A DNA stretch of 64,000 bases from contig NZ_CP131131.1 in assembly GCF_033705735.1 (NCBI RefSeq), forward strand, positions 186,001 to 250,000, in the 5' to 3' direction. Position 1 is the first letter of the stretch; each line of letters opens with the position of its first letter. A program made the translations under genes and the position numbers. A model generated the notes under the pieces. That model saw only the letters and a list, made by a program, of their open reading frames with translations. It ran no database searches and was not told the DNA's origin. Source of the DNA: Shinella zoogloeoides. GTDB taxonomy: Bacteria; Pseudomonadota; Alphaproteobacteria; Rhizobiales; Rhizobiaceae. This document shows positions 1 to 64,000 of the stretch, one piece after another.

Positions 1-171
1 TCGCCCCTTGCGGTCAATGTCGATGGTTTCAGCGTTGTGATTAGCGGGGATATCGGGGAGAACGCGATAGATTCTTCCCTCTACCTCAAGCTCTATTGGC
101 ACACCCTCGCTCTTCGCGATTGCGGCCATGCGCTTCAATTCGGATTGCTTAACAAGGGCCGGTGCCGTCAT
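1..171 (-). CDS. Hypothetical phage protein, C-terminus cut by window edge
   Basis: An open frame runs leftward from an ATG at 171 and is still open at position 1, so at least 57 residues are visible and the C-terminus is missing. It begins MTAPALVKQSELKRMAAIAK, a basic helical start, followed by a short strand-rich segment with EVEGRIYRVLPD. The start overlaps the stop of the upstream gene as ATGA, the coupling used throughout this operon. Small basic proteins of this kind often sit just before the integrase in rhizobial prophages, so an integrase further left is my inference. No function is assigned. Confidence 0.6.
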   Translation of the reverse strand, partial: MTAPALVKQSELKRMAAIAKSEGVPIELEVEGRIYRVLPDIPANHNAETIDIDRKGR

Positions 172-485
172 TCTCGCGGCTCCTTCCTCGGTACAGGCTG
201 GATGCCGCGTGGGCGTACTGCCTGCTTGCGCAGAATTTCGGCCATTACATCCAATTGGTCCGGCGAGTTGTCGAGTGTCAGGGTGACTCGGAAGGGCTTG
301 TAACCCATATCGCTCCAGCGCTGGACGTAGATCGGAAAATCTAGGCTTGCTGCCCTCTCGTGCCCGACATGTCGACGCCATGCATCAGGCGTGCTGGCCG
401 CAATGGTACTCTTCCCCATGGCTAGTTTAACGTCGTCTGGCCAGTCGCTGGCAGCGATGATGTATCCGGTGAAGGTTGCCGTCAT
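168..485 (-). CDS. Hypothetical phage protein
   Basis: About 105 residues, starting MTATFTGYIIAASDWP. I chose the ATG at 485 because it overlaps the upstream HNH gene's stop as ATGA; a GTG two codons earlier (491), with GGAG just before it, is an alternative. The sequence is mixed alpha/beta with no motif I recognise. It is a member of the leftward early operon between an HNH nuclease and the gene at the window edge. Confidence 0.6.
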   Translation of the reverse strand: MTATFTGYIIAASDWPDDVKLAMGKSTIAASTPDAWRRHVGHERAASLDFPIYVQRWSDMGYKPFRVTLTLDNSPDQLDVMAEILRKQAVRPRGIQPVPRKEPRE

Positions 486-1000
486 ACCCACCGCTCTCCA
501 ACTATAATGCTTCGGATCGTTGACCGTGAAACGTCATACATAACCGCCAAGTCGCCCACCGAAGCCGATGCAGAGCGACGACGAATCTCGTTCGCGATAT
601 CTCGGTTCAGCTTAGCTCTGGGATTTCTCTCGCCTCGTGGGTCAGTGCCGTGGAGATATCGATCATCAGAGTTTTCCTTGGGTGTTTTCCAAGAAAGATG
701 GCGAGGATTGACGCAACCAAGATGTCCATTACCGCAAGAATGTGCCGCTTGATGATCTTTTGATTTTGGCGGTCCATACTGCGCCTCACAAAGAATGCGG
801 CAGACATTGAGATAACGATTGCCGCCATGTTTAACGTGCGGCCGATCTCGGTTGTATCTGTAGGGCCAAATTATGCACTCGTCGGTCGATGTATATGCCA
901 GCGTGTCCCACATGAAGGTTTTCGCCTCACTTGGTCGCCTTCTGTTTCGAAGCCTGGCATTAAGGAAGTTTGCGATTTCGAGGCAGGTTCTTTTCCTCAT
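482..1000 (-). CDS. HNH endonuclease with C-terminal helix-turn-helix
   Basis: A 172-residue homing-type HNH nuclease. The metal-binding core lies around residues 85-112 and reads H-x-C-G-N-G-H-L-G-C-V-N-P-R-H-L, followed by W-x-T-x-x-E-N, the usual phage HNH signature; His87, Cys89, His93, Cys96, Asn98 and His101 are in place. After a basic GERNPRAKL segment, residues 133-170 form a helix-turn-helix (DLAVMYDVSRSTIRSI) likely to give DNA site preference. Such proteins nick or cut double-stranded DNA and often behave as selfish genes in phages. It overlaps both neighbours by 4 bp, so it is integrated into the operon rather than freshly inserted. Confidence 0.85.
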   Translation of the reverse strand: MRKRTCLEIANFLNARLRNRRRPSEAKTFMWDTLAYTSTDECIIWPYRYNRDRPHVKHGGNRYLNVCRILCEAQYGPPKSKDHQAAHSCGNGHLGCVNPRHLSWKTPKENSDDRYLHGTDPRGERNPRAKLNRDIANEIRRRSASASVGDLAVMYDVSRSTIRSIIVGERWV

Positions 1001-1215
1001 CCCCCACGCTCCTTATCCAGTGCGTTGCGGCCGGCGGCTGTCCACCTGAAGTCCCTGTTCTGTCCGTCGCCTCTGTATTCCAGCCAGCCTTTGCGCACGA
1101 AACGGTCATATGCCTTGCGCACAAAGGGTGGATCGAAATTCGCCCACTCGTTGTCTGAGCCGGGTTCAGCTGCCATTTCCGCGATAAATTCTTCCTCTAG
1201 GCTAGTCAGCTTCAT
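997..1215 (-). CDS. Small hypothetical protein, winged-helix-like
   Basis: A 72-residue acidic N-terminus (MKLTSLEEEFIAEMAAE) is followed by a segment resembling a winged-helix wing and recognition helix (AYDRFVRKGWLEYRG...DFRWTAAGRNAL). Sequence of that shape is common in small phage regulators, but that is a guess from pattern. The end overlaps the HNH start by 4 bp and the start overlaps the upstream gene's end. Confidence 0.6.
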   Translation of the reverse strand: MKLTSLEEEFIAEMAAEPGSDNEWANFDPPFVRKAYDRFVRKGWLEYRGDGQNRDFRWTAAGRNALDKERGG

Positions 1216-1622
1216 TCGCCTTCTCCTCCAGAAAGTGCGTTACGGGAGGAGGGGGCGGTTCCAGTTGCTTTGAGGGCGGCGGTCAGCATGATGGTGCATT
1301 CTTCGAATGCCATCCTGCGCCCCCGATAAAAGTTGTTGTGAGCGCGCTGCTCCTCAGACGGCCCGACAATGCCGCCTCCATCGGAAAGCTTTGCCTTGAG
1401 GATGGCGAGCACCCGCTCGAAGCCGCGCTTTTCCTCTTCGCTCCTCGGCGTCAGTGCGGCCCGTGCCGCCTGAAACTGGTTGTAGAAGTGGTCACGTTCT
1501 GTGCGAAGGCGCGCAGTCTCATCCATCATCGCCTTCGCAATGACAGAGGCCCACTCGTCTTCCGGCGTGAAACGGAGCAGCGTCTTTACCCCGACTGCCG
1601 CCTGCATGATATCATCACTCAT
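1212..1622 (-). CDS. Hypothetical phage protein
   Basis: Start set at the ATG at 1622 (MSDDIMQAAVGVKTLL) because it overlaps the upstream stop by 8 bp (ATGAGTGA arrangement); an upstream in-frame extension to 1712 is low-complexity and antisense-like, so I left it out. The 136-residue protein is helical, with a charged coiled-coil stretch (MMDETARLRTERDHFYNQF) and a Gly-rich loop. It has no recognised domain. Confidence 0.6.
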   Translation of the reverse strand: MSDDIMQAAVGVKTLLRFTPEDEWASVIAKAMMDETARLRTERDHFYNQFQAARAALTPRSEEEKRGFERVLAILKAKLSDGGGIVGPSEEQRAHNNFYRGRRMAFEECTIMLTAALKATGTAPSSRNALSGGEGE

Positions 1623-2028
1623 CGGCTTGGCCTTTCGCGGTGCTGGCGGGATCGCAGTCGATGCGCTCAATCTCGGCGATGATGAGGCCGTAGTGTGCTT
1701 CGGCATCCACATAACGATGCTCTGCCCGTAACGCGAAGCGGCGCTTGATGCGATCTATCTCAGCCAACGCAAGGGCGCCGGCACGGACGAGGTCTTTTCT
1801 GGGCGACTTCGGCTTCCACCATTTTTTATCCCATGGCCACTCGAAGGGGATGCCCGCTCGATCACCTCGCGGTTGAGATAGCGCACGATCTGTCGCGTGT
1901 GCGAAGTAGGCCCTTGCGGCTAGCAATAATTTCCCTTTTCCATGCGCGTCGTCATGCTTGGCCGTCCAGCCTTCCGCTTCGATCTGCCGGCGACGCTCGG
2001 CAAACACGTCTTCGATTGCCTTACTCAT
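1615..2028 (-). CDS. Hypothetical phage protein (ERRRQ...HDD type)
   Basis: Start at the ATG at 2028 gives 137 residues beginning MSKAIEDVFAERRRQIEAEG, followed by a HDDAHGKGKLLLAARAY segment and a basic Trp-rich stretch (WPWDKKWWKPK). Proteins with this layout recur in phages and prophages of many proteobacteria, always without an assigned function. The conserved HDD/H cluster could bind metal, but I cannot show this. It lies 13 bp downstream of the transporter gene and overlaps the next gene by 8 bp. Confidence 0.65.
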   Translation of the reverse strand: MSKAIEDVFAERRRQIEAEGWTAKHDDAHGKGKLLLAARAYFAHATDRALSQPRGDRAGIPFEWPWDKKWWKPKSPRKDLVRAGALALAEIDRIKRRFALRAEHRYVDAEAHYGLIIAEIERIDCDPASTAKGQADE

Positions 2029-2041
2029 CGGACGTCCCTCC

Positions 2042-2674
2042 TCAGTTCCAGTGCCCGCCACGGTCGGTGATCTTCCCGCAGCGGCCGCAGCGCTCAGTGA
2101 ACCCGTATCCGTAGCTTTCGTGAATGAACCACTGGTGGCGGCCGAGGCGGCAGCGATTGCGCACCACCAAGAGGATCGGCAGGGCGATCAGCGTCATCCA
2201 CATTTTGCCGACGATCTGGCCGGTGATGTAGTCGAGAGAGCCGAAGGCGACCCAGAGGAAGACGGCGCTATCGACGACCGCCCCGGCAACGCCGCTGAGG
2301 AAAACAGCCAGCCAGAGGCGGCGTTCGCGCAACGGCGCGTAGACGGCGAGGTCGGCCAGCTCCGCGAGCACGAAAGCGAGAACCGAGGCAAGCAGAAGGG
2401 CCGGCGCGGCGAAGATGGCCGACAGAAGGCCGCCGATCCCAATGGCGATCAACGCCGCCTTCGCGCCACCGGCCTCATGCACCATGTCGCGAAGGACCAG
2501 AGATGCACCGACGACGAGCACGCCGCTTGGCGCGGTCAGGCCGAACCCGACTGGCAACAGGCACGGTCCATCAGGAGTGCAGACCGTTCCAACGTTGCCG
2601 ATAAGCCAGTTGGCAAGCGGGATCGTCGCTGCAAATGCAGCGGTAAGCGCGATGGTGCGATTAAGCGACTGCAT
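2042..2674 (-). CDS. VUT/YhhQ-type 7-deazaguanine precursor transporter with zinc-like tail
   Basis: A 210-residue integral membrane protein with about six hydrophobic helices. The signature segment LRDMVHEAGG near residue 62 and the overall layout match the VUT (DUF165, YhhQ/QPTR) family, inner-membrane carriers of queuosine precursors such as preQ0 and preQ1. After the last helix comes a C-terminal extension of about 38 residues with C-x5-H-W...C-x2-C spacing, resembling the small prophage zinc proteins of the DUF1660 type and not part of a normal YhhQ. The start overlaps the end of the DpdA-like gene by 14 bp. Known family members import the base; the inferred role here is to feed the neighbouring transglycosylase that modifies phage DNA. 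Confidence 0.8.
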   Translation of the reverse strand: MQSLNRTIALTAAFAATIPLANWLIGNVGTVCTPDGPCLLPVGFGLTAPSGVLVVGASLVLRDMVHEAGGAKAALIAIGIGGLLSAIFAAPALLLASVLAFVLAELADLAVYAPLRERRLWLAVFLSGVAGAVVDSAVFLWVAFGSLDYITGQIVGKMWMTLIALPILLVVRNRCRLGRHQWFIHESYGYGFTERCGRCGKITDRGGHWN

Positions 2675-3272
2675 TGAGCAGGTCTCCTTGATTGTGGCGG
2701 TTGGCTATGGCTTCGCGCATGTGTGTGTATCGAGCGAGCCCGGTCCCGTCGCACGTATCGACGCCGAGCTCTTCAAAGTGCTTCCAGCGGGCTGGGTCGT
2801 TCACTCTTCCGGCATGGACGGCTTTGCCAAGCGCCTTAGCAGCGCTGATGAGGTGCGCCGGATGCTCTGAGCATTTCCACTTGGTGGAGCCCCCGATGAA
2901 GATGGCGGCGATTTCCTCCCACGGCATAGGGAGATCTTCCTGACCATCCTGACAGACAAGCGCCAGCCTCCAACCGCCTAGCTCGGGTCGTTTCTTCCAG
3001 ATATGGAATACCTCAAGTGTCCGGCGCGCCGAGCCAACGACGTCCGGTGTTGCTACCCACAGGCACTTTTCCTTGCGGCTCGCTTCCCTCTCCAAGAGTG
3101 AAATCAGGCCACTGGTGTCGGGATTGCTAAAGCGTCCGTTGTCTATCGCCCACGGGAGATCGGGATTGCGAAGGTGATATCGTGTGAGCGGGGTTAGGAG
3201 TTGCCCAACCGGGCCACCGATTTCCGCCGCGCACTGTTCCAGATCCTGGCCGTTGTCGAGAAGAGCGATCAT
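2661..3272 (-). CDS. dpdA: DpdA-like DNA guanine transglycosylase
   Basis: A 203-residue TIM-barrel-like protein resembling phage DpdA enzymes, relatives of tRNA-guanine transglycosylase that swap guanine in DNA for a 7-deazaguanine base. Visible motifs are AIDNG with Asp44, ATPDVVG (Asp77), QDG at 108-110, IGGSTKWK at 126-133, HAGRV at 153-157 and VDTCDGTG with Asp172/Asp175, the expected region of the nucleophile. It is much shorter than bacterial Tgt (about 370 residues) and lacks the C-terminal zinc site, as expected for compact phage DpdA proteins. It is coupled by ATGA to the gene upstream and by a 14-bp overlap to the VUT transporter. No QueC/D/E or FolE homologue is visible, so the base would come from the host or medium. 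Family-level assignment is good; the exact base is unknown. Confidence 0.8.
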   Translation of the reverse strand: MIALLDNGQDLEQCAAEIGGPVGQLLTPLTRYHLRNPDLPWAIDNGRFSNPDTSGLISLLEREASRKEKCLWVATPDVVGSARRTLEVFHIWKKRPELGGWRLALVCQDGQEDLPMPWEEIAAIFIGGSTKWKCSEHPAHLISAAKALGKAVHAGRVNDPARWKHFEELGVDTCDGTGLARYTHMREAIANRHNQGDLLNAVA

Positions 3273-4045
3273 TGATCCTCCTCAGACTGTTTCTCGCGCT
3301 CCCATTCGCCCCATGTCTTCGCACTTGTGGCGGAAGTGCTGCGCGTGGCGGCGAGGCGAATGCGGTCGGCCATGATGTCGAAGACTTCTTGCGCCGTGCG
3401 ATGCTCGATGCCGACAATGGGGCGCGTCAGCCTCTCCACCTCCGCGCTGTCCTCTCCTTCTCTATGGGGAGGTCGGGTGTAGACCGGGAAAGCGCGTTCA
3501 TCGGATACGTCGGATAACTGGAGGCCGGTGTAGGTCTCCCCGTCGATGTCAGTCCGGTTCTCCAGACGAAGATACGCCACCGGCTCTACCGGCACATCGA
3601 CAAGGGCGGAGCGGATGCGGAGCAGAAATGCTTCAACTCTGTCGATGAGCGCGGATGCATCGCACAAGGATTGATCCATGTGAGAGTTTGCAGCGAGATT
3701 GATGTCCTGCTGGGCGTCGAGCATCTCCTCGATCAGCTCGTCAATCTCCAGCCCCTTCACCTCTACCGCCCGCTCTTGATCGGATAGGGCGGCGAGGCTC
3801 TTCGCTTCATAAACAGCGGAAAGCTGCTCTGGGCTAAGCTCGTAATCCCCGAAATATTTGTAGTCGTAGACGTTGCTGATCCATGCCAGACGGTCTTCGC
3901 GTGTGCCGGCAACTATGTGCCAGCACTGGTCATTGGCGCATCGACGTACCGAGCTATCGCGCCACTCGCCGCCGCGCTCGTCACGAACCTTGACGACAAT
4001 CGTTTCGCTGCACTCGAAGCAGGATTTGCACTTTTCACTCTGCAT
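3269..4045 (-). CDS. Hypothetical protein with N-terminal zinc motif
   Basis: A 258-residue protein starting at the ATG at 4045 (MQSEKCKSCFECSETIVVKV), chosen over 4132 because the upstream part is antisense to the neighbour. Cys6, Cys9, Cys12 and a later RRCANDQCWH (Cys36, Cys41, His43) look like a zinc-binding cluster. The rest is acidic and helical. The C-terminal part carries segments (VEPVAYLRLENR; AQEVFDIMADRI) typical of modular phage accessory proteins assembled from shuffled pieces. It sits directly upstream of dpdA with a 4-bp overlap, so it may belong to the same functional unit. No function is recognised. Confidence 0.6.
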   Translation of the reverse strand: MQSEKCKSCFECSETIVVKVRDERGGEWRDSSVRRCANDQCWHIVAGTREDRLAWISNVYDYKYFGDYELSPEQLSAVYEAKSLAALSDQERAVEVKGLEIDELIEEMLDAQQDINLAANSHMDQSLCDASALIDRVEAFLLRIRSALVDVPVEPVAYLRLENRTDIDGETYTGLQLSDVSDERAFPVYTRPPHREGEDSAEVERLTRPIVGIEHRTAQEVFDIMADRIRLAATRSTSATSAKTWGEWEREKQSEEDQ

Positions 4046-4394
4046 CTTCAGATCCTCCGAGAAGTGCGCGGGCGCGGCGGAAGTCGCCGTAGGTGAGCGT
4101 GTCGTCGCCATAGCCCCAGACGTTGTGATCATCCGGCTTCAATCGGCGGCTTGTCTCGTCGCAAAACCGACCAGCGATAGTCGAAAACGGCTTCAGCGCT
4201 TCCCGCAGCTCCGCATTCTCCCGCTGCAACGCCTCTGCCTGGCGGGCGATAATCTCGGCGATAGCTTTTGCCGCCTCGTCAAAACCGAAGACGTATGCAG
4301 AAGCGACTGCCGGAGAAAGCCCGGTCGCATCAACCTTGATATGGTCGCGCATTGCCTTCTCTATGGCCTCTACGGCGGATACGGGGGAGGTCAT
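4035..4394 (-). CDS. Hypothetical coiled-coil phage protein
   Basis: 119 residues. The middle (IARQAEALQRENAELREALKP) is a clear coiled coil followed by a Gly/Tyr-rich tail (YGDDTLTYGDFRRARALL), a combination seen in many small phage early proteins whose function is unknown. It overlaps the gene upstream by 4 bp and the gene downstream by 11 bp. Confidence 0.6.
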   Translation of the reverse strand: MTSPVSAVEAIEKAMRDHIKVDATGLSPAVASAYVFGFDEAAKAIAEIIARQAEALQRENAELREALKPFSTIAGRFCDETSRRLKPDDHNVWGYGDDTLTYGDFRRARALLGGSEDAE

Positions 4395-4801
4395 GCTTCA
4401 CCGTTTTTCTGGTCAAGGGCGCGGAGGGTGGCGAGGACGAGGGCGATGGCAGGTGTGGCGCCTGTTGCATCGGGGTCGGTCCAGTGTCCGACACGCGCCC
4501 ACGGTTTCGTTTCGCTCGATTGTCTCCAGCCCATCATAACGGAGCGACCCGGCAGCACTCGCTCCGCCAGAGATACGGCGGCGTCGATGGAGGAGGTGTA
4601 GGCGGGAAGCCTCTCCGAATTGTACGGGCTAATCAGTTGCCGCCGGCCGCCAATGGTCGAATGGTAGAACCATGGCTTGGCATCCTTCCCGCGCTTCTCG
4701 TAGACAAATCCGTCGACGGTTAGCGCAATGTCGCGGTCAAGCTCCCGATCCGGCCCTTCCGCCTTCTCCAGTCGTGCGATGAGTGAGGAGAGATCAGCCA
4801 T
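4391..4801 (-). CDS. Hypothetical phage protein (LEKAEGPDREL family)
   Basis: Starting at the ATG at 4801 gives 136 residues beginning MADLSSLIARLEKAEGPDRE; the longer frame to 4969 is antisense noise. The pattern of an N-terminal LEKAEGPDRELD helix, a central Tyr-rich sheet and a C-terminal PAIALVLATLRALD helix recurs in alphaproteobacterial phages. Function is unknown. The start overlaps the stop of the DUF551 gene by 8 bp, typical for this operon. Confidence 0.65.
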   Translation of the reverse strand: MADLSSLIARLEKAEGPDRELDRDIALTVDGFVYEKRGKDAKPWFYHSTIGGRRQLISPYNSERLPAYTSSIDAAVSLAERVLPGRSVMMGWRQSSETKPWARVGHWTDPDATGATPAIALVLATLRALDQKNGEA

Positions 4802-5180
4802 TGCTCTCGCCCTCCTTGGTTCGGGGAGGAGAGGGAAGTGGCATCCAGTGGGTGGGGCAATGCTCATAGAGCGTGAGTCTGCCAACAACCGTCGTCCATG
4901 GGCGATCCGGCGCGTAGGGCGAAAAGTTCCAGTAACCCGCAAATGGAATATCGTGAAAAACGCCGCCAACGAGCAGAATTCTTGTGCCGTCCTTCGGCGC
5001 GGTCTCTATCGGCTGCCACTGGTAGCGCTTGCTGAACGCTATGAGAACTTTGGCTATATTCTCGATGCTGCCATTGCTCTGCCAATTCACGACGTTTCGG
5101 AGCGATCGCGCTACTTCCCAAACATTATCGGGGATTTCATCCCGTGCGATGTCTGCGATGAGTGAGGACAGGTAGGTCAT
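4794..5180 (-). CDS. DUF551-type phage protein
   Basis: 128 residues. The N-terminal half is helical; residues 55-70 carry WQPIETAPKDGTRILL and the protein closes with THWMPLP, the two hallmarks of the DUF551 family, small proteins of unknown role common in phage early regions. Related segments occur on the other arm at 13897-14292 and 14485-14760, so the phage holds several copies of this module. Confidence 0.75.
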   Translation of the reverse strand: MTYLSSLIADIARDEIPDNVWEVARSLRNVVNWQSNGSIENIAKVLIAFSKRYQWQPIETAPKDGTRILLVGGVFHDIPFAGYWNFSPYAPDRPWTTVVGRLTLYEHCPTHWMPLPSPPRTKEGESNG

Positions 5181-5566
5181 TCTCCTCCTCCTGTTTTTCT
5201 CACGGCTGCGGCCTTAGAAAGTGCGTTGTAGAAAACGATCCACTCGGGCGTATCTTTGAGGCGGAGACCGTGCTCGTCGCGCCATGTGCCATGTTTTATC
5301 GCTCCATCGAGCTCTTCGACGATGCGCTTCATGCCGCTAGCTGCGTTGAGCAAGTCGTCGGCAGATTGAAAGGTGACAGGTTTTGTCGTGCTGAAATGCT
5401 CTAATGCAGACTGCACCTTGCTGAGCAAAACCATTTCCTTGTTCGGCTGGAAACCATCCTGATCGCAGTCAGCGTCAGAGCGATTACTGAGATAATCGTG
5501 GCACAGTTCCAAGGCTTCGATTATGCAGTACAGTCCGCCGTCTTCTATCTTCTTGGTCATGCTCAT
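5177..5566 (-). CDS. Hypothetical phage protein
   Basis: 129 residues from the ATG at 5566 (MSMTKKIEDGGLYCIIEALE), which overlaps the HNH gene's stop as ATGA. The longer frame to 5923 runs antisense-like through the HNH gene and is rejected. The sequence is helical with an acidic, Asp-rich loop (NRSDADCDQDGFQ) and a C-terminal WIVFYNALSKA. No family is recognised. Confidence 0.6.
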   Translation of the reverse strand: MSMTKKIEDGGLYCIIEALELCHDYLSNRSDADCDQDGFQPNKEMVLLSKVQSALEHFSTTKPVTFQSADDLLNAASGMKRIVEELDGAIKHGTWRDEHGLRLKDTPEWIVFYNALSKAAAVRKTGGGE

Positions 5567-5943
5567 CGCACGATCTCTCCCGTACGCTTGTCGTAGATCG
5601 TCCCGTCCATGCGCTGGCCGAGGTTGCCCCACGAGGATTTCTTCTTGGATTTGATGCCGAGGTGAGCCTTCCGCGTGCGGTTGCACTTTGCCCGAACCTT
5701 GGCTTCTGCGGACGTCTTCCGCTTGTGAGCTTCCGAGACGACGGCTTGCAGGTTGCTTTCGGAATTCGCGCCGCCCAGCCACAGCGGGACGATATGGTCG
5801 TACTCGACCTTCACTCCGGGGCGCAGCTCGACGCCGGTCAGGGCGCAAACGTTGCCCTGGCGCGCGCGGATCCGATCCTTGACGCGCGGCGGCGGCATTG
5901 CGTCGTCGCTCTTGCCTTTCCATTCGGAGACAGTGCGAGCCAT
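5563..5943 (-). CDS. HNH endonuclease
   Basis: 126 residues with a standard HNH fold. CALTGVELRPG leads into VEYDHIVPLWLGG (Asp49, His50), then N-x-E-S-N-L-Q and EAHKRKT, the beta-beta-alpha-metal unit that hydrolyses the DNA backbone. The C-terminus is strongly basic (KSKKKSSW), consistent with DNA binding. Unlike the nuclease at 482-1000 it lacks the Cys cluster and the HTH, so it belongs to a different subgroup, the one often found with recombination or packaging genes. The start at 5943 uses a TGATG junction with the upstream gene. Confidence 0.85.
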   Translation of the reverse strand: MARTVSEWKGKSDDAMPPPRVKDRIRARQGNVCALTGVELRPGVKVEYDHIVPLWLGGANSESNLQAVVSEAHKRKTSAEAKVRAKCNRTRKAHLGIKSKKKSSWGNLGQRMDGTIYDKRTGEIVR

Positions 5944-6242
5944 CACTTCACCGCCTTTCGAACGAGCTTGAAGCCCATGCGGTTAGCGAGATTTCGAAGG
6001 ATCGTTTCATCCTCAGCGCCCCAATCGCCGCCATAACCGAGCGTGCGAATGCTGTTTCCGCCGATTGCGACAATCTGCATATTGTCAGCATGGTCGCTGG
6101 GGAGAACGTCGAAGCTCTGGCCGTGGTAGGGGCCGCGTCCATTGGAGATGATTGCTCCGTAGACCTTCTGCCCGAACTCAGGATCGCCCTTGATCTCGTG
6201 CAGGAAGTCGTTCCGCACGATTAGTGCTGTGTTCAGACCCAT
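5943..6242 (-). CDS. Hypothetical phage protein
   Basis: 99 residues from the ATG at 6242 (MGLNTALIVRNDFLHEIKGD). The IVRND...H and GGDWGAEDETILRNLANRMG segments give an alpha/beta protein with no family that I know. It lies two bases after the preceding small gene and couples to the HNH gene by TGATG. Confidence 0.6.
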   Translation of the reverse strand: MGLNTALIVRNDFLHEIKGDPEFGQKVYGAIISNGRGPYHGQSFDVLPSDHADNMQIVAIGGNSIRTLGYGGDWGAEDETILRNLANRMGFKLVRKAVK

Positions 6243-6243
6243 C

Positions 6244-6438
6244 TCACCCCTCCATGCCCATGAAAGCCGTGATAGGCGGGATGGAGGAGAGCATTTCCTT
6301 CTGCGAGGGCGTGCGGTCCTGTTTCCAGCCGGCTTCGTCGCGGTACTCATTCAAGCGGCGCATGGCGTCGGCTACCTCGAGTTCACGGCGGAGCAGGGCG
6401 GTCATCTGGTGCTGGCGGTCGATCTGGGTTTTGGTCAC
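6244..6438 (-). CDS. Small hypothetical protein, GTG start
   Basis: 64 residues starting at a GTG (6438) that overlaps the upstream stop as GTGA; no ATG fits the same coupling. The protein is helical and charged (ALLRRELEVADAMRRLNEYR) and ends with a hydrophobic Pro-rich tail. The 219-residue frame listed by simple ORF finding here is antisense-like upstream of this start and is not believed. Confidence 0.5.
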   Translation of the reverse strand: MTKTQIDRQHQMTALLRRELEVADAMRRLNEYRDEAGWKQDRTPSQKEMLSSIPPITAFMGMEG

Positions 6439-6641
6439 GACAGCACCTCTTTTGCAGCTGCCTGCCTGGCTCTCAGCACCTTGTCGATGTTCGCGTGGAT
6501 GTCTTCGGCCGCAATGTTCTCGGAAACCGCAACCTCGATAATCGCGAAGGTCATGGCTTCGAAGGCCATGACGCGATCTTCCGGCAGAGCTGCCGTAATG
6601 TCTTTGAGTGCGGCCAGTACGGCGATGATATCGTGGTTCAT
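6435..6641 (-). CDS. Small hypothetical helical protein
   Basis: 68 residues, mostly hydrophobic-acidic helices (DIIAVLAALKDITAALPEDR, AMTFAIIEVAVSENIAAEDI). It overlaps the ninB-like gene upstream and the GTG-start gene downstream by 4 bp each. Function is unknown; position suggests it belongs with the recombination genes. Confidence 0.55.
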   Translation of the reverse strand: MNHDIIAVLAALKDITAALPEDRVMAFEAMTFAIIEVAVSENIAAEDIHANIDKVLRARQAAAKEVLS

Positions 6642-7450
6642 TCATCACCGCCGATCTCGGAAGGCGCACACTCCAGCCAGCCCGCCACCTCACGGATGGC
6701 GCCAGCGCGGTTCGTGTTCTTCCCGGTGATGATGGAATCGGCCGCAAGGAAGATGCTCGCCAGCTTCGGGTGAAGCTCAGGCCGGATCGCTTCCTTCCAG
6801 GTATCCTTCGCCGATACGAGAACGCCGCGCTTGGCCGGCCCGTCGAGATCATCCTGAACGGTGATCGCGAACAGCTTGGCCGCGCATTCCATGAAGAGCG
6901 CACGGTCGGCTTCCGTCATCTCGGTTGATGGGGAGGACGGAGACGAGGCGGAGGGGGATGACGCCTCGCCTCCGTCCTGTTGCGACGAGGGCGGGGGGAC
7001 CTCGTCGGCATCCGGCGACTGACCCGAGGGGGACTGGTCCGCTGCCGCCGAATTGGTGTTGGATTCCTGCGGCTCCTTGAACGCGACATTGCGTTCAGCG
7101 CCGAAGGCGTAGATGAGCTCGATCAGGTTGCTCATCTCTTCCACGGTCATTGCCGAGGTGCTGAGGCCGAGTGGGACAACCGTGCCGGCGTCGATGCCGG
7201 GAATTACGTTGGCCTTGCGCAGCGAGGCCGTGAACATCGTCTTCCAGTCTTCGGGATCCAGCTTGGAGCCGTACCAGTCGACCTGTTCGGACACCTCCGC
7301 CAACATGGCGTGCATCTTGGCGTTCTGTTCATGGCTGCGGGTTTTCTTGCGGAACTCGACGATGGTGCCTTCCGGTACCTTCTCGGCCCAGCGGGCGACC
7401 TTCTCGCGGTCTTCCCGGGTGTTGATGGTGACAGCGGCGCGCGTGGTCAT
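6638..7450 (-). CDS. NinB-family recombination protein
   Basis: 270 residues. Residues 1-125 match the lambda NinB/Orf family: RSHEQNAKMHAMLAEVSEQV at 38-57, then DPEDWKTMFTASLRKA and VVPLGLSTSAMTVEEM...LIELIYAFG. Lambda Orf binds single-stranded DNA and stands in for host RecFOR when loading recombinases. A Ser/Pro/Asp linker (about 128-178) leads to a second small helical domain (179-270) absent from lambda Orf. The gene is coupled by ATGA to the exonuclease gene, forming an ERF-exonuclease-NinB recombination unit. Confidence 0.85.
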   Translation of the reverse strand: MTTRAAVTINTREDREKVARWAEKVPEGTIVEFRKKTRSHEQNAKMHAMLAEVSEQVDWYGSKLDPEDWKTMFTASLRKANVIPGIDAGTVVPLGLSTSAMTVEEMSNLIELIYAFGAERNVAFKEPQESNTNSAAADQSPSGQSPDADEVPPPSSQQDGGEASSPSASSPSSPSTEMTEADRALFMECAAKLFAITVQDDLDGPAKRGVLVSAKDTWKEAIRPELHPKLASIFLAADSIITGKNTNRAGAIREVAGWLECAPSEIGGDE

Positions 7451-8082
7451 GCTGCCTCCTGCTCATAGATCCGGCGGAGGGCATCGACCTTCGTCTCAAC
7501 CTCTTCCATCAGGAACGCCACGACTTCTCGCTCAAGGCTTTCGATCACGGCAACGTCCCGCTCCACGCGCTTGACGAAGAGCTGCATGCTCTCGGGAAGG
7601 CGAGGGTCGTAGGAGACGAAGTCACACCATGCCCGGCCCGTGCATGCCATCTGCCATTGCATCTGAGTGATGTACTTGGCCGGGATCGTCTGCTTGATCA
7701 GCGTGTCGATGTGAGTTGCCGTGTTCGGGCACTTGATTTCGACAAGCCCGTTTTCGCCCACAAGGCCGTCAGGAGAGGCGCCAGCGTCCGGGATGGATGG
7801 ATGCACCACGAAAGCGACCTGCTCGACAGTGACGTCGTGCATGAACTCGTAGGCCATGCGAGCGTTCGGCTCGTGATCCGTTCCCCACTGCATGGCGGCG
7901 TTGGTGAAGCCTTCGGCCGCAACGCCCGTCAGACGCTCGGCTATGAGCTCGGCGGCATAGTTGGTGCGGGAGGCTCCCCAGCCCTTGGATGTCTGGGCGA
8001 TGACATCGGCAACGCGGGAAGCAGTCACCTTGCCGCAGCGAAGTGCATGCCACTCTGCTGACCCTTGAACGATCTCATCCAT
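7447..8082 (-). CDS. YqaJ-type (lambda exonuclease-like) viral recombinase nuclease
   Basis: 211 residues from the ATG at 8082, which overlaps the annealing protein's stop by 8 bp. The N-terminus has SAEWHALRCGKVTASR; the nuclease core shows Glu71, GASPDGLVG with Asp105, and VEIKCPN with Glu115 and Lys117, the D...ExK triad of the PD-(D/E)XK superfamily. A C-terminal Q-x-QWQMACTGR...DFVSYDPR completes the family pattern. Such enzymes resect one strand from double-strand ends, producing the single strands that the adjacent ERF protein anneals. Length is typical for the family. Confidence 0.9.
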   Translation of the reverse strand: MDEIVQGSAEWHALRCGKVTASRVADVIAQTSKGWGASRTNYAAELIAERLTGVAAEGFTNAAMQWGTDHEPNARMAYEFMHDVTVEQVAFVVHPSIPDAGASPDGLVGENGLVEIKCPNTATHIDTLIKQTIPAKYITQMQWQMACTGRAWCDFVSYDPRLPESMQLFVKRVERDVAVIESLEREVVAFLMEEVETKVDALRRIYEQEAA

Positions 8083-8935
8083 TTGCTGCCACCTTCCGCT
8101 TTTTGGTTTCGAGCATGCTGATCGCACGGCGGAACTTCACCGCCGGCATGTCGGCAATGCTGTCGATCTGGAGGACTTCGCAGAACTTGGCCGTGTCGGA
8201 GCCGGTCTCCTCGATCATCGTCAGGATGATTTCGCGCTCCGCCTCGGTAATCGCGCCGGTATCGTCGGCCTTCGCACCATCGTCGTCAGCCGCTGCGGCT
8301 AGACCGAGCGCAGCCTTGAGGGTGTAGCGCTGGAGATAGGTCACGGTGGACCCGATAGCCTGGATGCTGTTCTTGTTTCCGCTTTCATCCCGGCCGGCCA
8401 TGAGGGTGTTTTCCTCGCTATGGCCCATGCGGTGCGAAATGATGCAGGTGACGGAAATCGGCTGGTTCGGCTCCGCCTGTGTGCGATAGCGGACGGAGAG
8501 ACCGTTGGCCGATAGGACCGGGCCGACTTGGTTCATGATCGAGGCGAGGTCTTCGTACTGGTAATTGGTGCGGCCCTTCTGAGTCGTGAAGTCCACCTTC
8601 CGCGATTTGACGATCGCCGGCATGTTGGCCTTGGCCGACGCCATAGCCTCGTCGAAAGCCTTGCGGGCCTGATTGGCTTCCCAGCGCTCCTGAAGGTTCA
8701 TGAGCTGCGTCAGGGTCTCGACGTTGGCGCCCTGCGACACTGCGCGGTCCAGCATCTCCATAGGGGTGACGACGGCGCGTTCTCCCGCCTGCATGGCGGT
8801 CGAGCTCGGCTGCTGAATTTCGATGGCGTTGGCCATAGCGAACTCCTTGCGTTTCTTGTCGATGTTTTCGAGAGCGAGGGCGGCGGCGGTACCGAGCGGG
8901 ATTTCCGGGCCTCGCGGATCGATAATATTGGTCAT
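8075..8935 (-). CDS. erf: ERF-family single-strand annealing protein
   Basis: 286 residues from the ATG at 8935 (TGATG junction); the further upstream frame to 9034 overlaps the previous gene and is rejected. Residues 92-225 form the ERF domain: RKAFDEAMASAKANMPAIVK, then YQYEDLASIMNQVGPVLSANG and the conserved end GSTVTYLQRYTLKAALGL. ERF proteins form rings on single-stranded DNA and catalyse annealing, used by phages to circularise or repair genomes. It is paired with the YqaJ nuclease, as expected for a two-component recombinase. An internal ATG at 8836 preceded by AAGGAG is a possible alternative start. Confidence 0.9.
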   Translation of the reverse strand: MTNIIDPRGPEIPLGTAAALALENIDKKRKEFAMANAIEIQQPSSTAMQAGERAVVTPMEMLDRAVSQGANVETLTQLMNLQERWEANQARKAFDEAMASAKANMPAIVKSRKVDFTTQKGRTNYQYEDLASIMNQVGPVLSANGLSVRYRTQAEPNQPISVTCIISHRMGHSEENTLMAGRDESGNKNSIQAIGSTVTYLQRYTLKAALGLAAAADDDGAKADDTGAITEAEREIILTMIEETGSDTAKFCEVLQIDSIADMPAVKFRRAISMLETKKRKVAANG

Positions 8936-9129
8936 CACGCCTGCCCCGCACCGAGAGCATTGGTCGCCAGCCGGTGCGCATGGCGAAGGCTGGTTTCGGT
9001 CGGCATCAGTCCGGCGGAGCGGTCGTCCTGCCAATGCTCGATGATGACCTGCAGCTCGCGCAGCGCGTCATCCTTCGCCTTGATGTTGGCGAGGTCGTTC
9101 ACGTGGCCGTGGCGAAAGGTGATGTTCAT
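8935..9129 (-). CDS. Small hypothetical protein upstream of erf
   Basis: 64 residues from the ATG at 9129, coupled as ATGA to the gene before it. It is a helical, charged protein (NDLANIKAKDDALRELQVII) with no recognised family. Its fixed position in front of erf suggests an accessory or regulatory role in recombination, which is inference only. Confidence 0.6.
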   Translation of the reverse strand: MNITFRHGHVNDLANIKAKDDALRELQVIIEHWQDDRSAGLMPTETSLRHAHRLATNALGAGQA

Positions 9130-9488
9130 GCCACCCTCCCGCCGCTGACGTGATAGGTTCCATGGCTGCGCTGGGTGTAGGCCGGCGAGCAAATCGCCAT
9201 CTCGGCGCGCTTGGCGTCTTCGTGGATCTGCTCGGCAGACCGGACATCGAACTCGCCCGTGATGTCCTCGACGAGAACCGGAATCCCCGCGCCGACCGTC
9301 TCGATGCGCCAGACCGAAAGCACTGTCTGCCGTTCGTCGGTGACCGTGTCGATGAGCTGCTGAACTTCCGCAAACGTCCGGGCGACCTGCCGCATTTCCA
9401 GCGTGTAGATGTCACCGCGCGGCATCTGCGTGCGGATCAGGAGGGTTTCGTCGCCTTGGACGACGTAGCGGTCTGCTTTGTCTGCCAT
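9126..9488 (-). CDS. Hypothetical phage protein
   Basis: 120 residues. I chose the ATG at 9488 (MADKADRYVVQGDETLLIRT) because GAGG lies eight bases before it; the ATG at 9494 would leave only two bases. The protein looks beta-rich (TLEMRQVARTFAEVQQLIDT, TVLSVWRIETVGAGIPVLVE) and has no motif I know. It is the second gene of the leftward operon. Confidence 0.6.
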   Translation of the reverse strand: MADKADRYVVQGDETLLIRTQMPRGDIYTLEMRQVARTFAEVQQLIDTVTDERQTVLSVWRIETVGAGIPVLVEDITGEFDVRSAEQIHEDAKRAEMAICSPAYTQRSHGTYHVSGGRVA

Positions 9489-9543
9489 TGCCATGTCCTC
9501 AAACTGCGACGGGACGCTCTCCCGTCTGGGCGATGGGGTGGGG

Positions 9544-9747
9544 TTAGGCGGCGGGGATAGGCTCGATCTCGATTGCTTGAATGCCGCGAACATCGTCGTC
9601 GTAGGCGGCATAAAAAGCCTCGCCGACCGTAGATGACGGATTCCTGAACCGACCCATGAAGGCTTGCTTGGCATCGCTGATATCGTCGGTGATGAAGCCC
9701 TCATTCCGGGCCCCATTCCAAACGATGTAGAATTTACTCGTTCCCAT
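9544..9747 (-). CDS. First gene of the leftward operon, hypothetical
   Basis: 67 residues preceded by a good ribosome site (AGGGGACGAAG before the ATG). The sequence MGTSKFYIVWNGARNEGFIT continues into SDAKQAFMGRFRNPS, the look of a small protein in which a catalytic-like WNG is followed by a conserved ASEA-like stretch; similar short proteins occur first in early operons of rhizobial phages. The transcript would start near 9947 from the left promoter, leaving a 200-base leader. Function is unknown. Confidence 0.6.
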   Translation of the reverse strand: MGTSKFYIVWNGARNEGFITDDISDAKQAFMGRFRNPSSTVGEAFYAAYDDDVRGIQAIEIEPIPAA

Positions 9748-9953
9748 CTTCGTCCCCTGTGTTTCGAGCCCCAGCAGATCAGGCGAACCGTCTTGCGTGC
9801 TGAGGCTGCTGCGGCGGGGTTGTTCGAGGCACGGGCCCCGCCGCGTTATCCGTGCTGCGCTTCACATGACCGCCTCCATCTGGACTGGCTGTCATCCGGT
9901 TCACCGCGACCAGATCTGGCGGAGCCGTCTTCGTGGTCGCTGTCTATGAGGCC

Positions 9954-9982
9954 AATATGCCAAACCGGTATGGACACGTCAA
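9954..9982 (-). promoter_or_regulatory. Candidate left promoter (PL-like)
   Basis: Read on the minus strand, TTGACG (9982-9977) and CATATT (9959-9954) are separated by 17 bp, close to the sigma-70 consensus. Start would fall near 9947. The operator at 9957-9971 covers the -10 box and spacer, and the operator at 9982-9996 abuts the -35 box, so repressor bound there would block the early leftward operon. This is sequence-based prediction. Confidence 0.6.
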
Positions 9983-9996
9983 TACCATGTTGGTAT
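9957..9996. promoter_or_regulatory. Left operators, two copies of a 15-bp palindrome
   Basis: Two 15-bp sites, ATGCCAAACCGGTAT at 9957-9971 and ATACCATGTTGGTAT at 9982-9996, share the pattern AT(G/A)CC(A/G)-N3-(C/T)GGTAT, each half being the inverted complement of the other. Centres are 25 bp apart. Three further copies sit between the repressor and cro genes at 11199, 11223 and 11257. The layout mirrors lambda OL and OR. They are the likely binding sites of the repressor at 10504-11187 and of Cro. Confidence 0.75.
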
Positions 9997-9999
9997 AAA
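9971..9999 (+). promoter_or_regulatory. Candidate rightward promoter for the gene at 10005
   Basis: TGGACA (9971-9976) and TATAAA (9994-9999) are 17 bp apart. The expected start at about 10005 coincides with the ATG of the following gene, which has no ribosome site, so the message would be leaderless. The operator at 9982-9996 lies across spacer and -10, placing this promoter under the same repressor as the left operon. Confidence 0.5.
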
Positions 10000-10004
10000 A
10001 ATTT

Positions 10005-10367
10005 ATGCCAAGCAAAATCCAGCCAGCCAAAGCCAGCTTCTATTCGCGGCGATTCGACGAGATTTCAGAGCGTTACCCGCCAGAAGATGTGCGGGCTTTT
10101 TTGACGATGCAGCGACGTTGGCTGCGCAAGGTCACGCAGATGCGACACCTCCCGCCTATACAGAGATGTGCGGTCCTTTTCATTGGCTCATTTATGACCC
10201 CAAGCAAGCCGTTCTGCTTTGCCGGCATGGCCTACATTTGCGACCATGTCGGCTGCGAGCGAACCACGGTTAACAGGGCGGTCGGCCAGCTTGAAAAAGA
10301 TGGGTTTATGAAGGTTGACCGCCTCAAGCGGGGCGGGAACGTGTATCGGATTTGCATTCCGACCTGA
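10005..10367 (+). CDS. Winged-helix DNA-binding protein, possible replication or regulatory role
   Basis: 120 residues, basic. The C-terminal half shows a winged helix-turn-helix: MAYICDHVGCERTTVNRAVG then LEKDGFMKVDRLKRGGNVYR as turn and wing, similar to the DNA-binding part of phage replication initiators and of MarR-like regulators. It has no Shine-Dalgarno sequence, and the predicted transcript begins at its ATG. It lies alone between the left operators and a set of inverted and direct repeats (10374-10446), convergent with the repressor gene. It could act at those repeats; replication initiation or regulation of the repressor side are both open. Confidence 0.65.
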   Translation: MPSKIQPAKASFYSRRFDEISERYPPEDVRAFLTMQRRWLRKVTQMRHLPPIQRCAVLFIGSFMTPSKPFCFAGMAYICDHVGCERTTVNRAVGQLEKDGFMKVDRLKRGGNVYRICIPT

Positions 10368-10373
10368 CGTTAT

Positions 10374-10397
10374 GGTTGCTGGCTGGCAACCTCTTTT
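10374..10397 (+). terminator. Hairpin after the winged-helix gene
   Basis: GGTTGC-TGGCTG-GCAACC followed by TCTTTT, seven bases after the stop codon, fits a short factor-independent terminator. A second hairpin (GTTGCT-GGGG-AGCAAC at 10400-10415) with the same stem sequence follows at once, so the pair may also be a protein-binding repeat. Confidence 0.45.
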
Positions 10398-10399
10398 AT

Positions 10400-10446
10400 G
10401 TTGCTGGGGAGCAACCCTATATAGGCGGGGGCTGATATAGGCGGGG
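10400..10446. repeat. Inverted and direct repeat cluster
   Basis: The stretch holds a perfect inverted repeat GTTGCT-GGGG-AGCAAC (10400-10415), the palindrome CCTATATAGG (10416-10425) and two copies of ATATAGGCGGGG (10419-10430 and 10435-10446) 16 bp apart. It is followed by an AT-rich run (CTTTATCTTTTTTAGATT). Iteron-like repeats beside an AT-rich element downstream of a winged-helix gene recall a phage origin, but a terminator region between convergent genes is the simpler reading. Confidence 0.4.
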
Positions 10447-10503
10447 CTTTATCTTTTTTAGATTCAGCTCTTGAGACGGAGATTGTTAGAAGGGTGAGGG
10501 GTA

Positions 10504-11187
10504 TCAGGCAGCGCCAGCCAAGGCGACGTAGTGCACTGAATGCACCTGGCCGGACGGGAAGCGCAGCTCCTTCGCCGGGTTGAATTGCTCCAAAACAAGC
10601 TCAACCGCGTTGTGCCGGATGAATTTTTTGACGAATGCGAGAAGCGGGCCCTCGTCTTCGGTGCGGATTTGGACGATCACGTAATCGCCCTTCTTCACGC
10701 GGCGCTTCGGATCGACGAAGCAAATCTCGCCGTCCTCGTACCGTGGGTACATCGAATCGCCGGAGACCATCACCGCGTACGCCCCGGAAGATGCGGAAAC
10801 TGATGGAGGCGCCAGCACCTCGAACAATACGCTTCCGTTCATTGCAAACTCACCGTCTACGCCACCCACCGCCTGCCCATAAACCGGGATCTTGCGGCCT
10901 ATGCCCTCCACTTTACCGCGAATCCGCGCATTTGGAAGGTGAAATGGTGATTCGTCGTAAACCGGCGGCGGCTCGACGAGGTGAGGGGCGCTATCCTCAG
11001 GCCATCCGAACATCAAGATTTCAGCAGTCACGCCTAGTCGTGGCCCGATCTTCTCGGCCCATTCTTTCGTGAGCTTCCGTTCTCCGGTCTCCAAGCGCTT
11101 GATCTGAGGCTGAGAGGTGCCAACGGCCTCGGCCAGCTCTGATTGCGTCAGACCATGCTTCTCGCGCAAATCCTTGATCATGTTCAT
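10504..11187 (-). CDS. CI-like phage repressor (XRE HTH + S24 domain)
   Basis: 227 residues. Residues 3-55 are an XRE helix-turn-helix (LREKHGLTQSELAEAVGTSQ...IKRLETGERKL). Residues 97-215 are an S24/LexA-like dimerisation domain with VSGDSMYPRYEDGEI (Ser145) and a Lys at 187/188 for the Ser-Lys dyad. At the expected self-cleavage site the sequence reads GQAVGG instead of the usual Ala-Gly, so RecA-stimulated cleavage may be altered or replaced by another induction route. It is divergent from cro across three operators. Its promoter predicts a transcript starting at the first ATG (11187). It maintains lysogeny by repressing both early arms. Confidence 0.9.
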   Translation of the reverse strand: MNMIKDLREKHGLTQSELAEAVGTSQPQIKRLETGERKLTKEWAEKIGPRLGVTAEILMFGWPEDSAPHLVEPPPVYDESPFHLPNARIRGKVEGIGRKIPVYGQAVGGVDGEFAMNGSVLFEVLAPPSVSASSGAYAVMVSGDSMYPRYEDGEICFVDPKRRVKKGDYVIVQIRTEDEGPLLAFVKKFIRHNAVELVLEQFNPAKELRFPSGQVHSVHYVALAGAA

Positions 11188-11193
11188 GTTTCC

Positions 11194-11222
11194 ATTTTAT
11201 TCCGAACTGGCATAACAATCAA
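11194..11222 (-). promoter_or_regulatory. Candidate repressor-maintenance promoter
   Basis: On the minus strand TTGATT (11222-11217) and TAAAAT (11199-11194) are 17 bp apart. The start is predicted within a base or two of the repressor ATG at 11187, giving a leaderless message like lambda cI from PRM. The operator at 11199-11213 overlaps the spacer, so high repressor levels would shut this promoter off. Confidence 0.6.
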
Positions 11223-11271
11223 AAACCAGAACGGTATATTTTTCACTTGCCAATAAATGCCATTTCGGTAT
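11199..11271. promoter_or_regulatory. Right operators, three copies of the 15-bp palindrome
   Basis: Sites at 11199-11213 (minus strand ATGCCAGTTCGGAAT), 11223-11237 (AAACCAGAACGGTAT) and 11257-11271 (ATGCCATTTCGGTAT) fit the same 15-bp pattern as the left operators, with centres 24 and 34 bp apart. The last covers the spacer and -10 of the cro promoter, the first covers the repressor promoter. The middle copy is degenerate in its left half, as expected for a weaker site filled cooperatively. Confidence 0.75.
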
Positions 11272-11274
11272 TTT
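11247..11274 (+). promoter_or_regulatory. Candidate cro promoter (PR-like)
   Basis: TTGCCA (11247-11252) and TATTTT (11269-11274) are 16 bp apart and read toward cro. The start is predicted at about 11281, one base before the cro ATG, so this message too would be leaderless or nearly so. The operator at 11257-11271 overlaps the spacer and the start of the -10 box. Confidence 0.5.
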
Positions 11275-11281
11275 GAGCGAC

Positions 11282-11482
11282 ATGAAACTCGGAACCTTCA
11301 TCAAATCACGGGACATGTCGCACGAAGCCTTCGGGAAGATCGTCGGCGTCACCCAGGCAACGATCAACCGGTATGTGCGCGGTGAACGTTTTCCGTCGCC
11401 GGAGATGATCCGCAAAATCCAAGACGCAACAGACGGGTCGGTCAATGTTGCCGATTGGTACGAGCCGGAGGCGGCAGAGTGA
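11282..11482 (+). CDS. Cro-like XRE-family repressor
   Basis: 66 residues starting at the ATG at 11282 (MKLGTFIKSRDMSHEAFGKI). The helix-turn-helix spans about residues 11-40, with VGVTQATINRYVRGERFPS as turn and recognition helix. Size, position and divergence from an S24 repressor across three shared operators make it a Cro analogue, which would lower repressor synthesis on entry to lytic growth. An in-frame TTG at 11273 inside the operator is less likely as start. Its stop overlaps the next start as TGATG. Confidence 0.85.
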   Translation: MKLGTFIKSRDMSHEAFGKIVGVTQATINRYVRGERFPSPEMIRKIQDATDGSVNVADWYEPEAAE

Positions 11483-12435
11483 TGCTCAAAGCTGTCGAGA
11501 ACACCCAACTCGCTTTCAACTACGACATCGTACCGGAGCCGGTTGCTATTCAGGCCCGTGAAGCGGCCCAGCGCATCAAGCTCCGCCTTCGCCGGTCGGC
11601 CGAGGACATCATCGAGATCGGTCGCGACCTTCTGGCTGTGAAGGAGAGGATCGGGCACGGCAACTTCACGCCTTGGCTTCAGGCTGAGTTTGGAATGAGC
11701 GAGCATACTGCCCGACGGTTTATGGGGGTCGCTCGTCAGTTCGGAGACAAAACGAGCATCGTGCGCGATTTGGACCCGACCGCTCTGTACGAACTGGCCG
11801 CTCCGAAGACGCCGATCGAAGTTCGCGAAGAGATCGAGAAGATGATCGAAGCGGGGGAGGTCGTCACCAAAGCGACCATCGCTCAGCTCAATGCTGAGAT
11901 CGAAACGGCTAAGAAGGGGCGAGAGCTGGCGGACAATGACGCTGCCGCCGCAGAAGAAAAAGCTTCGACCCTCAAGGCTGATCTGGATGGCCTGAACGGT
12001 TCTATCGATGAACGCGTGTCTGTCGAAGTAGCCAAGACATCCGCGGAAATTCGGTCTGGTTACGAAGAAGAGATCGAGCGCCTTAAGGCTCAACTCGATG
12101 AGTTTCTCAAGCCGAAGAACACCACCACCATTGATAACGAAACGGGCAACATCGTCCAGTTCCACCGCGAACTGACGCCGGACGAGGCGGCAAACGTTGA
12201 CGCCGCCGACGATGAACTGATTGGCGCCGACTTCAATGAAGTCGCGTCCGAAACCGAAAGAGCAATCGCCTTCTTCGGCGCTGTCCGGGCCATGTCGAGC
12301 GCTAAGGCCAACCCGGCGGCGGTGTACGCGTACATCACCAAGCGCACCTCCCAAGATCTCATCAACGAATACATGGGCATGGTCGGCGACGTCCTTTCCC
12401 AGCTTCAGGCCATAAAGGAAATGGACAATGTCTAA
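11482..12435 (+). CDS. DUF3102 coiled-coil protein
   Basis: 317 residues. Residues 25-95 carry the DUF3102 pattern: IIEIGRDLLAVKERIGHGNF, then PWLQAEFGMSEHTARRFMGV, a helix-turn-helix-like unit found in proteins near plasmid and phage replication genes. Residues 125-215 are a long Ala/Glu/Lys coiled coil, followed by an acidic linker and a helical C-terminal domain (ETERAIAFFGAVRAM). It is the first gene after cro and therefore among the earliest expressed. A DNA-binding role in early regulation or partition-like functions is plausible but unproven. Confidence 0.75.
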   Translation: MLKAVENTQLAFNYDIVPEPVAIQAREAAQRIKLRLRRSAEDIIEIGRDLLAVKERIGHGNFTPWLQAEFGMSEHTARRFMGVARQFGDKTSIVRDLDPTALYELAAPKTPIEVREEIEKMIEAGEVVTKATIAQLNAEIETAKKGRELADNDAAAAEEKASTLKADLDGLNGSIDERVSVEVAKTSAEIRSGYEEEIERLKAQLDEFLKPKNTTTIDNETGNIVQFHRELTPDEAANVDAADDELIGADFNEVASETERAIAFFGAVRAMSSAKANPAAVYAYITKRTSQDLINEYMGMVGDVLSQLQAIKEMDNV

Positions 12436-13003
12436 CCGCATCGTGAGTGAGAAAGAGTTTCGATCCGTTTTCCGCGCAGAGTCCGTCGCCATGTGCGATT
12501 TCTCGCAGAAGAAGAACAAGCATGCGCTCGGTATCGGCGCCAGACAGGTCAGCGTTGGCATTGGTGCCGAACTGGTCCGCGCGCTGATCGCAAAATTCCA
12601 GGCAGACGGGCGGACGCTCGACAAGGACATGGTGCATCTGATGACGCCGAAGGGCGCCCGCTCGTATGCATCACTGCAGTTCAACCAGATCGGCAAGATG
12701 AGATTGGTCCACGGAGCCAATGCAATCGAGACGGTGTGGAAGTCGCTCGGCGATCTCATTCCGGTTGCCCGGAAGGGCGTCACCAACGTGTATGTCGCCA
12801 AGAACGGCGCCACAGACATGGAACTCGCAGCGATGCGCGACTTGCGCACCGGCAAGCTCAACGCCCGCGTGCTCGCAAACGAGCAGCTTGTCGAAGCGAT
12901 CGATGAGGCGAGGGCGGTCCTGGATGGTCGGAACCTCGGCGAAATGTACGCGGCCACATGTACCGAATACTTCCACACCCTGCCGCTCGACGCCGCGGAG
13001 TAA
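12428..13003 (+). CDS. Hypothetical early phage protein
   Basis: 191 residues, overlapping the DUF3102 gene by 8 bp. It has Gly-rich and basic segments (CDFSQKKNKHALGIGARQVS) and a helical second half (LAAMRDLRTGKLNARVLANE). No catalytic motif or known fold can be seen. Its constant coupling to the DUF3102 gene hints at a joint role. Confidence 0.6.
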   Translation: MSNRIVSEKEFRSVFRAESVAMCDFSQKKNKHALGIGARQVSVGIGAELVRALIAKFQADGRTLDKDMVHLMTPKGARSYASLQFNQIGKMRLVHGANAIETVWKSLGDLIPVARKGVTNVYVAKNGATDMELAAMRDLRTGKLNARVLANEQLVEAIDEARAVLDGRNLGEMYAATCTEYFHTLPLDAAE

Positions 13004-13008
13004 CGGCA

Positions 13009-13248
13009 GTGATCCCCGCTCTCCCCATCAGCCACGTACCGCTGACGCGCCCGAAGGGCTGCTTCAAGCCCTGCCAATGGTGTGGTGGGGAGGCGGCTAC
13101 CTTCAAGGAGGCGCCGGTGATCGAGCCTGCGCTTCATGCGGCGCGCGTCGTCTGCGAGAGCTGTGACCGGCAGATTGCTTGGGCGAGCGCCCGTGCCGTT
13201 CGGAAGGCTCATGTTCTCACCACGGATTCTGACGGAGCCGCCCAATGA
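13009..13248 (+). CDS. Small zinc-finger protein, GTG start
   Basis: 79 residues from a GTG at 13009, six bases after the previous stop; the region before it in the longer frame is out-of-frame noise from the preceding gene. CQWCGG near residue 20 and CESCDR near residue 50 make a two-half CxxC zinc ribbon. Such small ribbons are common in phage early operons as DNA- or protein-binding adaptors. The stop overlaps the next start as ATGA. Confidence 0.6.
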   Translation: MIPALPISHVPLTRPKGCFKPCQWCGGEAATFKEAPVIEPALHAARVVCESCDRQIAWASARAVRKAHVLTTDSDGAAQ

Positions 13249-13568
13249 CCCTTTCCGTAGAAGAGCAGATCGATGCCGAGCTTGACGCGCTGTCCAAGCG
13301 CCTCGCTGGCATTCACTCCGGCAACAAGGAGCGCCCGGCCATGAAGTACGCCCTCGAAAGCCTGCCGGAACTGATCGGCGATCAGGACTTCAAAGACCTC
13401 TGCCTCTTGTTCAAATGGCATGAGGTCCAAGAGCGCCCCATCTCCGGTGGCGACTTCGCACGACACGTCCGAGAGGCCGCATTCAAGCGCCGGCATCAAG
13501 ACCAAGGTCTCTTAGAATCTCGGAAACAGTCAGATTTCTTGCAATCTCCCAATCAACGCCTGGAATAG
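13245..13568 (+). CDS. Hypothetical protein whose 3' end overlaps an antisense gene
   Basis: 107 residues, acidic helical N-terminus (TLSVEEQIDAELDALSKRLA). The last 28 or so residues are Gln/Arg-rich and lie on top of the convergent gene at 13483-13803, so this C-terminus may be a recent read-through of an originally shorter protein. Function is unknown. Confidence 0.5.
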   Translation: MTLSVEEQIDAELDALSKRLAGIHSGNKERPAMKYALESLPELIGDQDFKDLCLLFKWHEVQERPISGGDFARHVREAAFKRRHQDQGLLESRKQSDFLQSPNQRLE

Positions 13569-13803
13569 ACATGACAGCCGCTCTGAAAACGCGCTGGACT
13601 TCGTTTGCCAGCTCCTTGTGCGCCTCAACGATAACCTCCTGTGGTGTCTTGGTGTGCATGCCGATCTCTGGGCCGCGAAACTCTTCGGGCTCGATGTTGA
13701 CGCCCACGCCGCCGATCCCGGCCGCGTTCGTGACGCCGCTGAACTTTACGCGCCACGATCCGCCATCCAGCTTCATTTCGACGATTGAGAATTTGTCGGC
13801 CAT
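13483..13803 (-). CDS. Antisense small gene inside the rightward operon
   Basis: 106 residues on the minus strand, with a strong ribosome site (AAGGAG nine bases before the ATG at 13803) and a convincing composition: MADKFSIVEMKLDGGSWRVK, then a Gly/Val-rich strand region and a TPQEVIVEAHKELANEVQRV helix. It fills the only gap in an otherwise continuous rightward operon (13569-13896) and its 3' end overlaps the convergent gene by 86 bp. An independently expressed accessory gene (moron) is the likely reading. No family is recognised. Confidence 0.6.
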   Translation of the reverse strand: MADKFSIVEMKLDGGSWRVKFSGVTNAAGIGGVGVNIEPEEFRGPEIGMHTKTPQEVIVEAHKELANEVQRVFRAAVMSIPGVDWEIARNLTVSEILRDLGLDAGA

Positions 13804-13896
13804 TTCAGTTCGCTCCTTGGTGTCTGTGGTTGAGTCTTTTGGCTCCTGCACTCTTCCACAGCTCGCCAAGGGGCGTCCAGCGGGGAGGGCCGCCCA

Positions 13897-14292
13897 ATGA
13901 CCGTCGCCGCTGAAATGACGGAAGACCTGATCGACGCGGCAGCAAAGATTTGCCGTGGCCTTGGGATCGCGTCCACGCCGACGAACTGCCTTCCGATCAT
14001 TGAGGGGTTGAAGGCAGACCGCCAGCGCGACCAGTGGCAGCCGATCTCGGAAGCCGACCGGTCGATCGCCACCGTCCAGACCTTCCCAGACGTCAGCATC
14101 ACACTTCGCAACTCTTATCCGGTATGGGTGCGAGACGAGGACGGGCGCGTGTATGAAGCCGTCTGGTCTGAAGGGACCGCGAACTACTGGTGGGATTTGG
14201 AAGGCGAGAGCCCGGTCGATCCGGTCGAGTTCATGCCTCATCCGCTTGACCCGCGGTTCGCCGCCCCGAAAGGCGGTGATCACCATGGCTAA
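13897..14292 (+). CDS. DUF551-like hypothetical protein
   Basis: 131 residues. WQPISEADRS near residue 47 and EFMPHPLDP near the end resemble the WQPI.../W-x-P motifs of the DUF551 module, with a VWVRDEDGRVYEAVWSEG sheet between them. It overlaps the next gene by 8 bp. Function is unknown. Confidence 0.6.
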   Translation: MTVAAEMTEDLIDAAAKICRGLGIASTPTNCLPIIEGLKADRQRDQWQPISEADRSIATVQTFPDVSITLRNSYPVWVRDEDGRVYEAVWSEGTANYWWDLEGESPVDPVEFMPHPLDPRFAAPKGGDHHG

Positions 14293-14485
14293 GTCCGATC
14301 TGGTCGACATCGCCGCTTGCCGACATGCCGAGACGCAGAAGGCAATTCTGATCTCCGACGATGGCGAGCGCGCCAACGCGGTCTGGGTGCCGAAAGAGCA
14401 CTGCGAGATCGAGACCGACAACCACAAGAATTTCATCACCGTGACGATGCCGGAATGGCTTGCTCTTGAGAAAGGGCTGATCTGA
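14285..14485 (+). CDS. Small hypothetical protein
   Basis: 66 residues from the ATG at 14285 (MAKSDLVDIAACRHAETQKA). It looks like a small beta-rich protein (AILISDDGERANAVWVPKEH, FITVTMPEWLA). The stop overlaps the next start as TGATG. No recognised family. Confidence 0.6.
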   Translation: MAKSDLVDIAACRHAETQKAILISDDGERANAVWVPKEHCEIETDNHKNFITVTMPEWLALEKGLI

Positions 14486-14760
14486 TGACCTGGAATTTCG
14501 ACCTCACCAAAGCCCCGCGCGACGGAATCCGCATTCTGATGGCGGACACCCACGGGGACATGTGGATCACGAAATGGCTGGAGCCGAACAAGCGTCGGCC
14601 GGCGGGTCGCTTCGACATGTTCCCGGAGAACGCGAAGACGATTCTGGCTTGGCAGCATTTGCCGGTCCACCCGCATCACATGGAGGTGTCGTCGCTCTGC
14701 GAGGTCACCCCGGAGCAAATCCCGATCGTCGATGGAGTGGGAGGGACCGAGCATGAATAG
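14485..14760 (+). CDS. DUF551-like hypothetical protein
   Basis: 91 residues. FDLTKAPRDGIRILMAD at residues 5-21 followed by ITKWLEP and AWQHLPVHP repeats the API-DG...W-x-P pattern of the DUF551 module seen at 4794-5180. Function is unknown. Confidence 0.6.
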   Translation: MTWNFDLTKAPRDGIRILMADTHGDMWITKWLEPNKRRPAGRFDMFPENAKTILAWQHLPVHPHHMEVSSLCEVTPEQIPIVDGVGGTEHE

Positions 14761-15031
14761 CTTTCGTGTGGGAATGAAGGTGGTTTGTATCGACAACCAC
14801 GAATGGGACCACAAGCTGGCGCTTGGCGCAGTCTACGAAGTGTCGGCAGTAGGGTGGGAACTCGGCGAAATCTATATCGGCCTTGTCGAGACCCCGGCTT
14901 CAGGTGGTGGATTGCTCCACTGGCGTGCTTATCGCTTCCGCCCGGTGGTCGAGCCCGGCACTGAGAAGGGCATGTCGATCCTCCGCGAACTCCTGAACAC
15001 TCAGGACCAGCCGGTGAGGGCTGACGCATGA
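14753..15031 (+). CDS. Hypothetical phage protein (VGMKVVCI family)
   Basis: 92 residues from the ATG at 14753, overlapping the previous stop by 8 bp. FRVGMKVVCIDNHEWDHKLA, LGAVYEV, and HWRAYRFRPVVEPG form a beta-barrel-like pattern that recurs in alphaproteobacterial phages, usually as a stand-alone protein of about 90 residues. No biochemical role is known to me. Confidence 0.65.
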   Translation: MNSFRVGMKVVCIDNHEWDHKLALGAVYEVSAVGWELGEIYIGLVETPASGGGLLHWRAYRFRPVVEPGTEKGMSILRELLNTQDQPVRADA

Positions 15032-15246
15032 CGATCGTCCAGCGTGTCTTCAATGCGTTCCACGGTCTGGTATCGCGACTGAACAAGGATGATGACGAGG
15101 GAGTCGAATGCGGCGCTACCGAAGGCTTCTTTCCGGTCGGCACGGTAGACGAGGATAATCTGATCGATGTCTTTGCGCTTGAGGGCGACATGTGGACGTT
15201 CGTTATCGATCTGAATTCCGCGACCGAACAAAAGCGGGTGGCGTGA
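15028..15246 (+). CDS. Small hypothetical protein
   Basis: 72 residues, acidic centre (LNKDDDEGVECGATEGFFPV) and a C-terminal strand. It couples by ATGA to the gene before and TGATG to the gene after. No motif recognised. Confidence 0.55.
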   Translation: MTIVQRVFNAFHGLVSRLNKDDDEGVECGATEGFFPVGTVDEDNLIDVFALEGDMWTFVIDLNSATEQKRVA

Positions 15247-15461
15247 TGGCAAATCCGTCTCTCGCTCTGGAGCTGTTCCGCAAGGGCTACGACACCCAGC
15301 GGATCGCTGACTACTTTTCCATTCGCGAAGAAGAAGCGCTCGAATTGGTTTCCGAGGCCAGAAGCGCTGCTCTTCGTCTTCCGTCTCCATACCCGATCCA
15401 TCCCGACGCCAAGCCCACCGGCTGGCCCAAGGGGCAGATCGCTTATGCGGGGCGAAACTAG
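15246..15461 (+). CDS. Small HTH-like protein
   Basis: 71 residues. ALELFRKGYDTQRIADYFSI, then EEEALELVSEARSA, reads as a helix-turn-helix of the kind used in small terminase- or sigma-like DNA-binding proteins. The C-terminus is Pro-rich. The role is undetermined. Confidence 0.6.
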   Translation: MANPSLALELFRKGYDTQRIADYFSIREEEALELVSEARSAALRLPSPYPIHPDAKPTGWPKGQIAYAGRN

Positions 15462-15583
15462 CTCCTTCCTGCGCCGCCGCACTCTCTACGGGATCAACAT
15501 AGCCCGTAGCGAGAAGGACGGCATTCAGGATGTCAGAGAACCACATTCACGGTGTTTCGGCGAACACACAGGGGAAAAAGGTA

Positions 15584-15934
15584 ATGAGTACGGCAGTTGC
15601 CAGTGAATACGTAAGGAAAATGGTCGAGCGCGAGACGTCCGGAAACGGCGACGTCGAGAACGCGGTACGGCGTCTTGCCCGCAAGCACGGGCTTTCCTTC
15701 TGGCAGATCATGCACCTACGGGCGGGGCGGGCAAAGACGATCACGGTCGAGGCATTCACGTCGATCCGGCGCGCATATCTCGACTACTGCGAGGCCGAGA
15801 TCCGGGCCTTGCAGCGTGAAATCCAACAGGATCGGGATCGGTACGAGGACAACCATGATCTTCAGGATCTGGGTAACGAGGTTCAAGCGCTGGCTGAAAA
15901 GCTTCGGCTGGCGAAAGAAAGGATCGGAGCATGA
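15584..15934 (+). CDS. Hypothetical phage protein, HTH plus coiled coil
   Basis: 116 residues from the ATG at 15584, preceded by GGGGAAAAAGG; an ATG at 15530 is in frame but adds an unlikely leader. ASEYVRKMVERETSGNGDVE leads into an HTH-like LARKHGLSFWQIMHLRAG and a C-terminal coiled coil (RALQREIQQDRDRYED). The same layout recurs in rhizobial phages just ahead of replication genes. A DNA-binding role is inferred. Confidence 0.6.
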   Translation: MSTAVASEYVRKMVERETSGNGDVENAVRRLARKHGLSFWQIMHLRAGRAKTITVEAFTSIRRAYLDYCEAEIRALQREIQQDRDRYEDNHDLQDLGNEVQALAEKLRLAKERIGA

Positions 15935-16488
15935 CGGCAGGCCATAACAGCGAACTGAACGAGAAGGACCGGCAAAAGCTCTTCTCGTACTACCACCAGA
16001 AGGACCGCGACATCGCGGCCAAGATCAAGGCGCTCGGCGATGAGAAGAAGGCGAACCGGCAGAATGCGAAGGCCTCCGGCTTTCAGGCGTCGAAGCTGGA
16101 TCACTACCTCAAGTCCTTCCTTGCCGAGGATCAGCAGAAGCCGGTCGACAAGCTGAAGTCGGACAGGGAGAACCTCGCTTGGTTGGGCCTCATCCCCGAT
16201 ACCGGTGGCGACCTCCTCGCACAGGTTGACCGCGTGGATGGCGACCAGCTCATCCAGGCAAAGGGCTACCACGCCGGCCTGACGAACCTCGATCGCGTGT
16301 CCGGATACGACGGCGGCTCGGCCGACGACAAGCTCTGGCTCGAAGCCTACGACGCCGGCAAGCGCGAATACGAGACGGACATTCCCGACATTCTTGCTCG
16401 GATCGAAGCGGCTCGGACGAACGAAGAGCCGGCCCCTGATTCCGACGATCCTTTCGGCACGGACGACCAGTCCGACGAAGCCGCCTGA
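15931..16488 (+). CDS. Hypothetical protein with GapR-like and RMF-like segments
   Basis: 185 residues. The N-terminal 60 residues (DRDIAAKIKALGDEKKANRQ, then AKASGFQASKLDHYLK) recall the helical DNA-clamp pattern of GapR/DUF2312, although similarity is weak. The C-terminal WLEAYDAGKREY recalls the GY-x-A segments found in ribosome modulation factor-like tails of phage proteins. The end is acidic. The function is not established. Confidence 0.5.
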   Translation: MTAGHNSELNEKDRQKLFSYYHQKDRDIAAKIKALGDEKKANRQNAKASGFQASKLDHYLKSFLAEDQQKPVDKLKSDRENLAWLGLIPDTGGDLLAQVDRVDGDQLIQAKGYHAGLTNLDRVSGYDGGSADDKLWLEAYDAGKREYETDIPDILARIEAARTNEEPAPDSDDPFGTDDQSDEAA

Positions 16489-16568
16489 CGTTCCCAGCCC
16501 GCTTAACCCCTCCCGGCGGGCCACCTTAGCAGCGCGAATGCTGCTCATTCTTTTCAACGAGGACCGAC

Positions 16569-17195
16569 GTGCACATTATCGCCTTCGACCCCAGCAAGCA
16601 CACAGGATGGGCGCTCCGTACCATCGGGCGCGATCATAGCGCGATGCGTTGCGGCGTCCTCGAAATGCCCGACAAGGCGGATCACTATTACACGGCCGAC
16701 CAGATCGGCCTGAAGGTCCGCAACCTCCTCACCGAGGAGAAGAAAGCCGACCGGATGCCGACATTCGCCATCCTGGAGCAGCAGGCCCTCGCGAAGATCG
16801 GGAACACCAGCGCCGACGCCATGATCTACCCATGGGTCGCGACCTCGGCCATTGTCGCGGTCCTTTCCAACTTCGGCATTCCCTATGCCAGCATCCCGGC
16901 CGTCACGTGGCGCGTCTCGTTCTTCGGCCGTGGCTTCAAGCCCCCGGTCGACAGCAAGGGCAAGAAGGACTGGAAAAAGGCCTGTGTCGCCGAGTGCGAG
17001 CGGCTGGGCATTGTCCTGCCCACACAGAAGACCATCGCCCACAACGCCGCCGAGGCCTGCGCCCTGGCGATCTGCGCGCAGGTCAAGGATACGAAGGTCC
17101 ACGCCCGCCGCTACGAGCCGGCCTTAATGGCGCTGCGCATGGCCCGCAACGAACGCCCGACCGGTGGAGACCTGTTCGGAGGTGCCGCGGCATGA
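16569..17195 (+). CDS. RuvC-like Holliday junction resolvase
   Basis: 208 residues with an RNase H-like fold. AFDPSKHTGWAL supplies Asp7, FAILEQQ supplies Glu70 and AHNAAEACALA supplies His158 and Glu162 as acidic/metal ligands, matching phage RuvC proteins. The enzyme cuts four-way junctions made during recombination or branched replication before packaging. It sits just ahead of a methyltransferase and DnaB. Its stop overlaps the next start as ATGA. Confidence 0.85.
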   Translation: MHIIAFDPSKHTGWALRTIGRDHSAMRCGVLEMPDKADHYYTADQIGLKVRNLLTEEKKADRMPTFAILEQQALAKIGNTSADAMIYPWVATSAIVAVLSNFGIPYASIPAVTWRVSFFGRGFKPPVDSKGKKDWKKACVAECERLGIVLPTQKTIAHNAAEACALAICAQVKDTKVHARRYEPALMALRMARNERPTGGDLFGGAAA

Positions 17196-18556
17196 ACCTC
17201 CCTGCGCGCAATCGCACAGTCTCCGATCTCATCGACGAATACGAAGAGAAGGTCGCCAATGCTCCAGCCGCCATTGAGGCCGTCAAGGAAGCATGGGGCC
17301 GATTGGAAATGGCGGCATCCGTTGGCGGAAAGTTCGGCGGAAGCATCTCGCGTCATTCGCCGAGCGTGAGCGAGCGGGACGTTCTCGCGGCGCTCCTCAA
17401 GTCCGGCTGGCGGGCGATCTATGACCGCTGCCAGATCGACCAGATTGCTAGCGCGGATGACAAGCGGTTGTTCGAAAGCACGTTTGAGAACCCGCCTGAA
17501 CTGACCTTCGATAATGCCAAGGCCACGTTCGGCGATTACCTGATGCGCCCGCGCTTCCATGTCTTGCGTGGCTTGGCCGAAGTTTTCAGCCAGTTGGACC
17601 CCGCCTACAAGTCCCATTCCAAGGTTAAGATCGGCGTGAGCGGCCTGCCCAAGCGTGTCATCGTCTCGAATGTCGGCGGCTGGGGCTCTTATGGCCGCGA
17701 CAAGATCAGGGACATTATCAATGCGCTCGCCGCCTATCGCGGTGAAAGGCTCATGGACCATGCCGAGTTTTCCGGCATTGATGGCCTTCATCGTTGGGAT
17801 GGCGGTATCGCGGGTCAGGTGGTTATGGATGGCTCGCATCACGTCACCAAGGGCGAGAACGGCATCGAGACGAAGGCCCCTAACCGTGGCGTCACGATCC
17901 GCAAGTTCCAGAACGGCAACGCGCATGTGATCTTCGACAAGTTCGCACTCCTCGACATTAACAGGGCGTTGGCGGAGTTTTACGGAGAGGTGTTGCCCGA
18001 CGCCGAGGAAGAAGACGCCAAGCCGCAAGCGAGCACTGCGGTATCGAAAGACCTACAGTTCTATTGGACGCCTGAAAAGGTTGTCGGCGAGGCGCTGAGT
18101 TTCGCCGGGCTCCACGCCCCGCGCCAGTTCGATGAAAACCCCGTTCGGCATCGCGTCCTTGAACCGTCGTGCGGTGATGGGCGCATTCTTGATGGCATTC
18201 GCAAGCTCGGCCATTTCGCCTTCGGCATCGAGTATCACGCTGGCCGCGCCGCCGAGGCGAGGGCGAAGGGGCATTCTGTCCTCACCGCCAATTTCCTTGA
18301 GCAACCGTCCCGCGCGGAGTTCGATTTCGTCATCATGAACCCTCCCTTCTACGGCCGGCACTACGTCAAGCACGTTCGCCATGCTGAGAAGTTTCTGAAG
18401 CCGGGCGGAATCCTCGTCGCGATCCTGCCTGCGACTGCTCGCTACGACCACGGCGAACTGGCCGGCTCATGGCAGGATCTGCCCGTAGCGAGCTTCGCCG
18501 AGGCCGGCACCAACGTTCCCACCACCATGCTGAAATTCCGGAGGGCATCCGCATGA
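17192..18556 (+). CDS. DUF4942 protein with SAM-dependent DNA methyltransferase domain
   Basis: 454 residues. Residues 1-270 match the DUF4942 type of N-terminal domain (FDNAKATFGDYLMRPRFHVL; VSNVGGWGSYGRDKIRDIIN). Residues 285-454 form a class I methyltransferase: EPSCGDGR at 324-331 as the SAM-binding motif and MNPPFYGRH with Asn383 as catalytic NPPF. The NPPF motif points to N6-adenine methylation. Such fusions are frequent in phages and may protect DNA from host restriction or mark packaging. The ATG at 17192 couples to RuvC by ATGA, and 500 upstream in-frame bases are antisense-like. Confidence 0.85.
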   Translation: MNLPARNRTVSDLIDEYEEKVANAPAAIEAVKEAWGRLEMAASVGGKFGGSISRHSPSVSERDVLAALLKSGWRAIYDRCQIDQIASADDKRLFESTFENPPELTFDNAKATFGDYLMRPRFHVLRGLAEVFSQLDPAYKSHSKVKIGVSGLPKRVIVSNVGGWGSYGRDKIRDIINALAAYRGERLMDHAEFSGIDGLHRWDGGIAGQVVMDGSHHVTKGENGIETKAPNRGVTIRKFQNGNAHVIFDKFALLDINRALAEFYGEVLPDAEEEDAKPQASTAVSKDLQFYWTPEKVVGEALSFAGLHAPRQFDENPVRHRVLEPSCGDGRILDGIRKLGHFAFGIEYHAGRAAEARAKGHSVLTANFLEQPSRAEFDFVIMNPPFYGRHYVKHVRHAEKFLKPGGILVAILPATARYDHGELAGSWQDLPVASFAEAGTNVPTTMLKFRRASA

Positions 18557-18672
18557 AAACCCTCATCACCCTATGCCCTCACTGCTCCAAGACGCTGACC
18601 GCCGCCGAGACGATCGAGAAATGGTGCACGCGCTGCGCAAAGCCGGTCGAGCGGCGTGAGGAGGCGGCGTGA
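18553..18672 (+). CDS. 39-residue zinc ribbon peptide
   Basis: A 39-residue frame, MKTLITLCPHCSKTLTAAET, then EKWCTRCAKPVERRE, with two CxxC pairs forming a minimal zinc ribbon. ATGA coupling at the start and GTGA coupling at the end place it firmly between two methyltransferase genes. It may assist one of them; that is inference. Confidence 0.65.
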   Translation: MKTLITLCPHCSKTLTAAETIEKWCTRCAKPVERREEAA

Positions 18673-19403
18673 GTCACATCAAGCGCCTTCAGACCATCGG
18701 CAACTGCCAACTGATCCTTGGCGATGCCATGAAAATCATGCCCAAGCTGCAGAAGGCCGACCTCATCGTCAGCGACGTGCCTTATGCGCTCACGACAGGC
18801 GGTCCTTCCAAGGGTGTCGGCACTATGTCTGGCATCTTCTCGGCAGAGCGCTACACCAACGACGGTCAGATCGTGGCGGCGACCGTCCCGTTCCCTGAGA
18901 TGATGACGACCCTGTATGCGGCATTGTCCGACGATGCGGACTGCTACGTCATGGCCAATGACAAGAACGTCCACCCGCTCACGCAAGCGGCTCTGGACGC
19001 GGGATTCCAGTTTCACAACCTTCTCGTCTGGGACAAGGTGAGCCCTACCGCCAATCGTTGGTATATGAAGAACCTGGAGTTCACCTTGTACCTCTGGAAG
19101 GGCAAGGCTCGGACGATCAACGATCCGTCATCCAAGCAGCTGCTGCGCGGCGGGATCGACAAGGTGACGGGCCATCCGACCGAAAAGCCGGTCTATCTCA
19201 TGGCTGAGTACATCCGAAACTCCAGCCAGCCCGGTGATCTGGTGCTTGATCCATTCATGGGCAGCGGTTCAACGGCACTTGCCGCCCTCAACCTCGGTCG
19301 CAAGTTCATCGGCATCGAAATCCACGAGCCATTCTTTGACATGGCCGTGGCGCGAGTAGCCGCCGCCTATGACAAACCAGACATGTTCTCGGAGGCGATA
19401 TGA
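18669..19403 (+). CDS. DNA methyltransferase (N4/N6 amino type) with DVPY motif
   Basis: 244 residues from a GTG (18669, GTGA overlap). Motif IV reads SDVPYAL at 35-41 where DPPY is usual; motif I is LDPFMGSGSTALAAL at 193-207 after HPTEKP at 169-174, giving the beta-class order (catalytic motif first, SAM motif last). Beta-class enzymes methylate adenine N6 or cytosine N4. The Pro-to-Val change beside the catalytic Asp is tolerated in some phage members but could alter activity. The central part holds AGFQFHNLLVWDK. It lies directly before dnaB. Confidence 0.85.
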   Translation: MSHIKRLQTIGNCQLILGDAMKIMPKLQKADLIVSDVPYALTTGGPSKGVGTMSGIFSAERYTNDGQIVAATVPFPEMMTTLYAALSDDADCYVMANDKNVHPLTQAALDAGFQFHNLLVWDKVSPTANRWYMKNLEFTLYLWKGKARTINDPSSKQLLRGGIDKVTGHPTEKPVYLMAEYIRNSSQPGDLVLDPFMGSGSTALAALNLGRKFIGIEIHEPFFDMAVARVAAAYDKPDMFSEAI

Positions 19404-20866
19404 ACGCCCATCAATCCATAGACATGTCCATGCATGGCACGGCACGGCGGGAACTGCCGGCGAACATAGACGCTGAGGAGGCTCTACTAGGTGCAGTCCT
19501 CATGAACAACGACGCTCTCGACGCGATCCGCGTGCCGCTGGAGCCAAGCCACTTCTACGAGCCCATCAACCGCGACATCTTCGACGCGATGCTCGATCTG
19601 CGGAAGGCCGGGCGGGTGATCACGACGATTTCGGTCAAGTCGTACGTGCCCTCAGGCCAGGTCAGAGACATGACCGTGCCGCAGTATCTCGCGCGCCTCG
19701 CGGCCAACGCTGTGACGGTCGTTAATGCACCCGATTATGCCTATGGCATCATGGACTGCGCGGCCCGTCGCGCTTTCGTGGCTCTTGGCCAGAAGATGGA
19801 AGATGCGGCGTTCTCCCTTGATCTCGAAATCATGGACGAGGTCGAGGCGCTGCGGAACCGCTTCGAGGACATCATCCGCGCCCTCAATGGCCCTTCTACA
19901 GCTCGGACGCTCGCCGATGGTGCCAAGCGCGCGCTGGAATCCACCGCGACGGCTTACAGAGGCAGCGGCGTGGCCGGTGTTGATTACGGCATCCGCTTCC
20001 TGATGGACATGGTGGGGCCGTTCCTTCCCGGCCAGTTGATCGTCATCGGCGGCGGCACCAAGCAGGGCAAGTCCAGTCTCATCGAACAGATCATCCACGG
20101 CGCGGCATCGAACGGCCATCCGGTCTGGGTCTACTCCGGCGAGATGGGCATCGAAGAGCTTGCCCACCGTTCGCTCTCCCGCGTGACGGATATCCAAGCG
20201 TGGCGCCAGATCCGCGGCAAGGTGTCTGAACGCGAATATGAGCAGCTTGAGACGGCCCGCCGGAATGCGGAGACGTGGCAGGACAGGGTGTTCATCCGCG
20301 ACGACAGTATGACGCTCGGCCAGATCGAGCGCGACCTGAAGGACTTCGCCAAGCGTCATCCCGGCGGCATGGCCATAATCGACCATATCGGCCTCGTGGA
20401 GCGCGACAGGGAGATGGGCAAGCTGTCCGAGGTCGAACTCGGCCCGTACATCACCAAGCGCCTCAAGCTGATTGCGAACCGCTTCCGTCTCCCGGTTGTC
20501 GCCGCTGCGCAGCTCAAGAAGAACACCTTTGCCATCGAAGACCGGAAGATGAGCCGGGCTACCTACCAGATGGCGATCGGTCGCCGGCCGAAATACGCCG
20601 ATATCTATGGTTCCTGTGAGAAGGATGCGAATGCGGTGATCATCCCGTATCGCGCTGAACCAATCCTTCAAGAGCTGGAGCCGTCGGAAGGCTCTGATCT
20701 TCATCCTGTATGGGAAGAAGTGATGTCGGGCGTGCGGGGCCGCGCCGAAGTGATCCTGGCACTATCACGCCACACTCACTGGCCTCAACGAAAAGAGGTT
20801 CGGTGGAATGGTGCGCGAACTTCCTTTGAAGACCTCAGTGCAGACGATCAAGCGAGGTTCTTCTGA
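19400..20866 (+). CDS. DnaB-type replicative helicase
   Basis: 488 residues. The N-terminal domain (20-120; LPANIDAEEALLGAVLMNND) matches DnaB-N, and the RecA-like domain has Walker A GGGTKQGKSS at 217-226, then SGEMGIEELAHRSLSR and MAIIDHIGLV as Walker B, and AAQLKK. It would unwind the phage replication fork and load host primase. The ATG overlaps the methyltransferase stop as ATGA. Length is normal for phage DnaB. It is the main replication gene of the window; with the DnaA-like protein at 22929 it makes a replication module. Confidence 0.9.
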   Translation: MNAHQSIDMSMHGTARRELPANIDAEEALLGAVLMNNDALDAIRVPLEPSHFYEPINRDIFDAMLDLRKAGRVITTISVKSYVPSGQVRDMTVPQYLARLAANAVTVVNAPDYAYGIMDCAARRAFVALGQKMEDAAFSLDLEIMDEVEALRNRFEDIIRALNGPSTARTLADGAKRALESTATAYRGSGVAGVDYGIRFLMDMVGPFLPGQLIVIGGGTKQGKSSLIEQIIHGAASNGHPVWVYSGEMGIEELAHRSLSRVTDIQAWRQIRGKVSEREYEQLETARRNAETWQDRVFIRDDSMTLGQIERDLKDFAKRHPGGMAIIDHIGLVERDREMGKLSEVELGPYITKRLKLIANRFRLPVVAAAQLKKNTFAIEDRKMSRATYQMAIGRRPKYADIYGSCEKDANAVIIPYRAEPILQELEPSEGSDLHPVWEEVMSGVRGRAEVILALSRHTHWPQRKEVRWNGARTSFEDLSADDQARFF

Positions 20867-21465
20867 TGAAGCTCGACTATCTACTCCCTGACGCCAGCGC
20901 GCTTCGGCGGCTGTTCGCATATAACCCTGAGACCGGCGTCCTCTCTTGGCGCGCGCGACCTCTTTCCGATTTTGCCACCGAGAACGCGGGGAAGGTTTGG
21001 AATTCAAAGTTTGCCGATAAACCGGCCGGTGGCCTGAACAATTACGGTTATGTGCGAGTGGCGATTGGAGGCAAACGCTTTTTGGCGCACCGGATTATTT
21101 GGTTGATGCAGACTGGAGAATTCCCGGATGACGTGAACCACGAGAACGGAATCCATGACGATAACCGCTGGAGCAATCTCCGCTCGGTTTCCTATGGAGA
21201 GCGGGTAAAGAATGCCTGCCGACGCTCCGACAATTCCAGCGGGACAACGGGCGTGGCCTGGTTCAAGGCTTTGGGCCAGTGGCGAGCATACGTGACTATC
21301 AAAGGTCGCCAAAAGCATCTCGGCTACTTCGACACGATTGACGAGGCGAAATCTGCCCGTGAGTTGGCCCGCCGACAGCATGGATTCCATGAGAACCACG
21401 GTCGGGAGGGGGCAAAGACGATGTTCACCGACCTTCAAGCGCAGGATCAAGGGAGGCTGATGTGA
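20866..21465 (+). CDS. HNH endonuclease with AP2 DNA-binding domain
   Basis: 199 residues. Residues 60-110 hold the HNH core (FLAHRIIWLMQTGEFPDDVN, then HENG, DDNRWSNLR, the pattern of HNH_3 homing nucleases). Residues 120-165 form an AP2 domain (SSGTTGVAWFKALGQWRAYV and KHLGYFDTIDEAKSA) that binds a target site. HNH-AP2 proteins are selfish mobile nucleases. The start overlaps dnaB by one base (TGATG). Confidence 0.9.
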   Translation: MKLDYLLPDASALRRLFAYNPETGVLSWRARPLSDFATENAGKVWNSKFADKPAGGLNNYGYVRVAIGGKRFLAHRIIWLMQTGEFPDDVNHENGIHDDNRWSNLRSVSYGERVKNACRRSDNSSGTTGVAWFKALGQWRAYVTIKGRQKHLGYFDTIDEAKSARELARRQHGFHENHGREGAKTMFTDLQAQDQGRLM

Positions 21466-22145
21466 TGCAAGGCTCCCTTCCTTTTACGCATGTCCGCCGG
21501 AGCATGACACGCGCTCTCCGCGTTCTTGTCGCTTGTGAGTTCTCCGGCACGGTTCGTAACGCCTTCATCGATCGCGGCCATGACGCTTGGTCCTGTGACC
21601 TCTTGCCGGCTGAGAATGGAAGCAATCGCCACATCCGCGGCGATGCTCGCGACATCCTGAACGACGGCTGGGACATGCTGATTGTCGCGCACCCGCCATG
21701 CACTCGGCTCTGCAACAGCGGTGTCCGCTGGCTGTCCGTGCCGCCGCCGGGCAAAACCACTGACCAGATGCAGGAAGAGTTGCGAGAAGGTGCCGAACTA
21801 TTCTCTGCCTTCTGGAACGCGCCTGTCGATCGTGTTTGCGTCGAGAACCCTGTCATGCACCGGCATGCCAAGGCTCTCATCGAGAACTACGAAGAGCCGG
21901 CGCAGTCCGTTCAGCCGTGGCAATTCGGCCATGGGGAGGTCAAGCGAACCTGCTTCTGGCTGCGCGGGCTACCGAAGCTGGAACCGACCGAGATTGTCGC
22001 TGGCCGCGAAGCTCGCGTCCACCGGATGCCGCCCGGCCCCGATCGCTGGAAAGAGAGGTCCCGGTTCTTCACCGGGATCGCATCGGCAATGGCCGACCAG
22101 TGGGGCGAGTACGCGGTCAATCAGTTCTATCAGGAGGCAGCATGA
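21465..22145 (+). CDS. C5-cytosine methyltransferase-like protein
   Basis: 226 residues from the ATG at 21465. LVACEFSGTVRNAFIDRGH at 21-39 resembles the SAM-binding first motif, AHPPCTRLCNSG has Pro-Pro-Cys at 77-79 (motif IV of C5 methyltransferases) and VCVENPV (Glu127) is motif VI. It lacks the large target-recognition region and is shorter than active enzymes such as HhaI, so it may be a minimal enzyme or bind other partners. This group is common in phage early operons. Confidence 0.75.
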   Translation: MQGSLPFTHVRRSMTRALRVLVACEFSGTVRNAFIDRGHDAWSCDLLPAENGSNRHIRGDARDILNDGWDMLIVAHPPCTRLCNSGVRWLSVPPPGKTTDQMQEELREGAELFSAFWNAPVDRVCVENPVMHRHAKALIENYEEPAQSVQPWQFGHGEVKRTCFWLRGLPKLEPTEIVAGREARVHRMPPGPDRWKERSRFFTGIASAMADQWGEYAVNQFYQEAA

Positions 22146-22441
22146 ACGCTTACGTCGCGTATCCTCACCCTATCCCAAGCGGCTTGGGCTACTGGGCAAT
22201 GATCCGGCTCTGCCGCGCCAGCCATCCGGCTCCGGTCATGGGCAAGGGCGATCGTCCCAAGGTCTTCAACACCCGCGGGGAAGCCGCGGAGGAATGCCTT
22301 CGGCACATGGTCGCCTTCATGAACGGCCACGAGATCCGAGGCGAGCGCTTCGACGGCCACAGCACGGCCAAGTCCCGTGCGGAACTCCTCTTCAAGACAC
22401 GGCCCGTAGAGGGCGAGAGAAAGCAGCAGGTGAGGGCATGA
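22142..22441 (+). CDS. Hypothetical phage protein
   Basis: 99 residues from the ATG at 22142 (ATGA coupling). It has a Tyr/Pro-rich N-terminus (AYVAYPHPIPSGLGYWAMIR) and a helical C-terminus. No family recognised. Confidence 0.6.
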   Translation: MNAYVAYPHPIPSGLGYWAMIRLCRASHPAPVMGKGDRPKVFNTRGEAAEECLRHMVAFMNGHEIRGERFDGHSTAKSRAELLFKTRPVEGERKQQVRA

Positions 22442-22932
22442 GCGATTTCCCACGCATCTATTTGGACCTCGACGGCGTGATGGCCGACTTCGACGCCCAC
22501 TTCCCCGCCCTGTTCGGCGTAGATCACCGGACGTTGCTCGACGACGACATGTGGGCCACCATCAATGCACACCCGAGCTATTTCCGCGATATGCCAGTCT
22601 GCGAGGGCGCTAAGGCATTCTTCGACGGGATATCCTGGCTGGAGCCGATAATCCTCACGGCATGCCCGAAATCGAACTACGCCCATGTGGCGAGGCAGAA
22701 GCGGGCTTGGGTTCGGGAGCACCTCTCGTCCAGAGCCGTGGTCCTTCCTGTCATGGGCGGCCGTAACAAGCCGCTTTTCATGCATGAGGTCGGGGACATC
22801 CTGATCGATGATTTCGAACGCAATACCAAGGCTTGGAGCGAGGAGGGTGGCATCGCGATCCTGCACCGCGATTTCAAAACGACGATGCAGGAGCTTGATC
22901 GCTCGCTCGGCCTGAAGGGGCATGCGGCATGA
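22438..22932 (+). CDS. 5'(3')-deoxyribonucleotidase-like HAD phosphatase
   Basis: 164 residues. The first HAD motif YLDLDGVMADFD (Asp10 nucleophile, Asp12) is followed by ILTACPKS as motif II, KRAWVREHL, and GDILIDDFERN with the acidic motif IV. This layout matches the NT5C deoxyribonucleotidase group, which dephosphorylates deoxynucleoside monophosphates. In phages these enzymes adjust nucleotide pools; here one possible task is to support base substitution by DpdA, but that is only inference. ATGA coupling on both sides. Confidence 0.8.
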   Translation: MSDFPRIYLDLDGVMADFDAHFPALFGVDHRTLLDDDMWATINAHPSYFRDMPVCEGAKAFFDGISWLEPIILTACPKSNYAHVARQKRAWVREHLSSRAVVLPVMGGRNKPLFMHEVGDILIDDFERNTKAWSEEGGIAILHRDFKTTMQELDRSLGLKGHAA

Positions 22933-23369
22933 ACTGGCAACCTCTTACCACCCAGCCGTTCGACCCGAAGAACTATCGCCTTTCTACCATAGAGCGCCGC
23001 CGCAGGCTCATGGGGAAGCCAGTTCGCGAGACCGTCCGATCAGATCCGCCACCATTCGTAGGCGTCCAGCAGGACCATCACGTCCGCGCATGGGAACGGT
23101 GGAAGCTCACCATGCCTATCGGGCGGCTCAGCCGTCATGTATTCAAACGCTGTGTGGAGTTGGGTGCGAACTATAACGACATAGTTGGCCCAACGAGGCA
23201 TAGGAACCTGATTCCCATACGGCACCTCTTAATGTGGGAGTTGCGCAACCTGCTCAATCCGTCGCCATCGCTGCCTGAGATTGCGGCTGTGTTCGGCAAG
23301 CGGGATCACACCGGCATCTGGTACGCCATCGATAAGGTCGAGACCCGCAAGCGGGAGGGCAAGCTATGA
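22929..23369 (+). CDS. DnaA domain IV-like DNA-binding protein
   Basis: 146 residues. Residues 97-142 closely follow the DnaA DNA-binding domain: IRHLLMWELRNLLN, SLPEIAAVFGKRDHTGIWYA, the FG-x-R-D-H-T signature that reads DnaA boxes. No AAA+ ATPase domain is present, so the protein is a free-standing domain IV with a basic N-terminus. Phages use such proteins to recognise their own origin or to compete with host DnaA. It follows DnaB by four genes. Confidence 0.75.
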   Translation: MNWQPLTTQPFDPKNYRLSTIERRRRLMGKPVRETVRSDPPPFVGVQQDHHVRAWERWKLTMPIGRLSRHVFKRCVELGANYNDIVGPTRHRNLIPIRHLLMWELRNLLNPSPSLPEIAAVFGKRDHTGIWYAIDKVETRKREGKL

Positions 23370-23584
23370 GCGATCAAGTCCCGCAGGGTTGCCCTCTCAC
23401 ACCGCCGCAGCTCGAGACCATCCGCTGGCTTTCCCTCGGCAAGACGGGCGAGGAGATTGGCGAAATCCTCGGCATCAGCCGGCGCGCCATTGAGCGTCGT
23501 TTGGATCGGGCAAAGGCTGTCACCGGCACCTATAACCGACATGGCATCGTAGGATTTTGCCTTCGCAAGGGGTGGATTACTTGA
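23366..23584 (+). CDS. LuxR-type helix-turn-helix protein
   Basis: 72 residues. LTPPQLETIRWLSLGKTGEE, then IGEILGISRRAIERRLDRAK is a LuxR/GerE helix-turn-helix with no receiver or ligand-binding domain. It may act on late transcription as the last regulator-like gene of the early arm. The stop overlaps the next start, a TTG, as TTGA. Confidence 0.75.
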   Translation: MSDQVPQGCPLTPPQLETIRWLSLGKTGEEIGEILGISRRAIERRLDRAKAVTGTYNRHGIVGFCLRKGWIT

Positions 23585-24015
23585 TCGATCCTCGCGTCTT
23601 CACGATCTGCCAGGAGTACGGCATCGCCATCGTTGATGGCCGGTCATATCCCGGCATCAGGGAGACGCGGGCCGTCATTACCCTTGATCGGATTCTTGCC
23701 ACCAAAGGCGAGAACCATTTCCGCATGGTGCTGACCACGGTTGCGGAGACCGAGAATAACCAGGGGTATATCGACAAAAACCTCCTGTGGGCCGTCAGCG
23801 ACCTCGTGGAGGCATTTGCGGGCATCGTGGAACATCAGCCGTCCGAATGGCTCGAATGTTTTGACGCGGCTCCTGTGGGCGAACTGCAGGTAGTGTCCAA
23901 GAGGCTTCGCCATCAGCGTTTCGCGCTGGTAGGTATGTTGGCAGAGCGAGTGGTGCGTAGGTTCGGCCCGAACGCAGGACAAGGCGATCTCTTCGACGAA
24001 AGGCGAGCGGCATGA
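23581..24015 (+). CDS. Hypothetical phage protein, TTG start
   Basis: 144 residues from a TTG (23581) that overlaps the previous stop; this start is preferred because every junction in the operon is coupled. The N-terminus IDPRVFTICQEYGIAIVDGR and TLDRILATKGENHFRMVLTT suggest an alpha/beta protein. A helical C-terminal half follows. No family recognised. Confidence 0.6.
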   Translation: MIDPRVFTICQEYGIAIVDGRSYPGIRETRAVITLDRILATKGENHFRMVLTTVAETENNQGYIDKNLLWAVSDLVEAFAGIVEHQPSEWLECFDAAPVGELQVVSKRLRHQRFALVGMLAERVVRRFGPNAGQGDLFDERRAA

Positions 24016-24461
24016 GTGACGAACCAATCGAAGAGCAGCCCTACCTTTACGGAACGACCGTCGTTGATATTGGGGATCTGCGCGTGGCGCGAGGGATGAC
24101 AAGGCGTCCGGTCTCGTCCTGCCGGCATGCTCGGCTCACCTATGACCCGAAGGAACGGCGTATCTGGTGCAAGGACTGCGAGAAGGACGTTGACCCATTC
24201 GACGCCTTCACAGTTCTGGTGGAGCAGTACGACAGGGCCTGCAAGGACATCAACAAGCGCGCCGACGAGATTGACGAGGCCAGCCGCTTCCAGTGCCGTT
24301 CTCTCGCCGCCAAGAAGGTCGATGAAGTGTGGCGGCGGCGCAAAGTCGTTCCGGCCTGCCCGAGCTGCGGGCATGGTATCTTCCCAGAAGACTATGCAGA
24401 TGGCGTTCCAACGGTCGGGCGCGAGTATGCCCTTGCAAGGCGAAAGGCGGCGAAGAAGTGA
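24012..24461 (+). CDS. Hypothetical protein with two zinc motifs
   Basis: 149 residues. CRHARLTYDPKERRIWCKDC near residues 36-55 and ACPSCGHG near 118 are two cysteine pairs that may bind zinc. Between them is a charged helix (DRACKDINKRADEIDEASRF). Role unknown; nucleic acid binding is possible. Confidence 0.6.
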   Translation: MSDEPIEEQPYLYGTTVVDIGDLRVARGMTRRPVSSCRHARLTYDPKERRIWCKDCEKDVDPFDAFTVLVEQYDRACKDINKRADEIDEASRFQCRSLAAKKVDEVWRRRKVVPACPSCGHGIFPEDYADGVPTVGREYALARRKAAKK

Positions 24462-25225
24462 ACAAGACAGAGATAGCGAACCTCTTCATCAAGGCGGCAT
24501 TCATCGATAGCCGTCTGCCGATCAATGCGCGGCCGGCGAGGCTCAAGGGCCAATCCATCGGGTTCTTCCATTCCGAGCAGGACATCAAGAGCCGACGCGC
24601 CACGGGCATCAGGAAGGGCAGGGAGAGGGAATTCCTCCATGCGGATGATGATCCTTTGAACGAATGGCGCACCGAGTTCTGGGCCTCGCTGGAGGATCGC
24701 ATCAGTCGGAACGATGTGCGTCTGTGGGAGCTGGCCAACGAGCTGATCACCCTGGTTGCCGATGAAGGAAACCGCCGCGCTCTCTGGGCATGGGCCGCGT
24801 CCAAGGTCGGAACCCTCGATGCGGAGAAAACCAAAATCCGAGAGACCAAGAAGTTCGGCAAGGTCACGCTCCATCGGAGGACGCAGAGGGATGTGGCTTT
24901 CAAGACCTGGTGCCGCTCGGAAGGCATCCACGAGATGACCGGTTCGCGACGGAAAGATAGGGCGATTGCTGTTATCGAACAGTATCTTGTTCGGGGAAGC
25001 TCACAGAATGCTCAAACGGACGATTTCGGGGTGTTGCCTGTTGGCCCTGTTTTGGAGCACATTTCGGATAACGTCGCAGCAAACGCACCGGAGCACAAAG
25101 GCCCCACTTTCGAGCGGGATCGGGACACGGTGTTCGCGAAGGAAGACGCCATCTTCGATTGGCGATCGTACCGGAACGAACGCAAGCGGCGGCTCCGCGA
25201 GGCCCGAAAGGCTGTCGCGGCATAG
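24458..25225 (+). CDS. Hypothetical protein ending the early arm
   Basis: 255 residues from a GTG (24458, GTGA overlap). The body is helical and basic (TGIRKGREREFLHADDDPLN, ETKKFGKVTLHRRTQRD), and RRKDRAIAVIEQYLVRGSSQ resembles a helical DNA-binding turn. It has a disordered linker before the strongly basic C-terminus (YRNERKRRLREARKAV). Being last in the early arm it could be a late regulator, but nothing proves it. Confidence 0.6.
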   Translation: MNKTEIANLFIKAAFIDSRLPINARPARLKGQSIGFFHSEQDIKSRRATGIRKGREREFLHADDDPLNEWRTEFWASLEDRISRNDVRLWELANELITLVADEGNRRALWAWAASKVGTLDAEKTKIRETKKFGKVTLHRRTQRDVAFKTWCRSEGIHEMTGSRRKDRAIAVIEQYLVRGSSQNAQTDDFGVLPVGPVLEHISDNVAANAPEHKGPTFERDRDTVFAKEDAIFDWRSYRNERKRRLREARKAVAA

Positions 25226-25719
25226 TTACCCAGCGCCGGGTGTTGGCCCGGCTCACCTCCGCACCGTCTCCGGCAAATCGGACGCGAGGGACATCGATAG
25301 CCGGCAGGCAAGTTGCTGCTACGGCGATGCCGCAGGACGGAAGCCTGATAGCGAGGCGCGGAACGGGTCGTCATACCGGTCTACGGCGCGGAGTGGGGAA
25401 GCCCCAGCCTCGAAGTTTCGCCGCAAGGCACCGTATTCGGGAAGGCGGGCACGGCGCGGAGCCGGTTCGCACAGGCAGACGGAGAATGTTCCTTGCCGTT
25501 CCTTCCCGACCAGAGCGCGGCCATAGCGATGCTGCCCGGATCGAAGGCCGCTGATGGCCGGTCCCGGCGAACGCTCCTATGTTCGGCTTGCCGGGATGAA
25601 TTCGCCGAAAGGCAAACGAGATCGGGAAGGCCCGTTCCGAAAGGTCTGGGCTGGAACAAGAGCGAGGCGCTTCTGTCTCTTCGCCTTCCCGACCCCATAC
25701 GGCATAGCCGTAACAGAAT
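25226..25719. other. About 500-bp stretch without a convincing gene
   Basis: All six frames here give only Arg/Pro/Ser-rich shadow translations with no ribosome site or family resemblance. A hairpin GCCGGG-TGTTGG-CCCGGC (25235-25252) follows the stop of the last early gene and may end early transcription, although no T-run follows. The rest is GC-rich with short repeated motifs (GGCGCGGA, GCCGG). It may hold a structured RNA, a late promoter region or decayed coding sequence. Confidence 0.4.
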
Positions 25720-25815
25720 GCGCCGCGCTAGTCGCACAACGGCGATTTGGTTGGAGTTGATCGCCCTTCTGGATCGTTCGCCAAGTCTGAGGTGCAAATC
25801 CTCTACGGCGCTCCA
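25720..25815 (+). ncRNA. tRNA-like element, uncertain
   Basis: The 3' part looks like a tRNA end: GAGG-TGCAAAT-CCTC (T arm), then TACGGCGC, a T and CCA. The 5' part GCGCCGCG can pair with TACGGCGC over eight positions (six Watson-Crick, one C-A mismatch, one G-T), and AGTCG-CACAACGG-CGATT can form a D arm with GG in its loop. I could not find a normal 7-base anticodon loop in the 39 bases between them. It may be a decayed tRNA or an unusual long-variable-arm form. A terminator follows at 25853. Confidence 0.25.
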
Positions 25816-25852
25816 GTTTCACCCATCTTCCGCGGGAAGATACGCCAGAGAG

Positions 25853-25891
25853 CCCGCCCCGGTCTGTCACCCGGTGGCGGGTTTCTCATTT
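25853..25891 (+). terminator. Hairpin terminator before the late genes
   Basis: CCCGCC (25853-25858) and GGCGGG (25876-25881) enclose an inner CCGG...CCGG region, and TTTCTCATTT follows. It could end early transcription or the tRNA-like transcript. Confidence 0.5.
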
Positions 25892-25903
25892 CAGGAGAGA
25901 GCG

Positions 25904-25981
25904 ATGACGCCGCTGGGCTTCCTCATCGCGGCAACGGCTGCGAACCTCGTCTTCATATGGCTGACTTTCCCGAAAGGTTGA
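25904..25981 (+). CDS. 25-residue membrane peptide
   Basis: A strong ribosome site (CAGGAGAGAGCG) precedes the ATG. The product, MTPLGFLIAATAANLVFIWL followed by TFPKG, is almost entirely one hydrophobic helix. It lies 4 bp before another membrane gene. It may be a regulator of membrane processes or of lysis timing; no homologue is recognised. Confidence 0.55.
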   Translation: MTPLGFLIAATAANLVFIWLTFPKG

Positions 25982-25985
25982 AGAG

Positions 25986-26183
25986 ATGACCTTCACCGTT
26001 GAGTTCGGTTGGTGGCTTATCCCAGCTCTGATCACGCTCCTTGCCTTTGGTGCTGCGGCATTCATGAGCCGCGACATGGGGAATGATCGGTTCGGCGCGG
26101 GTGCCGTGATCTCGTTCGGCTTCTACTTGATGGCCGCTGTCGCCTCGCTCTTGGCCTGGCTCGTCTGGGCCTTGCTCGCCTAA
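25986..26183 (+). CDS. Small two-helix membrane protein
   Basis: 65 residues with two predicted membrane helices (WWLIPALITLLAFGAAAFMS and AVISFGFYLMAAVASLLAWL) joined by a short charged loop (RDMGNDR). The holin-like topology is noted, but the position before the terminase, far from the endolysin, makes holin function doubtful. Confidence 0.6.
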   Translation: MTFTVEFGWWLIPALITLLAFGAAAFMSRDMGNDRFGAGAVISFGFYLMAAVASLLAWLVWALLA

Positions 26184-26212
26184 CCCCTCCACCCCAGCAG
26201 AAAGGAACCAGC

Positions 26213-26365
26213 ATGCGCTCGGACATCGAACTCGCCCGCGAAGCTGCCGCTCAGGCCCAGGTCAACCCGACCGTCGCCAAGATGATCCTTTCTGGTGGCT
26301 ATGACGCGTGGCCGAACGTGCAGGGCGCGCTGATCGCCATCCAACTGGCGCGAAGTACCGCCTAA
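26213..26365 (+). CDS. 50-residue hypothetical protein
   Basis: Starts at an ATG preceded by AGAAAGGAACC. The product is a helical, Ala-rich peptide: SDIELAREAAAQAQVNPTVA and a conserved-looking GGYDAWPNVQGAL. Too short for the usual gene-length cut-off, but ribosome site and composition support it. No function known. Confidence 0.55.
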   Translation: MRSDIELAREAAAQAQVNPTVAKMILSGGYDAWPNVQGALIAIQLARSTA

Positions 26366-26408
26366 CCCCCGCATACCCGAAACGAGAGCCGGGCTTAGGT
26401 CCGGCTTC

Positions 26409-26489
26409 TCAGAACCACCGCCATGCCATCCAGAAGCAGGCGTAAGCCAGAATGCCGATGACGATGAGAAGGGCAAGCTGCCGAGCCAT
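26409..26489 (-). CDS. 26-residue antisense membrane peptide
   Basis: A minus-strand frame from the ATG at 26489, with AGAGGGG upstream, encodes MARQLALLIVIGILAYACFW and ends MAWRWF: a single hydrophobic helix with positive N-terminus and Trp-rich end. It lies head to tail after the antisense gene at 26597-26836, suggesting a two-gene minus-strand unit. Confidence 0.4.
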   Translation of the reverse strand: MARQLALLIVIGILAYACFWMAWRWF

Positions 26490-26596
26490 GATGCAATACC
26501 CCTCTGGTTCAAGCTGGAGCAGGATGCCTGCTTAAGCCGACAGAGTCGACCCGATGCTTCTCGCTGTATCCTCGGTGGAGGGTAGAGACAGGGGCT

Positions 26597-26836
26597 TCAG
26601 ACGACGAACACAACGCACCCTTGGCCTGCCTTGGCAATCTTTTCCGCTGTGTTCGGGAGCAATAGGTCAACGTTTCGGAAGATGATCTGAGGGTGCTTGC
26701 CGCTCGCCGCCGCAGCGGCCGCGATCTTCTCCATGTAGTCGGGCAGAAGCACACGCTTGCTGCAGTCGATGTCGAGCCCGCCCCCAGCGGCGGCAATCGT
26801 CAGCATTGTAGTTGGTAGCATTTCACTCTTTTCCAT
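26597..26836 (-). CDS. Antisense small gene upstream of terminase
   Basis: 79 residues on the minus strand between two rightward late genes. Composition is protein-like: MLTIAAAGGGLDIDCSKRVL, then DYMEKIAAAAAASGKHPQII, FRNVDLLLP and GCVVFVV, alternating helices and strands as in a small Rossmann-like unit. GGGGCG precedes the ATG at 26836 closely. An independently expressed accessory gene is likely. Function is unknown. Confidence 0.5.
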   Translation of the reverse strand: MEKSEMLPTTMLTIAAAGGGLDIDCSKRVLLPDYMEKIAAAAAASGKHPQIIFRNVDLLLPNTAEKIAKAGQGCVVFVV

Positions 26837-26857
26837 TGTTCGCCCCAAGGTTAGCCC

Positions 26858-27343
26858 ATGCCAGTCCTGAAAAATGCACGGCATGAAGCGTTCGCCCAAG
26901 CACTCGCCAAGGGCATGACCGCAACTGACGCATACTCGGCGGCTGGTTACAAGGGTGACAGGACAGCCGCCTCTAGGTTGTCAACAAATGTCAACGTCAG
27001 TCAACGTGTGAACGAGATCAAGAGTCGAGTAGCCGAGAAAGCCGAGTGGACGGCCGCTGACAGGCTTTCGGCACTCAAGAGCATCTTTGACAGGGAAGCC
27101 GAAAAAGACGCGCGTGTGGCCATCTCTGCCATCGCAGAGGCGAACAAGATGCAGGGGAGCTATGCCCCGACCAAGCGCGAACTGTCCGGACCGGGTGGTG
27201 GTGCTATTCCGATCGACCTGACCAACGCAACGGATGATGAGCTTGCAGCACTCAAGGCCATCTTCGGTCCTCTTGCCGGTGGAGCCGGCGACGATGATGC
27301 GAGCGATCCGAGCGGAGGAAGTGAGGAGAGCAGCGGAGCGTGA
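26858..27343 (+). CDS. terS: Terminase small subunit
   Basis: 161 residues. The N-terminal helix-turn-helix (HEAFAQALAKGMTATDAYSA, AGYKGDRTAASRLSTN) is typical of small terminases of the Terminase_2/phBC6A51-like groups, followed by a helical oligomerisation part (RLSALKSIFDREAEKDARVA) and an acidic C-terminal tail that would contact the large subunit. It binds the packaging site and presents DNA to the motor. It overlaps the large subunit gene by 50 bp. Confidence 0.8.
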   Translation: MPVLKNARHEAFAQALAKGMTATDAYSAAGYKGDRTAASRLSTNVNVSQRVNEIKSRVAEKAEWTAADRLSALKSIFDREAEKDARVAISAIAEANKMQGSYAPTKRELSGPGGGAIPIDLTNATDDELAALKAIFGPLAGGAGDDDASDPSGGSEESSGA

Positions 27344-28763
27344 GCGCGAAAGGCTCGCCAAGGATGCGGAGCGCATACGGGCGCGCTGCCAAACCCTGGC
27401 TGGCTTCGTTCGTGAGGCATGGCATGTGCTGGAGCCTACGGCGAAATATACGCATGGCTGGCATATCGATGCGATCTGCGCCCATCTGGAGGCGGTGACG
27501 GACGGTCAGATCAACCGGCTGCTGATCAACGTCCCGCCGGGTTCTTCGAAGTCACTGCTGGTCTCGGTCATGTGGCAGGCATGGGAGTGGGGGCCTCGTG
27601 GGCTTCCGTCCATGCGATACCTCACCACGTCGTTCAACGATGGGCCGGTGAAGCGCGACACCCGTAAGTGCCGCGACCTCATGCTCTCGGACTGGTATCG
27701 CTCCCTCTGGCCCGAGGTCGAGCTGAACCGCACCGGGGAGACATCGTTCTCGAACACGAAGACCGGGACGCGGGAAGGGGTGCCGTTCGGCTCTCTGACC
27801 TCCCAGCGCGGCGACCGGCTAGTGATAGACGACCCGCATTCGACCGAGACGGCGGAATCAGCAGCCGACCGGCTGGCCACCACTCGAAAGTTCCGCGAGG
27901 GCGCGCAGAACCGATTGAACGACCAGGAACGGTCGGCAATCGTCGTCATCATGCAGCGCCTGCACGAGGAGGACGTGTCGGGCGTCATCCACGAAGTCGG
28001 AATGGAATACGTCCATCTCATGCTCCCGATGGAATTCGAGCCGGAACGGGCTTGCTCTACGGAGATCGGGTTCACGGACCCTCGCAAGGAAGAAGGCGAG
28101 CTTCTAGACCCCGTCCGCTTCCCGCGTGACGCAGTGGAGAAGCTGAAGCGCGACATGGGCAGCTATGCCTATGCCGGGCAGTATCAGCAGCGCCCAGCGC
28201 CTCGCTCTGGCGGTATGTTCCAGCGGGGGGACTTTGAGATTGTGGATGCGGTTCCGGCAGGCGGGCAGGAATGCCGCGCTTGGGACTTCGCGGCATCGAA
28301 AGAGACGCCCGGCAAGCAACCGGACTGGACGGTCGGGCTCAAGATGAAGCACATCGGCGGCGTCTTCTATGTCGAAGACGTGAAGCGGGACAGGTGGTCT
28401 CCCGGCGACGTCGAGAAGAACCTGAAAAACACGGCCACACAGGATGGCCAGAACGTGCGTATCCGAATGCCGCAGGATCCGGGTGCCGCTGGCAAGGCCG
28501 ACGCGAATACGAAGATCAAGCTTCTCGCTGGCTACGATGTGAAGGCCCAACCCGTAACCGGTGACAAGGCCACTCGAGCCAAGCCAGCATCGGCCCAGGC
28601 GGAGGCTGGGAACGTGAAGCTTCTGCGGGGCAACTGGAACAAGGCATTCCTCGATGAGGTGTGCTCGTTCCCCAACTCGCAACATGACGACCAGGTCGAT
28701 GCCTTCGCCGATGCTCTGAACGAGCTGGCGCTCGGCTCCACCTTCACTCTTGCCAACGTCTAG
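27294..28763 (+). CDS. terL: Terminase large subunit
   Basis: 489 residues from the ATG at 27294 (GGAG nine bases before). Residues 1-45 are a charged helix. The ATPase domain has Walker A NVPPGSSKS at about 79-87 and Walker B RLVIDDPH with the two Asp at about 179-180. The C-terminal RNase H-like nuclease has WDFAASKETPGKQPDWT (first Asp), QDPGAAGK and the final HDDQVDAFADAL. It translocates DNA into the prohead using ATP and cuts it. The gene starts inside terS in another frame, a usual coupling. Confidence 0.9.
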   Translation: MMRAIRAEEVRRAAERERERLAKDAERIRARCQTLAGFVREAWHVLEPTAKYTHGWHIDAICAHLEAVTDGQINRLLINVPPGSSKSLLVSVMWQAWEWGPRGLPSMRYLTTSFNDGPVKRDTRKCRDLMLSDWYRSLWPEVELNRTGETSFSNTKTGTREGVPFGSLTSQRGDRLVIDDPHSTETAESAADRLATTRKFREGAQNRLNDQERSAIVVIMQRLHEEDVSGVIHEVGMEYVHLMLPMEFEPERACSTEIGFTDPRKEEGELLDPVRFPRDAVEKLKRDMGSYAYAGQYQQRPAPRSGGMFQRGDFEIVDAVPAGGQECRAWDFAASKETPGKQPDWTVGLKMKHIGGVFYVEDVKRDRWSPGDVEKNLKNTATQDGQNVRIRMPQDPGAAGKADANTKIKLLAGYDVKAQPVTGDKATRAKPASAQAEAGNVKLLRGNWNKAFLDEVCSFPNSQHDDQVDAFADALNELALGSTFTLANV

Positions 28764-28771
28764 GGAAGCCC

Positions 28772-30613
28772 ATGGGAAACGTATTCGCCTTCGCTCGTGA
28801 CAGCCTCACGAGCCTGGTGTCCCGTATGGGCACTGACCGAGACAAGGCAGCCACCACCTTCTATGCCAGCACGGTCCTATCGGACGAGCAGCTTATCGCG
28901 GCCTACAGCACCGCTTGGCTGCCGCGGAAGATCGTGGATATCCCCGCGTTGGATGCGTGCCGCAAGTGGCGAGACTGGCAGGCGAAGAAGCCCCAGATTG
29001 AGGCCATCGAGGAGGAAGAGAAGCGCCTGAACGTCAAGGGCAAGATCCTTGAGGCGGCGAAGAAGGGGCGCCTGTTCGGTGGTGCTGCCGTCTATATCGG
29101 GACAGGTGACGCCAATCCTGCCGAACCGCTCGATGTGGAGCGCATCAAGAAGGGAGGCGTCCGCTATCTCAATGTGATCACTCGGCGCCGGCTGAATGCC
29201 GGCGAGATCGATCGCAACCCGGAGTCCGAATGGTTCGGGAAGCCGATGAACTACACGCTGGCCGGCAACAATGGGCAGCAGATCACCATCCATCCGTCGC
29301 GATTGGTGCTGTTCTCAGGGGCGATGCCCGCCGATGACGAGATCAGTACGAACGTTTGGCAGGGTTGGGGCGATAGCGTTCTTCAGTCCACCCTCGATGC
29401 GATTAAGAACGCGGACAGCACGGCCGGCAACATCGCTTCCCTCGTGTTCGAAGCGAAGATCGATATCATCCGCATTCCGAACTTCATGGCCTCGTTGGGG
29501 CAGGCGGAGTATCGCAACAAACTGCTGGAGAGGTACGCGCTCGCCAACACGGCCAAGGGCATAAACGGCACGCTTCTCCTCGACAAGGAGGAGGAGTATG
29601 AGACGAAGACGGCACAGCTCACGGGCCTCCCCGATGTCCTGATGACCTTCCTGCAGATCGTGGCGGGTGCGGCCGATATCCCGGTGACGCGCCTTTTGGG
29701 GCAGTCGCCGGCCGGCCTGAACTCGACCGGCACGGCGGACATGAAGAACTACCACGACCGCATCCAGTCGATGCAGGAGCTGGAGTTTCAACCTGCAATG
29801 GTGAGGCTCGATGAATGTCTCGAGCGATCGGCCGATGTCCGCGATCCCGATGTGCATTATCGCTGGGCACCGTTGGAGCAGATGAGCGAGAAGGAGCGGG
29901 CCGATATCTTCAAGATCACGGCCGATGCCGCCCGCCAGCTGGTGGGGACGACGGCCGGCCAGGAGATCGTGCCGCGCGAGGCAGTGTCCGACGCTCTCGT
30001 CAATCGGCTAGTCGAGGACGGCGTTCTGCCGGGTCTCGACGCCGCGATCGAGGAATACGGCAAGCTGAGCGAGCAGGAACCCTCCGAAGAGGAGCTAGCC
30101 GCCGCAACAGCCGCACAGGAAGCGAAGACCGCCAACGTGGCCCAGATGTCAGCTGAGACTAATGACGCCGCTCCTCGCACGCTCTACGTCCGCCGTGACG
30201 TCCTGAACGCGTCCGAGGTCATCAAGTGGGCCGAAGGGCAGGGCTTCACCGATATCGTGCCCGACCTGCACGTGACCATCACCTACAGCCGCACACCGGT
30301 TGATTGGATGAAGATGGGCGACAACTGGTCGGACAACGGCAAGGGCGGACTGACCATCCCGGCCGGCGGCCCGCGCCTCATGGAAGCATTCGGCGACAAT
30401 GGCGAGGCCAAGGTGCTTTCGTTCGCGTCGAGCGCTCTGTCATGGCGACATGAGGACATGAAGCGCAACGGCGCATCGTCTGACCGGGAGGACTACCAGC
30501 CTCACGTAACGATCAGCTATGCGGCAGGCGGCCCAGACTTGAGCAGCGTCGAGCCGTACAGGGGTAAGATTGAACTCGGCCCGGAAATCTTCGAAGAGCT
30601 TCGCGAGGACTGA
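28772..30613 (+). CDS. Portal protein (DUF1073) fused to Acb1-type anti-CBASS domain
   Basis: 613 residues. Residues 1-440 are a DUF1073-type portal (LSDEQLIAAYSTAWLPRKIV, RLLGQSPAGLNSTGTADMKN), the twelve-fold ring for DNA passage. After an Ala/Glu-rich linker, residues 456-610 form a separate domain with two H-x-T motifs, LHVTITYS (His500, Thr502) and PHVTISY (His578, Thr580), the 2H phosphoesterase signature of Acb1, which hydrolyses cyclic nucleotides that trigger CBASS immunity. The fused order is known from family databases for DUF1073 proteins. Here a structural protein would carry an anti-defence enzyme. Catalysis in this protein is inferred. Confidence 0.85.
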   Translation: MGNVFAFARDSLTSLVSRMGTDRDKAATTFYASTVLSDEQLIAAYSTAWLPRKIVDIPALDACRKWRDWQAKKPQIEAIEEEEKRLNVKGKILEAAKKGRLFGGAAVYIGTGDANPAEPLDVERIKKGGVRYLNVITRRRLNAGEIDRNPESEWFGKPMNYTLAGNNGQQITIHPSRLVLFSGAMPADDEISTNVWQGWGDSVLQSTLDAIKNADSTAGNIASLVFEAKIDIIRIPNFMASLGQAEYRNKLLERYALANTAKGINGTLLLDKEEEYETKTAQLTGLPDVLMTFLQIVAGAADIPVTRLLGQSPAGLNSTGTADMKNYHDRIQSMQELEFQPAMVRLDECLERSADVRDPDVHYRWAPLEQMSEKERADIFKITADAARQLVGTTAGQEIVPREAVSDALVNRLVEDGVLPGLDAAIEEYGKLSEQEPSEEELAAATAAQEAKTANVAQMSAETNDAAPRTLYVRRDVLNASEVIKWAEGQGFTDIVPDLHVTITYSRTPVDWMKMGDNWSDNGKGGLTIPAGGPRLMEAFGDNGEAKVLSFASSALSWRHEDMKRNGASSDREDYQPHVTISYAAGGPDLSSVEPYRGKIELGPEIFEELRED

Positions 30614-30897
30614 TGGCTGAGCGCCTGTCCTGTTGCGTCCCATTCTGCCGGCGAACGACAAAGCCGGATTGCAGCGAGTGGATATGCGGGTCGCATTGGA
30701 TGGCTGTGTCTTCTCGGCTGAGACGGCGCAAGTACCGGCTCTTCCGGGTCTACAAGCGCCGCTTCGGGAACAATGGGTTCTGGGTCTATCCAGTAGGATC
30801 ACCGGAGCGCCTTGAGGCTGTGAGGCTCGACAGGCTGTGCCGCAAGGCATGGGAGCATTGCAAGCGGGCAGCAATCGAGACCGCAGCGGGCATCTAA
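30613..30897 (+). CDS. Cys-rich basic hypothetical protein
   Basis: 94 residues, TGATG-coupled to the portal gene. CCVPFCRR, then DCSEWICGSHW forms a C4-type cluster near residues 7-28, followed by very basic helices (RLRRRKYRLFRVYKRRF). It may bind nucleic acid through zinc. No virion role is known. Confidence 0.6.
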   Translation: MAERLSCCVPFCRRTTKPDCSEWICGSHWMAVSSRLRRRKYRLFRVYKRRFGNNGFWVYPVGSPERLEAVRLDRLCRKAWEHCKRAAIETAAGI

Positions 30898-30907
30898 GGA
30901 AACGATC

Positions 30908-32041
30908 ATGCAATTCACCGACGCTGTAGCGGTGTCCGGCACGCGTCGGACGGCCGATGGATATCTCGTCGCCGAAGCGCGGTCTGTGCGCACCGGCATC
31001 CAGCTTTACGCGGGCTCCGAGGTCGGGAAACCGGAACTGCCCGTGGTGCGCGTCTACCGCCCCGCCGATCAGGTCTTTTCCGACGCCAGCCTTCAGAGCT
31101 TCACCCATGCCCCGGTGACCATGGATCACCCGGCGGAGGCGGTCACTGCCGACAACTGGAAGAAGCTCGCCGTTGGCGAGGTCAGCACGGCGGCCAAGAA
31201 GGACGGCGAGTGGGTGCATCTACCGCTCATCCTGAAGGACGCTGCGGCGATCGAGGCCGTCGAGACCGGCAAGCGCGAGCTGTCGGCCGGGTACACCTGC
31301 GAACTCGTCTGGGGCGACGGTGTGGCTCCCGATGGGCAGGCCTACGACGCCCAGCAATCGAACATCAAGATCAACCATCTCGCGATCGTCGATCGGGCGC
31401 GGGCTGGTTCCAAAGCTCGCATCGGCGACGGTGCGATTTCGTGGGGCGCCGCCCCGGTATCTACCACTGACAAGGAGACAGTCGTCATGACTGAAGCACT
31501 TCGGACTGTGGTCGTGGACGGACTGTCGGTTCAGACGACCGACCAGGGCGCCCAGGCCATTTCCAAACTGCAGAAGGATCTCGAATCCTCTGCCGCCAAG
31601 ATCGTTGCCAACGATGCCGCCCACACTGCGGCCATCGCTGCCAAGGATCAGGAGATCGGCACCCTCAAGGCCGATCTCAAGAAGGCGCAGGACGCCGCAC
31701 TGAAGCCCGAGGACGTTGATCGACTCGTCGCCGACCGCGCCGCTCTCGTCCAGACCGTGAAGGCTATCGACGCCAAGATCGAGATCAAGGGCAGCGATGC
31801 CGACCTCCGCCGCGCCGCAGTCAAGGCCAAGCTCGGCGACGACATGATCAAGGACGCTTCCGACGACATGATCACCGGCATGTTCAAGGCCATCGCCAAG
31901 GACGTGAAGCCGGCCGATCCGTTCGCCGCGGTCGTCAAGGATGGTCTCAAGCAGACACTTGACGGCGCGACCGCCTCGGAAAAGGCGTGGTCGGACAGCG
32001 TCACCGACATCAACGCCTGGCGCAATCAGAAGGAGGCCTAA
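30908..32041 (+). CDS. DUF2213 prohead protease with scaffold-like C-terminus
   Basis: 377 residues. Residues 1-185 carry the DUF2213 pattern, with APVTMDHP at 68-75, ELSAGYTCEL (Ser126) and INHLAIVDRARAG (His157), consistent with the Ser-His pair of HK97-like maturation proteases. Residues 195-377 are a long Ala/Lys/Asp coiled coil typical of scaffolds. An internal ribosome site opens this second half separately (next entry). The protease would trim scaffold and capsid during head assembly. Confidence 0.8.
   Translation: MQFTDAVAVSGTRRTADGYLVAEARSVRTGIQLYAGSEVGKPELPVVRVYRPADQVFSDASLQSFTHAPVTMDHPAEAVTADNWKKLAVGEVSTAAKKDGEWVHLPLILKDAAAIEAVETGKRELSAGYTCELVWGDGVAPDGQAYDAQQSNIKINHLAIVDRARAGSKARIGDGAISWGAAPVSTTDKETVVMTEALRTVVVDGLSVQTTDQGAQAISKLQKDLESSAAKIVANDAAHTAAIAAKDQEIGTLKADLKKAQDAALKPEDVDRLVADRAALVQTVKAIDAKIEIKGSDADLRRAAVKAKLGDDMIKDASDDMITGMFKAIAKDVKPADPFAAVVKDGLKQTLDGATASEKAWSDSVTDINAWRNQKEA
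31487..32041 (+). CDS. Nested in-frame scaffold start
   Basis: Inside the protease gene, AAGGAG lies nine bases before an in-frame ATG (residue 194, MTEALRTVVVDGLSVQT). Translation from it would give a 184-residue coiled-coil protein without the protease domain, the same design as lambda Nu3 inside gpC. Sequence supports it; expression is not shown. Confidence 0.5.
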   Translation: MTEALRTVVVDGLSVQTTDQGAQAISKLQKDLESSAAKIVANDAAHTAAIAAKDQEIGTLKADLKKAQDAALKPEDVDRLVADRAALVQTVKAIDAKIEIKGSDADLRRAAVKAKLGDDMIKDASDDMITGMFKAIAKDVKPADPFAAVVKDGLKQTLDGATASEKAWSDSVTDINAWRNQKEA

Positions 32042-32044
32042 GCA

Positions 32045-32524
32045 ATGGCACTCACGTTCAAGGACACTCTCACCTCCTATGCGCTCGGTCGCCGGGCGAA
32101 CATGGAGGAATGGAATGCCATCACCCGTACCAAGGAAGGCTCCGGCACCCTTGGATTCGGCGTTCCGGTGAAGCCCGGCACGGGTGAGCATACCTGCGTC
32201 GAGATCACCGCCACGAACGGCGAGAATGTGATCGGCATCACCGAAGCCTCGCAGGTTCTGCCCCACACCGGGGATGCCTATGCGCAGTATGACAATGTCG
32301 CCATCTGCGAATCCGGCGTCATCGGCGTTCTGCTCGGTGCCGACGTCACGGCGGGCGCTGCCGCTCGCTGGAACACGGCGAACAAGACCTGGACCGGTGC
32401 GGCACAGTCCGCGACGGTCGTCACCATCCCGGGCGCGCAGTTCGAGGTTGCCGGCAAATCCGGCGCCATCGGCCTCGTTCGCTATCGTCGTCCGGTTCCT
32501 TCGCTCTCTGTCTCGGGGACCTAA
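32045..32524 (+). CDS. Head decoration/cement protein (Gp24-like, DUF2190-type)
   Basis: 159 residues, beta-rich and Gly-rich: KPGTGEHTCVEITATNGENV, IGVLLGADVTAGAAARWNTA, IGLVRYRRPV. Position between protease and major capsid gene and the repeated strand pattern fit the structural cement family that stabilises the expanded capsid. The start is three bases after the protease stop. Confidence 0.75.
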   Translation: MALTFKDTLTSYALGRRANMEEWNAITRTKEGSGTLGFGVPVKPGTGEHTCVEITATNGENVIGITEASQVLPHTGDAYAQYDNVAICESGVIGVLLGADVTAGAAARWNTANKTWTGAAQSATVVTIPGAQFEVAGKSGAIGLVRYRRPVPSLSVSGT

Positions 32525-32527
32525 GCC

Positions 32528-33508
32528 ATGAACCAGCATTTCAACGACGCGCAGGCCCTCGCGTTCGTCACCGCGCAGGCCTACAAGGTCAATCAGACCG
32601 TCTACGAGGCCCGCTATCCCGATTGGGATTTCGGTCGCCTGATCTTCGTCGATACCTCCGGCCCCGAGTGGTCCCCGGGCGTCCTCACGTACTCGTCCGA
32701 CATGAGCGGCCGCGCCAATTGGCAGGCTGGCGGTGCCAAGGACGTGCCGATGGCCGACGTCAGCCAGGACTACCAGACCAAGAACTTCCATCTGGCGGCC
32801 ATCGGCTACCAGTGGAATATCGAAGAGGTCAACACGACCATGGGCTTCCCCGGCGCCAACCTGCCGGATCGCCGCGCTCGTGCCGCCCGTCTGGCCTACA
32901 TGAAGTTCATGTACGACCTGACCCTCAAGGGCAACACCGAGAAAGGTCTCGGCGGCCTGATCAACTACTCTGGTGTCACCAAGACCGATGCGCCGAACGA
33001 CGGTACTGGTTCTTCCCGCTACTGGGTGGACTCGTCCGGCGTCGGCCAGAAGACCCCGGCGCAGATCGTCCGCGACATCAACATCGCGCTTCAGGGCGTT
33101 TGGCTCGACTCCAAGGAGATCGAGATGGCCGACACCATCTTGCTCCCGATCGAGGCCTACAACTACATCGCCGCCACGCCCTACAGCGCGACGACGATGG
33201 AAACGATCCTGTCGTTCGTGATGCGGACGAACATCTACACCCTGACCACCGGCCGCCCGCTCACGATCCGCACGGTTCGCGAACTCGGCACGGGCGATGC
33301 CGCTGGCACTGCCGGCCGCCTCGTCGCCTACAAGAACGATGCCGAGTATGTGCGCCTGCACCTGCCGATGCCGCATCGCTTCCTGCCGGTCTACCAGGAT
33401 GGCCCGCTGAACTTCGCTGTACCGGGCATCTTCCGCACGGGCGGCGTCGAACTGCTGACGACGGTAGCGATGCGCTATCTCGATCAGATCAGCCAGCCGC
33501 CGGCCTGA
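32528..33508 (+). CDS. Major capsid protein (DUF2184-type)
   Basis: 326 residues. Segments VYEARYPDWDFGRLIFVDT, SSDMSGRANWQAGGAKDVP, NIEEVNTTMGFPGANLPDRR and PLTIRTVRELGTGDA match the DUF2184 capsid family with an HK97 fold. The gene shows strong host-like codon bias, as usual for the most expressed virion gene. It follows the cement gene by three bases. Confidence 0.85.
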   Translation: MNQHFNDAQALAFVTAQAYKVNQTVYEARYPDWDFGRLIFVDTSGPEWSPGVLTYSSDMSGRANWQAGGAKDVPMADVSQDYQTKNFHLAAIGYQWNIEEVNTTMGFPGANLPDRRARAARLAYMKFMYDLTLKGNTEKGLGGLINYSGVTKTDAPNDGTGSSRYWVDSSGVGQKTPAQIVRDINIALQGVWLDSKEIEMADTILLPIEAYNYIAATPYSATTMETILSFVMRTNIYTLTTGRPLTIRTVRELGTGDAAGTAGRLVAYKNDAEYVRLHLPMPHRFLPVYQDGPLNFAVPGIFRTGGVELLTTVAMRYLDQISQPPA

Positions 33509-33571
33509 TCGCCGTCATAACCATGCGGGCGGCATTCGTGCCGCTCGCCTCTCTTTCACGAGGATTTGCAA

Positions 33572-33913
33572 ATGATCACCGTCAAGAACCTCACCAATTC
33601 GCCCTACGACCTGCAGAGCACGAAAGGCATGATCCGCCTCCCGGCCTTCGGCGAGGTGTCGGGCGAGTTCTCGGGTGACTATCTGCAACTCCTCGAAGCC
33701 AGCATGGCCGTGAAGGTCATCGAAGGCCAGTCAAAGCGCGATCCGCTGGACCACGACGAAGACGGCAAGAAGGGCGGTTCCAAGCCGGCCGATCAGTCCG
33801 ACGAACTGGCCAAGCTGCGCTCCGACTATGCCGAGATCGTCGGCAAGAAGCCCTATCATGGCTGGAGCGCCGAGGAACTGCAGGCCAAGATCGACGAGAA
33901 GCTGGCGGAGTAA
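33572..33913 (+). CDS. Small head protein with C-terminal LEM/HeH-like segment
   Basis: 113 residues from the ATG at 33572, GAGG eight bases upstream. The N-terminus (MITVKNLTNSPYDLQSTKGM) is a small beta domain, followed by an acidic/Lys linker and a HeH-like helical end (PYHGWSAEELQAKIDEKLAE). Such proteins often follow the capsid gene in siphophages; exact role unknown. Confidence 0.65.
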   Translation: MITVKNLTNSPYDLQSTKGMIRLPAFGEVSGEFSGDYLQLLEASMAVKVIEGQSKRDPLDHDEDGKKGGSKPADQSDELAKLRSDYAEIVGKKPYHGWSAEELQAKIDEKLAE

Positions 33914-33916
33914 CCT

Positions 33917-34411
33917 ATGGCTGGCTACGGCACGAATGAGGGGGCTTCGGCCTATTGGGCTGCGGCGGGCTATGTCATTCCCGAGGATGCGACTGAGCCT
34001 CAGATTGCCGCAGCGCGTCAACGTGGCTCTCTGGTGATCGATCGATACGAGCCGCGGTTCAGCGGGCGCAGGGCTGGCGGTCTCGCTCAGGATCGTGCCT
34101 GGCCTCGCACAGACGCCTCCACACAGTGGGGTGAGCCTATCGGAAGCGATCAGATACCGGAGATTGTGATCAACGCCAGCTACGAGGCCGCATGGCTGGA
34201 ACTGACGAACCCCGGCTCCTTGAGCCCCGTCGTTACCGGAACCTCGACCGTGAAGCGCGAGAAGATCGGCCAGATCGAAGTAGAATACAGCGTCAGCCAG
34301 ACCGCCAGCATTGATGACCTGGTTGCGCTCGCCACGCCGGTCGTCACCCTCATTGAAGGCATGCTGTGGCCGCTGCTCATGCCGGTACTCCCGGGCATAA
34401 TGGTCGTCTGA
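33917..34411 (+). CDS. Head-tail connector (DnaT-like family)
   Basis: 164 residues. ASAYWAAAGYVIPEDATEPQ at the N-terminus and INASYEAAWLELTNPG, VEYSVSQTASIDDLVALATP follow the phage DnaT_2-like family, which despite its name sits at the connector position and probably forms the first adaptor ring. Position after the capsid gene supports this. Confidence 0.65.
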   Translation: MAGYGTNEGASAYWAAAGYVIPEDATEPQIAAARQRGSLVIDRYEPRFSGRRAGGLAQDRAWPRTDASTQWGEPIGSDQIPEIVINASYEAAWLELTNPGSLSPVVTGTSTVKREKIGQIEVEYSVSQTASIDDLVALATPVVTLIEGMLWPLLMPVLPGIMVV

Positions 34412-34767
34412 TGGGCACCTTCGATTACGCACGCACCCGCGCCACGGCTGAGCGTCTTATCGCCAAGTTCGGCCAGACTGGTGCCATCCGACGCACCACG
34501 ACAAGCGGCCCGCCTTACGACCCGGTGACGACCATAACTGACCACGCCTGCGAGTTGGCCGTCATGGAATACACCGACGACAAAATCGACGGAACGCTCA
34601 TCATGCGGGGCGATAAGCTTGTGTATCTCTCGACCGCCGGCCTCTCGATCGAGCCGAGCACGGCCGACATGGTGGTGATCGGCGGCGAGGAGCACGCCAT
34701 CATCAACGTCAAGCCGCTGTCGCCCGCCGGGCTGGTGGTTTTCTGGGAAATTCAGTCGCGCCGCTAG
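34411..34767 (+). CDS. Head-tail joining protein, hypothetical
   Basis: 118 residues from the ATG at 34411 (TGATG). IAKFGQTGAIRRTTTSGPPY, then beta-rich DMVVIGGEEHAIINVKPL, is the usual look of a small head-completion protein. Assigned by position and composition only. Confidence 0.6.
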   Translation: MGTFDYARTRATAERLIAKFGQTGAIRRTTTSGPPYDPVTTITDHACELAVMEYTDDKIDGTLIMRGDKLVYLSTAGLSIEPSTADMVVIGGEEHAIINVKPLSPAGLVVFWEIQSRR

Positions 34768-34792
34768 ACGGCCACAACGGAAGGAATTCGGC

Positions 34793-34969
34793 ATGACCAA
34801 CGTCCTGCTCTCGAAGAACTACAAGAGCCAGAAGGCCGGAAAGATGCTGACCGGTCTGCCAGTGTCGGAGGCAAAGGCCATCGAACGGCTTGGGCTCGGC
34901 TCGATCATCAAGGATGATACGCCTGCCGCCGAGAAAACCGTCAAGAAAGCTGAGAAGCCTTCCGACTGA
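34793..34969 (+). CDS. 58-residue head-region peptide
   Basis: A short gene with a clear ribosome site (GGAAGGAATTC). The protein MTNVLLSKNYKSQKAGKMLT followed by LPVSEAKAIERLGLGSII is a small strand-helix unit with a Lys-rich C-terminus, related in layout to the gene at 33572. It couples to the next gene by TGATG. Confidence 0.6.
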   Translation: MTNVLLSKNYKSQKAGKMLTGLPVSEAKAIERLGLGSIIKDDTPAAEKTVKKAEKPSD

Positions 34970-36021
34970 TGGCCACGCTACGCCAGCAGCTTCTTGACCT
35001 GATCGACAGGCTGGCCCCGGAGATGGAGCGGGCCTTTCTGGAGGCGGTCGAGGACATCAAGTCCGAGATCGTGCTTCGCGAGATTGTGGAGAGGTTGGAA
35101 CGGCGAGATGTAGAAGGGGCAATCGAAGCCCTACACATCGACGAGGCGGCTTTTCGCCCGCTCGCTGAGGCGCTGAGGCAGGCCTACAACGCTGGCGGCA
35201 TTCTGGTCGTCAAAGACATGCCGCGCCTATCCGACCCGCTCGGCGGGCGAGTCGTGCTCCGCTGGGATGTCCAGAACCAAAGGGCCGAGGCGAACATCCG
35301 CGATCTATCTTCGACGATGATCAAGGGGATCACGCAGCAGACGCGGGAGGCTGCGCGCGAGACCATCGTCTCAGCTTATGCCCAAGGACAGGGGCCTGGC
35401 ACGATTGCCCTCGACTTGGTCGGCCGGCAGAGCCGCATCACGGGCAAGAGGGAAGGCGGAGTTATCGGACTGAACGCCCAGCAGGCGGCGCTGATCGAAC
35501 GCACCCGCATCAACCTTCTCTCGGGCGATCCCGAACTGATGCGAAAGTATCTGACGCTCAAGACCCGCGATAAACGGCTGGATGGAGCCGTGCGGCGCGC
35601 TATCGACGCCGGGAAGCCTCTGGATAAGGCCACTCTCGAAAAGGTGCTGATGCGACTGCGAGACCGGAACCTGAAGCTCCGCGGTGAGATGGTGGCCAGA
35701 ACTGAGACAATGACATCGGTCATGGCCGCAAAGCACGAGGCGTTTCAGCAGGGCCTCGACAAGATGGGCCGCGATGCAAGCTTGGTCACCCGCAAGTGGC
35801 GGTCGGCTGGAGACAGGCGCGTGCGGCACACGCATATGGTTCTGAATGGGCAGAGCGTGCAGGGAATGGATCTCGCCTTCCAGTCGCCTTCCGGCGCGTT
35901 GCTCCGTTACCCGGGCGACACTTCGCTTGGTGCTGGCGCTGCCGAGATTATCGGCTGCCGGTGTGACGTCGAATACGACTACGATTTTGCAGAGGCCTAC
36001 GCCCGCTCACGGGGGCGCTGA
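34969..36021 (+). CDS. Head morphogenesis protein (Mu F/SPP1 gp7 type)
   Basis: 350 residues. Residues 200-345 hold the phage Mu F-type domain: RGEMVARTETMTSVMAAKHE, HTHMVLNGQSVQGM and IIGCRCDVEYD with the conserved Cys-Arg-Cys. The N-terminal 90 residues are helical. Members are minor head proteins ejected with DNA or needed for head maturation. The location is later than usual, after the connector genes. Confidence 0.8.
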   Translation: MATLRQQLLDLIDRLAPEMERAFLEAVEDIKSEIVLREIVERLERRDVEGAIEALHIDEAAFRPLAEALRQAYNAGGILVVKDMPRLSDPLGGRVVLRWDVQNQRAEANIRDLSSTMIKGITQQTREAARETIVSAYAQGQGPGTIALDLVGRQSRITGKREGGVIGLNAQQAALIERTRINLLSGDPELMRKYLTLKTRDKRLDGAVRRAIDAGKPLDKATLEKVLMRLRDRNLKLRGEMVARTETMTSVMAAKHEAFQQGLDKMGRDASLVTRKWRSAGDRRVRHTHMVLNGQSVQGMDLAFQSPSGALLRYPGDTSLGAGAAEIIGCRCDVEYDYDFAEAYARSRGR

Positions 36022-36479
36022 TGAGTTTCGCGGCCACTATCGGGGAATGGGGCAGGGCGGAGATGGATCGCGCTGAGGCGATCTTCCAGACTGCTGCGCA
36101 GACGGTAGCCAATGAGGTGCGAAAGCCAATTGCGGAAGGCGGGAGGATGCCGGTCAAATTCGGCCACCTTCGCCGGTCTCTGATGGCATCGACGGCCGAA
36201 ATGCCGACGGTGAAGCCGGAGCAGAAGGAGTTTTCCGATAGCGGCGTGGAGATGTTGATCGCCGGGGCCGAGCTAGGCTCGACCGTCTATCTCGGTTTTC
36301 AGGCTGGATACGCAGCGCGCATGAACTACGGCTTCGTCGGGACCGATAGCTTGGGGCGTGTCTACAATCAGGCAGGTTTCGGCTTTGTCGATGCCGTCGC
36401 GCAGCGGTGGCCGCAAATCGTGGCCGAGGCAGAGGCTAAGGTTCGTTCCCGCTTTGAGGGCGGTTCTCAGCCAGCATGA
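36021..36479 (+). CDS. Tail completion protein (HK97 gp10-like)
   Basis: 152 residues. The sequence RMPVKFGHLRRSLMASTAEM, then GAELGSTVYLGFQAGYAARM and NYGFVG, matches the HK97 gp10 family, whose members close the head-tail interface. TGATG coupling with the Mu F-type gene. Confidence 0.75.
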   Translation: MSFAATIGEWGRAEMDRAEAIFQTAAQTVANEVRKPIAEGGRMPVKFGHLRRSLMASTAEMPTVKPEQKEFSDSGVEMLIAGAELGSTVYLGFQAGYAARMNYGFVGTDSLGRVYNQAGFGFVDAVAQRWPQIVAEAEAKVRSRFEGGSQPA

Positions 36480-36633
36480 TCAGCATCGCGCGCTGGATGA
36501 AGTCGGTGTTCTTGATGAACATCTCCATCACGGCCTCACCGCCTTCGGTTTCGGCCTTCTGCCCCCGGAAAAGGTCAACGGCCTGATCGAGCAGGGCAAA
36601 TATCTCGCGATCGCTGAGCGGTTGTTCGGCCAT
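36436..36633 (-). CDS. Possible antisense small protein
   Basis: 65 residues on the minus strand, MAEQPLSDREIFALLDQAVD then EAVMEMFIKNTDFIQRAML: helical and protein-like, filling the gap between two rightward tail genes. There is no clear ribosome site, so this is tentative. It overlaps the end of the tail completion gene by 44 bp. Confidence 0.35.
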   Translation of the reverse strand: MAEQPLSDREIFALLDQAVDLFRGQKAETEGGEAVMEMFIKNTDFIQRAMLIMLAENRPQSGNEP

Positions 36634-36653
36634 GGACTGACGGAGTAGCACGG

Positions 36654-37097
36654 ATGGCGGCAACGGTTGAAGAGAATATCTTTCGCGGCCTGATGGAATA
36701 CTTCGGTACGTGGCCCCTTCCTCCGGGGTGGACCGCAGCCGGCAATGTCGCATATCCCGGCATTGAATTCGTTCCGCAGGCAGCCAAGCCGTTCGTCAGT
36801 CTCGAGGTCCACTTCAACAGATCGATCGAGACGGATCTCTCACTGGAGATGGACCCGATCCGCCAAGGCTTCATGCGTGCGAACGTGACGTGGCCTAACG
36901 GCACGACACATGCCCGAGGCCTGGATATCGCTGCCCAGATTAGGGCGCACTTCAAGCGAGGCACGCGCTTCGCGAAAGACACCGCGCTTGTCAGGATCGA
37001 TGAGGACCCGGAGATCGGCGTCTTCGTCGTTGGCGATACCCATGTGACGATCCCAGTCACAATTCGGTGGGCTTGCTACCCACGAGTTCCGGCCTGA
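36654..37097 (+). CDS. Tail terminator-like protein
   Basis: 147 residues with GGAG ten bases before the ATG. It has the N-terminal EENIFRGLMEYFGTWP helix and later beta strands (FVVGDTHVTIPVTIRWACYP) seen in tail terminators of the lambda gpU/DUF4128 type. Its position just before the tail tube gene agrees. Confidence 0.65.
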   Translation: MAATVEENIFRGLMEYFGTWPLPPGWTAAGNVAYPGIEFVPQAAKPFVSLEVHFNRSIETDLSLEMDPIRQGFMRANVTWPNGTTHARGLDIAAQIRAHFKRGTRFAKDTALVRIDEDPEIGVFVVGDTHVTIPVTIRWACYPRVPA

Positions 37098-37153
37098 TTG
37101 GCCTGCCGTCCCAGCGCCTTCGGCAAGCGCAATCAGACAGAAAGGAATGAGCC

Positions 37154-37891
37154 ATGGCTCAGCTTTATCCGGTTGCCGGTGCCAAGATCTATATCGGCCC
37201 GGCAGTCAATGACGTGCCCGACGACGAGGACATGACGGCGGCGCTGTTCGCTTCCACCGTCTGGACCGAAATCAAGGGCTGGCAGACCATGGGCGCAATC
37301 GGCGATGCCGCCACGCTCATCACCGAATCCGTGATCTCCTCCGGCCGCGACCTGAAGGCGAAAGGCACCCGCAACGCCGGCTCGATGCAGAATAACTTCA
37401 TCATCCTGCCCGAGGATGACGGTCAGATCGCGCTCATCGCCGCTGAAGCGACGGCGCATAACTTCCCGTTCAAGCTCGCCTTTGATGACGCTCCGGCTCC
37501 GGCAACGTCGGCGGTGACCATGACGATCGCAGCGCCTGGCGTGATCTCCTGGACCGCTCACGGCCTCGCCGCGGATACACCGGTCAAGTTCAGCACGACC
37601 GGCGCGCTTCCGGCCGGCCTGACCGCCGGTACCACCTACTATGTCGTGAGCCCCACCACGGATGCGTTCAGCGTAGCGGCTACGCCGGGCGGCTCGGCCA
37701 TCACGACGACGGGCACCCAGAGCGGCACGCATACCGCCACCACTGTCCCGACCGGTACGACGAAGCTCTTCTATGGCATCGTCATGACCGCGCAGGAGAA
37801 TGGTGGCGGCGCCAACACCGCCCGCCTGATCTCGGGCAACATCGAAATCAACAGCGCTATCGTTACGGTGGCCGCTACTGGAGGCGCGTAA
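37154..37891 (+). CDS. Tail tube protein with inserted repeat domain
   Basis: 245 residues. The outer parts (AKIYIGPAVNDVPDDEDMTA ... ETVSS-like RDLKAKGTRNAGSMQNNFII ... FYGIVMTAQENGGGANTARL) look like a major tail tube protein. Residues 115-205 are an insertion with GVISWTAHGLAADTPVKFST and GTTYYVVSPTTDAFSVAATP, a widespread Ser/Thr/Gly-rich module of phage tail and fibre proteins that would sit on the tube surface and could bind sugars. Confidence 0.75.
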   Translation: MAQLYPVAGAKIYIGPAVNDVPDDEDMTAALFASTVWTEIKGWQTMGAIGDAATLITESVISSGRDLKAKGTRNAGSMQNNFIILPEDDGQIALIAAEATAHNFPFKLAFDDAPAPATSAVTMTIAAPGVISWTAHGLAADTPVKFSTTGALPAGLTAGTTYYVVSPTTDAFSVAATPGGSAITTTGTQSGTHTATTVPTGTTKLFYGIVMTAQENGGGANTARLISGNIEINSAIVTVAATGGA

Positions 37892-38397
37892 TGGCTGAGG
37901 CAATCTCTCTTGATCGGTTCGATGCACTCGTCCAAGCGCAGGAGGCCGGCATCGAGTTCGACCTTCTCGACGAGGTAGGCCAGCCAATCGGCCTCAAGCT
38001 TGGAATGGTCGGCCCTGACAGCAAGCGGGCTCGGCAGGCGATGAAATCGGTCGCCGCCGAGTTTGCAGCTCGTGCAGAGGAGAAGGGGAGCCTTCAGACG
38101 GCTGAGGACGAGGAAGACGAAAGAATGGTCGCCTTCCTCTCCAAGGTCGTGACGCACTGGAGCCCGAACCCGGCAATCGGCGGCAAGGAAGTTCCCTTCT
38201 CTGAGGAGAATGCGCGAACCTTCTTTGGTCGATTCCGCATGTTCATGGAGCAGGCTCAGGCGCGGGCGGTGCGCCGTAGCCCTTTCGCTACAAGCTCATC
38301 GAACGCCTCTGCCAGCTCGTCGCTGACCAAGCCGACGGCAAGCAAATCAAAATCCCGTCGGCCGGGGAACAAGTCTGGTACTGGTTCCGAGAGTTAG
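37891..38397 (+). CDS. Tail assembly chaperone G
   Basis: 168 residues. The N-terminus SLDRFDALVQAQEAGIEFDL and a helical body (LSKVVTHWSPNPAIGGKEVP) fit tail assembly chaperones. After residue 130 the zero frame degenerates into a Ser/Lys-rich tail, whereas the -1 frame continues with good coding character. The slippery heptamer CCCTTTC at 38280-38286 divides the two. The zero-frame product would be the abundant gpG analogue. Confidence 0.8.
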   Translation: MAEAISLDRFDALVQAQEAGIEFDLLDEVGQPIGLKLGMVGPDSKRARQAMKSVAAEFAARAEEKGSLQTAEDEEDERMVAFLSKVVTHWSPNPAIGGKEVPFSEENARTFFGRFRMFMEQAQARAVRRSPFATSSSNASASSSLTKPTASKSKSRRPGNKSGTGSES

Positions 38398-38648
38398 ACA
38401 GTCAGCGACAGGGAAACGGGTTCGGTCTAAATGCCCTCGGATTTCGCGAAATCAAGGCTTGGGCCGACCTTCGCGAAATCTCGCTTCTGCCGTGGCAACT
38501 CGACGCGATAATCGCCCTCGACATCAAGCGGAGGTCTATGGACGCAGCCAAGGCTGCAGAGGGCAAGGAAGCTCCTAAGGTCGAGGTCTCCAAGCGTCCG
38601 CTTACCGCTCGCCTGTTCGATGCGCTGTTTCCTCATCGAGGAAGGTAA
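38280..38648 (+). CDS. T extension, read by -1 frameshift to give GT fusion
   Basis: This frame has no start codon of its own near the beginning but continues G after slippage at C-CCT-TTC (38280-38286), a canonical X-XXY-YYZ heptamer. It reads FRYKLIERLCQLVADQADGK, IPSAGEQVWYWFREL, ISLLPWQLDAIIALDIKRRS and ends at 38648, making a 252-residue fusion that shares the first 130 or so residues of G. In lambda, gpGT brings the tape measure and tube protein together. This one would act on the tape measure at 43138 and the tube at 37154. Confidence 0.8.
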   Translation, partial: PFRYKLIERLCQLVADQADGKQIKIPSAGEQVWYWFRELDSQRQGNGFGLNALGFREIKAWADLREISLLPWQLDAIIALDIKRRSMDAAKAAEGKEAPKVEVSKRPLTARLFDALFPHRGR

Positions 38649-38720
38649 CCACCCATCTCGCCGCACTCGCAAATGGCGGGAGGCGCAGCGGGAGGCGAAC
38701 AAGAAGCCTTAAACGCGAAA

Positions 38721-38745
38721 CCCCACCTCGGAAGGTGGGGTTGTC
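38721..38745 (-). terminator. Strong hairpin between GT and the accessory island
   Basis: CCCCACC-TCGGAA-GGTGGGG (38721-38740) forms a seven-pair stem. On the minus strand it is followed by TTTCGCGTTT and would end the convergent gene at 38766-39395; on the plus strand only TTG follows, so it is chiefly a leftward terminator. Confidence 0.6.
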
Positions 38746-38765
38746 AAAACGGGCAGGGGCATCCG

Positions 38766-39395
38766 TTATTGCTGCGGCGCCTGCTCGCGTTGCATCGCTT
38801 CGAACTTCACTGCGATCGCACCGAGGCTTTCGGAAATACTCTTGAGTTGAGTCGCATTCTCTGCGGAAATCCGCTGCGCCTCAACGGCTACCTTCTCAGC
38901 ATTAACGGCCTGACTGACGGAGGCAGAGGACGCCATAATGCCGTTGCCAAACTGTGTCGCTCCCAATGCTAGGATAGCGATGGTGACGGCGACGATGGAA
39001 ATCGCAGTCACAACGAGAAAGCCCTTTGACGGGAGAGTGTTCTTCAAAATGGCGACATTGGTGTTCATCTCAGAAATCCCAGAGGAGATATCTGAGCGGA
39101 ATTTTACCATCTCAGTCTCAAACTTCGCGAACTCTGCCTTCATTTCCGAAACTGTGGCTTCGACCTTTGCTTCGGTGCGTTCGAGTTTTGCGTCGACTTC
39201 TTCCCTTGTCACGGTTGATTCCTGCTTCTTAGGGCTTCCCGCTTGCGGCGGCGTAATTGGAATATAGGGCCCATGTCCCGCAATTACGAGACCTTCCTGG
39301 AACGACTGAGATGTCGGAATCTCCACCCCTCCACTTCCAAACCCAAGGATACGTTGTTTCTTCGGAGGGTGTTGAGTGGTTGGCTTGGCTGACAT
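38766..39395 (-). CDS. Coiled-coil single-pass membrane protein (moron)
   Basis: 209 residues, transcribed against the late genes. Residues 1-60 are Pro/Gly-rich; 62-115 form a Glu/Lys coiled coil (KLERTEAKVEATVSEMKAEF); 126-146 is a membrane helix (FLVVTAISIVAVTIAILALG); 157-205 is a second coiled coil. No enzymatic motif. Opposite orientation plus its own terminator marks it as a lysogenically expressed moron. Membrane topology suits superinfection exclusion or host-surface alteration, which is inference. Confidence 0.65.
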   Translation of the reverse strand: MSAKPTTQHPPKKQRILGFGSGGVEIPTSQSFQEGLVIAGHGPYIPITPPQAGSPKKQESTVTREEVDAKLERTEAKVEATVSEMKAEFAKFETEMVKFRSDISSGISEMNTNVAILKNTLPSKGFLVVTAISIVAVTIAILALGATQFGNGIMASSASVSQAVNAEKVAVEAQRISAENATQLKSISESLGAIAVKFEAMQREQAPQQ

Positions 39396-39722
39396 GCTAT
39401 CCGCGTAAGACGATTTGGAGTGAGAAGAAGTTTCTTCGCGACATTACCCAAGATTGTGTTGGAGTCTAGCCTAACGCAGTGAGATTGATACGCGGTTAAA
39501 TCGGCGCGACAGAGCGTCTCTGCAATTTCCAACCGCTTTTTGGCGTTTCTGTGGATAACGTTTCAGCGCCTCAGATGAGCAATCTGGGGCACGTTCAGCA
39601 TAATCGTCTGATTTTCCGTGAGGCGCGTTCCCAAAACAATTCCCTTCCATTTTGTGGCGGAGGGAATTGCGACGTTGGCAGTTTCCTGCCCCAATGCGCG
39701 GGTGTTCAACGGAAGGGGAGGT
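39396..39722. other. Accessory island stretch with no firm gene
   Basis: No frame has both a ribosome site and convincing composition. A minus-strand frame from a GTG at 39790 to 39563 (TKWKGIVLGTRLTENQTIML near its end) is the best candidate but overlaps the Arc-like gene. The region is lower in GC than its surroundings (AAATCGGCGCGACAG, CTTTTTGGCGTTTC), in keeping with acquired DNA. Confidence 0.35.
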
Positions 39723-40124
39723 TCAGGATTTTCCGCGTTGCATCTTGGAGTGCGCAATGGAGCCAGCGGTCGGGTTGTCTGGGTGCTCACGGTTCCAATC
39801 TTCGGTTTCAGGATCTTCGTTCATGGCGCGATAGGCGAGGCTGTCCTCTATCGGCAGCTTCTCTCCGAGTAACTGAATCATGTCGGCGATCTCCGTGAGA
39901 AGGTCCTCGGCCGGGCTATGCCGATATCCATCCACTAACTGAGCGATGTAGTTGCGGATATCTTCTAGCGACATCCGCTCTGGATAGAAGGACTCCAAGG
40001 TCCCGACGATCTCAGAGTTCATGGAACGATTGTTCTTCTCGGCAGCAGCGCGGATTCGCTCTCGCAGGCCATCAGGCATACGAATGATGAACTTGTTTTG
40101 GTCGCGCGATGGGGCGTCAGCCAT
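39723..40124 (-). CDS. Arc/Mnt-type ribbon-helix-helix repressor
   Basis: 133 residues. Residues 10-52 fit the Arc fold: NKFIIRMPDGLRERIRAAAE, then KNNRSMNSEIVGTLESFYP, with the SMNSEIV motif of P22 Arc and Mnt. The extension after residue 55 is acidic and helical. It is divergent from a second RHH gene over an intergenic region full of inverted repeats. In P22, Arc/Mnt control the antirepressor; a Rha/KilAC antirepressor lies 1.2 kb away here. Confidence 0.8.
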   Translation of the reverse strand: MADAPSRDQNKFIIRMPDGLRERIRAAAEKNNRSMNSEIVGTLESFYPERMSLEDIRNYIAQLVDGYRHSPAEDLLTEIADMIQLLGEKLPIEDSLAYRAMNEDPETEDWNREHPDNPTAGSIAHSKMQRGKS

Positions 40125-40246
40125 AGAAATATCCGTTCCTGAACAATGCCATAGTTGAATAATGGCATTTGGGCACTAATGCCCTATTGCCATCAATGTG
40201 CCCAAGTGCCACTATCCCATTCGTACCACATCACACAAAGGAGGCA
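40125..40246. promoter_or_regulatory. Divergent control region with inverted repeats
   Basis: The 122 bp contain AATGCCAT (40144-40151) mirrored by ATGGCATT (40161-40168), then TTGGGCAC, AATGCCC, ATTGCC and GTGCCCAAG, a cluster of related half sites. They differ from the main repressor's operator. Spaced between two RHH genes, they are the likely Arc-type operators covering both promoters. Confidence 0.6.
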
Positions 40247-40426
40247 ATGTTGAGCGAAATGAAAAGCGAGAGGATTCCAATCACCATGGAGCCCTCATTG
40301 CTGGAACGAGTAGAGGATTATCGTTTCCTGAACAGGATTCAATCGCGGACTGCGGCTGTGCGATCCCTCATCGAAAAGGGATTGGCTGAGTCCGAAAAGG
40401 AAAAGGGCGAAGCAACGGCCTCGTAA
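40247..40426 (+). CDS. CopG-like ribbon-helix-helix protein
   Basis: 59 residues; AAAGGAGG precedes the ATG at 40247 closely (an ATG at 40259 is an alternative). SERIPITMEPSLLERVEDYR then NRIQSRTAAVRSLIEKGLAE is a compact RHH (strand, helix, helix). With the Arc-like protein it forms a divergent pair, as arc and mnt do in P22. It may control the downstream genes including the antirepressor. Confidence 0.75.
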   Translation: MLSEMKSERIPITMEPSLLERVEDYRFLNRIQSRTAAVRSLIEKGLAESEKEKGEATAS

Positions 40427-40477
40427 ACCCGCTTCGCCCTTTCGCAGCAACATCAAAACCCTCGAAAGGATTTCAAC

Positions 40478-40720
40478 ATGCGCGAGCATGATAGCAAACG
40501 TGCGCCATCATTGGCAATCCACCCATCCATCGTCAAAGCCGCTCTTTCTGCCACCAACGAAATGGCAGAGGCTCAGGCTGCAGCTAATTACCTCGCCGAG
40601 ACGATGCAACGCATCCACGGCGGAATGTGGCGCGTGAAGATCAACCACGTGAACGAATGCGTCACGGTTTCGCGCCGTATCGGCAGCGGGCGTGTCAGTC
40701 CCAAGCCGGAGGTAGCGTGA
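40478..40720 (+). CDS. Hypothetical accessory protein
   Basis: 80 residues with AAGGATTTCAAC before the ATG. Helical N-terminus (PSIVKAALSATNEMAEAQAA) and a short sheet (WRVKINHVNECVTVSRRI). Joined to the next gene by TGATG. Function unknown. Confidence 0.6.
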   Translation: MREHDSKRAPSLAIHPSIVKAALSATNEMAEAQAAANYLAETMQRIHGGMWRVKINHVNECVTVSRRIGSGRVSPKPEVA

Positions 40721-41076
40721 TGGATCGGCGCACCTTTATCCGTGGGGCAGTAATCGCCGCTTCGACGCCAGCGGCAATCGGCGCTGTCTCTACGCTGGGC
40801 ATCGGCGTTCTCGTCAATCGTTACCGCGCCGCAAACGCCGCGTGGCTTGCGACGGCTGGCGCAGATGGAGACGTTGAGGCTGAGGGGCCTGAATACGAGG
40901 CGGCATGGAGCGCGGTGAAGGATGTTGTCACCCACCAATGCCAGACCGCCGAAGAGGTGCAGGAAAAGATCAAAGCTGTCCTGTCCGACCAGTGGCTTTG
41001 CGAAACAGCCGAATGTGGATGGGATGTAGAGGCTGGCCGTCTGCACCGGCACTTTCTTCGCAGCCTGATCATCTGA
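40720..41076 (+). CDS. Accessory protein with Tat-like signal
   Basis: 118 residues from the ATG at 40720. MDRRTFIRGAVIAASTPAAI continues into a hydrophobic stretch, a twin-arginine-like (RRTFIR) export leader, possibly uncleaved. The remainder is acidic and helical with four cysteines (QC, LC, EC). A Tat-targeted protein in a phage antirepressor operon is unusual. Role unknown. Confidence 0.6.
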   Translation: MDRRTFIRGAVIAASTPAAIGAVSTLGIGVLVNRYRAANAAWLATAGADGDVEAEGPEYEAAWSAVKDVVTHQCQTAEEVQEKIKAVLSDQWLCETAECGWDVEAGRLHRHFLRSLII

Positions 41077-41108
41077 AATCACCAATTCCCCGCTGCCATG
41101 GGGATGTA

Positions 41109-41225
41109 ACGCGAACCCGAGCTTCATAGGCTCCGGCGTTCATGAAAGCGAACCCCTGTGCGTTACCGGGCTTGGCAGGCCGGGCGCCTAGTGCAGTCGA
41201 ATGGTTAACGAAAATTAAGAAATTG
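41109..41225 (+). ncRNA. Structured leader upstream of antirepressor, possible C4-like antisense RNA
   Basis: The non-coding stretch before the antirepressor holds paired elements: GAGCTTCATAGGCTC, CGTTCATGAAAGCG, GCGAACCC repeated at 41111 and 41148, and CCGGGCTTGGCAGGCCGGGCG. Read in the opposite direction it gives a short frame containing AKPGNAQGFAFMNAGAYEAR, a sequence pattern I associate with conserved leaders upstream of phage antirepressor genes. In P1, P7 and P22 the antirepressor is controlled by a small antisense RNA (c4, sar) at this place. Identity as an RNA is inference. Confidence 0.35.
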
Positions 41226-41352
41226 GGCGGCAATGTCGCCTGATCCGTGACGGCGGGGTTTGAGCCTTGCAAGCGGCCCCGCTGTCACGACCACCGGCCA
41301 TCGTTTCCGCGATGGCTAGCTCCACTGCCTAACCTCGGAAAGGACATAGGCA

Positions 41353-42132
41353 ATGACGAATGCACAGATGACACCGATCGATGCCACACGCAACCCGATC
41401 GTACATGCCAAGGACGGCGAGGTGTTCGCCAACAGCCGCGACGTGGCTCAGTTCTTCGGGAAACAGCACGGCCATATTTTGCGTGATATCGGTAATCTGA
41501 TTGCCAGCGAGCCGCAGCTAGGTCTCTCCAAATTTGGAGAGACCCCATATGTTGAGCCTTCGACCGGCCAGACCTACCGATCCTATGATATGGACCGCGA
41601 CGGCTTCACGCTCCTCGCCATGGGCTTCACCGGCGGCAAGGCGCTGAAATGGAAGTTGCGCTACATCGAAGCGTTCAACGCCATGGAGGCGGAACTTCGT
41701 CGTATCGCCAACAGCGGCCCGACCGTCGATCTCAACGACCCCGGCGCTCTTCGCGGCCTTTTGCTAACCTACAGCGAAAAGGCGCTGGAACTGGAGAGGC
41801 AGGTCAAGGAGCTTCTGCCGTCGCAGGAGGCATTGCAGCGCCTTTCCGAGGCTGACGGTTCTCTCTGCATCACCGACGCCGCAAAAGCGCTCCAGATGCG
41901 TCCCAGCGACCTGTTCAACTGGCTTCGCCAGAACGGTTGGATCTACAAGCGGGTGGGGGCGTCCCACGACCTCGGATACTCGTCCAAGACGCAATCCGGC
42001 CTTCTGGAGCACAAGGTAACGACGGTTCTGCGCGCTGATGGCTCCGAAAAGGTCACGGAGCAGGTTCGCGTGACGGCCAAGGGCCTGACGAAGCTGGCGC
42101 AGCTCATCAAACCGGCGCTGGCAGAAGCATAA
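41353..42132 (+). CDS. Rha/KilAC-type antirepressor
   Basis: 259 residues. Residues 15-110 match the Rha regulatory domain (GEVFANSRDVAQFFGKQHGH, YDMDRDGFTLLAMGFTGGKA, WKLRYIEAFNAMEAEL). Residues 145-255 are a KilAC/ANT DNA-binding domain (DGSLCITDAAKALQMRPSDL, FNWLRQNGWIYKR, VTAKGLTKLAQLI). The combination defines antirepressors that inactivate prophage repressors. It sits in a separate rightward transcription unit under Arc/RHH control and is followed by a terminator. Confidence 0.85.
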   Translation: MTNAQMTPIDATRNPIVHAKDGEVFANSRDVAQFFGKQHGHILRDIGNLIASEPQLGLSKFGETPYVEPSTGQTYRSYDMDRDGFTLLAMGFTGGKALKWKLRYIEAFNAMEAELRRIANSGPTVDLNDPGALRGLLLTYSEKALELERQVKELLPSQEALQRLSEADGSLCITDAAKALQMRPSDLFNWLRQNGWIYKRVGASHDLGYSSKTQSGLLEHKVTTVLRADGSEKVTEQVRVTAKGLTKLAQLIKPALAEA

Positions 42133-42157
42133 CCACTGCCACAATGCCAATACCTTT

Positions 42158-42182
42158 AGGCGCTCTTCGGGGCGCCTTTTCA
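42158..42182 (+). terminator. Terminator after the antirepressor
   Basis: AGGCGC-TCTTCGGG-GCGCCT followed by TTTT, 25 bases after the stop codon. A textbook factor-independent terminator that isolates the immunity locus from the tape measure gene. Confidence 0.8.
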
Positions 42183-42256
42183 CTGCCTACGAGCACTTGA
42201 TGTAGATGGAATAGACCCTGGATGGGCGACCAAAGCCGTAGGTACCGGAGCATCGT

Positions 42257-42661
42257 TCATCGATACCGTACTTCCGTCCCGCAGTCGCAACGCAGAAGGA
42301 TTTTTCCATCCAAGGCGAACGCCCTCATTGCCAATCCGCAAGATGGGCAGATCGTGCCTCGTTTGGAGTTCGTGGCCCTCTGAGTTGCGCTAGAAACGAT
42401 TTGGCGTGACGGCTTCTCTGTTCGTTTATTTTTGATGCGAACGCCTACCCATACACCCAAACCAAGGCTCGCTAGGAACTGCAGCAGCGCAGGCGTGCGA
42501 TTAACTCCGCCGTGATGAGAACATGCTCCCTGCCTGCCAATGGAGGAAGACTGCCAGCCGGAATTACAGGCGACGGGGCCTAGTAGCGAGCCAATGAGGA
42601 TCATTGAGGCAACGAAAGTGATGGCGCCCCAGCCAAGGGGCGTGTTGATGGTCTTGAGCAT
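42257..42661 (-). CDS. Membrane protein with zinc ribbon tail (moron)
   Basis: 134 residues, AGAGAG before the ATG at 42661. A membrane helix (ITFVASMILIGSLLGPVACN) is followed by CNSGWQSSSIGRQGACSHHG, a Cys/His segment like those of small secreted DUF3761 proteins, then a second helix (LLQFLASLGLGVWVGVRI) and a cytoplasmic basic part ending in CPSCG...CDCG, a zinc ribbon. The opposite strand and position mark it as a moron. Action in the envelope is likely; target unknown. Confidence 0.6.
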   Translation of the reverse strand: MLKTINTPLGWGAITFVASMILIGSLLGPVACNSGWQSSSIGRQGACSHHGGVNRTPALLQFLASLGLGVWVGVRIKNKRTEKPSRQIVSSATQRATNSKRGTICPSCGLAMRAFALDGKILLRCDCGTEVRYR

Positions 42662-42724
42662 TATCTCTCTGAGCTGTTCTAGTTTATCACGGAGGAAGGC
42701 TCTCCCCCAACAAGCTGGCGTGGA

Positions 42725-43081
42725 TCAAAGCTGGTCTTTGCGGCCGAATATGAAGCGACGTGTTTCGCCATTGGTCAACTGCATGGTCCCTTCACCAGCG
42801 ACCATGGATGCGTTCGTCATGGGTCTGGTCATGGTTACTGTCCCTGACTTCCCATCGGTGCATGCCACCGGAATGACGACCGTTGCTTTCCGCCAGTCAG
42901 GTGCGGTGCCGCGGCAGGTTACCCGACCATCGCCGATGGAGAACTTCACGTTCTCCTGCATGGCCCCAAAGGTTGTCTGTCCGCTACCGTAACGACCTGT
43001 GGCGCTGACATACTGGTTTTCTATGGTGTTGCAGCCTACCAGCGCGAGAACCGCGCCCAGAGCAACAAAATTCTTCATCAT
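42725..43081 (-). CDS. Predicted lipoprotein (moron)
   Basis: 118 residues from the ATG at 43081 with GGAGG eight bases upstream. MMKNFVALGAVLALVGCNTI has a signal helix and a lipobox with Cys17. The mature part is beta-rich (GQTTFGAMQENVKFSIGDGR, VTCRGTAP, TVTMTRPMTNASMVAGEGTM). Phage lipoproteins such as Llp and Cor block receptors against superinfection; a similar function fits its position but is not shown. Confidence 0.7.
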   Translation of the reverse strand: MMKNFVALGAVLALVGCNTIENQYVSATGRYGSGQTTFGAMQENVKFSIGDGRVTCRGTAPDWRKATVVIPVACTDGKSGTVTMTRPMTNASMVAGEGTMQLTNGETRRFIFGRKDQL

Positions 43082-43137
43082 CCTAGCGGCCTCCGTTTCG
43101 GCGAGGACGATACCGCCTTTCACCTAAAGGTAAACCC

Positions 43138-45960
43138 ATGACTGTTGCCTCACTTGGCTTCAAAATCGATTCCACACAGGCGTCGTCGGCCGCGGTCGAT
43201 CTGGAAAGGCTGTATGCCGCAGCCGCCAAGATGGAAACGGCGGCAGAGAGCCTGACGACCTCGGCGGGAGCACTTGCAGGTGCCTTGAGGCGTGTCGGAG
43301 ACGAGACGAAGAAGGTGCCGCCGGTCGCCCGCCCGTTCCAGAACCAGGATGAGCATGTTAGGGCGTTCCGCGCCGAGATCGAGCGCCTGACGGTCAAGTA
43401 TCAGCCCTTGGCGAACGCACAGAAGAACTACGCCGCAGCGGTGTCGGAGATCAACAGGGCTCATCAGCTTGGGATCATCAATGCCCAGCAGATGCAAAAG
43501 GCGCTTGACGGTGAACGCCTCGCCTTTGAGCGCCTGAAGACTTCAGCAACGACGGCGGGAACTGCGGTCAAGGCCGCAAACCAGAATGGGGTGAGCGGCG
43601 CGCAGCGAGCGGCCGGCATCAATGCTGGCTATCAGTTTCAAGACGTCGCGGTTACGTCAGCGATGGGCATGAGCCCGCTGATGATCGGCCTTCAGCAAGG
43701 TACGCAGTTGGCGTCGGTGCTGGCTGCTATGGAGCGTCCAGTCATGGGGCTTGGCGCAGCTTTCGCTTCGATCATCAGCCCGGTTACGCTTGTCACGGTC
43801 GGCCTGACCGCCGGTGTGGCGGCGTTGATCCAGTATTTTTCCACGTCCGAAGACGGCTCCGGCAAAATGGAAGCCGATCTGGAGCGCCAGAGCGAGCTTA
43901 TTCAGACAGTTGCCGCTCGTTGGGGCGATGCAGCCCCTGCTCTCAAAGCGTACGCCGACGAACTCGAACGCGCGCGGGAAGAACAAGACAAGCAGGAAGC
44001 ATCCGCGACCGCTGCAGAGTTGAAGATCAAGGGCCTCCGCGGTGAGATGGAGGGCTTGGTATCAGCGATTGGGAGAATGGACACCGATTTCGCTCTGTCC
44101 AATGCCATCAACTCGGCTGACACTGAGAAGGTCTCAATCTTCCGCAAGAACATGGTCGACGTCAAAGACGCGATCGAAGCGGGTAAAGACCCAACCCTGG
44201 CACTCAACAGCGCTCTGGAAAGCCTCTCGACAATACTCGGGGACAAGTCAAATCCGGTCATCAAGGAGTTCTATGATCTACTTTCTGGCGCAGCCGACAA
44301 GATGCGAGAAGTCGCGGATCAAGCGAAATCGTTCACCTCTTTGCCCAGGCTGTCGCCCCTCTGGTCCGAGAACGGGCGGATACTCGGTGATGAAATGTTT
44401 ATCCCCCGCGTTCCCGGCATCCCAACTTCGAGACCTTCCGATCTAGCGGGCGATCCTGACGTCGCCGATTCTCGCATTCTTAACTCCGATGGGCGGTTTA
44501 CCGCCGTTCCGGTGCCAACTGAAAAGCCCAACTTCTTCGAGCTGGAGAAGGAAAACGAGAAGGTTGATGAGGTTACCAAGGCCTATCTCCGCGCGCAGGA
44601 GGCGAAGGCGAACTTCTGGCTCGATGTCAGCTTCGCCGAGCGCCAGGCTGGCCGTAGCGCGATGGATAGGCAGATTGCCACCACGCTGACGCGATATGGC
44701 TTCGATGAGAATCTGAACTCCCCTGAGGCGAACGCCATCCGCCAGCAGCTTCAATGGAAGCAGGCGAAGGACTTGGCCCAGAGCTTTGGAGACGCGTTCA
44801 GTTCCGAGCTGCTTTCTGGCAGCCACGACATCGGCAAGGCCTTCCTCAAGGGCCTTGAGGCCGCGATTTCGGGTGAGGCCTCGAAGCTGTGGGAGAAGTT
44901 CTTCGACGGGATCGGCACCATCTTTGCCGACTGGCTCACGGGCTCGAAGGGCGGAACGGGCGCTGGAGCGAATGCAGTCGGTGCGGTAGCGGCTAAACCC
45001 CTTGGACTTGGCGGTTCTGCTGCGAATGACAATTTCGGTAAGGCTCCCGTCGTCCCTGTCAGTCGTTCGCTTCTGGGCGATATCGGATCCTATGCAACTG
45101 CAATCAAAGCGATTGAGAGCAGTGGCGGAAATTACAGCGCGCTCGGCCCCGTCACGCGCACCGGAGATCGTGCTTATGGCGCCTATCAGGTCATGGGAGC
45201 CAACATCCCGTCGTGGACGAAAAGTGCGCTGGGTACTTCATTAACGCCGAACGAGTTTCTGGGCAGCAAGAGCGCTCAAGATGCTGTATTCGAGAAGTAC
45301 TTCGGTGCTTCCGTTGCAAAGTACGGTAATCCGCAGGACGCGGCGTCAGTGTGGTTTACCGGCCGTCCGCTTGCCCAAGGAGCGAACTCCGCCGACGTAC
45401 TGGGAACGACTGGGAAGTCCTATGTGAACAAGTTCAATGCGGAGCTGGAGAAGGCCTCCAAAGGCCTCGGTGAGTTTGGTGGTGGCCTTGGAAAGCTCGG
45501 CTCAACCCTGGAAAGCATACCGCAAGCGCTTATGGCGAACGGTGGTGGCGGTGGCATCCTCTCCGGCCTCACCAAATACGGCATGGGCCTGTTCTCTGGC
45601 TCTTCGCAGTTCGCGTCGGCTTGGCTGAAAGGCGGCGTCGGGCTCTACGCTGATGGCACGAACTATGCGCCCGGCGGTCTTGCCATCGTCGGTGAGCGCG
45701 GTCCCGAACTCGTCAATCTCCCGCAGGGCTCCAAGGTGTTCAACACCAACAAGAGCCAGGACATGATGGCTGCCAACGGCAACGACCCAAAAGTCCAGCC
45801 GCCGAAATACGACATCCATATCTATGGCGGCTCCGGCGACCAGCATATCCGCGACCTCGTTCAACAGGGGATTGCAGCGGCGCAGGGCGAGCAGAGCTAC
45901 CAGATGCGGCGTGGCGGCTTCGGCGACATGCAGCGGCGTTACTCGAACCAGAAAGGCTAG
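43138..45960 (+). CDS. Tape measure protein with lytic transglycosylase-like domain
   Basis: 940 residues, the longest gene. Residues 1-200 are helical (YQPLANAQKNYAAAVSEINR), the PMGMSPLMIGLQQGTQLA-type and hydrophobic segments around 165-235 are typical of tape measures, and residues 650-765 carry a lysozyme-like domain (AIKAIESSGGNYSALG, GAYQVMGANIPSW, AASVWFTG) to open peptidoglycan during injection. The C-terminus has the GGLAIVGERGPELVNLPQGS segment common in tape measures. Length predicts a tail of about 140 nm (0.15 nm per residue), an estimate. Confidence 0.9.
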   Translation: MTVASLGFKIDSTQASSAAVDLERLYAAAAKMETAAESLTTSAGALAGALRRVGDETKKVPPVARPFQNQDEHVRAFRAEIERLTVKYQPLANAQKNYAAAVSEINRAHQLGIINAQQMQKALDGERLAFERLKTSATTAGTAVKAANQNGVSGAQRAAGINAGYQFQDVAVTSAMGMSPLMIGLQQGTQLASVLAAMERPVMGLGAAFASIISPVTLVTVGLTAGVAALIQYFSTSEDGSGKMEADLERQSELIQTVAARWGDAAPALKAYADELERAREEQDKQEASATAAELKIKGLRGEMEGLVSAIGRMDTDFALSNAINSADTEKVSIFRKNMVDVKDAIEAGKDPTLALNSALESLSTILGDKSNPVIKEFYDLLSGAADKMREVADQAKSFTSLPRLSPLWSENGRILGDEMFIPRVPGIPTSRPSDLAGDPDVADSRILNSDGRFTAVPVPTEKPNFFELEKENEKVDEVTKAYLRAQEAKANFWLDVSFAERQAGRSAMDRQIATTLTRYGFDENLNSPEANAIRQQLQWKQAKDLAQSFGDAFSSELLSGSHDIGKAFLKGLEAAISGEASKLWEKFFDGIGTIFADWLTGSKGGTGAGANAVGAVAAKPLGLGGSAANDNFGKAPVVPVSRSLLGDIGSYATAIKAIESSGGNYSALGPVTRTGDRAYGAYQVMGANIPSWTKSALGTSLTPNEFLGSKSAQDAVFEKYFGASVAKYGNPQDAASVWFTGRPLAQGANSADVLGTTGKSYVNKFNAELEKASKGLGEFGGGLGKLGSTLESIPQALMANGGGGGILSGLTKYGMGLFSGSSQFASAWLKGGVGLYADGTNYAPGGLAIVGERGPELVNLPQGSKVFNTNKSQDMMAANGNDPKVQPPKYDIHIYGGSGDQHIRDLVQQGIAAAQGEQSYQMRRGGFGDMQRRYSNQKG

Positions 45961-45962
45961 GG

Positions 45963-46712
45963 ATGGCTCGTTACACAGACAATCCTACCGTTCCGGTTCG
46001 ATATCTCCGGCCGAAGCGGGCGTCCTTCGACATCATCGGAAACTCGATTGATGGCGGCGTGAACGGGACAGGCGAGGCGATCTCGATAGAGATGAGCGGT
46101 GGGGGCCGTGTGAAGGCGCTCTACGAGCAATGCGTCCTTCAGGCAGACGACACCGAACGCTTCGAGATCATCAACTGGCTGGGTGCCCGCGGCAATGGCG
46201 GATTCCGCTTCTTCAACGTGCCTCTCTTGACCGATGCTTGGGGACCATTCGCGGCACGTCGGCCTGTCATCGACGGCATCCCGCATTCGGACGGTGCGTT
46301 GTTCTCTGATACCTCGGGGTACTCGCAGGCTTCTGTGTGGGGGCGTTTGACGGCTTCAGCCGCACTCGGGGCAGGGAATATCTTCTTGCGCGTCTACGGG
46401 GCTTCCCGGCCTCTGCGTTGGTCTGACTGGTTTTCGATCAATCATCCCACTAAGGGCTGGCGCGCATATCGGTATTGGGAGAGCATCAAGACCGAGGAGG
46501 GGAGCGAGACCGTGGAAGGTGTAGAGCTGAGCTATGCCGACTACGCGCTCGGGATCGGGCCAGCTCTTCGAGAGGCGTGCGAGGAGAACACCCGTGTCGA
46601 GTTAGCGCGACCGCTCTGCGTCATGCGCTTTCCGCAAGGGTTCACGCTTCCCTTGGACGTCGACGGCTGGCTCCAAGCTCGACCGACGCTCCAGTTCACC
46701 GAGGCGTTCTGA
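45963..46712 (+). CDS. Distal tail protein
   Basis: 249 residues following the tape measure by two bases. Beta-rich, with SGGGRVKALYEQCVLQADDT, INWLGARGNGGFRFFNVPL and a C-terminal FTLPLDVDGWLQARPTLQFT in the manner of distal tail proteins that form the ring at the tube end. No single residue motif is diagnostic; placed by order and composition. Confidence 0.65.
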   Translation: MARYTDNPTVPVRYLRPKRASFDIIGNSIDGGVNGTGEAISIEMSGGGRVKALYEQCVLQADDTERFEIINWLGARGNGGFRFFNVPLLTDAWGPFAARRPVIDGIPHSDGALFSDTSGYSQASVWGRLTASAALGAGNIFLRVYGASRPLRWSDWFSINHPTKGWRAYRYWESIKTEEGSETVEGVELSYADYALGIGPALREACEENTRVELARPLCVMRFPQGFTLPLDVDGWLQARPTLQFTEAF

Positions 46713-47311
46713 TGGCGTGGATACCTGATGCCGTCATTGAGGAGATGCGCGGGAGCCATCAACTCGGGCTCTTCCTTCGGGTGGGGACCGAGCCTGCTCT
46801 CCATGTCTGGTTTGGGGTGCACGACATCCCGGCCAATTTCGACAGCATCGATCCGAACGGAACCGTCTATCTCGGCGGCGGCGTCCTGATCGGGGTGCCG
46901 ACGCTGGAGGTGCTGATCAATGGGACTGCGGACAGCGTGGATTTCACACTGTCGGGCATCGATCCTGTTACAGGCGCGAAGACGCTGGACGCTCTGCCTC
47001 CGGTAAGGGGCGCACAGGTCCAAATCGGGATTACGACGCTCGACCGCTATTACCAGCCGATGAGCAGGATCATTCCGATCTGGAGCGGGATAGCTTCTCA
47101 CGTCGGGGAGGCATCTCAGGCACAACCAAGCGACGGAGACCTGTCATTGATGCTTTCCCTGTCGGTGGTCGCAGGGGAAAGTACGCGATCGCGCCCATCG
47201 CGGTCGCTGTGGTCCTCTGCGCATCAAAAGGCAATCTCGCCCACCGACAAGTTCTGCGATGGCACGGCGCGGCTTGCGCGCGGTGTGCAGCCGGTCTGGC
47301 CCAACTTCTGA
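46712..47311 (+). CDS. Tail tip protein (DUF2163-like N-terminus)
   Basis: 199 residues from the ATG at 46712 (TGATG). The first half (LGLFLRVGTEPALHVWFGVH, GVPTLEVLINGTADSVDFTL) is beta-rich like the N-terminal part of DUF2163 tail tip proteins. The C-terminal HQKAISPTDKFCDGTARLAR resembles a hub segment. Likely part of the baseplate-like tip. Confidence 0.65.
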   Translation: MAWIPDAVIEEMRGSHQLGLFLRVGTEPALHVWFGVHDIPANFDSIDPNGTVYLGGGVLIGVPTLEVLINGTADSVDFTLSGIDPVTGAKTLDALPPVRGAQVQIGITTLDRYYQPMSRIIPIWSGIASHVGEASQAQPSDGDLSLMLSLSVVAGESTRSRPSRSLWSSAHQKAISPTDKFCDGTARLARGVQPVWPNF

Positions 47312-47318
47312 GAAGTCC

Positions 47319-47729
47319 ATGGATATTCACGAATTCATTCGCCTGCCTCACCGGTTTCGTTGGGGCGGGGTCTCCGGCGACGATTGCGTGATGTTCTGCG
47401 CGACGTGGGCGCAGCATCTCTGCGGGACCGACCCGGCCGCCCGTGTCCGCGGGACCTACAGCGACGAGCGCGGTGCATACGCCGTGATGACGGCCAAAGG
47501 AGGCCTGGTGAAGATGATCGGCGGCGGGATCGAACCGCTCGGCTTCGTGCGCGTGATGGATGATCTTCGAGACGGGGATATCGGCGTCATTCGCGCTCCG
47601 TCTGCCATCGACTGTGTCGTCAGGGAAATTTGTGCCGTCCGATTCGGCCCGCTTTGGGTCGCGCTTGGCCCGAATGGTGTGGCTGGAAAGCGTGCCGATC
47701 ACGTCGCAGCCTGGAGATATACGCCTTGA
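47319..47729 (+). CDS. Tail tip cysteine peptidase-like protein (DUF6950/NlpC-like)
   Basis: 136 residues from the ATG at 47319. FRWGGVSGDDCVMFCATWAQ places Cys23 in a W-G-G-x-D-C arrangement typical of NlpC/P60-like peptidases, and ADHVAAW near the C-terminus supplies a His. Tail-tip members of this group (lambda gpK) cut cell wall peptides on infection. Here the domain is minimal, matching the DUF6950 subset. Confidence 0.75.
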   Translation: MDIHEFIRLPHRFRWGGVSGDDCVMFCATWAQHLCGTDPAARVRGTYSDERGAYAVMTAKGGLVKMIGGGIEPLGFVRVMDDLRDGDIGVIRAPSAIDCVVREICAVRFGPLWVALGPNGVAGKRADHVAAWRYTP

Positions 47730-49930
47730 GCTTTCACCATCGCATGATGCTCCAGCGGTACGGGCTGGGGCATACGACGTCGCTCTATAGCCAGGTTCTC
47801 TTCGACCCGATCTTTACGCCGATCTTCACCGCAATTTTCGGGACCGCCGGTTTCACGATCGGCGCCACGACAATTACGTTCGCATCGATAGCCTCGGCCA
47901 TCGCCACGACGGCAATATCCATCGGCCTGCAAATGCTCTTGGCCCCGAAGCCACCCAAGGCAGAGGATGGCAAGGTTCCGCTGACACAGGCTATTCCCTA
48001 CCGGAATTTCATCGTCGGCAGGACACGAGTTGCCGGCGCTCGGATGCTGTGGGAATCGCTCGGGCCATATCTTTATTGCGTGCAGGCGCTTGCAGGACAC
48101 CGCATTCATGCGGTCAATCGATACTACCTGCATGACGATGTCGTGACGTTGAGCAACAACATTTCCGGTGGCATGGCTCTCGTAAACGGGCTGGCCGATG
48201 GGCGATATGCGGCGGGCGGTGTTCGCATTGCCAGCCGGCTGGGGCTTCCGGTGGAGACGGCCTATGCAGGTATCGTATCCCGGCTTGGGCCATCGGGGAT
48301 ATGGACGAACGATCACCGTGGGGATGGTCAGGCGTCCGTTGGGTATCTTGTCGGCAATGCGCGGCAAAAGGAGCAGCAAAGGACGTACCCTTACGGCGCA
48401 CCGCAGTTGTCGGTTGAGGTCGATGGCGCGCATTGCTGGGACTATCGAAACCCGTCGCAAAGCCCTGACGATCCGTCCACCTGGACGTTTACAAGAAATG
48501 CCGCGCTCATCATGTGCTGGCATCAGTGTTTCAATGAATTCGGTCATCGCCGGGATTATCGGAAAGCTATCCTGCCTGTCCTCAGCATGTGGATCGAAGA
48601 GGCAAACATCTGCGATGAGGATGTGCCGCGCGCCTCGGGCGGGACCGAAAAGCGATATGAGTGCAACGGTTGGGATACCACCGAGAACGGTCCCAAGGCT
48701 GCGACCAATGCAATCCTGGCCGCATGTGACGGATGGATATGCGAGCGGGGAGATGGTGCCCTTCTTCTCACCGTCGGCAAGTTTCGTGAGGATCGGGTCG
48801 CGGTTCTGACGGATGCCGACATAGTCGGGCACCAGATCCAATACGATGTCCTCTTCGAGGATGCGATCAACAGGCTGGTGCCGAAGTTCACCTATCCTGC
48901 AACCGACTACACAACGAGCGATACAGACTTCTTTGAGGACACCGCGGCGCAGCTCGAGGAGGGGCGCGTGCTGTCTGAAGAGGCGAACTATCAATGGGTG
49001 CACCAGTGGCGCCAAGCCAGGCGCCTCGGCAAACGCGATTGGCTTCGTCTTCAGGAGAAGGTCAAGGGGAGCATTGACGTGCGCCTGTCTGGCCTTAACG
49101 CCATCTATTCCCGATGGGTGAGGCTGCAGACTCCCAACCGCCTGCCACGCCTCAACGGGAAGCTGGTCGAGAACAGACGATCGATCCTCGCCATCACAAG
49201 GGGAGGATTTTCGATGGAGATCGTGCAGCACCCGGAGAATATCGACGCGTGGAACCCGGCAGTCGACGAAGGACGGCAGCCGCCCGTTCCGCCCGCGCCG
49301 AATGCGGCCGGCTTGAATGCCCCGGTTCTAGAGGCCGTCCAGGCTATCGCTACAGGCGGTTCCGTCTACCTAAAAGCGATTATCACGGACCCGGAAGACG
49401 AAAGCCTCACGCCGGTCCTGCATTATCGTGTGCAGAATGACGGATCGGGTGCGACGGGAGCATGGGTAGAGCAAGCGTTCCCCGATGTGATGCCGGCCAG
49501 CGGCATCATTATTCTCAGCACATCAGCCGTTCCCGCTGACACGATCCTTGATGTCGAGGTTGCATTCAAGGGGTCCGGGGGGAGTTACTCGGATTGGTCA
49601 CCCACTGAAACGGTCGCCACGACGTCCGATCCCAATCCTCCGGGTGTTGTGACGGACCTTTCGGTCTCTGCTTCCGCGGGGTCGGCAACATTCAATTGGA
49701 CGGCGCCGAACAGTGAAAATTACGTCGGTGCCAAGATCTATATCGGCACCACCAACAGCTTCGGTGCTGCCACCTACTATCCACCACCGGAATACGGCGC
49801 TGCGGGTTCGACCGATGCTCGAACGGTAACGGGCCTGTCTGCCGGCGTGAAATACGGGTGGGTGGTTTCCGTGAACGGATCGGACATTGCCGGCAGCCCT
49901 GTTGCAACCGGCGCCTTCACTGTCACCTAA
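47726..49930 (+). CDS. Tail tip attachment protein (J-like) with FN3 domain
   Basis: 734 residues from a TTG (47726) that overlaps the previous stop as TTGA and has GGAG nine bases upstream; ATGs at 47744 and 47747 are alternatives. The N-terminus includes hydrophobic Gly/Ala-rich helices (FTPIFTAIFGTAGFTIGATT) as in lambda gpI/J-type hubs, the middle resembles the hub (YNLV-like AINRLVPKFTYPATDY) and residues 640-734 are a fibronectin type III-like domain (SASAGSATFNWTAPNSENYV). It likely recognises the host surface. Confidence 0.8.
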   Translation: MSFHHRMMLQRYGLGHTTSLYSQVLFDPIFTPIFTAIFGTAGFTIGATTITFASIASAIATTAISIGLQMLLAPKPPKAEDGKVPLTQAIPYRNFIVGRTRVAGARMLWESLGPYLYCVQALAGHRIHAVNRYYLHDDVVTLSNNISGGMALVNGLADGRYAAGGVRIASRLGLPVETAYAGIVSRLGPSGIWTNDHRGDGQASVGYLVGNARQKEQQRTYPYGAPQLSVEVDGAHCWDYRNPSQSPDDPSTWTFTRNAALIMCWHQCFNEFGHRRDYRKAILPVLSMWIEEANICDEDVPRASGGTEKRYECNGWDTTENGPKAATNAILAACDGWICERGDGALLLTVGKFREDRVAVLTDADIVGHQIQYDVLFEDAINRLVPKFTYPATDYTTSDTDFFEDTAAQLEEGRVLSEEANYQWVHQWRQARRLGKRDWLRLQEKVKGSIDVRLSGLNAIYSRWVRLQTPNRLPRLNGKLVENRRSILAITRGGFSMEIVQHPENIDAWNPAVDEGRQPPVPPAPNAAGLNAPVLEAVQAIATGGSVYLKAIITDPEDESLTPVLHYRVQNDGSGATGAWVEQAFPDVMPASGIIILSTSAVPADTILDVEVAFKGSGGSYSDWSPTETVATTSDPNPPGVVTDLSVSASAGSATFNWTAPNSENYVGAKIYIGTTNSFGAATYYPPPEYGAAGSTDARTVTGLSAGVKYGWVVSVNGSDIAGSPVATGAFTVT

Positions 49931-49946
49931 ACTTATCGGAGACAAC

Positions 49947-51350
49947 ATGGTTGAAACCGCAAACACGATCTGGGCGGATGGCCCGGCGAGCGCGCCCTTG
50001 CAGCCTGATAAGGCAAAAATTCGAGCATGGGGGTCTTGGCTGGAATCGTTTGTCACCGCTATCGGTGCGAACAGCGGATCCGTGTACGCCACCCGCGCGG
50101 CGCTTTACTCTGATCTCGTGCACGGGCCGAACAGTATGGCTTGGGTCGTTGATGACCCGACGGCCGGCTATAACGGCATCTATCAAAAGACGGGCGCTTC
50201 CGGTACCGGCTCATGGAGTCGGATTGCTGATCTTCCCTACAGCTTCATCACGGCCACGGATGTCGGCACAGGGACCCCGAACGCGATCATTGCGACCAGT
50301 TCTTTACCGATCAGTCCCTCGGCGCTGGTGATGATGGGTGTCTATGAAGCAAACACGGGCTCTCCCGTGACTGTCGTGTTCAACGGCGGGCCGACGCTCA
50401 CGATCAAGACGAACACGGGAAATGATGTTGCGCCTGGAGGCCTCACGGCGGGTATGCAGCTTTTCGGTGTGGTCGCAGGGTCGACGTTCCGACTTGTGAG
50501 CGATCAGGTTTCCGCCGCCGTTGTGGCTGCAGCTGAAGCGGCCGCAAACGCAGCGGCGGCAAGCGCTTCGGATGCTGACACCTCGGCGGGGGGTGCTGCG
50601 GATAGTGCCGCGCTCGCAAGTAGGTGGGCCACGGAAGCCGAAGATGTGCCGGTTCTTCCCGGACTGTACTCAGCCTACCATTGGGCGATGAAGGCCGCAG
50701 CGACTGTGACCGGCGGTATCGCGGCGGCAATTCACGCTGCGACCACCAAGGCCGCACTCGATGACGCGGACGAAATGGGCCTCGCTGACAGTGCTGCGTC
50801 GTGGGGCCTGAAGAAGTTCACGCTGGCAAATCTCATCTCCAGCATCTTCAAGACGGCACGGACGATCGCGAACGCTCAGTTCGCGGCAGCTTCGTTCAAG
50901 CTCTTCAACGCGGCCGGAACGCCGCGGGCGTTGACGCTCAATCTCGCAGCTCTCACGGCAGACCGTGCAATCACGATGCCGGATCGTGCGGTCGATCTCG
51001 GAAACGTGCCCGCCGCCGCCGCATTCATCAGTGCCCCCTTCACCGCGGCACTCGGCTCTAACGGCCTGATCTCTCACGGCCTGCCCAGTGCACCGAAGAA
51101 GCTCAGCGCCTATGTCGTGCTCACGGCAACTGTCTCGGCAATGTCGGCAGGCGATGTTCTGAAAGCCGACTACGGTGTGGTAGCAAGCACGGCCTACGGC
51201 GTGCAGCTTTCCATCCCCTCGGGGAATACGACCCAGATCAAGTACCAGGTTACCAACGGCGGTATATCCACCGTGCTCAACGCCACGGGTGCCAGTGCTA
51301 CAGGCGTTCCCTCGGCGTCTGGCCAGATCATTATCATCGCGGAGCTTTGA
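49947..51350 (+). CDS. Tail fibre-like protein
   Basis: 467 residues with CGGAGACAAC before the ATG at 49947. Ala/Ser-rich, with a short coiled region (AAAEAAANAAAASASDADTS) and repeated beta segments. The C-terminal SAYVVLTATVSAMSAGDVLK resembles receptor-binding tips. Position and composition support a fibre or tail-associated structural protein; receptor unknown. Confidence 0.7.
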   Translation: MVETANTIWADGPASAPLQPDKAKIRAWGSWLESFVTAIGANSGSVYATRAALYSDLVHGPNSMAWVVDDPTAGYNGIYQKTGASGTGSWSRIADLPYSFITATDVGTGTPNAIIATSSLPISPSALVMMGVYEANTGSPVTVVFNGGPTLTIKTNTGNDVAPGGLTAGMQLFGVVAGSTFRLVSDQVSAAVVAAAEAAANAAAASASDADTSAGGAADSAALASRWATEAEDVPVLPGLYSAYHWAMKAAATVTGGIAAAIHAATTKAALDDADEMGLADSAASWGLKKFTLANLISSIFKTARTIANAQFAAASFKLFNAAGTPRALTLNLAALTADRAITMPDRAVDLGNVPAAAAFISAPFTAALGSNGLISHGLPSAPKKLSAYVVLTATVSAMSAGDVLKADYGVVASTAYGVQLSIPSGNTTQIKYQVTNGGISTVLNATGASATGVPSASGQIIIIAEL

Positions 51351-51354
51351 GACC

Positions 51355-51753
51355 ATGGCCCAGAAGTTCTACGTGAACCCTGACGGATCGTATTGCGGAA
51401 GCCTGATCGATATAGATCCGGAGGACGCTGCCGACGAGAAATATCGGTACGCGACTGAGGTTGCTTCGCCTCCGCCCAGCGGCGATGCCCGGCAGATATG
51501 GGATGGAGATAGCTGGCTTCCGCTGCCCGATTTGCCCATCGTGCTTTACCCGGTGGACCTTTGGTCTCGTATGACGGACGACGAGGCGGCACAGGTCGAA
51601 GCCGCCATGACAACTCAGCCCATCCGCGTCCAGAACATCTTCAAGTACGCCTCGTCCTACCGCAGCGATCATGAGCTTTGGCCGCTGCTCGAAACCATGG
51701 CGACCGGTCTATTCGGCGCCGAGCGTGCCGCGGAAATCCTCTCGGCCTCCTAA
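51355..51753 (+). CDS. Fibre-associated hypothetical protein
   Basis: 132 residues. YVNPDGSYCGSLIDIDPEDA, then a Pro-rich DSWLPLPDLPIVLYPVDLWS loop and a helical end (DEAAQVEAAMTTQPIRVQNI) recall the chaperone-type proteins encoded next to tail fibres. Assigned by position. Confidence 0.55.
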   Translation: MAQKFYVNPDGSYCGSLIDIDPEDAADEKYRYATEVASPPPSGDARQIWDGDSWLPLPDLPIVLYPVDLWSRMTDDEAAQVEAAMTTQPIRVQNIFKYASSYRSDHELWPLLETMATGLFGAERAAEILSAS

Positions 51754-51777
51754 CCCTTCCACCTCAGGAACATTCCC

Positions 51778-52551
51778 ATGAACCGCTCCGCATTCTATGC
51801 GTCGGTGCGCCAACGCGCATCCGGCGTCTTCGGCACGTCTTTGTCTCAAGCGCAGGTCAACGGTGTCGAGGCCATTCTCGATGAGGCAGAGAAGCGCGGG
51901 ACGCCGCTCTTCCATCTCGCGGCCATCCTGTCGGAGGTCTATCACGAGACCGGCGGCCAGATGCAGCCGGTGAAGGAAACGGTCTACGCCAACAGCAAGG
52001 ACCGGAATCCGTCCGACGCGACCGTGATCAAGCGTCTCGATGCTGCCTATGCCAAGGGACAGCTTCCGTGGGTCACGAAACCTTACTGGCGCGAAGGTTG
52101 GTTCGGCCGCGGCCTCATCCAGATCACGCATGAGGAGAATTATCGAAAGCTCGGCCTTTCAAAGGCATCGGCGCTTGATCTGAAGGCCTCAGTCCGAGCG
52201 ACGTTCGACGGCATGGAGCAGGGGCTTTTCACCAGCAAGAAGCTTGCCGACTATGATTACCTCGTGATCCGAAACCCCGACGTGCCGGGCTTCAAATACT
52301 ACAATTCCCGCGCCATCGTGAATGGTGACACCGCCAAGAACGGGGCGATGATTGCCGGCTACGCTGCGGCCTTCGAAAAGGCGCTGCGGGATGCTGGCTA
52401 TAGCCCGCGAATCAACATCCCGGCCGCGGAAGCTCCTGCCGCCAAGAAATCCCCACCTGCCGAGCCCGCGCCGCAATCCTCGGCGCCAAAGGCGGGCCTC
52501 GCTGCCCTTCTGAAAGCTCTCCTCTCCCTCATTTTCGGATGGAAGAAATGA
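51778..52551 (+). CDS. Endolysin (GH19/lysozyme-like) with membrane-active tail
   Basis: 257 residues, AGGAACATTCCC before the ATG. LAAILSEVYHETGGQMQPVK places Glu57 as the likely catalytic acid, followed by WFGRGLIQITHEENYRKLG, a glycoside hydrolase family 19-like arrangement. After a Pro/Ala linker (430-450 nt region, residues 218-238) the last 18 residues (GLAALLKALLSLIFGWKK) are an amphipathic, positively charged helix that could disturb membranes. It degrades peptidoglycan at lysis. The next gene overlaps as ATGA. Confidence 0.85.
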   Translation: MNRSAFYASVRQRASGVFGTSLSQAQVNGVEAILDEAEKRGTPLFHLAAILSEVYHETGGQMQPVKETVYANSKDRNPSDATVIKRLDAAYAKGQLPWVTKPYWREGWFGRGLIQITHEENYRKLGLSKASALDLKASVRATFDGMEQGLFTSKKLADYDYLVIRNPDVPGFKYYNSRAIVNGDTAKNGAMIAGYAAAFEKALRDAGYSPRINIPAAEAPAAKKSPPAEPAPQSSAPKAGLAALLKALLSLIFGWKK

Positions 52552-52739
52552 CCGCTGTCCTCGCGCGCATTGCATTGCGTTATATCGCCGCCGCGCTTGT
52601 CACCGCTGGCTATCTCGATGCCGATCTCGGCCAGCAGATCGGTGCTGACCCGGATCTGATCATGCTCGCCGGCTTCGGTCTCGGGGCAGGCGTGGAAATG
52701 GCCTATGCCGCGGCCAAGCGGCTCAGGTGGGCGACATGA
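52548..52739 (+). CDS. Holin-like small membrane protein
   Basis: 63 residues from the ATG at 52548. LARIALRYIAAALVTAGYLD and LIMLAGFGLGAGVEMAYAAA are two candidate membrane helices with a charged C-terminus (KRLRW). Location between endolysin and spanin genes supports a holin. The ATGA couplings on both sides give strict order. Confidence 0.7.
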   Translation: MTAVLARIALRYIAAALVTAGYLDADLGQQIGADPDLIMLAGFGLGAGVEMAYAAAKRLRWAT

Positions 52740-53011
52740 TCGACAAGATCTCCCTCATCGGTGGCGCGCTGATCGGCGGCTTCGTCGTCTTCCTCGGCTT
52801 CGGCGTCGTCAATGACCTCTGGCTCCTCCCGCGCGCCGAGGAGCAGGGCAGGGCGTTGGAGCGCGCCGAGCTCGATGCCGCAACTACGAAAGCAATTGGA
52901 GAACTGACCAATGAAGCTGACAAAGCTCGTGTTGCTCGTCGCCTGTGCCGCGAGCGTGGCCGCGTGTACCTCAACGCAACGGGTGTCTGCGTCGAAAGAG
53001 CGGCTGAATAG
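52736..53011 (+). CDS. Rz-like inner membrane spanin
   Basis: 91 residues from the ATG at 52736. A membrane helix (ISLIGGALIGGFVVFLGFGV) is followed by an Arg/Glu/Ala coiled coil (QGRALERAELDAATTKAIGE). The 3' third overlaps another reading frame encoding a lipoprotein, the layout of overlapping spanin genes. It would act in the last lysis step on the outer membrane. Confidence 0.75.
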   Translation: MIDKISLIGGALIGGFVVFLGFGVVNDLWLLPRAEEQGRALERAELDAATTKAIGELTNEADKARVARRLCRERGRVYLNATGVCVERAAE

Positions 53012-53165
53012 CGCGGCCCGGGCGGTTGTCGGAACCTCCCTGATCGGCGCGCGCGGGGCAACCGCTGGCGATCAGGACAAGATAGACGATACTGTTGCCG
53101 GGTTATGCGGGTCGCACACGTGGACGCGAGACGAATGCGCCAGGCACGATGAGGCGTCAAAATGA
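52911..53165 (+). CDS. Rz1-like outer membrane lipoprotein spanin
   Basis: 84 residues, starting inside the Rz-like gene (101-bp overlap, +1 frame). MKLTKLVLLVACAASVAACT has a signal helix and lipobox (Cys19), then a Ser/Arg-rich segment. The C-terminal GLCGSHTWTRDECARHDEA is not typical of Pro-rich Rz1 proteins, but nested start, size and lipobox support the assignment. Confidence 0.75.
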   Translation: MKLTKLVLLVACAASVAACTSTQRVSASKERLNSAARAVVGTSLIGARGATAGDQDKIDDTVAGLCGSHTWTRDECARHDEASK

Positions 53166-53614
53166 CGGGCGAGATCGGAACGCCTGGTCTGTGGATCAGG
53201 ATATCGCATCGCTTCGGCCCGAGGATGATGGAATGGTTTTATGCCGGACACATGGTCCTTGCCGGCTATGTCCTTCTTTTGCCGGTCGCTACGTTCAACC
53301 AGCCAGCGTTCTCGGCTTTTCGGGCCGTGGTCCCTTCCGAGGATATGATGGGCTGGTTCATGCTCATCATCGGCTTTGCCCGCCTCATGGGATTGATCAT
53401 CAATGGGGCGAAGAAGGAAGTCACTCCGCAGATACGGCAATTCTCTGCCGGTATCGGATGTCTCATCTGGTCCGGTATATCCTATGGCTTTGCATCCTCT
53501 GATGTCGTGAGCCTTTGGCTCGCCATATATCCGCTCTTCGCGGTCGGCGAGCTTGTCAACATCCATCGCGCGGCTCGCGACCAAGGGGAGAGACTGAATG
53601 GAAAAGCTGGCTGA
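53162..53614 (+). CDS. Four-helix membrane protein
   Basis: 150 residues. Membrane helices near AGYVLLLPVATF, GWFMLIIGFARLMGLIINGA, IGCLIWSGISYGFA and VVSLWLAIYPLFAVGELVNI. Such proteins often close the lysis module in rhizobial phages. No enzymatic motif; a role in membrane disruption or exclusion is unproven. ATGA coupling to the lipoprotein gene. Confidence 0.65.
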   Translation: MTGEIGTPGLWIRISHRFGPRMMEWFYAGHMVLAGYVLLLPVATFNQPAFSAFRAVVPSEDMMGWFMLIIGFARLMGLIINGAKKEVTPQIRQFSAGIGCLIWSGISYGFASSDVVSLWLAIYPLFAVGELVNIHRAARDQGERLNGKAG

Positions 53615-53921
53615 GCTACCGCCGGCCGCCCTTATTACGTTCGGAGCGGTGCTGGCGGTGATATTCGCGGTTCAACGCCTCGGGTTGTGGCAGGGGCAGA
53701 AATCCACTCCTGCAACAGATAAGGCCCAGGTGGCCGCCGTTATTGTCGATCCATCCGCCCTCAACAGACTGACGGAGGAGGTTGGGAAACTCGTCGCGGC
53801 GGTGAGGAACCTTGTCGAGGTCGGCGAGGAAATGACGAAGACCGAAACCCATATGGCGATCGAGCTTGACAGGATTCGGGAAGAGCTGCGCATCCAGAGA
53901 GAGATCAGTCGGCGCGGTTAG
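53598..53921 (+). CDS. Single-pass membrane coiled-coil protein
   Basis: 107 residues overlapping the previous gene by 17 bp. An N-terminal membrane helix (AALITFGAVLAVIFAVQRLG) is followed by a coiled coil (SALNRLTEEVGKLVAAVRNL, ELDRIREELRIQREI). The layout resembles a second i-spanin- or holin-like partner. Last rightward gene of the phage. Confidence 0.6.
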   Translation: MEKLAELPPAALITFGAVLAVIFAVQRLGLWQGQKSTPATDKAQVAAVIVDPSALNRLTEEVGKLVAAVRNLVEVGEEMTKTETHMAIELDRIREELRIQREISRRG

Positions 53922-54207
53922 CCTCTATCTTCTCGATGCACCTATCCCAGAACTCTTCCACCATCTGCGTGGCAATCCTGGCTGTATCTACAAAGCCGGT
54001 GTTCGGCAATATCCTCTTGTCACGTAGCTCGCGGGGATACGCCGCCGCCCACTGCCATTTGCCGGCCGTCGGCCCCGCCGTGTCTTTCCTGATCCTGCCA
54101 ATATAGGCCACTCCATCAAATCCGCACCAGTCGAGATCGGTCGGAGGATCGTTCTCGTCTAGTTGCGTCCTGCGCCATTGGTAGCGGGGCTGGTAGGGAT
54201 CGGTCAT
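53905..54207 (-). CDS. Terminal prophage gene, hypothetical
   Basis: 100 residues from the ATG at 54207 (MTDPYQPRYQWRRTQLDEND). Contains DWCGFDGVAYIGRIRKDTAG, then KWQWAAAYP, a beta-rich module present at the ends of several rhizobial prophages. It converges on the last late gene with a 17-bp overlap. It may be expressed in the lysogen. Function unknown. Confidence 0.65.
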   Translation of the reverse strand: MTDPYQPRYQWRRTQLDENDPPTDLDWCGFDGVAYIGRIRKDTAGPTAGKWQWAAAYPRELRDKRILPNTGFVDTARIATQMVEEFWDRCIEKIEANRAD

Positions 54208-54514
54208 AGGCACATGACATACGCTGTCAAAAAGAGTGTCAAGGTGCGGGGATGGCAATGGATTCGCCAATGGAATCAATAGACGAGCCAAGCGCATAAG
54301 TGCGGGGGCACATTTACTATTCGTTAACGGAATCAACGCGCAAAGCGATTTTTTGTTAACGTACCATCAAGGTTAATGCTTCATTTTACCCTGACAACGA
54401 GCCGCTTTGGGCCCGTGCCTCGGCGCGGCAGGCTCCTATCGAACAGTTCCGGGCAGGAGAACACGCCGGCGAGCCGTCGGCGCGGGGGCCTGCACATGCG
54501 TGCGGAGTAGACAG
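54208..54514. other. Prophage-host junction region
   Basis: No gene is seen. The first part (to about 54300) is continuous with phage sequence; from about 54320 it becomes AT-rich with GTTAAC at 54319 and 54354 and an AAGGTTAATG block typical of upstream regions in rhizobia. The right attachment site must lie within roughly 54210-54340, but its partner on the left is outside the window, so I cannot define the core. Confidence 0.5.
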
Positions 54515-55705
54515 TTGCGTAAGCGTAGCATTCGTCATGCCAAGGCAGGCCGCTTCTTTGCGTATCTGAAGCGGGAATGGAAAGTCCCTCTGGCGCTCGG
54601 GCTCGGCCTTGCCGCCATCGTTCCCACCGAATCGGCAAGGACCGACCTTGCCACCTATCTTGCCGGCCTCAACCGCAAGGGCGGCAATCAGACCATGGTG
54701 CTGACGCGCTCGCCTGCCGGCTCCGTGCACGAGATCGAGATCGACTTCGCCGACGCCATGACCACCGGCGGCATCGAGAGCGGGGCCGGGGTGGACCTGC
54801 CGGGCGGCGTCAAGGCGGCGGTGCTCAGCGAAGACAAGGGCAAGGGCGGAATTCCCGACGAGGAACGCGTCAACCGTCGCGACAAGAAGGGCCGCATCAT
54901 CGCCGTCCTGCCCGTCCTGCCGCCGAAGGGCTTTGCCGCCGGCTCGATCCTGGAGCGCACCAGCTCGCTGCTTTCGCCGGTCTTCGACGCCGAGGAGCGC
55001 ATGGCTTTCGCCAAGCCGCAGATCAAGGGCAAGGAGATCGCCATCGCCACTGCCTTCTACAAGAAGAAGGCCGCGCACAAGGATCCGGGCGTCTCGCCCA
55101 TGCTCGCCAGCCTCGTCACCAACGACAAGGCCGACGTGCTCGCCACCGCCTATGCCCCCGTCGGGCCGGACTATGCCCGGGAATCGCCTTTCGATTCGAT
55201 CCTGAAGCCCAAGGCGGAACTCGGCCGCTTCATTCCCGACATCTCCCCCGACGATCACGCCTGGGCCGCAACGGCCCTGCCGGCGGAGGTGTTCAGCGCC
55301 AAGGAACAGAAGTGCCTTGCCGAAGGCATCTATTTCGAGGCGCGCGGCGAGGAGGTGAAGGGCCAGGCCGCCGTCGCGCAGGTCATCCTCAACCGCGTGC
55401 GCAATCCCGCCTATCCGAAAACCATCTGCGGCGTCGTCTACCAGAACGAAAACTGGCGCGGCCGCTGCCAGTTCTCCTTCGCCTGCGACCGCATTCCCGA
55501 CCTGATCCTGTCGCCCTGGAACTGGAAGACGGCGAAGGAAGTCGCCATGGCCGTCACCGCCGGCAAGATCTGGCTCGACGACGTCGGCTCGGCCACCCAC
55601 TACCACGCGACCTATGTGAACCCGCCCTGGGGGCGGACGATGAAGCGCGTGGCCAAGATCGGCAAGCACATCTTCTACCGCACCTATGGCGGCGGCTGGA
55701 GCTGA
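54515..55705 (+). CDS. sleB: SleB-type cell wall hydrolase (host)
   Basis: 396 residues from a TTG at 54515 with GGAG seven bases upstream; the extra upstream frame is not supported. A membrane anchor or signal helix (VPLALGLGLAAIVPTESA) precedes a 200-residue low-complexity linker, then residues 265-396 match the SleB Hydrolase_2 domain: CLAEGIYFEARGEEVKGQAA (Glu motif), VILNRVRNPAYPKTICGVVY, CQFSFACD, and GSATHYHATYVNPPWG. It cleaves peptidoglycan; rhizobial copies adjoin the atp operon. Confidence 0.85.
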   Translation: MRKRSIRHAKAGRFFAYLKREWKVPLALGLGLAAIVPTESARTDLATYLAGLNRKGGNQTMVLTRSPAGSVHEIEIDFADAMTTGGIESGAGVDLPGGVKAAVLSEDKGKGGIPDEERVNRRDKKGRIIAVLPVLPPKGFAAGSILERTSSLLSPVFDAEERMAFAKPQIKGKEIAIATAFYKKKAAHKDPGVSPMLASLVTNDKADVLATAYAPVGPDYARESPFDSILKPKAELGRFIPDISPDDHAWAATALPAEVFSAKEQKCLAEGIYFEARGEEVKGQAAVAQVILNRVRNPAYPKTICGVVYQNENWRGRCQFSFACDRIPDLILSPWNWKTAKEVAMAVTAGKIWLDDVGSATHYHATYVNPPWGRTMKRVAKIGKHIFYRTYGGGWS

Positions 55706-55982
55706 GAGGCCTGCCGATCGTCCGGCGGGTGTGGTGAGTCCGTGCCACACCGCGCGCGATTCCCGGGGCGGAGAGTCGCGGCCTCCGCGTGAATCCTGTT
55801 AATTAACTGATATTGTTCGATATTTTTGGTGTTGCGCAAAGCTTCGCCATGCCTTGACTATACCGGCACCTAAAACTATGTTGCGCCCGACTTCAAAAGG
55901 GGTCGGATATGGCTTGCAGCCTAGCCTTTAATATGTCCGCAATGGGGCGAATGCACCGGCGGAGAAAGACGAGGAGGGCGCC
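55706..55982. promoter_or_regulatory. Promoter region of the atp operon
   Basis: No gene in 277 bp. TTGACT (55854-55859) and CTATGT (55876-55881), 16 bp apart, suggest a start near 55889 leading to atpI at 55983. An AT-rich part (ATTAACTGATATTGTTCGAT) precedes it. Confidence 0.45.
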
Positions 55983-56378
55983 ATGACCGATCAGCAAAAG
56001 GAAAGTCTGGAAGACCGGCTGAAGCGCCTCGACGCGGAACTCGCGGAGCGGCGCAAGACAGACGGGGCGGATGCAGCCGCCGAGGCGAGGGCAGCCGAGA
56101 GCCGTACGGGCTACGCGGTCGCCATGAAGCTCTCGAGCGAGTTCGTCGCAGCCGTCATCGTCGGGGCGCTTCTGGGCTATCTTTTGGACCATTTTGCGGG
56201 TACAGGGCCTTGGGGGATGATCGTTTTCCTGCTCCTTGGCTTCGGTGCCGGCGTTCTGAACGTGATGCGCGCGGCTGGCATGGTGGCATCGCCCCACCCG
56301 GTCGACAGGCTGGCGGGGCGAGAGCCCGGCAAGGCCGGCGGCAGGCGGGACGAAACCGAGACGAAGGACGGCGCCTGA
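55983..56378 (+). CDS. atpI: F0F1 ATP synthase accessory protein AtpI
   Basis: 131 residues. A charged N-terminus (ESLEDRLKRLDAELAERRKT) is followed by two membrane helices (SSEFVAAVIVGALLGYLLDH, GMIVFLLLGFGAGVLNVMRA), the AtpI pattern. AtpI assists assembly of the c ring. First gene of the F0 operon in Rhizobiales; the catalytic F1 genes lie elsewhere. Confidence 0.85.
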   Translation: MTDQQKESLEDRLKRLDAELAERRKTDGADAAAEARAAESRTGYAVAMKLSSEFVAAVIVGALLGYLLDHFAGTGPWGMIVFLLLGFGAGVLNVMRAAGMVASPHPVDRLAGREPGKAGGRRDETETKDGA

Positions 56379-56439
56379 CGGCGTGGTCCCTATAGTGGGT
56401 GACTTCCGCCGCAAGGCGGGCAAGCGAGAGAGATAAGCG

Positions 56440-57192
56440 GTGTCCAACGATCCGACCCATCAGTTCCTGGTCAACAAGATTGTTCCGATCGAAATCGGCG
56501 GCATCGATTTCTCGTTCACCAATTCCTCGCTGTTCATGGTCGCCACCGTCGCGGTCGCCGCGGGCTTCCTCTATTTCACCACGGGCCAGCGCGGCCTCGT
56601 GCCGAGCCGCATGCAGTCGGTCTCGGAAATGTCCTACGAGTTCATCGCCTCGATGCTGAGGGAAGGGGCGGGCAGCCACGGGATGAAGTTCTTCCCGTTC
56701 GTCTTCTCGCTCTTCATGTTCGTGCTGACGGCGAACCTCATCGGCATGATGCCCTATTTCTTCACGGTCACCAGCCAGATCATCGTCACCTTCGCCCTGG
56801 CGATCCTCGTCATCGGCACGGTCATCGTCTACGGTTTCTACAAGCACGGCTTCGGCTTCCTCAAGCTCTTCGTGCCCTCCGGCGTGCCCGGCGCGCTTCT
56901 TCCGCTGGTCGTCTCGATCGAGGTCATCTCGTTCCTCTCGCGCCCGATCAGCCTCTCGATCCGTCTCTTCGCCAACATGCTGGCGGGTCACATCACGCTG
57001 AAGGTCTTCGCCGGCTTCGTCACCTCGCTGAGCGCCCTCGGCGCCGTGGGTGTCGCAGGCGCCGTCCTGCCCCTTCTCATGACCGTCGCCCTGACCGGTC
57101 TCGAATTCCTCGTGTCGTTCCTGCAGGCCTATGTCTTCGCAGTTCTGACATGCATGTACCTCAACGATGCCGTGCATCCGGGTGGTCACTAA
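56440..57192 (+). CDS. atpB: ATP synthase subunit a
   Basis: 250 residues from a GTG start. Five or six membrane helices are visible; the essential Arg lies in [19 protein letters not shown], the most conserved helix, which forms the proton half-channel with the c ring. GEST-like ends agree. The 60-bp gap to atpI and order I-B-E-F'-F are usual for alphaproteobacteria. Confidence 0.95.
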
Positions 57193-57258
57193 GGAAACAG
57201 TCGTCGGCGCCCTCGGGCGTCGCTCATAAGCCGCAACAACCCATTCAAGGAGTTCAAC

Positions 57259-57486
57259 ATGGAAGCGGAAGCAGCAAAGTTCATCGGCGCAGGTCTTGCC
57301 ACGTTCGGTCTTGCCGGCACGGCTCTCGGCCTCGGCAACATCTTCGGCAACTACCTCTCCGGCGCTCTGCGCAACCCGTCTGCTGCTGACAGCCAGTTCG
57401 GCCGTCTCGTATTCGGCTTCGCCGTTACGGAAGCTCTGGGCATCTTCTCGCTGCTCATCGCTCTCCTCCTCCTCTTCGCCGTCTGA
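57259..57486 (+). CDS. atpE: ATP synthase subunit c
   Basis: 75 residues with AAGGAGTTCAAC before the ATG. Two membrane helices separated by the polar loop [13 protein letters not shown]; Glu58 in [10 protein letters not shown] is the proton-carrying carboxylate. Multiple copies form the rotor ring of F0. Confidence 0.95.
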
Positions 57487-57574
57487 TATCGGCAGAGGAT
57501 CGGACCATGGCCCCTTGGGCCGTGGTCCACCGTACGCTTGAGTACATGATTGAGAGTGCCCCCTGGAGGTGAGC

Positions 57575-58210
57575 ATGTCCGTGACCCCGGCGTCGGCCGA
57601 GTCCACCCCTTTCGAAATCGCCCAGGCCGAGACTCCTGCCGTTACCACGCATGAGGCCCAGCCGGCAGGCGAAGTGCACACCGAAACTGGTGTCGCACAT
57701 GGTGAAGAGCACGCCACCGGCGTCTTCCCGCCTTTCGACCAGACCACATTCGCATCGCAGCTCCTGTGGCTGGCGATCACCTTCGGTCTTTTCTACCTTC
57801 TCATGTCGAAGGTCGTCATTCCGCGCATCGGCGGCATCCTCGAGACGCGTCACGACCGCATCGCGCAGGATCTCGACGAAGCCGCACGCCTGAAGGCGGA
57901 AGCGGATGCCGCGATCGCGTCCTACGAGCAGGACCTCGCGAGCGCCCGTGCCAAGGGCAACGCCATCGCCTCGACCGCCCGCGACGAAGCCAAGGCCAAG
58001 GCCGATGCCGAGCGCGCCAAGATCGAAGCCTCGCTGCAGGACAAGATTGCCGGTGCCGAGAACCGCATCGCCGAAATCAAGGCCAAGGCGCTTGCCGATG
58101 TCGGCTCCATCGCCGAGGAAACCACGGCCGCCGTCGTCGAACAGCTGATCGGCGCCAAGGCCACCAAGGCCGAGATCGCTTCCGCCGTGAAGACGGTCGC
58201 AGGCGAATAA
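57575..58210 (+). CDS. atpF': ATP synthase subunit b'
   Basis: 211 residues; GGAGGTGAGC precedes the ATG at 57575. After an Ala/Glu/Thr N-terminal extension comes one membrane helix ([20 protein letters not shown]), then a long Ala/Lys coiled coil. This is the second stator subunit typical of alphaproteobacteria and cyanobacteria. Pairs with the b subunit downstream. Confidence 0.9.
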
Positions 58211-58221
58211 GGGAGGTTTCG

Positions 58222-58707
58222 ATGGAATTCGACGCAACATTCTACGCCTTTGTCGGCCTCCTGCTGTTCCTGGCCCTCATCGCCTATCTCAAGGTTCCGG
58301 GCATGATGGCCAAGGGTCTCGACGCCCGCGCCGAGAAGATCCAGAACGAGCTGGCGGAAGCCAAGCGTCTTCGTGAGGAAGCCCAGCACCTGCTCGCAGA
58401 GTACCAGCGCAAGCGCAAGGATGCCGAGGCGGAAGCCGCCAGCATCGTCGCCGCCGCTGAACGCGAGGCGAGCGCGCTGACCGCCGAAGCCAAGCAGAAG
58501 ACCGAGGAATACGTCGCCCGCCGCACGGCGCTCTCCGAGCAGAAGATCAAGCAGGCGGAAGCCGACGCGATCAACGCCGTGCGCGCTGCCGCCGTCGACC
58601 TCGCTGTCGCCGCTGCCGAGAAGGTCATCACCGCCAAGGCGGATGCGACCACCGGCAAGACGCTTTTCGACAACGCCGTCAAGGAAGTGAAGGCCCGCCT
58701 CAACTGA
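58222..58707 (+). CDS. atpF: ATP synthase subunit b
   Basis: 161 residues, GGGAGG before the ATG. Membrane helix (FYAFVGLLLFLALIAYLKVP) and coiled coil (KIQNELAEAKRLREEAQHLL). Forms the peripheral stalk with b' and holds F1 against rotation. Ends the operon; followed by a strong terminator. Confidence 0.92.
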   Translation: MEFDATFYAFVGLLLFLALIAYLKVPGMMAKGLDARAEKIQNELAEAKRLREEAQHLLAEYQRKRKDAEAEAASIVAAAEREASALTAEAKQKTEEYVARRTALSEQKIKQAEADAINAVRAAAVDLAVAAAEKVITAKADATTGKTLFDNAVKEVKARLN

Positions 58708-58731
58708 GGTGCCTTTCGCAGAACGATTTAG

Positions 58732-58757
58732 AAAGGCCGCCCGAGGGCGGCCTTTTT
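58732..58757 (+). terminator. Terminator of the atp operon
   Basis: GGCCGCCC-GA-GGGCGGCC (58735-58752) followed by TTTTT, 27 bases after atpF. A perfect factor-independent terminator. Confidence 0.9.
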
Positions 58758-58803
58758 GTATTGGCGGCTGCTTCGCCGATTGTGACTGATCCGCCGCTGA
58801 AGT

Positions 58804-59235
58804 TCAGGCTATGCCATGCTTCTTCAAAAGCGCCTGTTCGTCACCCGATATCCAGCCGAAAATCTTCGGCTCTCCGTCCAGCGCCTGAACCAGATAGTGA
58901 ACGTCAAAATCTATGTTGACGTCCGGCCGATCTGTCCGCGCATAGGTGGCGGTCCAGGCAACATGGGCCATGCAATGATGCTCATCGATCGGGGACAGGC
59001 GGATATCGCGTATCCGCATTTCCTTCGTCCCGATCGCGCGGTAGTGATCATGGCCCTGCGTCATGCCTCGCCTGAATTGATCGTCGTTCTTCCCGGTTCT
59101 TACCCCGGCGGGAGCGGCGCCTATGAACTCGGAAGCATAAAGCGATGCGAGTTCGCTCATGTCCGACTTGCCGCCCAGAGAGCGGTTGAAAAAGCGTTCG
59201 TACCGCTCGAATAGTCGCCTTACAGCCTTCTCCAT
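58804..59235 (-). CDS. NTF2/SnoaL-like protein
   Basis: 143 residues from the ATG at 59235. VRRLFERYERFFNRSL, YASEFIGAAPAGVRTGKNDD and HHCMAHVAWTATY follow the cone-shaped NTF2-like fold, which covers small-molecule isomerases, hydrolases and binding proteins. No catalytic set can be fixed. It converges on the atp terminator. Confidence 0.7.
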   Translation of the reverse strand: MEKAVRRLFERYERFFNRSLGGKSDMSELASLYASEFIGAAPAGVRTGKNDDQFRRGMTQGHDHYRAIGTKEMRIRDIRLSPIDEHHCMAHVAWTATYARTDRPDVNIDFDVHYLVQALDGEPKIFGWISGDEQALLKKHGIA

Positions 59236-59343
59236 AGCGTGGCTCCAGATCGCCCGTTCCAAGTAAAACATAGTCGAGGAAGACGCGTGTAGGGAGGGGG
59301 CCGGCCAACGGCGGGTTCCGTAGACTCCGTATGGCTCGGCGCG

Positions 59344-59994
59344 TCAGTCCTGCTTCAGCGGCCGGAAGCTCATGCGATGGAGGCGGCACGGCCCTATCGA
59401 TGCGATGGCCTTGCGGTGGACTTCCGTGGCGTAGCCGGCGTGGATGGCGAAGCCGTAGCCGGGGAAGGTGGCTTCGGCGCGGGCCATCATGCGGTCGCGC
59501 ATGACCTTGGCGACGATGGAGGCCGCGGCGATGGAGACGGAGAGCGCATCGCCCTTGACGACGGCGCGGCCTTCGCAGGCGAGCCCCGGTGGCACGTCGC
59601 GGCCGTCCGTCAGGACCAGCTTCGGTGCGACCTCCAGGCCGGCGACCGCCCGGCGCATGGCGTCGAGGCTGGCCTTGCGGATATCGATGACGTCGATACG
59701 GCGCGAAGAGCTGGAGGCGACAGAGACGAAGGCGCTCTGCATGATGAGCGCGAAAAGCAACTCACGTTTTGCCGCGCTCAGCTGCTTGGAATCGTGGAGG
59801 CCGGGCGGGATATTGTCCGGGTCGAGCACCACGGCGGCGGCGACGACGGGGCCGGCGAGCGGGCCGCGCCCGGCTTCGTCCGTGCCGGCGACCGGCCACA
59901 GGCCCCGCTTGCGGGCCGCGATCTCCATCGAGAAATCGGGCCCTTCGGGCATGTCGAAAAGGAGGCGGGAATCGGAGGATATGCTCTTGGCCAT
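59344..59994 (-). CDS. rnhB: Ribonuclease HII
   Basis: 216 residues from the ATG at 59994; further upstream starts to 60030 are possible. [20 protein letters not shown] holds the first catalytic pair (Asp39, Glu40), [19 protein letters not shown], and [20 protein letters not shown] give the remaining acidic residues. Cuts RNA-DNA hybrids at ribonucleotides, in repair and primer removal. Confidence 0.92.
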
Positions 59995-60162
59995 GGCGGA
60001 GACCATGCACATCCGTCCGATTCCCTGCAAGTCCTCCGGCGGATGCGGCGCGCCAGAGGAGCTTCCGGGGCGCCCAGGGGATGGCGCGGGCCGGAAAGCG
60101 GTTCTGCCGAGGCCGGCCCGCTACCGGGCCGGAGGACATATTCAAATTGACGCCGTTAGCTG

Positions 60163-60245
60163 TGTGGCCCCCTCATCCGGTCTTTCGGGCAGCCTTCTCC
60201 CCGAAGGGAAAAGGAGGAATGGCGAGGTCCAATCCCATGGCGATA
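60163..60245. repeat. Rhizobial intergenic palindromic repeat-like sequence
   Basis: In the 267-bp gap between rnhB and the radical SAM gene, CCCCTCATCCGGTCTTTCGG, then CCTTCTCCCCGAAGGGAAAA, follow the form of RIME-like palindromic units common between genes of rhizobia and Brucella. Best read as a decayed single copy. The rest of the gap has no gene. Confidence 0.45.
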
Positions 60246-60297
60246 GGCTTGCCGGAGAGAGATGTGTGGCGACACATCCCTCGCCTGCGATGCGGAT

Positions 60298-61455
60298 TTA
60301 CAGCAGCGAAAGCTGCACGCCGCTGCCCGAGGGCGGGATGAACTGGTCGATGGCGAGGTTGCGGCGGGTGCGGGTCAGATCCAGCCGCTTGGCAGTCATT
60401 TCGAAGCGGCGGGCGATCTGCCAGGCATAGGGGCCGGCGCCCTTCATCCGCTTGCCGAACTCGGCGTCGTAATCCTTGCCGCCGCGCATGGAGCGCACCA
60501 GCGACATGACATGGCGGTAGCGGTCCGGGTAGTTGCGAAGCAGCCAGTCGCGGAAGAGCGGGCTTACCTCCAGCGGCAGGCGGAGGAGTACGTAGCTCGC
60601 TTCGAGCGCGCCCGCCGCCTTGCCCGAATCGAGCACCCGCTCGATCTCGTGGTCGTTGAGGCCGGGGATGATCGGCGCCATCATGATCGCCGTCGGGATG
60701 CCGGCTTCCGACAGCGCGCGGATCGCCTCCAGCCGGCGCGGCGGGGTCGCGGCGCGCGGCTCCATGGTGCGCGCGAGCTTGCGGTCGAGCGTGGTGACGG
60801 ACATGCCGACCCAGGCGAGCCCGCGCGCCGCCATGCGCGAGAGGATGTCGATGTCGCGCATGACCAGCGCCGACTTGGTGACGATGGAGACCGGATGGTT
60901 CGCTTTATCCAGCACGTCGAGGATCTGCCGCATGATGCGCCACTCCTTCTCGATCGGCTGGTAGGGGTCCGTATTGGTGCCGATGGCGATGACGCGCGGC
61001 TTGTAGCCGGGCCTGGAAAGTTCGCGCTCCAAAAGCTTCGGCGCATCGGGCTTGGCAAAGAGCTTCGCCTCGAAGTCGAGGCCGGCGGAAAGGCCCATGA
61101 AGGCATGGGTCGGCCGGGCGAAGCAGTAGATGCAGCCATGCTCGCAGCCGCGATAGGGATTGATCGAGCGGTCGAAGGGAATGTCCGGCGATTCGTTGCG
61201 GGTGATGATCGTGCGGGGCTTCTCGACCTGCACCTCCGTGCGGAAGGGGGGAAGCTCCTCCAGCGTCTGCCAGCCGTCGTCGAATGTCTCGCGCGTCACC
61301 GGCTCGAAACGGCCGGTGAAATTGAGGCTTGCTGCGCGGCCGCGCCGCCGATCGCCGTCGACCCGCATGCCCGTCTGCGCCATCAGCGCATCGGCAACGT
61401 CCTTCGTGTGGCCGGGCGCCAATGCGCCCTGCCTGAGGCTCACAAGATCGTTCAT
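60298..61455 (-). CDS. PA0069-family radical SAM protein
   Basis: 385 residues. YRGCEHGCIYCFARP carries the CxxxCxxC iron-sulfur motif (Cys104, Cys108, Cys111) that binds SAM; IGTNTDPYQPIEKEW and SIVTKSALVMRDIDIL complete the family pattern. Related to spore photoproduct lyase-like proteins; substrate for PA0069 proteins is not established. Full length. Confidence 0.9.
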   Translation of the reverse strand: MNDLVSLRQGALAPGHTKDVADALMAQTGMRVDGDRRRGRAASLNFTGRFEPVTRETFDDGWQTLEELPPFRTEVQVEKPRTIITRNESPDIPFDRSINPYRGCEHGCIYCFARPTHAFMGLSAGLDFEAKLFAKPDAPKLLERELSRPGYKPRVIAIGTNTDPYQPIEKEWRIMRQILDVLDKANHPVSIVTKSALVMRDIDILSRMAARGLAWVGMSVTTLDRKLARTMEPRAATPPRRLEAIRALSEAGIPTAIMMAPIIPGLNDHEIERVLDSGKAAGALEASYVLLRLPLEVSPLFRDWLLRNYPDRYRHVMSLVRSMRGGKDYDAEFGKRMKGAGPYAWQIARRFEMTAKRLDLTRTRRNLAIDQFIPPSGSGVQLSLL

Positions 61456-61602
61456 GGCTGTCTCCGGGCGGGGCCGTCTCGCCCCGATTCAATGACTATA
61501 TTCCTATCGCCGAAATGAGAACATTGCAAGAACAAATTTCCGTTCCGCCCGGCAGGGCGGCCGGATGGTGGCAATCGATGCTGCGATGCGGTATGGGAAG
61601 GA

Positions 61603-62133
61603 ATGCTGACGATCATCATGGAATGCCACAACGACGAGGCGGAACTGGCGCAGACGCTTTCCGCGCTGGTGGCGGGCGCGGTCGAAGGCGTGGTACGTGA
61701 CGTGATCGTGCTCGACCACGGTTCGACCGATGGCTCGGCGCGGGTGGCCGACGCTGCCGGTTGCCGGTTTCTGACGGATTGGGACCTGAAGGACGTGGTG
61801 CAGTCGGCGCGCGGCGACTGGCTTCTGCTGCTGGAGCCCGGTGCCCGGCCGCTGGCGGGCTGGGTGGACGCCGTCACCGACCATGTCGCGATCGATCTGA
61901 AGCCGGCGCGCTTCGCCGCTTCCCGCAACCATCGCCGGAGCTTCCTCCAGCGGATCGGCCGCAGGTCGCTGCTCGAACAGGGCTATCTCGTCAGCAAGCG
62001 CACGGCGGCGGCGGGCCTGCGCCCGGGCATGGCGCTGGCGGACATCGCCAACGGCCGGGCGGTGCGCGAGCTTGTCGCCGAGATCGTGCCTACTTGGGCG
62101 GTGAAAGCGATGCGCGTTAAAACACAGAATTAG
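61603..62133 (+). CDS. Family 2 glycosyltransferase-like protein
   Basis: 176 residues, short for the family. MLTIIMECHNDEAELAQTLS, VIVLDHGSTDGSARVADAAG and DWLLLLEPGARPLAGWVDAV follow the N-terminal GT-A fold; the usual DxD is replaced by LEPG. The C-terminus is basic. Activity as a transferase is uncertain. Confidence 0.75.
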   Translation: MLTIIMECHNDEAELAQTLSALVAGAVEGVVRDVIVLDHGSTDGSARVADAAGCRFLTDWDLKDVVQSARGDWLLLLEPGARPLAGWVDAVTDHVAIDLKPARFAASRNHRRSFLQRIGRRSLLEQGYLVSKRTAAAGLRPGMALADIANGRAVRELVAEIVPTWAVKAMRVKTQN

Positions 62134-62142
62134 AGAGTGCGG

Positions 62143-62691
62143 TCAGCCGGGCGAGCGTTTCAGATGCTCGTCGAGGCGCGGCATGATTTCCACGAAATTG
62201 CAGGGCATGTGGCGATAGTCGAGCTGCGCCTTGAGGATGCCGTCCCAGGCGTCCTTGCAGGCGCCGGGCGAGCCCGGCAGCACGAAGACGAAGGTGGCGT
62301 TGAGGACGCCGCCGGTCGCGCGCGACTGGATCGTCGAGGTACCGATCTTGTCGTAGGAGATGCGGTGGAAGACCTCGGAAAAGCCGTCCATGCGCTTCTC
62401 GAAGATCGGCTCCAGCGCCTCCGGCGTCACGTCGCGGCCGGTAAAGCCGGTGCCGCCGGTGGTGATGATCACATCGATCGCCTCCTCACGCGTCCAAGCC
62501 TCCACCCGGGCGCGGATCGCGCCGACATCGTCCGGCGCGATGGCGCGGGCGACGAGGCGGTGGCCGGCATCGGCGATGCGTGCGGCGAGCGTATCGCCGG
62601 AGCGGTCGGTCTCGGGCGTTCGCGTATCGGAGACCGTGAGCACGGCGATGCCGACGGGAATGAAGGGTCTCGTTTCGTCAAGCTTCGCCAT
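62143..62691 (-). CDS. moaB: Molybdenum cofactor biosynthesis protein MoaB
   Basis: 182 residues from the ATG at 62691; the longer frame lies over ispE. GIAVLTVSDTRTPETDRSGD, VIITTGGTGFTGRDVTPEAL and LPGSPGACKDAWDGIL are the MogA/MoaB family markers for molybdopterin binding and adenylylation. The start overlaps ispE by 14 bp. Confidence 0.9.
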   Translation of the reverse strand: MAKLDETRPFIPVGIAVLTVSDTRTPETDRSGDTLAARIADAGHRLVARAIAPDDVGAIRARVEAWTREEAIDVIITTGGTGFTGRDVTPEALEPIFEKRMDGFSEVFHRISYDKIGTSTIQSRATGGVLNATFVFVLPGSPGACKDAWDGILKAQLDYRHMPCNFVEIMPRLDEHLKRSPG

Positions 62692-63574
62692 CGCTGCCTC
62701 CGATTGTCCGGGTGGCGGTGACGAACCAGCGGGGATGGCGCTGCGCCAGCATCGCCGCCGCCGCTTCCGCCGCCGCCTCGCTCGTATATAGCGCGAAGCA
62801 GGTGGCGCCGGAACCGGACATGCGCACCACGCGTGCATCCGTCGCGGCAAGGCTTTCCGCGACCAGGGAAATCTCCGGGCAGAGGTCGCGGGCGGGAGGC
62901 TCTAGGTCGTTGCGCAGGCCGCCGATGGCATCGAGCCAGCCGGCAGGCGCGTCGTTCATGACGAGCGGCGGATTGTGTCGGGAGGCGAGCGCCTTGAAGA
63001 CCGCGGGCGTGGAAACGCCGACCAGCGGATTGACCAGCACCATCGCCAGCGCCGGCAGGGCGAGGGGCGTGATATCCTCGCCGATGCCGCGGGCGATCAG
63101 CGGGCGGCCGGCAAGGCACATCGGCACGTCCGCGCCGAGCCCGAGGGCGAGCGCCTCGCGCTCCCCGTGCGGCAGGCGGGTCTGCCAGAGCGCCTCAAGA
63201 GCGCGCAGCGTCGCCGCCGCATCCGCCGAGCCGCCGCCGATGCCGGAGGCGATGGGCAGGTTCTTTTCGAGATGGATGTGGACGGGCGGGGCGGCCTTGC
63301 CGTGCCGGGCGAACGCAGCGCGCAGGCGGTCCCGAGCACGGATGACGAGGTTGTCGCCCTCTGCAGCAAGGGTCTCGGAAAAGCGGCCGGAAAGCGTGAA
63401 GCGGTCTTCGGCCGCGGGCGACAGGCCGATGCGGTCGCCGAAGGCGGCGAAGGTCACGAGACTGTCGAGGAGGTGGTAGCCATCCTCGCGCCGGCCGACC
63501 ACGGCGAGCGCGAGGTTGATCTTGGCCGGTGCCGGTTCGACAACGGCAAAGCCCGAAAGGCTTTCGGCGAGCAT
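62678..63574 (-). CDS. ispE: 4-diphosphocytidyl-2-C-methyl-D-erythritol kinase
   Basis: 298 residues. PAPAKINLALAVVGRREDGY at the N-terminus, then LEKNLPIASGIGGGSADAAA (GHMP ATP-binding loop, about 102-121) and VRMSGSGATCFALY in motif 3. It phosphorylates CDP-methylerythritol in the non-mevalonate isoprenoid route, cytosolic. Downstream of the TPR gene by 4 bp. Confidence 0.93.
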   Translation of the reverse strand: MLAESLSGFAVVEPAPAKINLALAVVGRREDGYHLLDSLVTFAAFGDRIGLSPAAEDRFTLSGRFSETLAAEGDNLVIRARDRLRAAFARHGKAAPPVHIHLEKNLPIASGIGGGSADAAATLRALEALWQTRLPHGEREALALGLGADVPMCLAGRPLIARGIGEDITPLALPALAMVLVNPLVGVSTPAVFKALASRHNPPLVMNDAPAGWLDAIGGLRNDLEPPARDLCPEISLVAESLAATDARVVRMSGSGATCFALYTSEAAAEAAAAMLAQRHPRWFVTATRTIGGSDGEA

Positions 63575-63578
63575 CGCG

Positions 63579-64000
63579 TCAGGACTTGCGGTCTGTCGCC
63601 TTGCCTTCCGGCGAGGTGTTCTGCGCGGGCTTGTCGTCCTTGGCTTCCGCGGAGGCAGGGACGGTTTTCGGCAGGTCCGGCAGGCCGTTCTCGACCTTCA
63701 GTTTGATCTTGGGTATCTCCGCTTCTTCCGGCTTCAGGCCGAGCGCGCGGTTCCACTGGAAGGTGGCTTCCAGCTTGCGGCCGACGCGCCAGTAGGCATC
63801 GCCCAGGTGATCGTTGATGGTCGGGTCGCCGGCCTTGAGTTCGGCCGCCCGTTCCAGTTCCGCCACCGCGTCATCGAAGCGGCCCATGCGATAATAGGCC
63901 CAGCCGAGCGAATCGACGATATAGCCGTCGTCGGGCTTGAGGCTCACCGCCTTGCGGATCATGTCCAGGCCCTCGTCGAGGTTCAGGTTCATGTCCACCC
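63579..64000 (-). CDS. TPR protein, C-terminal part (cut by window edge)
   Basis: The frame is still open at 64000; about 140 C-terminal residues are visible. LDEGLDMIRKAVSLKPDDGY, then DSLGWAYYRMGRFDDAVAEL and DHLGDAYWRVGRKLEATFQW, are at least three tetratricopeptide repeats, followed by a Lys/Pro-rich tail. In rhizobia this gene encodes a TPR scaffold protein upstream of ispE; the N-terminal part lies beyond the window. Confidence 0.8.
   Translation of the reverse strand, partial: VDMNLNLDEGLDMIRKAVSLKPDDGYIVDSLGWAYYRMGRFDDAVAELERAAELKAGDPTINDHLGDAYWRVGRKLEATFQWNRALGLKPEEAEIPKIKLKVENGLPDLPKTVPASAEAKDDKPAQNTSPEGKATDRKS

What the first reader, a model, noticed from the sequence alone, without database searches (positions are those of the whole stretch)
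30137..30613. Anti-CBASS Acb1-type enzyme fused to the portal protein
The last 155 residues of the portal protein hold two H-x-T motifs (His500/Thr502, His578/Thr580) in the context of Acb1, a 2H phosphoesterase that destroys the cyclic nucleotides activating CBASS. The portal is present in every virion, so the enzyme could enter with the DNA or be made in large amounts late. The fusion turns a structural gene into an immune evasion device.
Basis: partly seen in the sequence, partly recalled or inferred. Interest (0 to 1): 0.85.

Follow-up and report, generated by a model that had tools for sequence, protein, structure and literature searches.

The report
Immune-signal-destroying enzyme on phage portal
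A prophage's portal protein, the ring through which DNA enters the virus head, carries at its end an Acb1-type enzyme domain that probably destroys the alarm molecules of a bacterial immune system; such fusions were already in print, but here the domain behaves like a swappable cassette and the host itself carries a matching immune system.

The parts
28772..30613 (+). portal-Acb1 fusion gene, 613 aa
   Evidence: open frame; PF06381 and PF23474; phrog_146 portal profile covers residues 7-608
28889..29932 (+). portal core, residues 40-387 (Phage_portal_3)
30074..30166 (+). linker, residues 435-465, low model confidence and breakpoint of the domain exchange
   Evidence: pLDDT under 50 at 435-439 and 448-465; identity to relatives drops and changes level around 441-470
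30176..30610 (+). Acb1 domain, residues 469-613
   Evidence: PF23474 E 9.1e-36; best PDB fold match FBB1 Acb1
30185..30187 (+). Tyr472, equivalent by alignment to T4 Acb1 Tyr12
   Evidence: Tyr in 66 of 66 rows; LYV motif shared with FBB1 and T2 proteins
30269..30277 (+). first HxT motif, His500-Val-Thr502
   Evidence: His 66 of 66, Thr 66 of 66
30503..30511 (+). second HxT motif, His578-Val-Thr580
   Evidence: His 66 of 66; position 580 Thr 53, Ser 12, Gly 1
30593..30595 (+). Glu608, equivalent by alignment to T4 Glu141 (adenine contact)
   Evidence: Glu in 50 of 66 rows
26858..27343 (+). terminase small subunit
   Evidence: phrog_51 E 2.1e-14
27234..28763 (+). terminase large subunit (longest frame; true start may lie downstream)
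   Evidence: PF17289 E 1.1e-16
30613..30897 (+). small ORF of unknown function overlapping the portal stop by one base
   Evidence: weak phrog_18063, unknown function
30908..32041 (+). head maturation protease-type gene (DUF2213)
   Evidence: phrog_530 E 1.1e-92; PF09979
32528..33508 (+). major head protein
   Evidence: phrog_264 E 5e-71

Best explanation
The last 145 residues of this prophage's portal are an Acb1-family 2H phosphoesterase carried on a flexible linker as removable cargo. When the prophage is induced or the phage infects, head genes are expressed late and every portal subunit brings an Acb1 domain with it. The enzyme then hydrolyses the cyclic di- or trinucleotide alarms that CBASS makes in response to infection, so that effectors such as the host's NucC are not switched on before new particles are finished. 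Shown here by computation: homology, Acb1-like predicted fold, conserved catalytic tetrad, purifying selection, repeated gain or loss and exchange of the domain, and a type III CBASS with NucC in the same genome. Inferred: enzymatic activity, substrate, late expression and the cytoplasmic site of action. Unknown: whether copies in the virion act on entry.
Against: No activity data. The window protein ends one residue before the equivalent of T4 Trp147 (lid); 33 of 65 other carrier rows have that Trp, 29 end there or earlier, 3 go on without it. T4 Trp74 and Phe107 positions are M537 and R572. Co-occurrence with CD-NTases is only suggestive: 4 of 14 Acb1 genomes against 28 of 233 others at the curated cut-off, p 0.09; 5 of 14 against 31 of 233 at E 1e-3, p 0.037; 3 of 13 without the window's own genome, p 0.22; in a further 8 genomes 1 over cut-off, 2 at E 1e-3. 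Mutual rejection of trees can partly reflect a weak single-domain tree (149 columns, several low supports), although the conflicting groups cited in the full report have 98-100% support.
Confidence: 0.62

Rival explanations
1. Carried-in effector: the Acb1 domains in the virion (one per portal subunit, inside the head) are released, perhaps by the neighbouring head protease, and enter the cell with the DNA to disarm CBASS from the start, as proposed for head-packaged polyvalent proteins.
For: Published proposal for 2H-portal fusions (PMC5512222, PMC9503650). The prophage encodes a head-protease-type gene. D465, A466, P468, R469 just before the domain are kept in 63, 62, 64 and 62 of 66 rows but not in the protease fusion L045, and could mark a processing site. 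L008 carries an ADP-ribosyltransferase domain after Acb1; T4 Alt, another ADP-ribosyltransferase, is packaged and injected (PMC5512222, passages).
Against: No cleavage site or virion data. The part is mostly missing from the 8hds model, which fits either flexibility or removal. A portal-bound domain cannot leave without release. That the portal C-terminus faces the head interior is general knowledge, not tested here.
Confidence: 0.2
2. The domain is an active 2H phosphoesterase with another substrate, such as RNA 2',3'-cyclic phosphate ends, 2'-5' linked RNA, or type III CRISPR cA3.
For: PMC5512222 (2H section read) proposed an RNase role or 2'-5' oligoadenylate degradation beside defence-nucleotide degradation; three T4 Acb1 base-stacking positions are not conserved in the window; the 2H fold is shared with LigT and Usb1.
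Confidence: 0.15
3. The domain is now a structural or DNA-contacting part of the portal and its motifs persist only because of the fold.
For: It sits on a structural protein that is part of the particle.
Against: Absent from 41 of 80 close relatives; two portals with 96.7% identical cores differ in having it; found on three portal families and on a protease; catalytic residues invariant.
Confidence: 0.05

Closest known systems
Acb1 of phages T4 and FBB1 (PF23474)
   Same: homologous 2H domain, HxT/HxT tetrad, Tyr12 and Glu141 equivalents, best fold match
   Different: a free protein there (152 residues in FBB1, 151 in the T2 record); here a portal C-terminal domain without the lid Trp147 equivalent and with W74 and F107 positions changed
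2H domains fused to MuF or portal domains, polyvalent-protein class (Iyer et al. 2017, PMC5512222; 2022 survey PMC9503650)
   Same: same architecture and same proposed role against nucleotide signalling
   Different: in the passages and the section read they name the superfamily, not Acb1, and do not describe exchange between portals. Figures and supplements were not seen, so whether this exact family is drawn there is unknown
Pam3 portal protein (PDB 8hds)
   Same: full-length match with the same two domains (E 2e-160)
   Different: second motif HxS; most of the C-terminal part seems not to be modelled
Rhizobium phage RHph_TM3_3_3 and RHEph04 portals
   Same: full-length portal-Acb1
   Different: core 84% but Acb1 62% identical in TM3_3_3; core 53% and Acb1 60% in RHEph04
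MuF polymorphic toxins (PMC5576092, passages)
   Same: variable C-terminal effector on a head protein encoded next to the portal gene
   Different: the carrier is MuF and the cargo are toxins

Membership tests
Acb1 (PF23474) | profile score over Pfam's gathering cut-off | tested here: met
   123.2 bits against 27
Acb1 (PF23474) | 2H phosphoesterase fold closest to solved Acb1 | tested here: met
Acb1 (PF23474) | HxT/HxT catalytic tetrad | tested here: met
   H500, T502, H578, T580; geometry in the model not measured
Acb1 (PF23474) | Tyr12 and Glu141 equivalents (base contacts in characterised Acb1) | tested here: met
   Y472 and E608 by sequence alignment; geometry not checked
Acb1 (PF23474) | Trp74, Phe107 and lid Trp147 equivalents (features of characterised members; many members of the Pfam family lack the lid Trp) | tested here: not met
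   M537, R572, none: protein ends at D613; lid Trp in 33 of 65 other carrier rows. So the claim is family membership by descent, not proven T4-like substrate use
Acb1 (PF23474) | hydrolysis of cyclic di- and trinucleotides, protection from CBASS | not testable with these tools
   needs enzyme assay and phage challenge
Portal-fused polyvalent-type head protein | enzymatic domain in frame with a head structural domain | tested here: met
   PF06381 plus PF23474 in one ORF
Portal-fused polyvalent-type head protein | packaged in the virion and delivered to the cell | not testable with these tools
   no virion data for this phage; 8hds leaves most of the part unmodelled
Type III CBASS in the host genome | CD-NTase, HORMA and TRIP13 genes with an effector | tested here: met
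   PDLC00809, PF18173, PDLC00915 and NucC PDLC00745, in a row on one strand

The most novel reading that the evidence does not exclude
The C-terminus of head-assembly proteins is an exchangeable anti-immunity slot in which the trigger carries its own antidote. Because at least one CBASS sensor responds to head assembly (a prohead protease is reported to be sensed by a type I CBASS), phages repeatedly graft Acb1 onto the very proteins made at that moment (three portal families and an XkdF-type protease). The signal is then destroyed where and when it is made, in proportion to the trigger, and the cassette is swapped as local CBASS signals change.
Probability: 0.22. Interest if true: 0.75.

Novelty: new member of a known kind. 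Interest (0 to 1): 0.45.

Why it matters
It makes a 2017 prediction (2H domains on portals counter nucleotide-based immunity) directly testable: the domain is identified as Acb1-family, nearly identical portals with and without it exist naturally, and the likely opponent (a type III CBASS with NucC) sits in the same genome. It would show that phages put immune evasion on essential late structural proteins, which times it with the immune trigger. It also means that anti-CBASS capacity can be hidden under the label 'portal protein' in phage annotation.

Tried and rejected
Internal translation start giving free Acb1: rejected. The window has GTG and ATG codons at residues 456 and 459 but no Shine-Dalgarno match of 4 or more bases upstream; of 58 loci with a portal match 25 have an ATG/GTG within 32 codons before the domain and 10 have a start codon with such a match; positions vary in the 15 loci printed.

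Remnants or another in-frame domain in Acb1-less portals: all 41 short tails are 11-49 residues long. Of 54 Acb1-less loci one (L184) gave a 25-residue match at E 5e-4 about 440 bases after the portal, a possible remnant or chance. That set left out L091 (G002), one of the nine Acb1-less family genomes, whose portal frame is flagged with an in-frame stop. PBECR3-type nuclease ORFs lie next to two such portals, in another frame (L046; L118).

CBASS co-occurrence as statistical proof: not reached. Among 12 genomes with the Acb1-portal 5 have a CD-NTase match at E 1e-3 against 0 of 9 with an Acb1-less portal (p 0.039); at the curated cut-off 4 against 0 (p 0.083).

Phylum-wide sample: 4 of 398 genomes match at E 1e-3 and 2 over cut-off, the window's own included; as sampled, the thing is rare outside this bacterial family (14 of 247 over cut-off there).

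Roseobacter phage DSS3P8 gp129, annotated prohead protease, looked like a further fusion but is a 150-residue free Acb1-type protein; not counted as a fusion.

Lid Trp: the first scan (34 of 71) misread some tails and was replaced.

Literature: searches were seen as listings (92 listed 20 of 21 papers, 123 listed 8 of 12); passages were read in 12 papers and two to three sections or abstracts in PMC9117128 and one section in PMC5512222. Nothing that I saw names an Acb1-portal fusion; search 122 led to the two papers that describe 2H-portal fusions. Unopened listed papers and all supplements could. The Pam3 structure paper and the prohead-protease CBASS paper are not held; the latter is known only through a passage of PMC12409349.

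Counts and dropped rows: the 66 rows include the window and near-duplicates, three rows cut at a contig end before the portal (L010, L034, L041), one with a frame break in the portal (L030), one split by a tandem duplication (L052), and carriers other than full PF06381 portals (L013, L023, L045, L057). The trees use 49 of 56 full-length fusions (7 near-duplicates dropped). One search adds the window and 11 named-phage loci to the 80, and ends with 82 tips after removing the cut row, incomplete cores and identical sequences.

Full report
What is there. The window lies in a 5.79-Mb genome (G000:C2:186001-250000). An integrase-type gene sits about 0.6 kb left of the window start (C2:185015-185437), and the window holds DnaB-like helicase, terminase, portal, head protease, major head protein and tape measure genes, so this is a prophage of a tailed phage. 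The portal gene is 28772-30613. Pfam gives Phage_portal_3 at residues 40-387 and Acb1 at 469-613; PHROG 146 'portal protein' itself runs through the C-terminal part.

Cargo, not structure. In 80 related portals of viral contigs (core identity 55-97%; the best 80 of 133 found) 38 carry Acb1, 41 have tails of only 11-49 residues after the aligned core and 1 is cut. On a tree of 82 cores presence changes at least 11 times (shuffled labels: mean 27, minimum 21, so the trait is inherited but often gained or lost), and L132/L133 differ in state with 96.7% identical cores. 53 of 54 Acb1-less loci show no remnant at E 1e-3. In 247 genomes of the same bacterial family 21 have this portal type; 12 have the long fused frame (604-655 aa) and 9 a short one (449-499 aa); one further genome has Acb1 on a PF04860 portal (G086) and one has it in a 191-residue frame alone (G188). 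The domain is also exchanged: the window's core is 86-87% identical to L015 and L059 whose Acb1 is only 62% identical, yet only 53% to L004 whose Acb1 is 81% identical; the break lies around the linker. In the trees the core groups the window with L059, L015, L014, L047 and L065 (support 99), whereas Acb1 joins L014 with L029, L015 with L075 and L059 with L056 (each 100) and the window with L003 (98). AU tests reject each tree for the other part. L024/L031 have dN 0.363 in the core and 0.041 in Acb1. dN/dS in the domain is 0.03-0.34 in the 11 pairs examined. Other carriers are a Mu-type portal (L023) and a portal-Acb1-ADP-ribosyltransferase (L008), and an XkdF-type protease (L045; L098, PF14550 just over cut-off). 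On a tree with free Acb1 proteins these carriers fall among the portal domains with mostly weak support, so the number of fusion events is not settled.

The likely opponent. The same genome carries, on C2 about 1.06 Mb away along the contig, NucC, CD-NTase, HORMA and TRIP13 in a row, a type III CBASS. NucC is switched on by cAAA (review PMC10419184, passages); that this CD-NTase makes cAAA is inferred. T4 Acb1 degrades cyclic di- and trinucleotides and raised infectivity of P1 under a type III CBASS by about 1.5 log (PMC9117128, section 7). In a second genome, G060, a CD-NTase and a 2TM effector gene lie directly upstream of terminase and portal-Acb1, inside what looks like the same prophage. 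Statistical co-occurrence is weak.

How it works. I favour action in the cytoplasm late in the cycle, when portal is made together with the other head proteins. [quoted passage not shown] Entry with the DNA needs release from the portal; a head protease gene lies close by and a DAAPR-like motif precedes the domain in most rows, but no cleavage is shown. For 8hds the sequence has 621 residues and the structure library's chain 442, consistent with a mobile or removed domain.

What is known. Iyer et al. 2017 (PMC5512222; passages and the 2H section read) describe 2H domains fused to MuF or portal domains and suggest RNase action, 2'-5' oligoadenylate degradation or degradation of nucleotides of defence systems. 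PMC9503650 (passages) says that such fusions suggest packaging, injection and countering of SMODS-type signalling. Hobbs et al. 2022 (PMC9117128) does not mention portals in its main text (term count 0).

Noticed in passing
L085 7231-8852 (G060:C19), portal-Acb1 at 10492-12330: A CD-NTase and 2TM effector pair (CBASS-type) lies directly upstream of terminase and portal-Acb1: a prophage that may carry both a CBASS and an anti-CBASS domain.
   Followed up: partly
L008 163-2745: Portal, Acb1 and an ADP-ribosyltransferase domain (PF03496, E 4.5e-27) in one 861-residue frame.
   Followed up: partly
L045 2953-3846; L098 2501-3355: Acb1 followed by an XkdF-type serine protease domain (PF14550: 32.6 and 24.4 bits, cut-off 24) in two phages.
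   Followed up: partly
L046 4538-4897; L118 3528-3869: Two Acb1-less portals of one tail type are followed by a PBECR3-type nuclease ORF in another frame (PF18812, E 2e-8 and 3e-10).
   Followed up: partly
L052 about 1480-1720 (Synechococcus phage Yong-M3-232): A tandem repeat of roughly 110 bases splits portal and Acb1 into two overlapping frames; the related Ssp-JY40 has one frame. Whether real or an assembly error is not known.
   Followed up: partly
L072 2989-3441 (Roseobacter phage DSS3P8 gp129): Annotated 'prohead protease, HK97 family', but Pfam finds Acb1 over nearly its whole length (101 bits) and no protease.
   Followed up: yes
window 30164-30178: Motif D465-A466-x-P468-R469 just before the domain is kept in most portal fusions but not in L045 or the free Acb1 proteins fetched; possible processing or docking site.
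   Followed up: no
window 30611-30613: The portal stop codon falls exactly where T4 Acb1 has lid residue Trp147; of 65 other carrier rows 33 have that Trp and 29 end there or earlier.
   Followed up: partly
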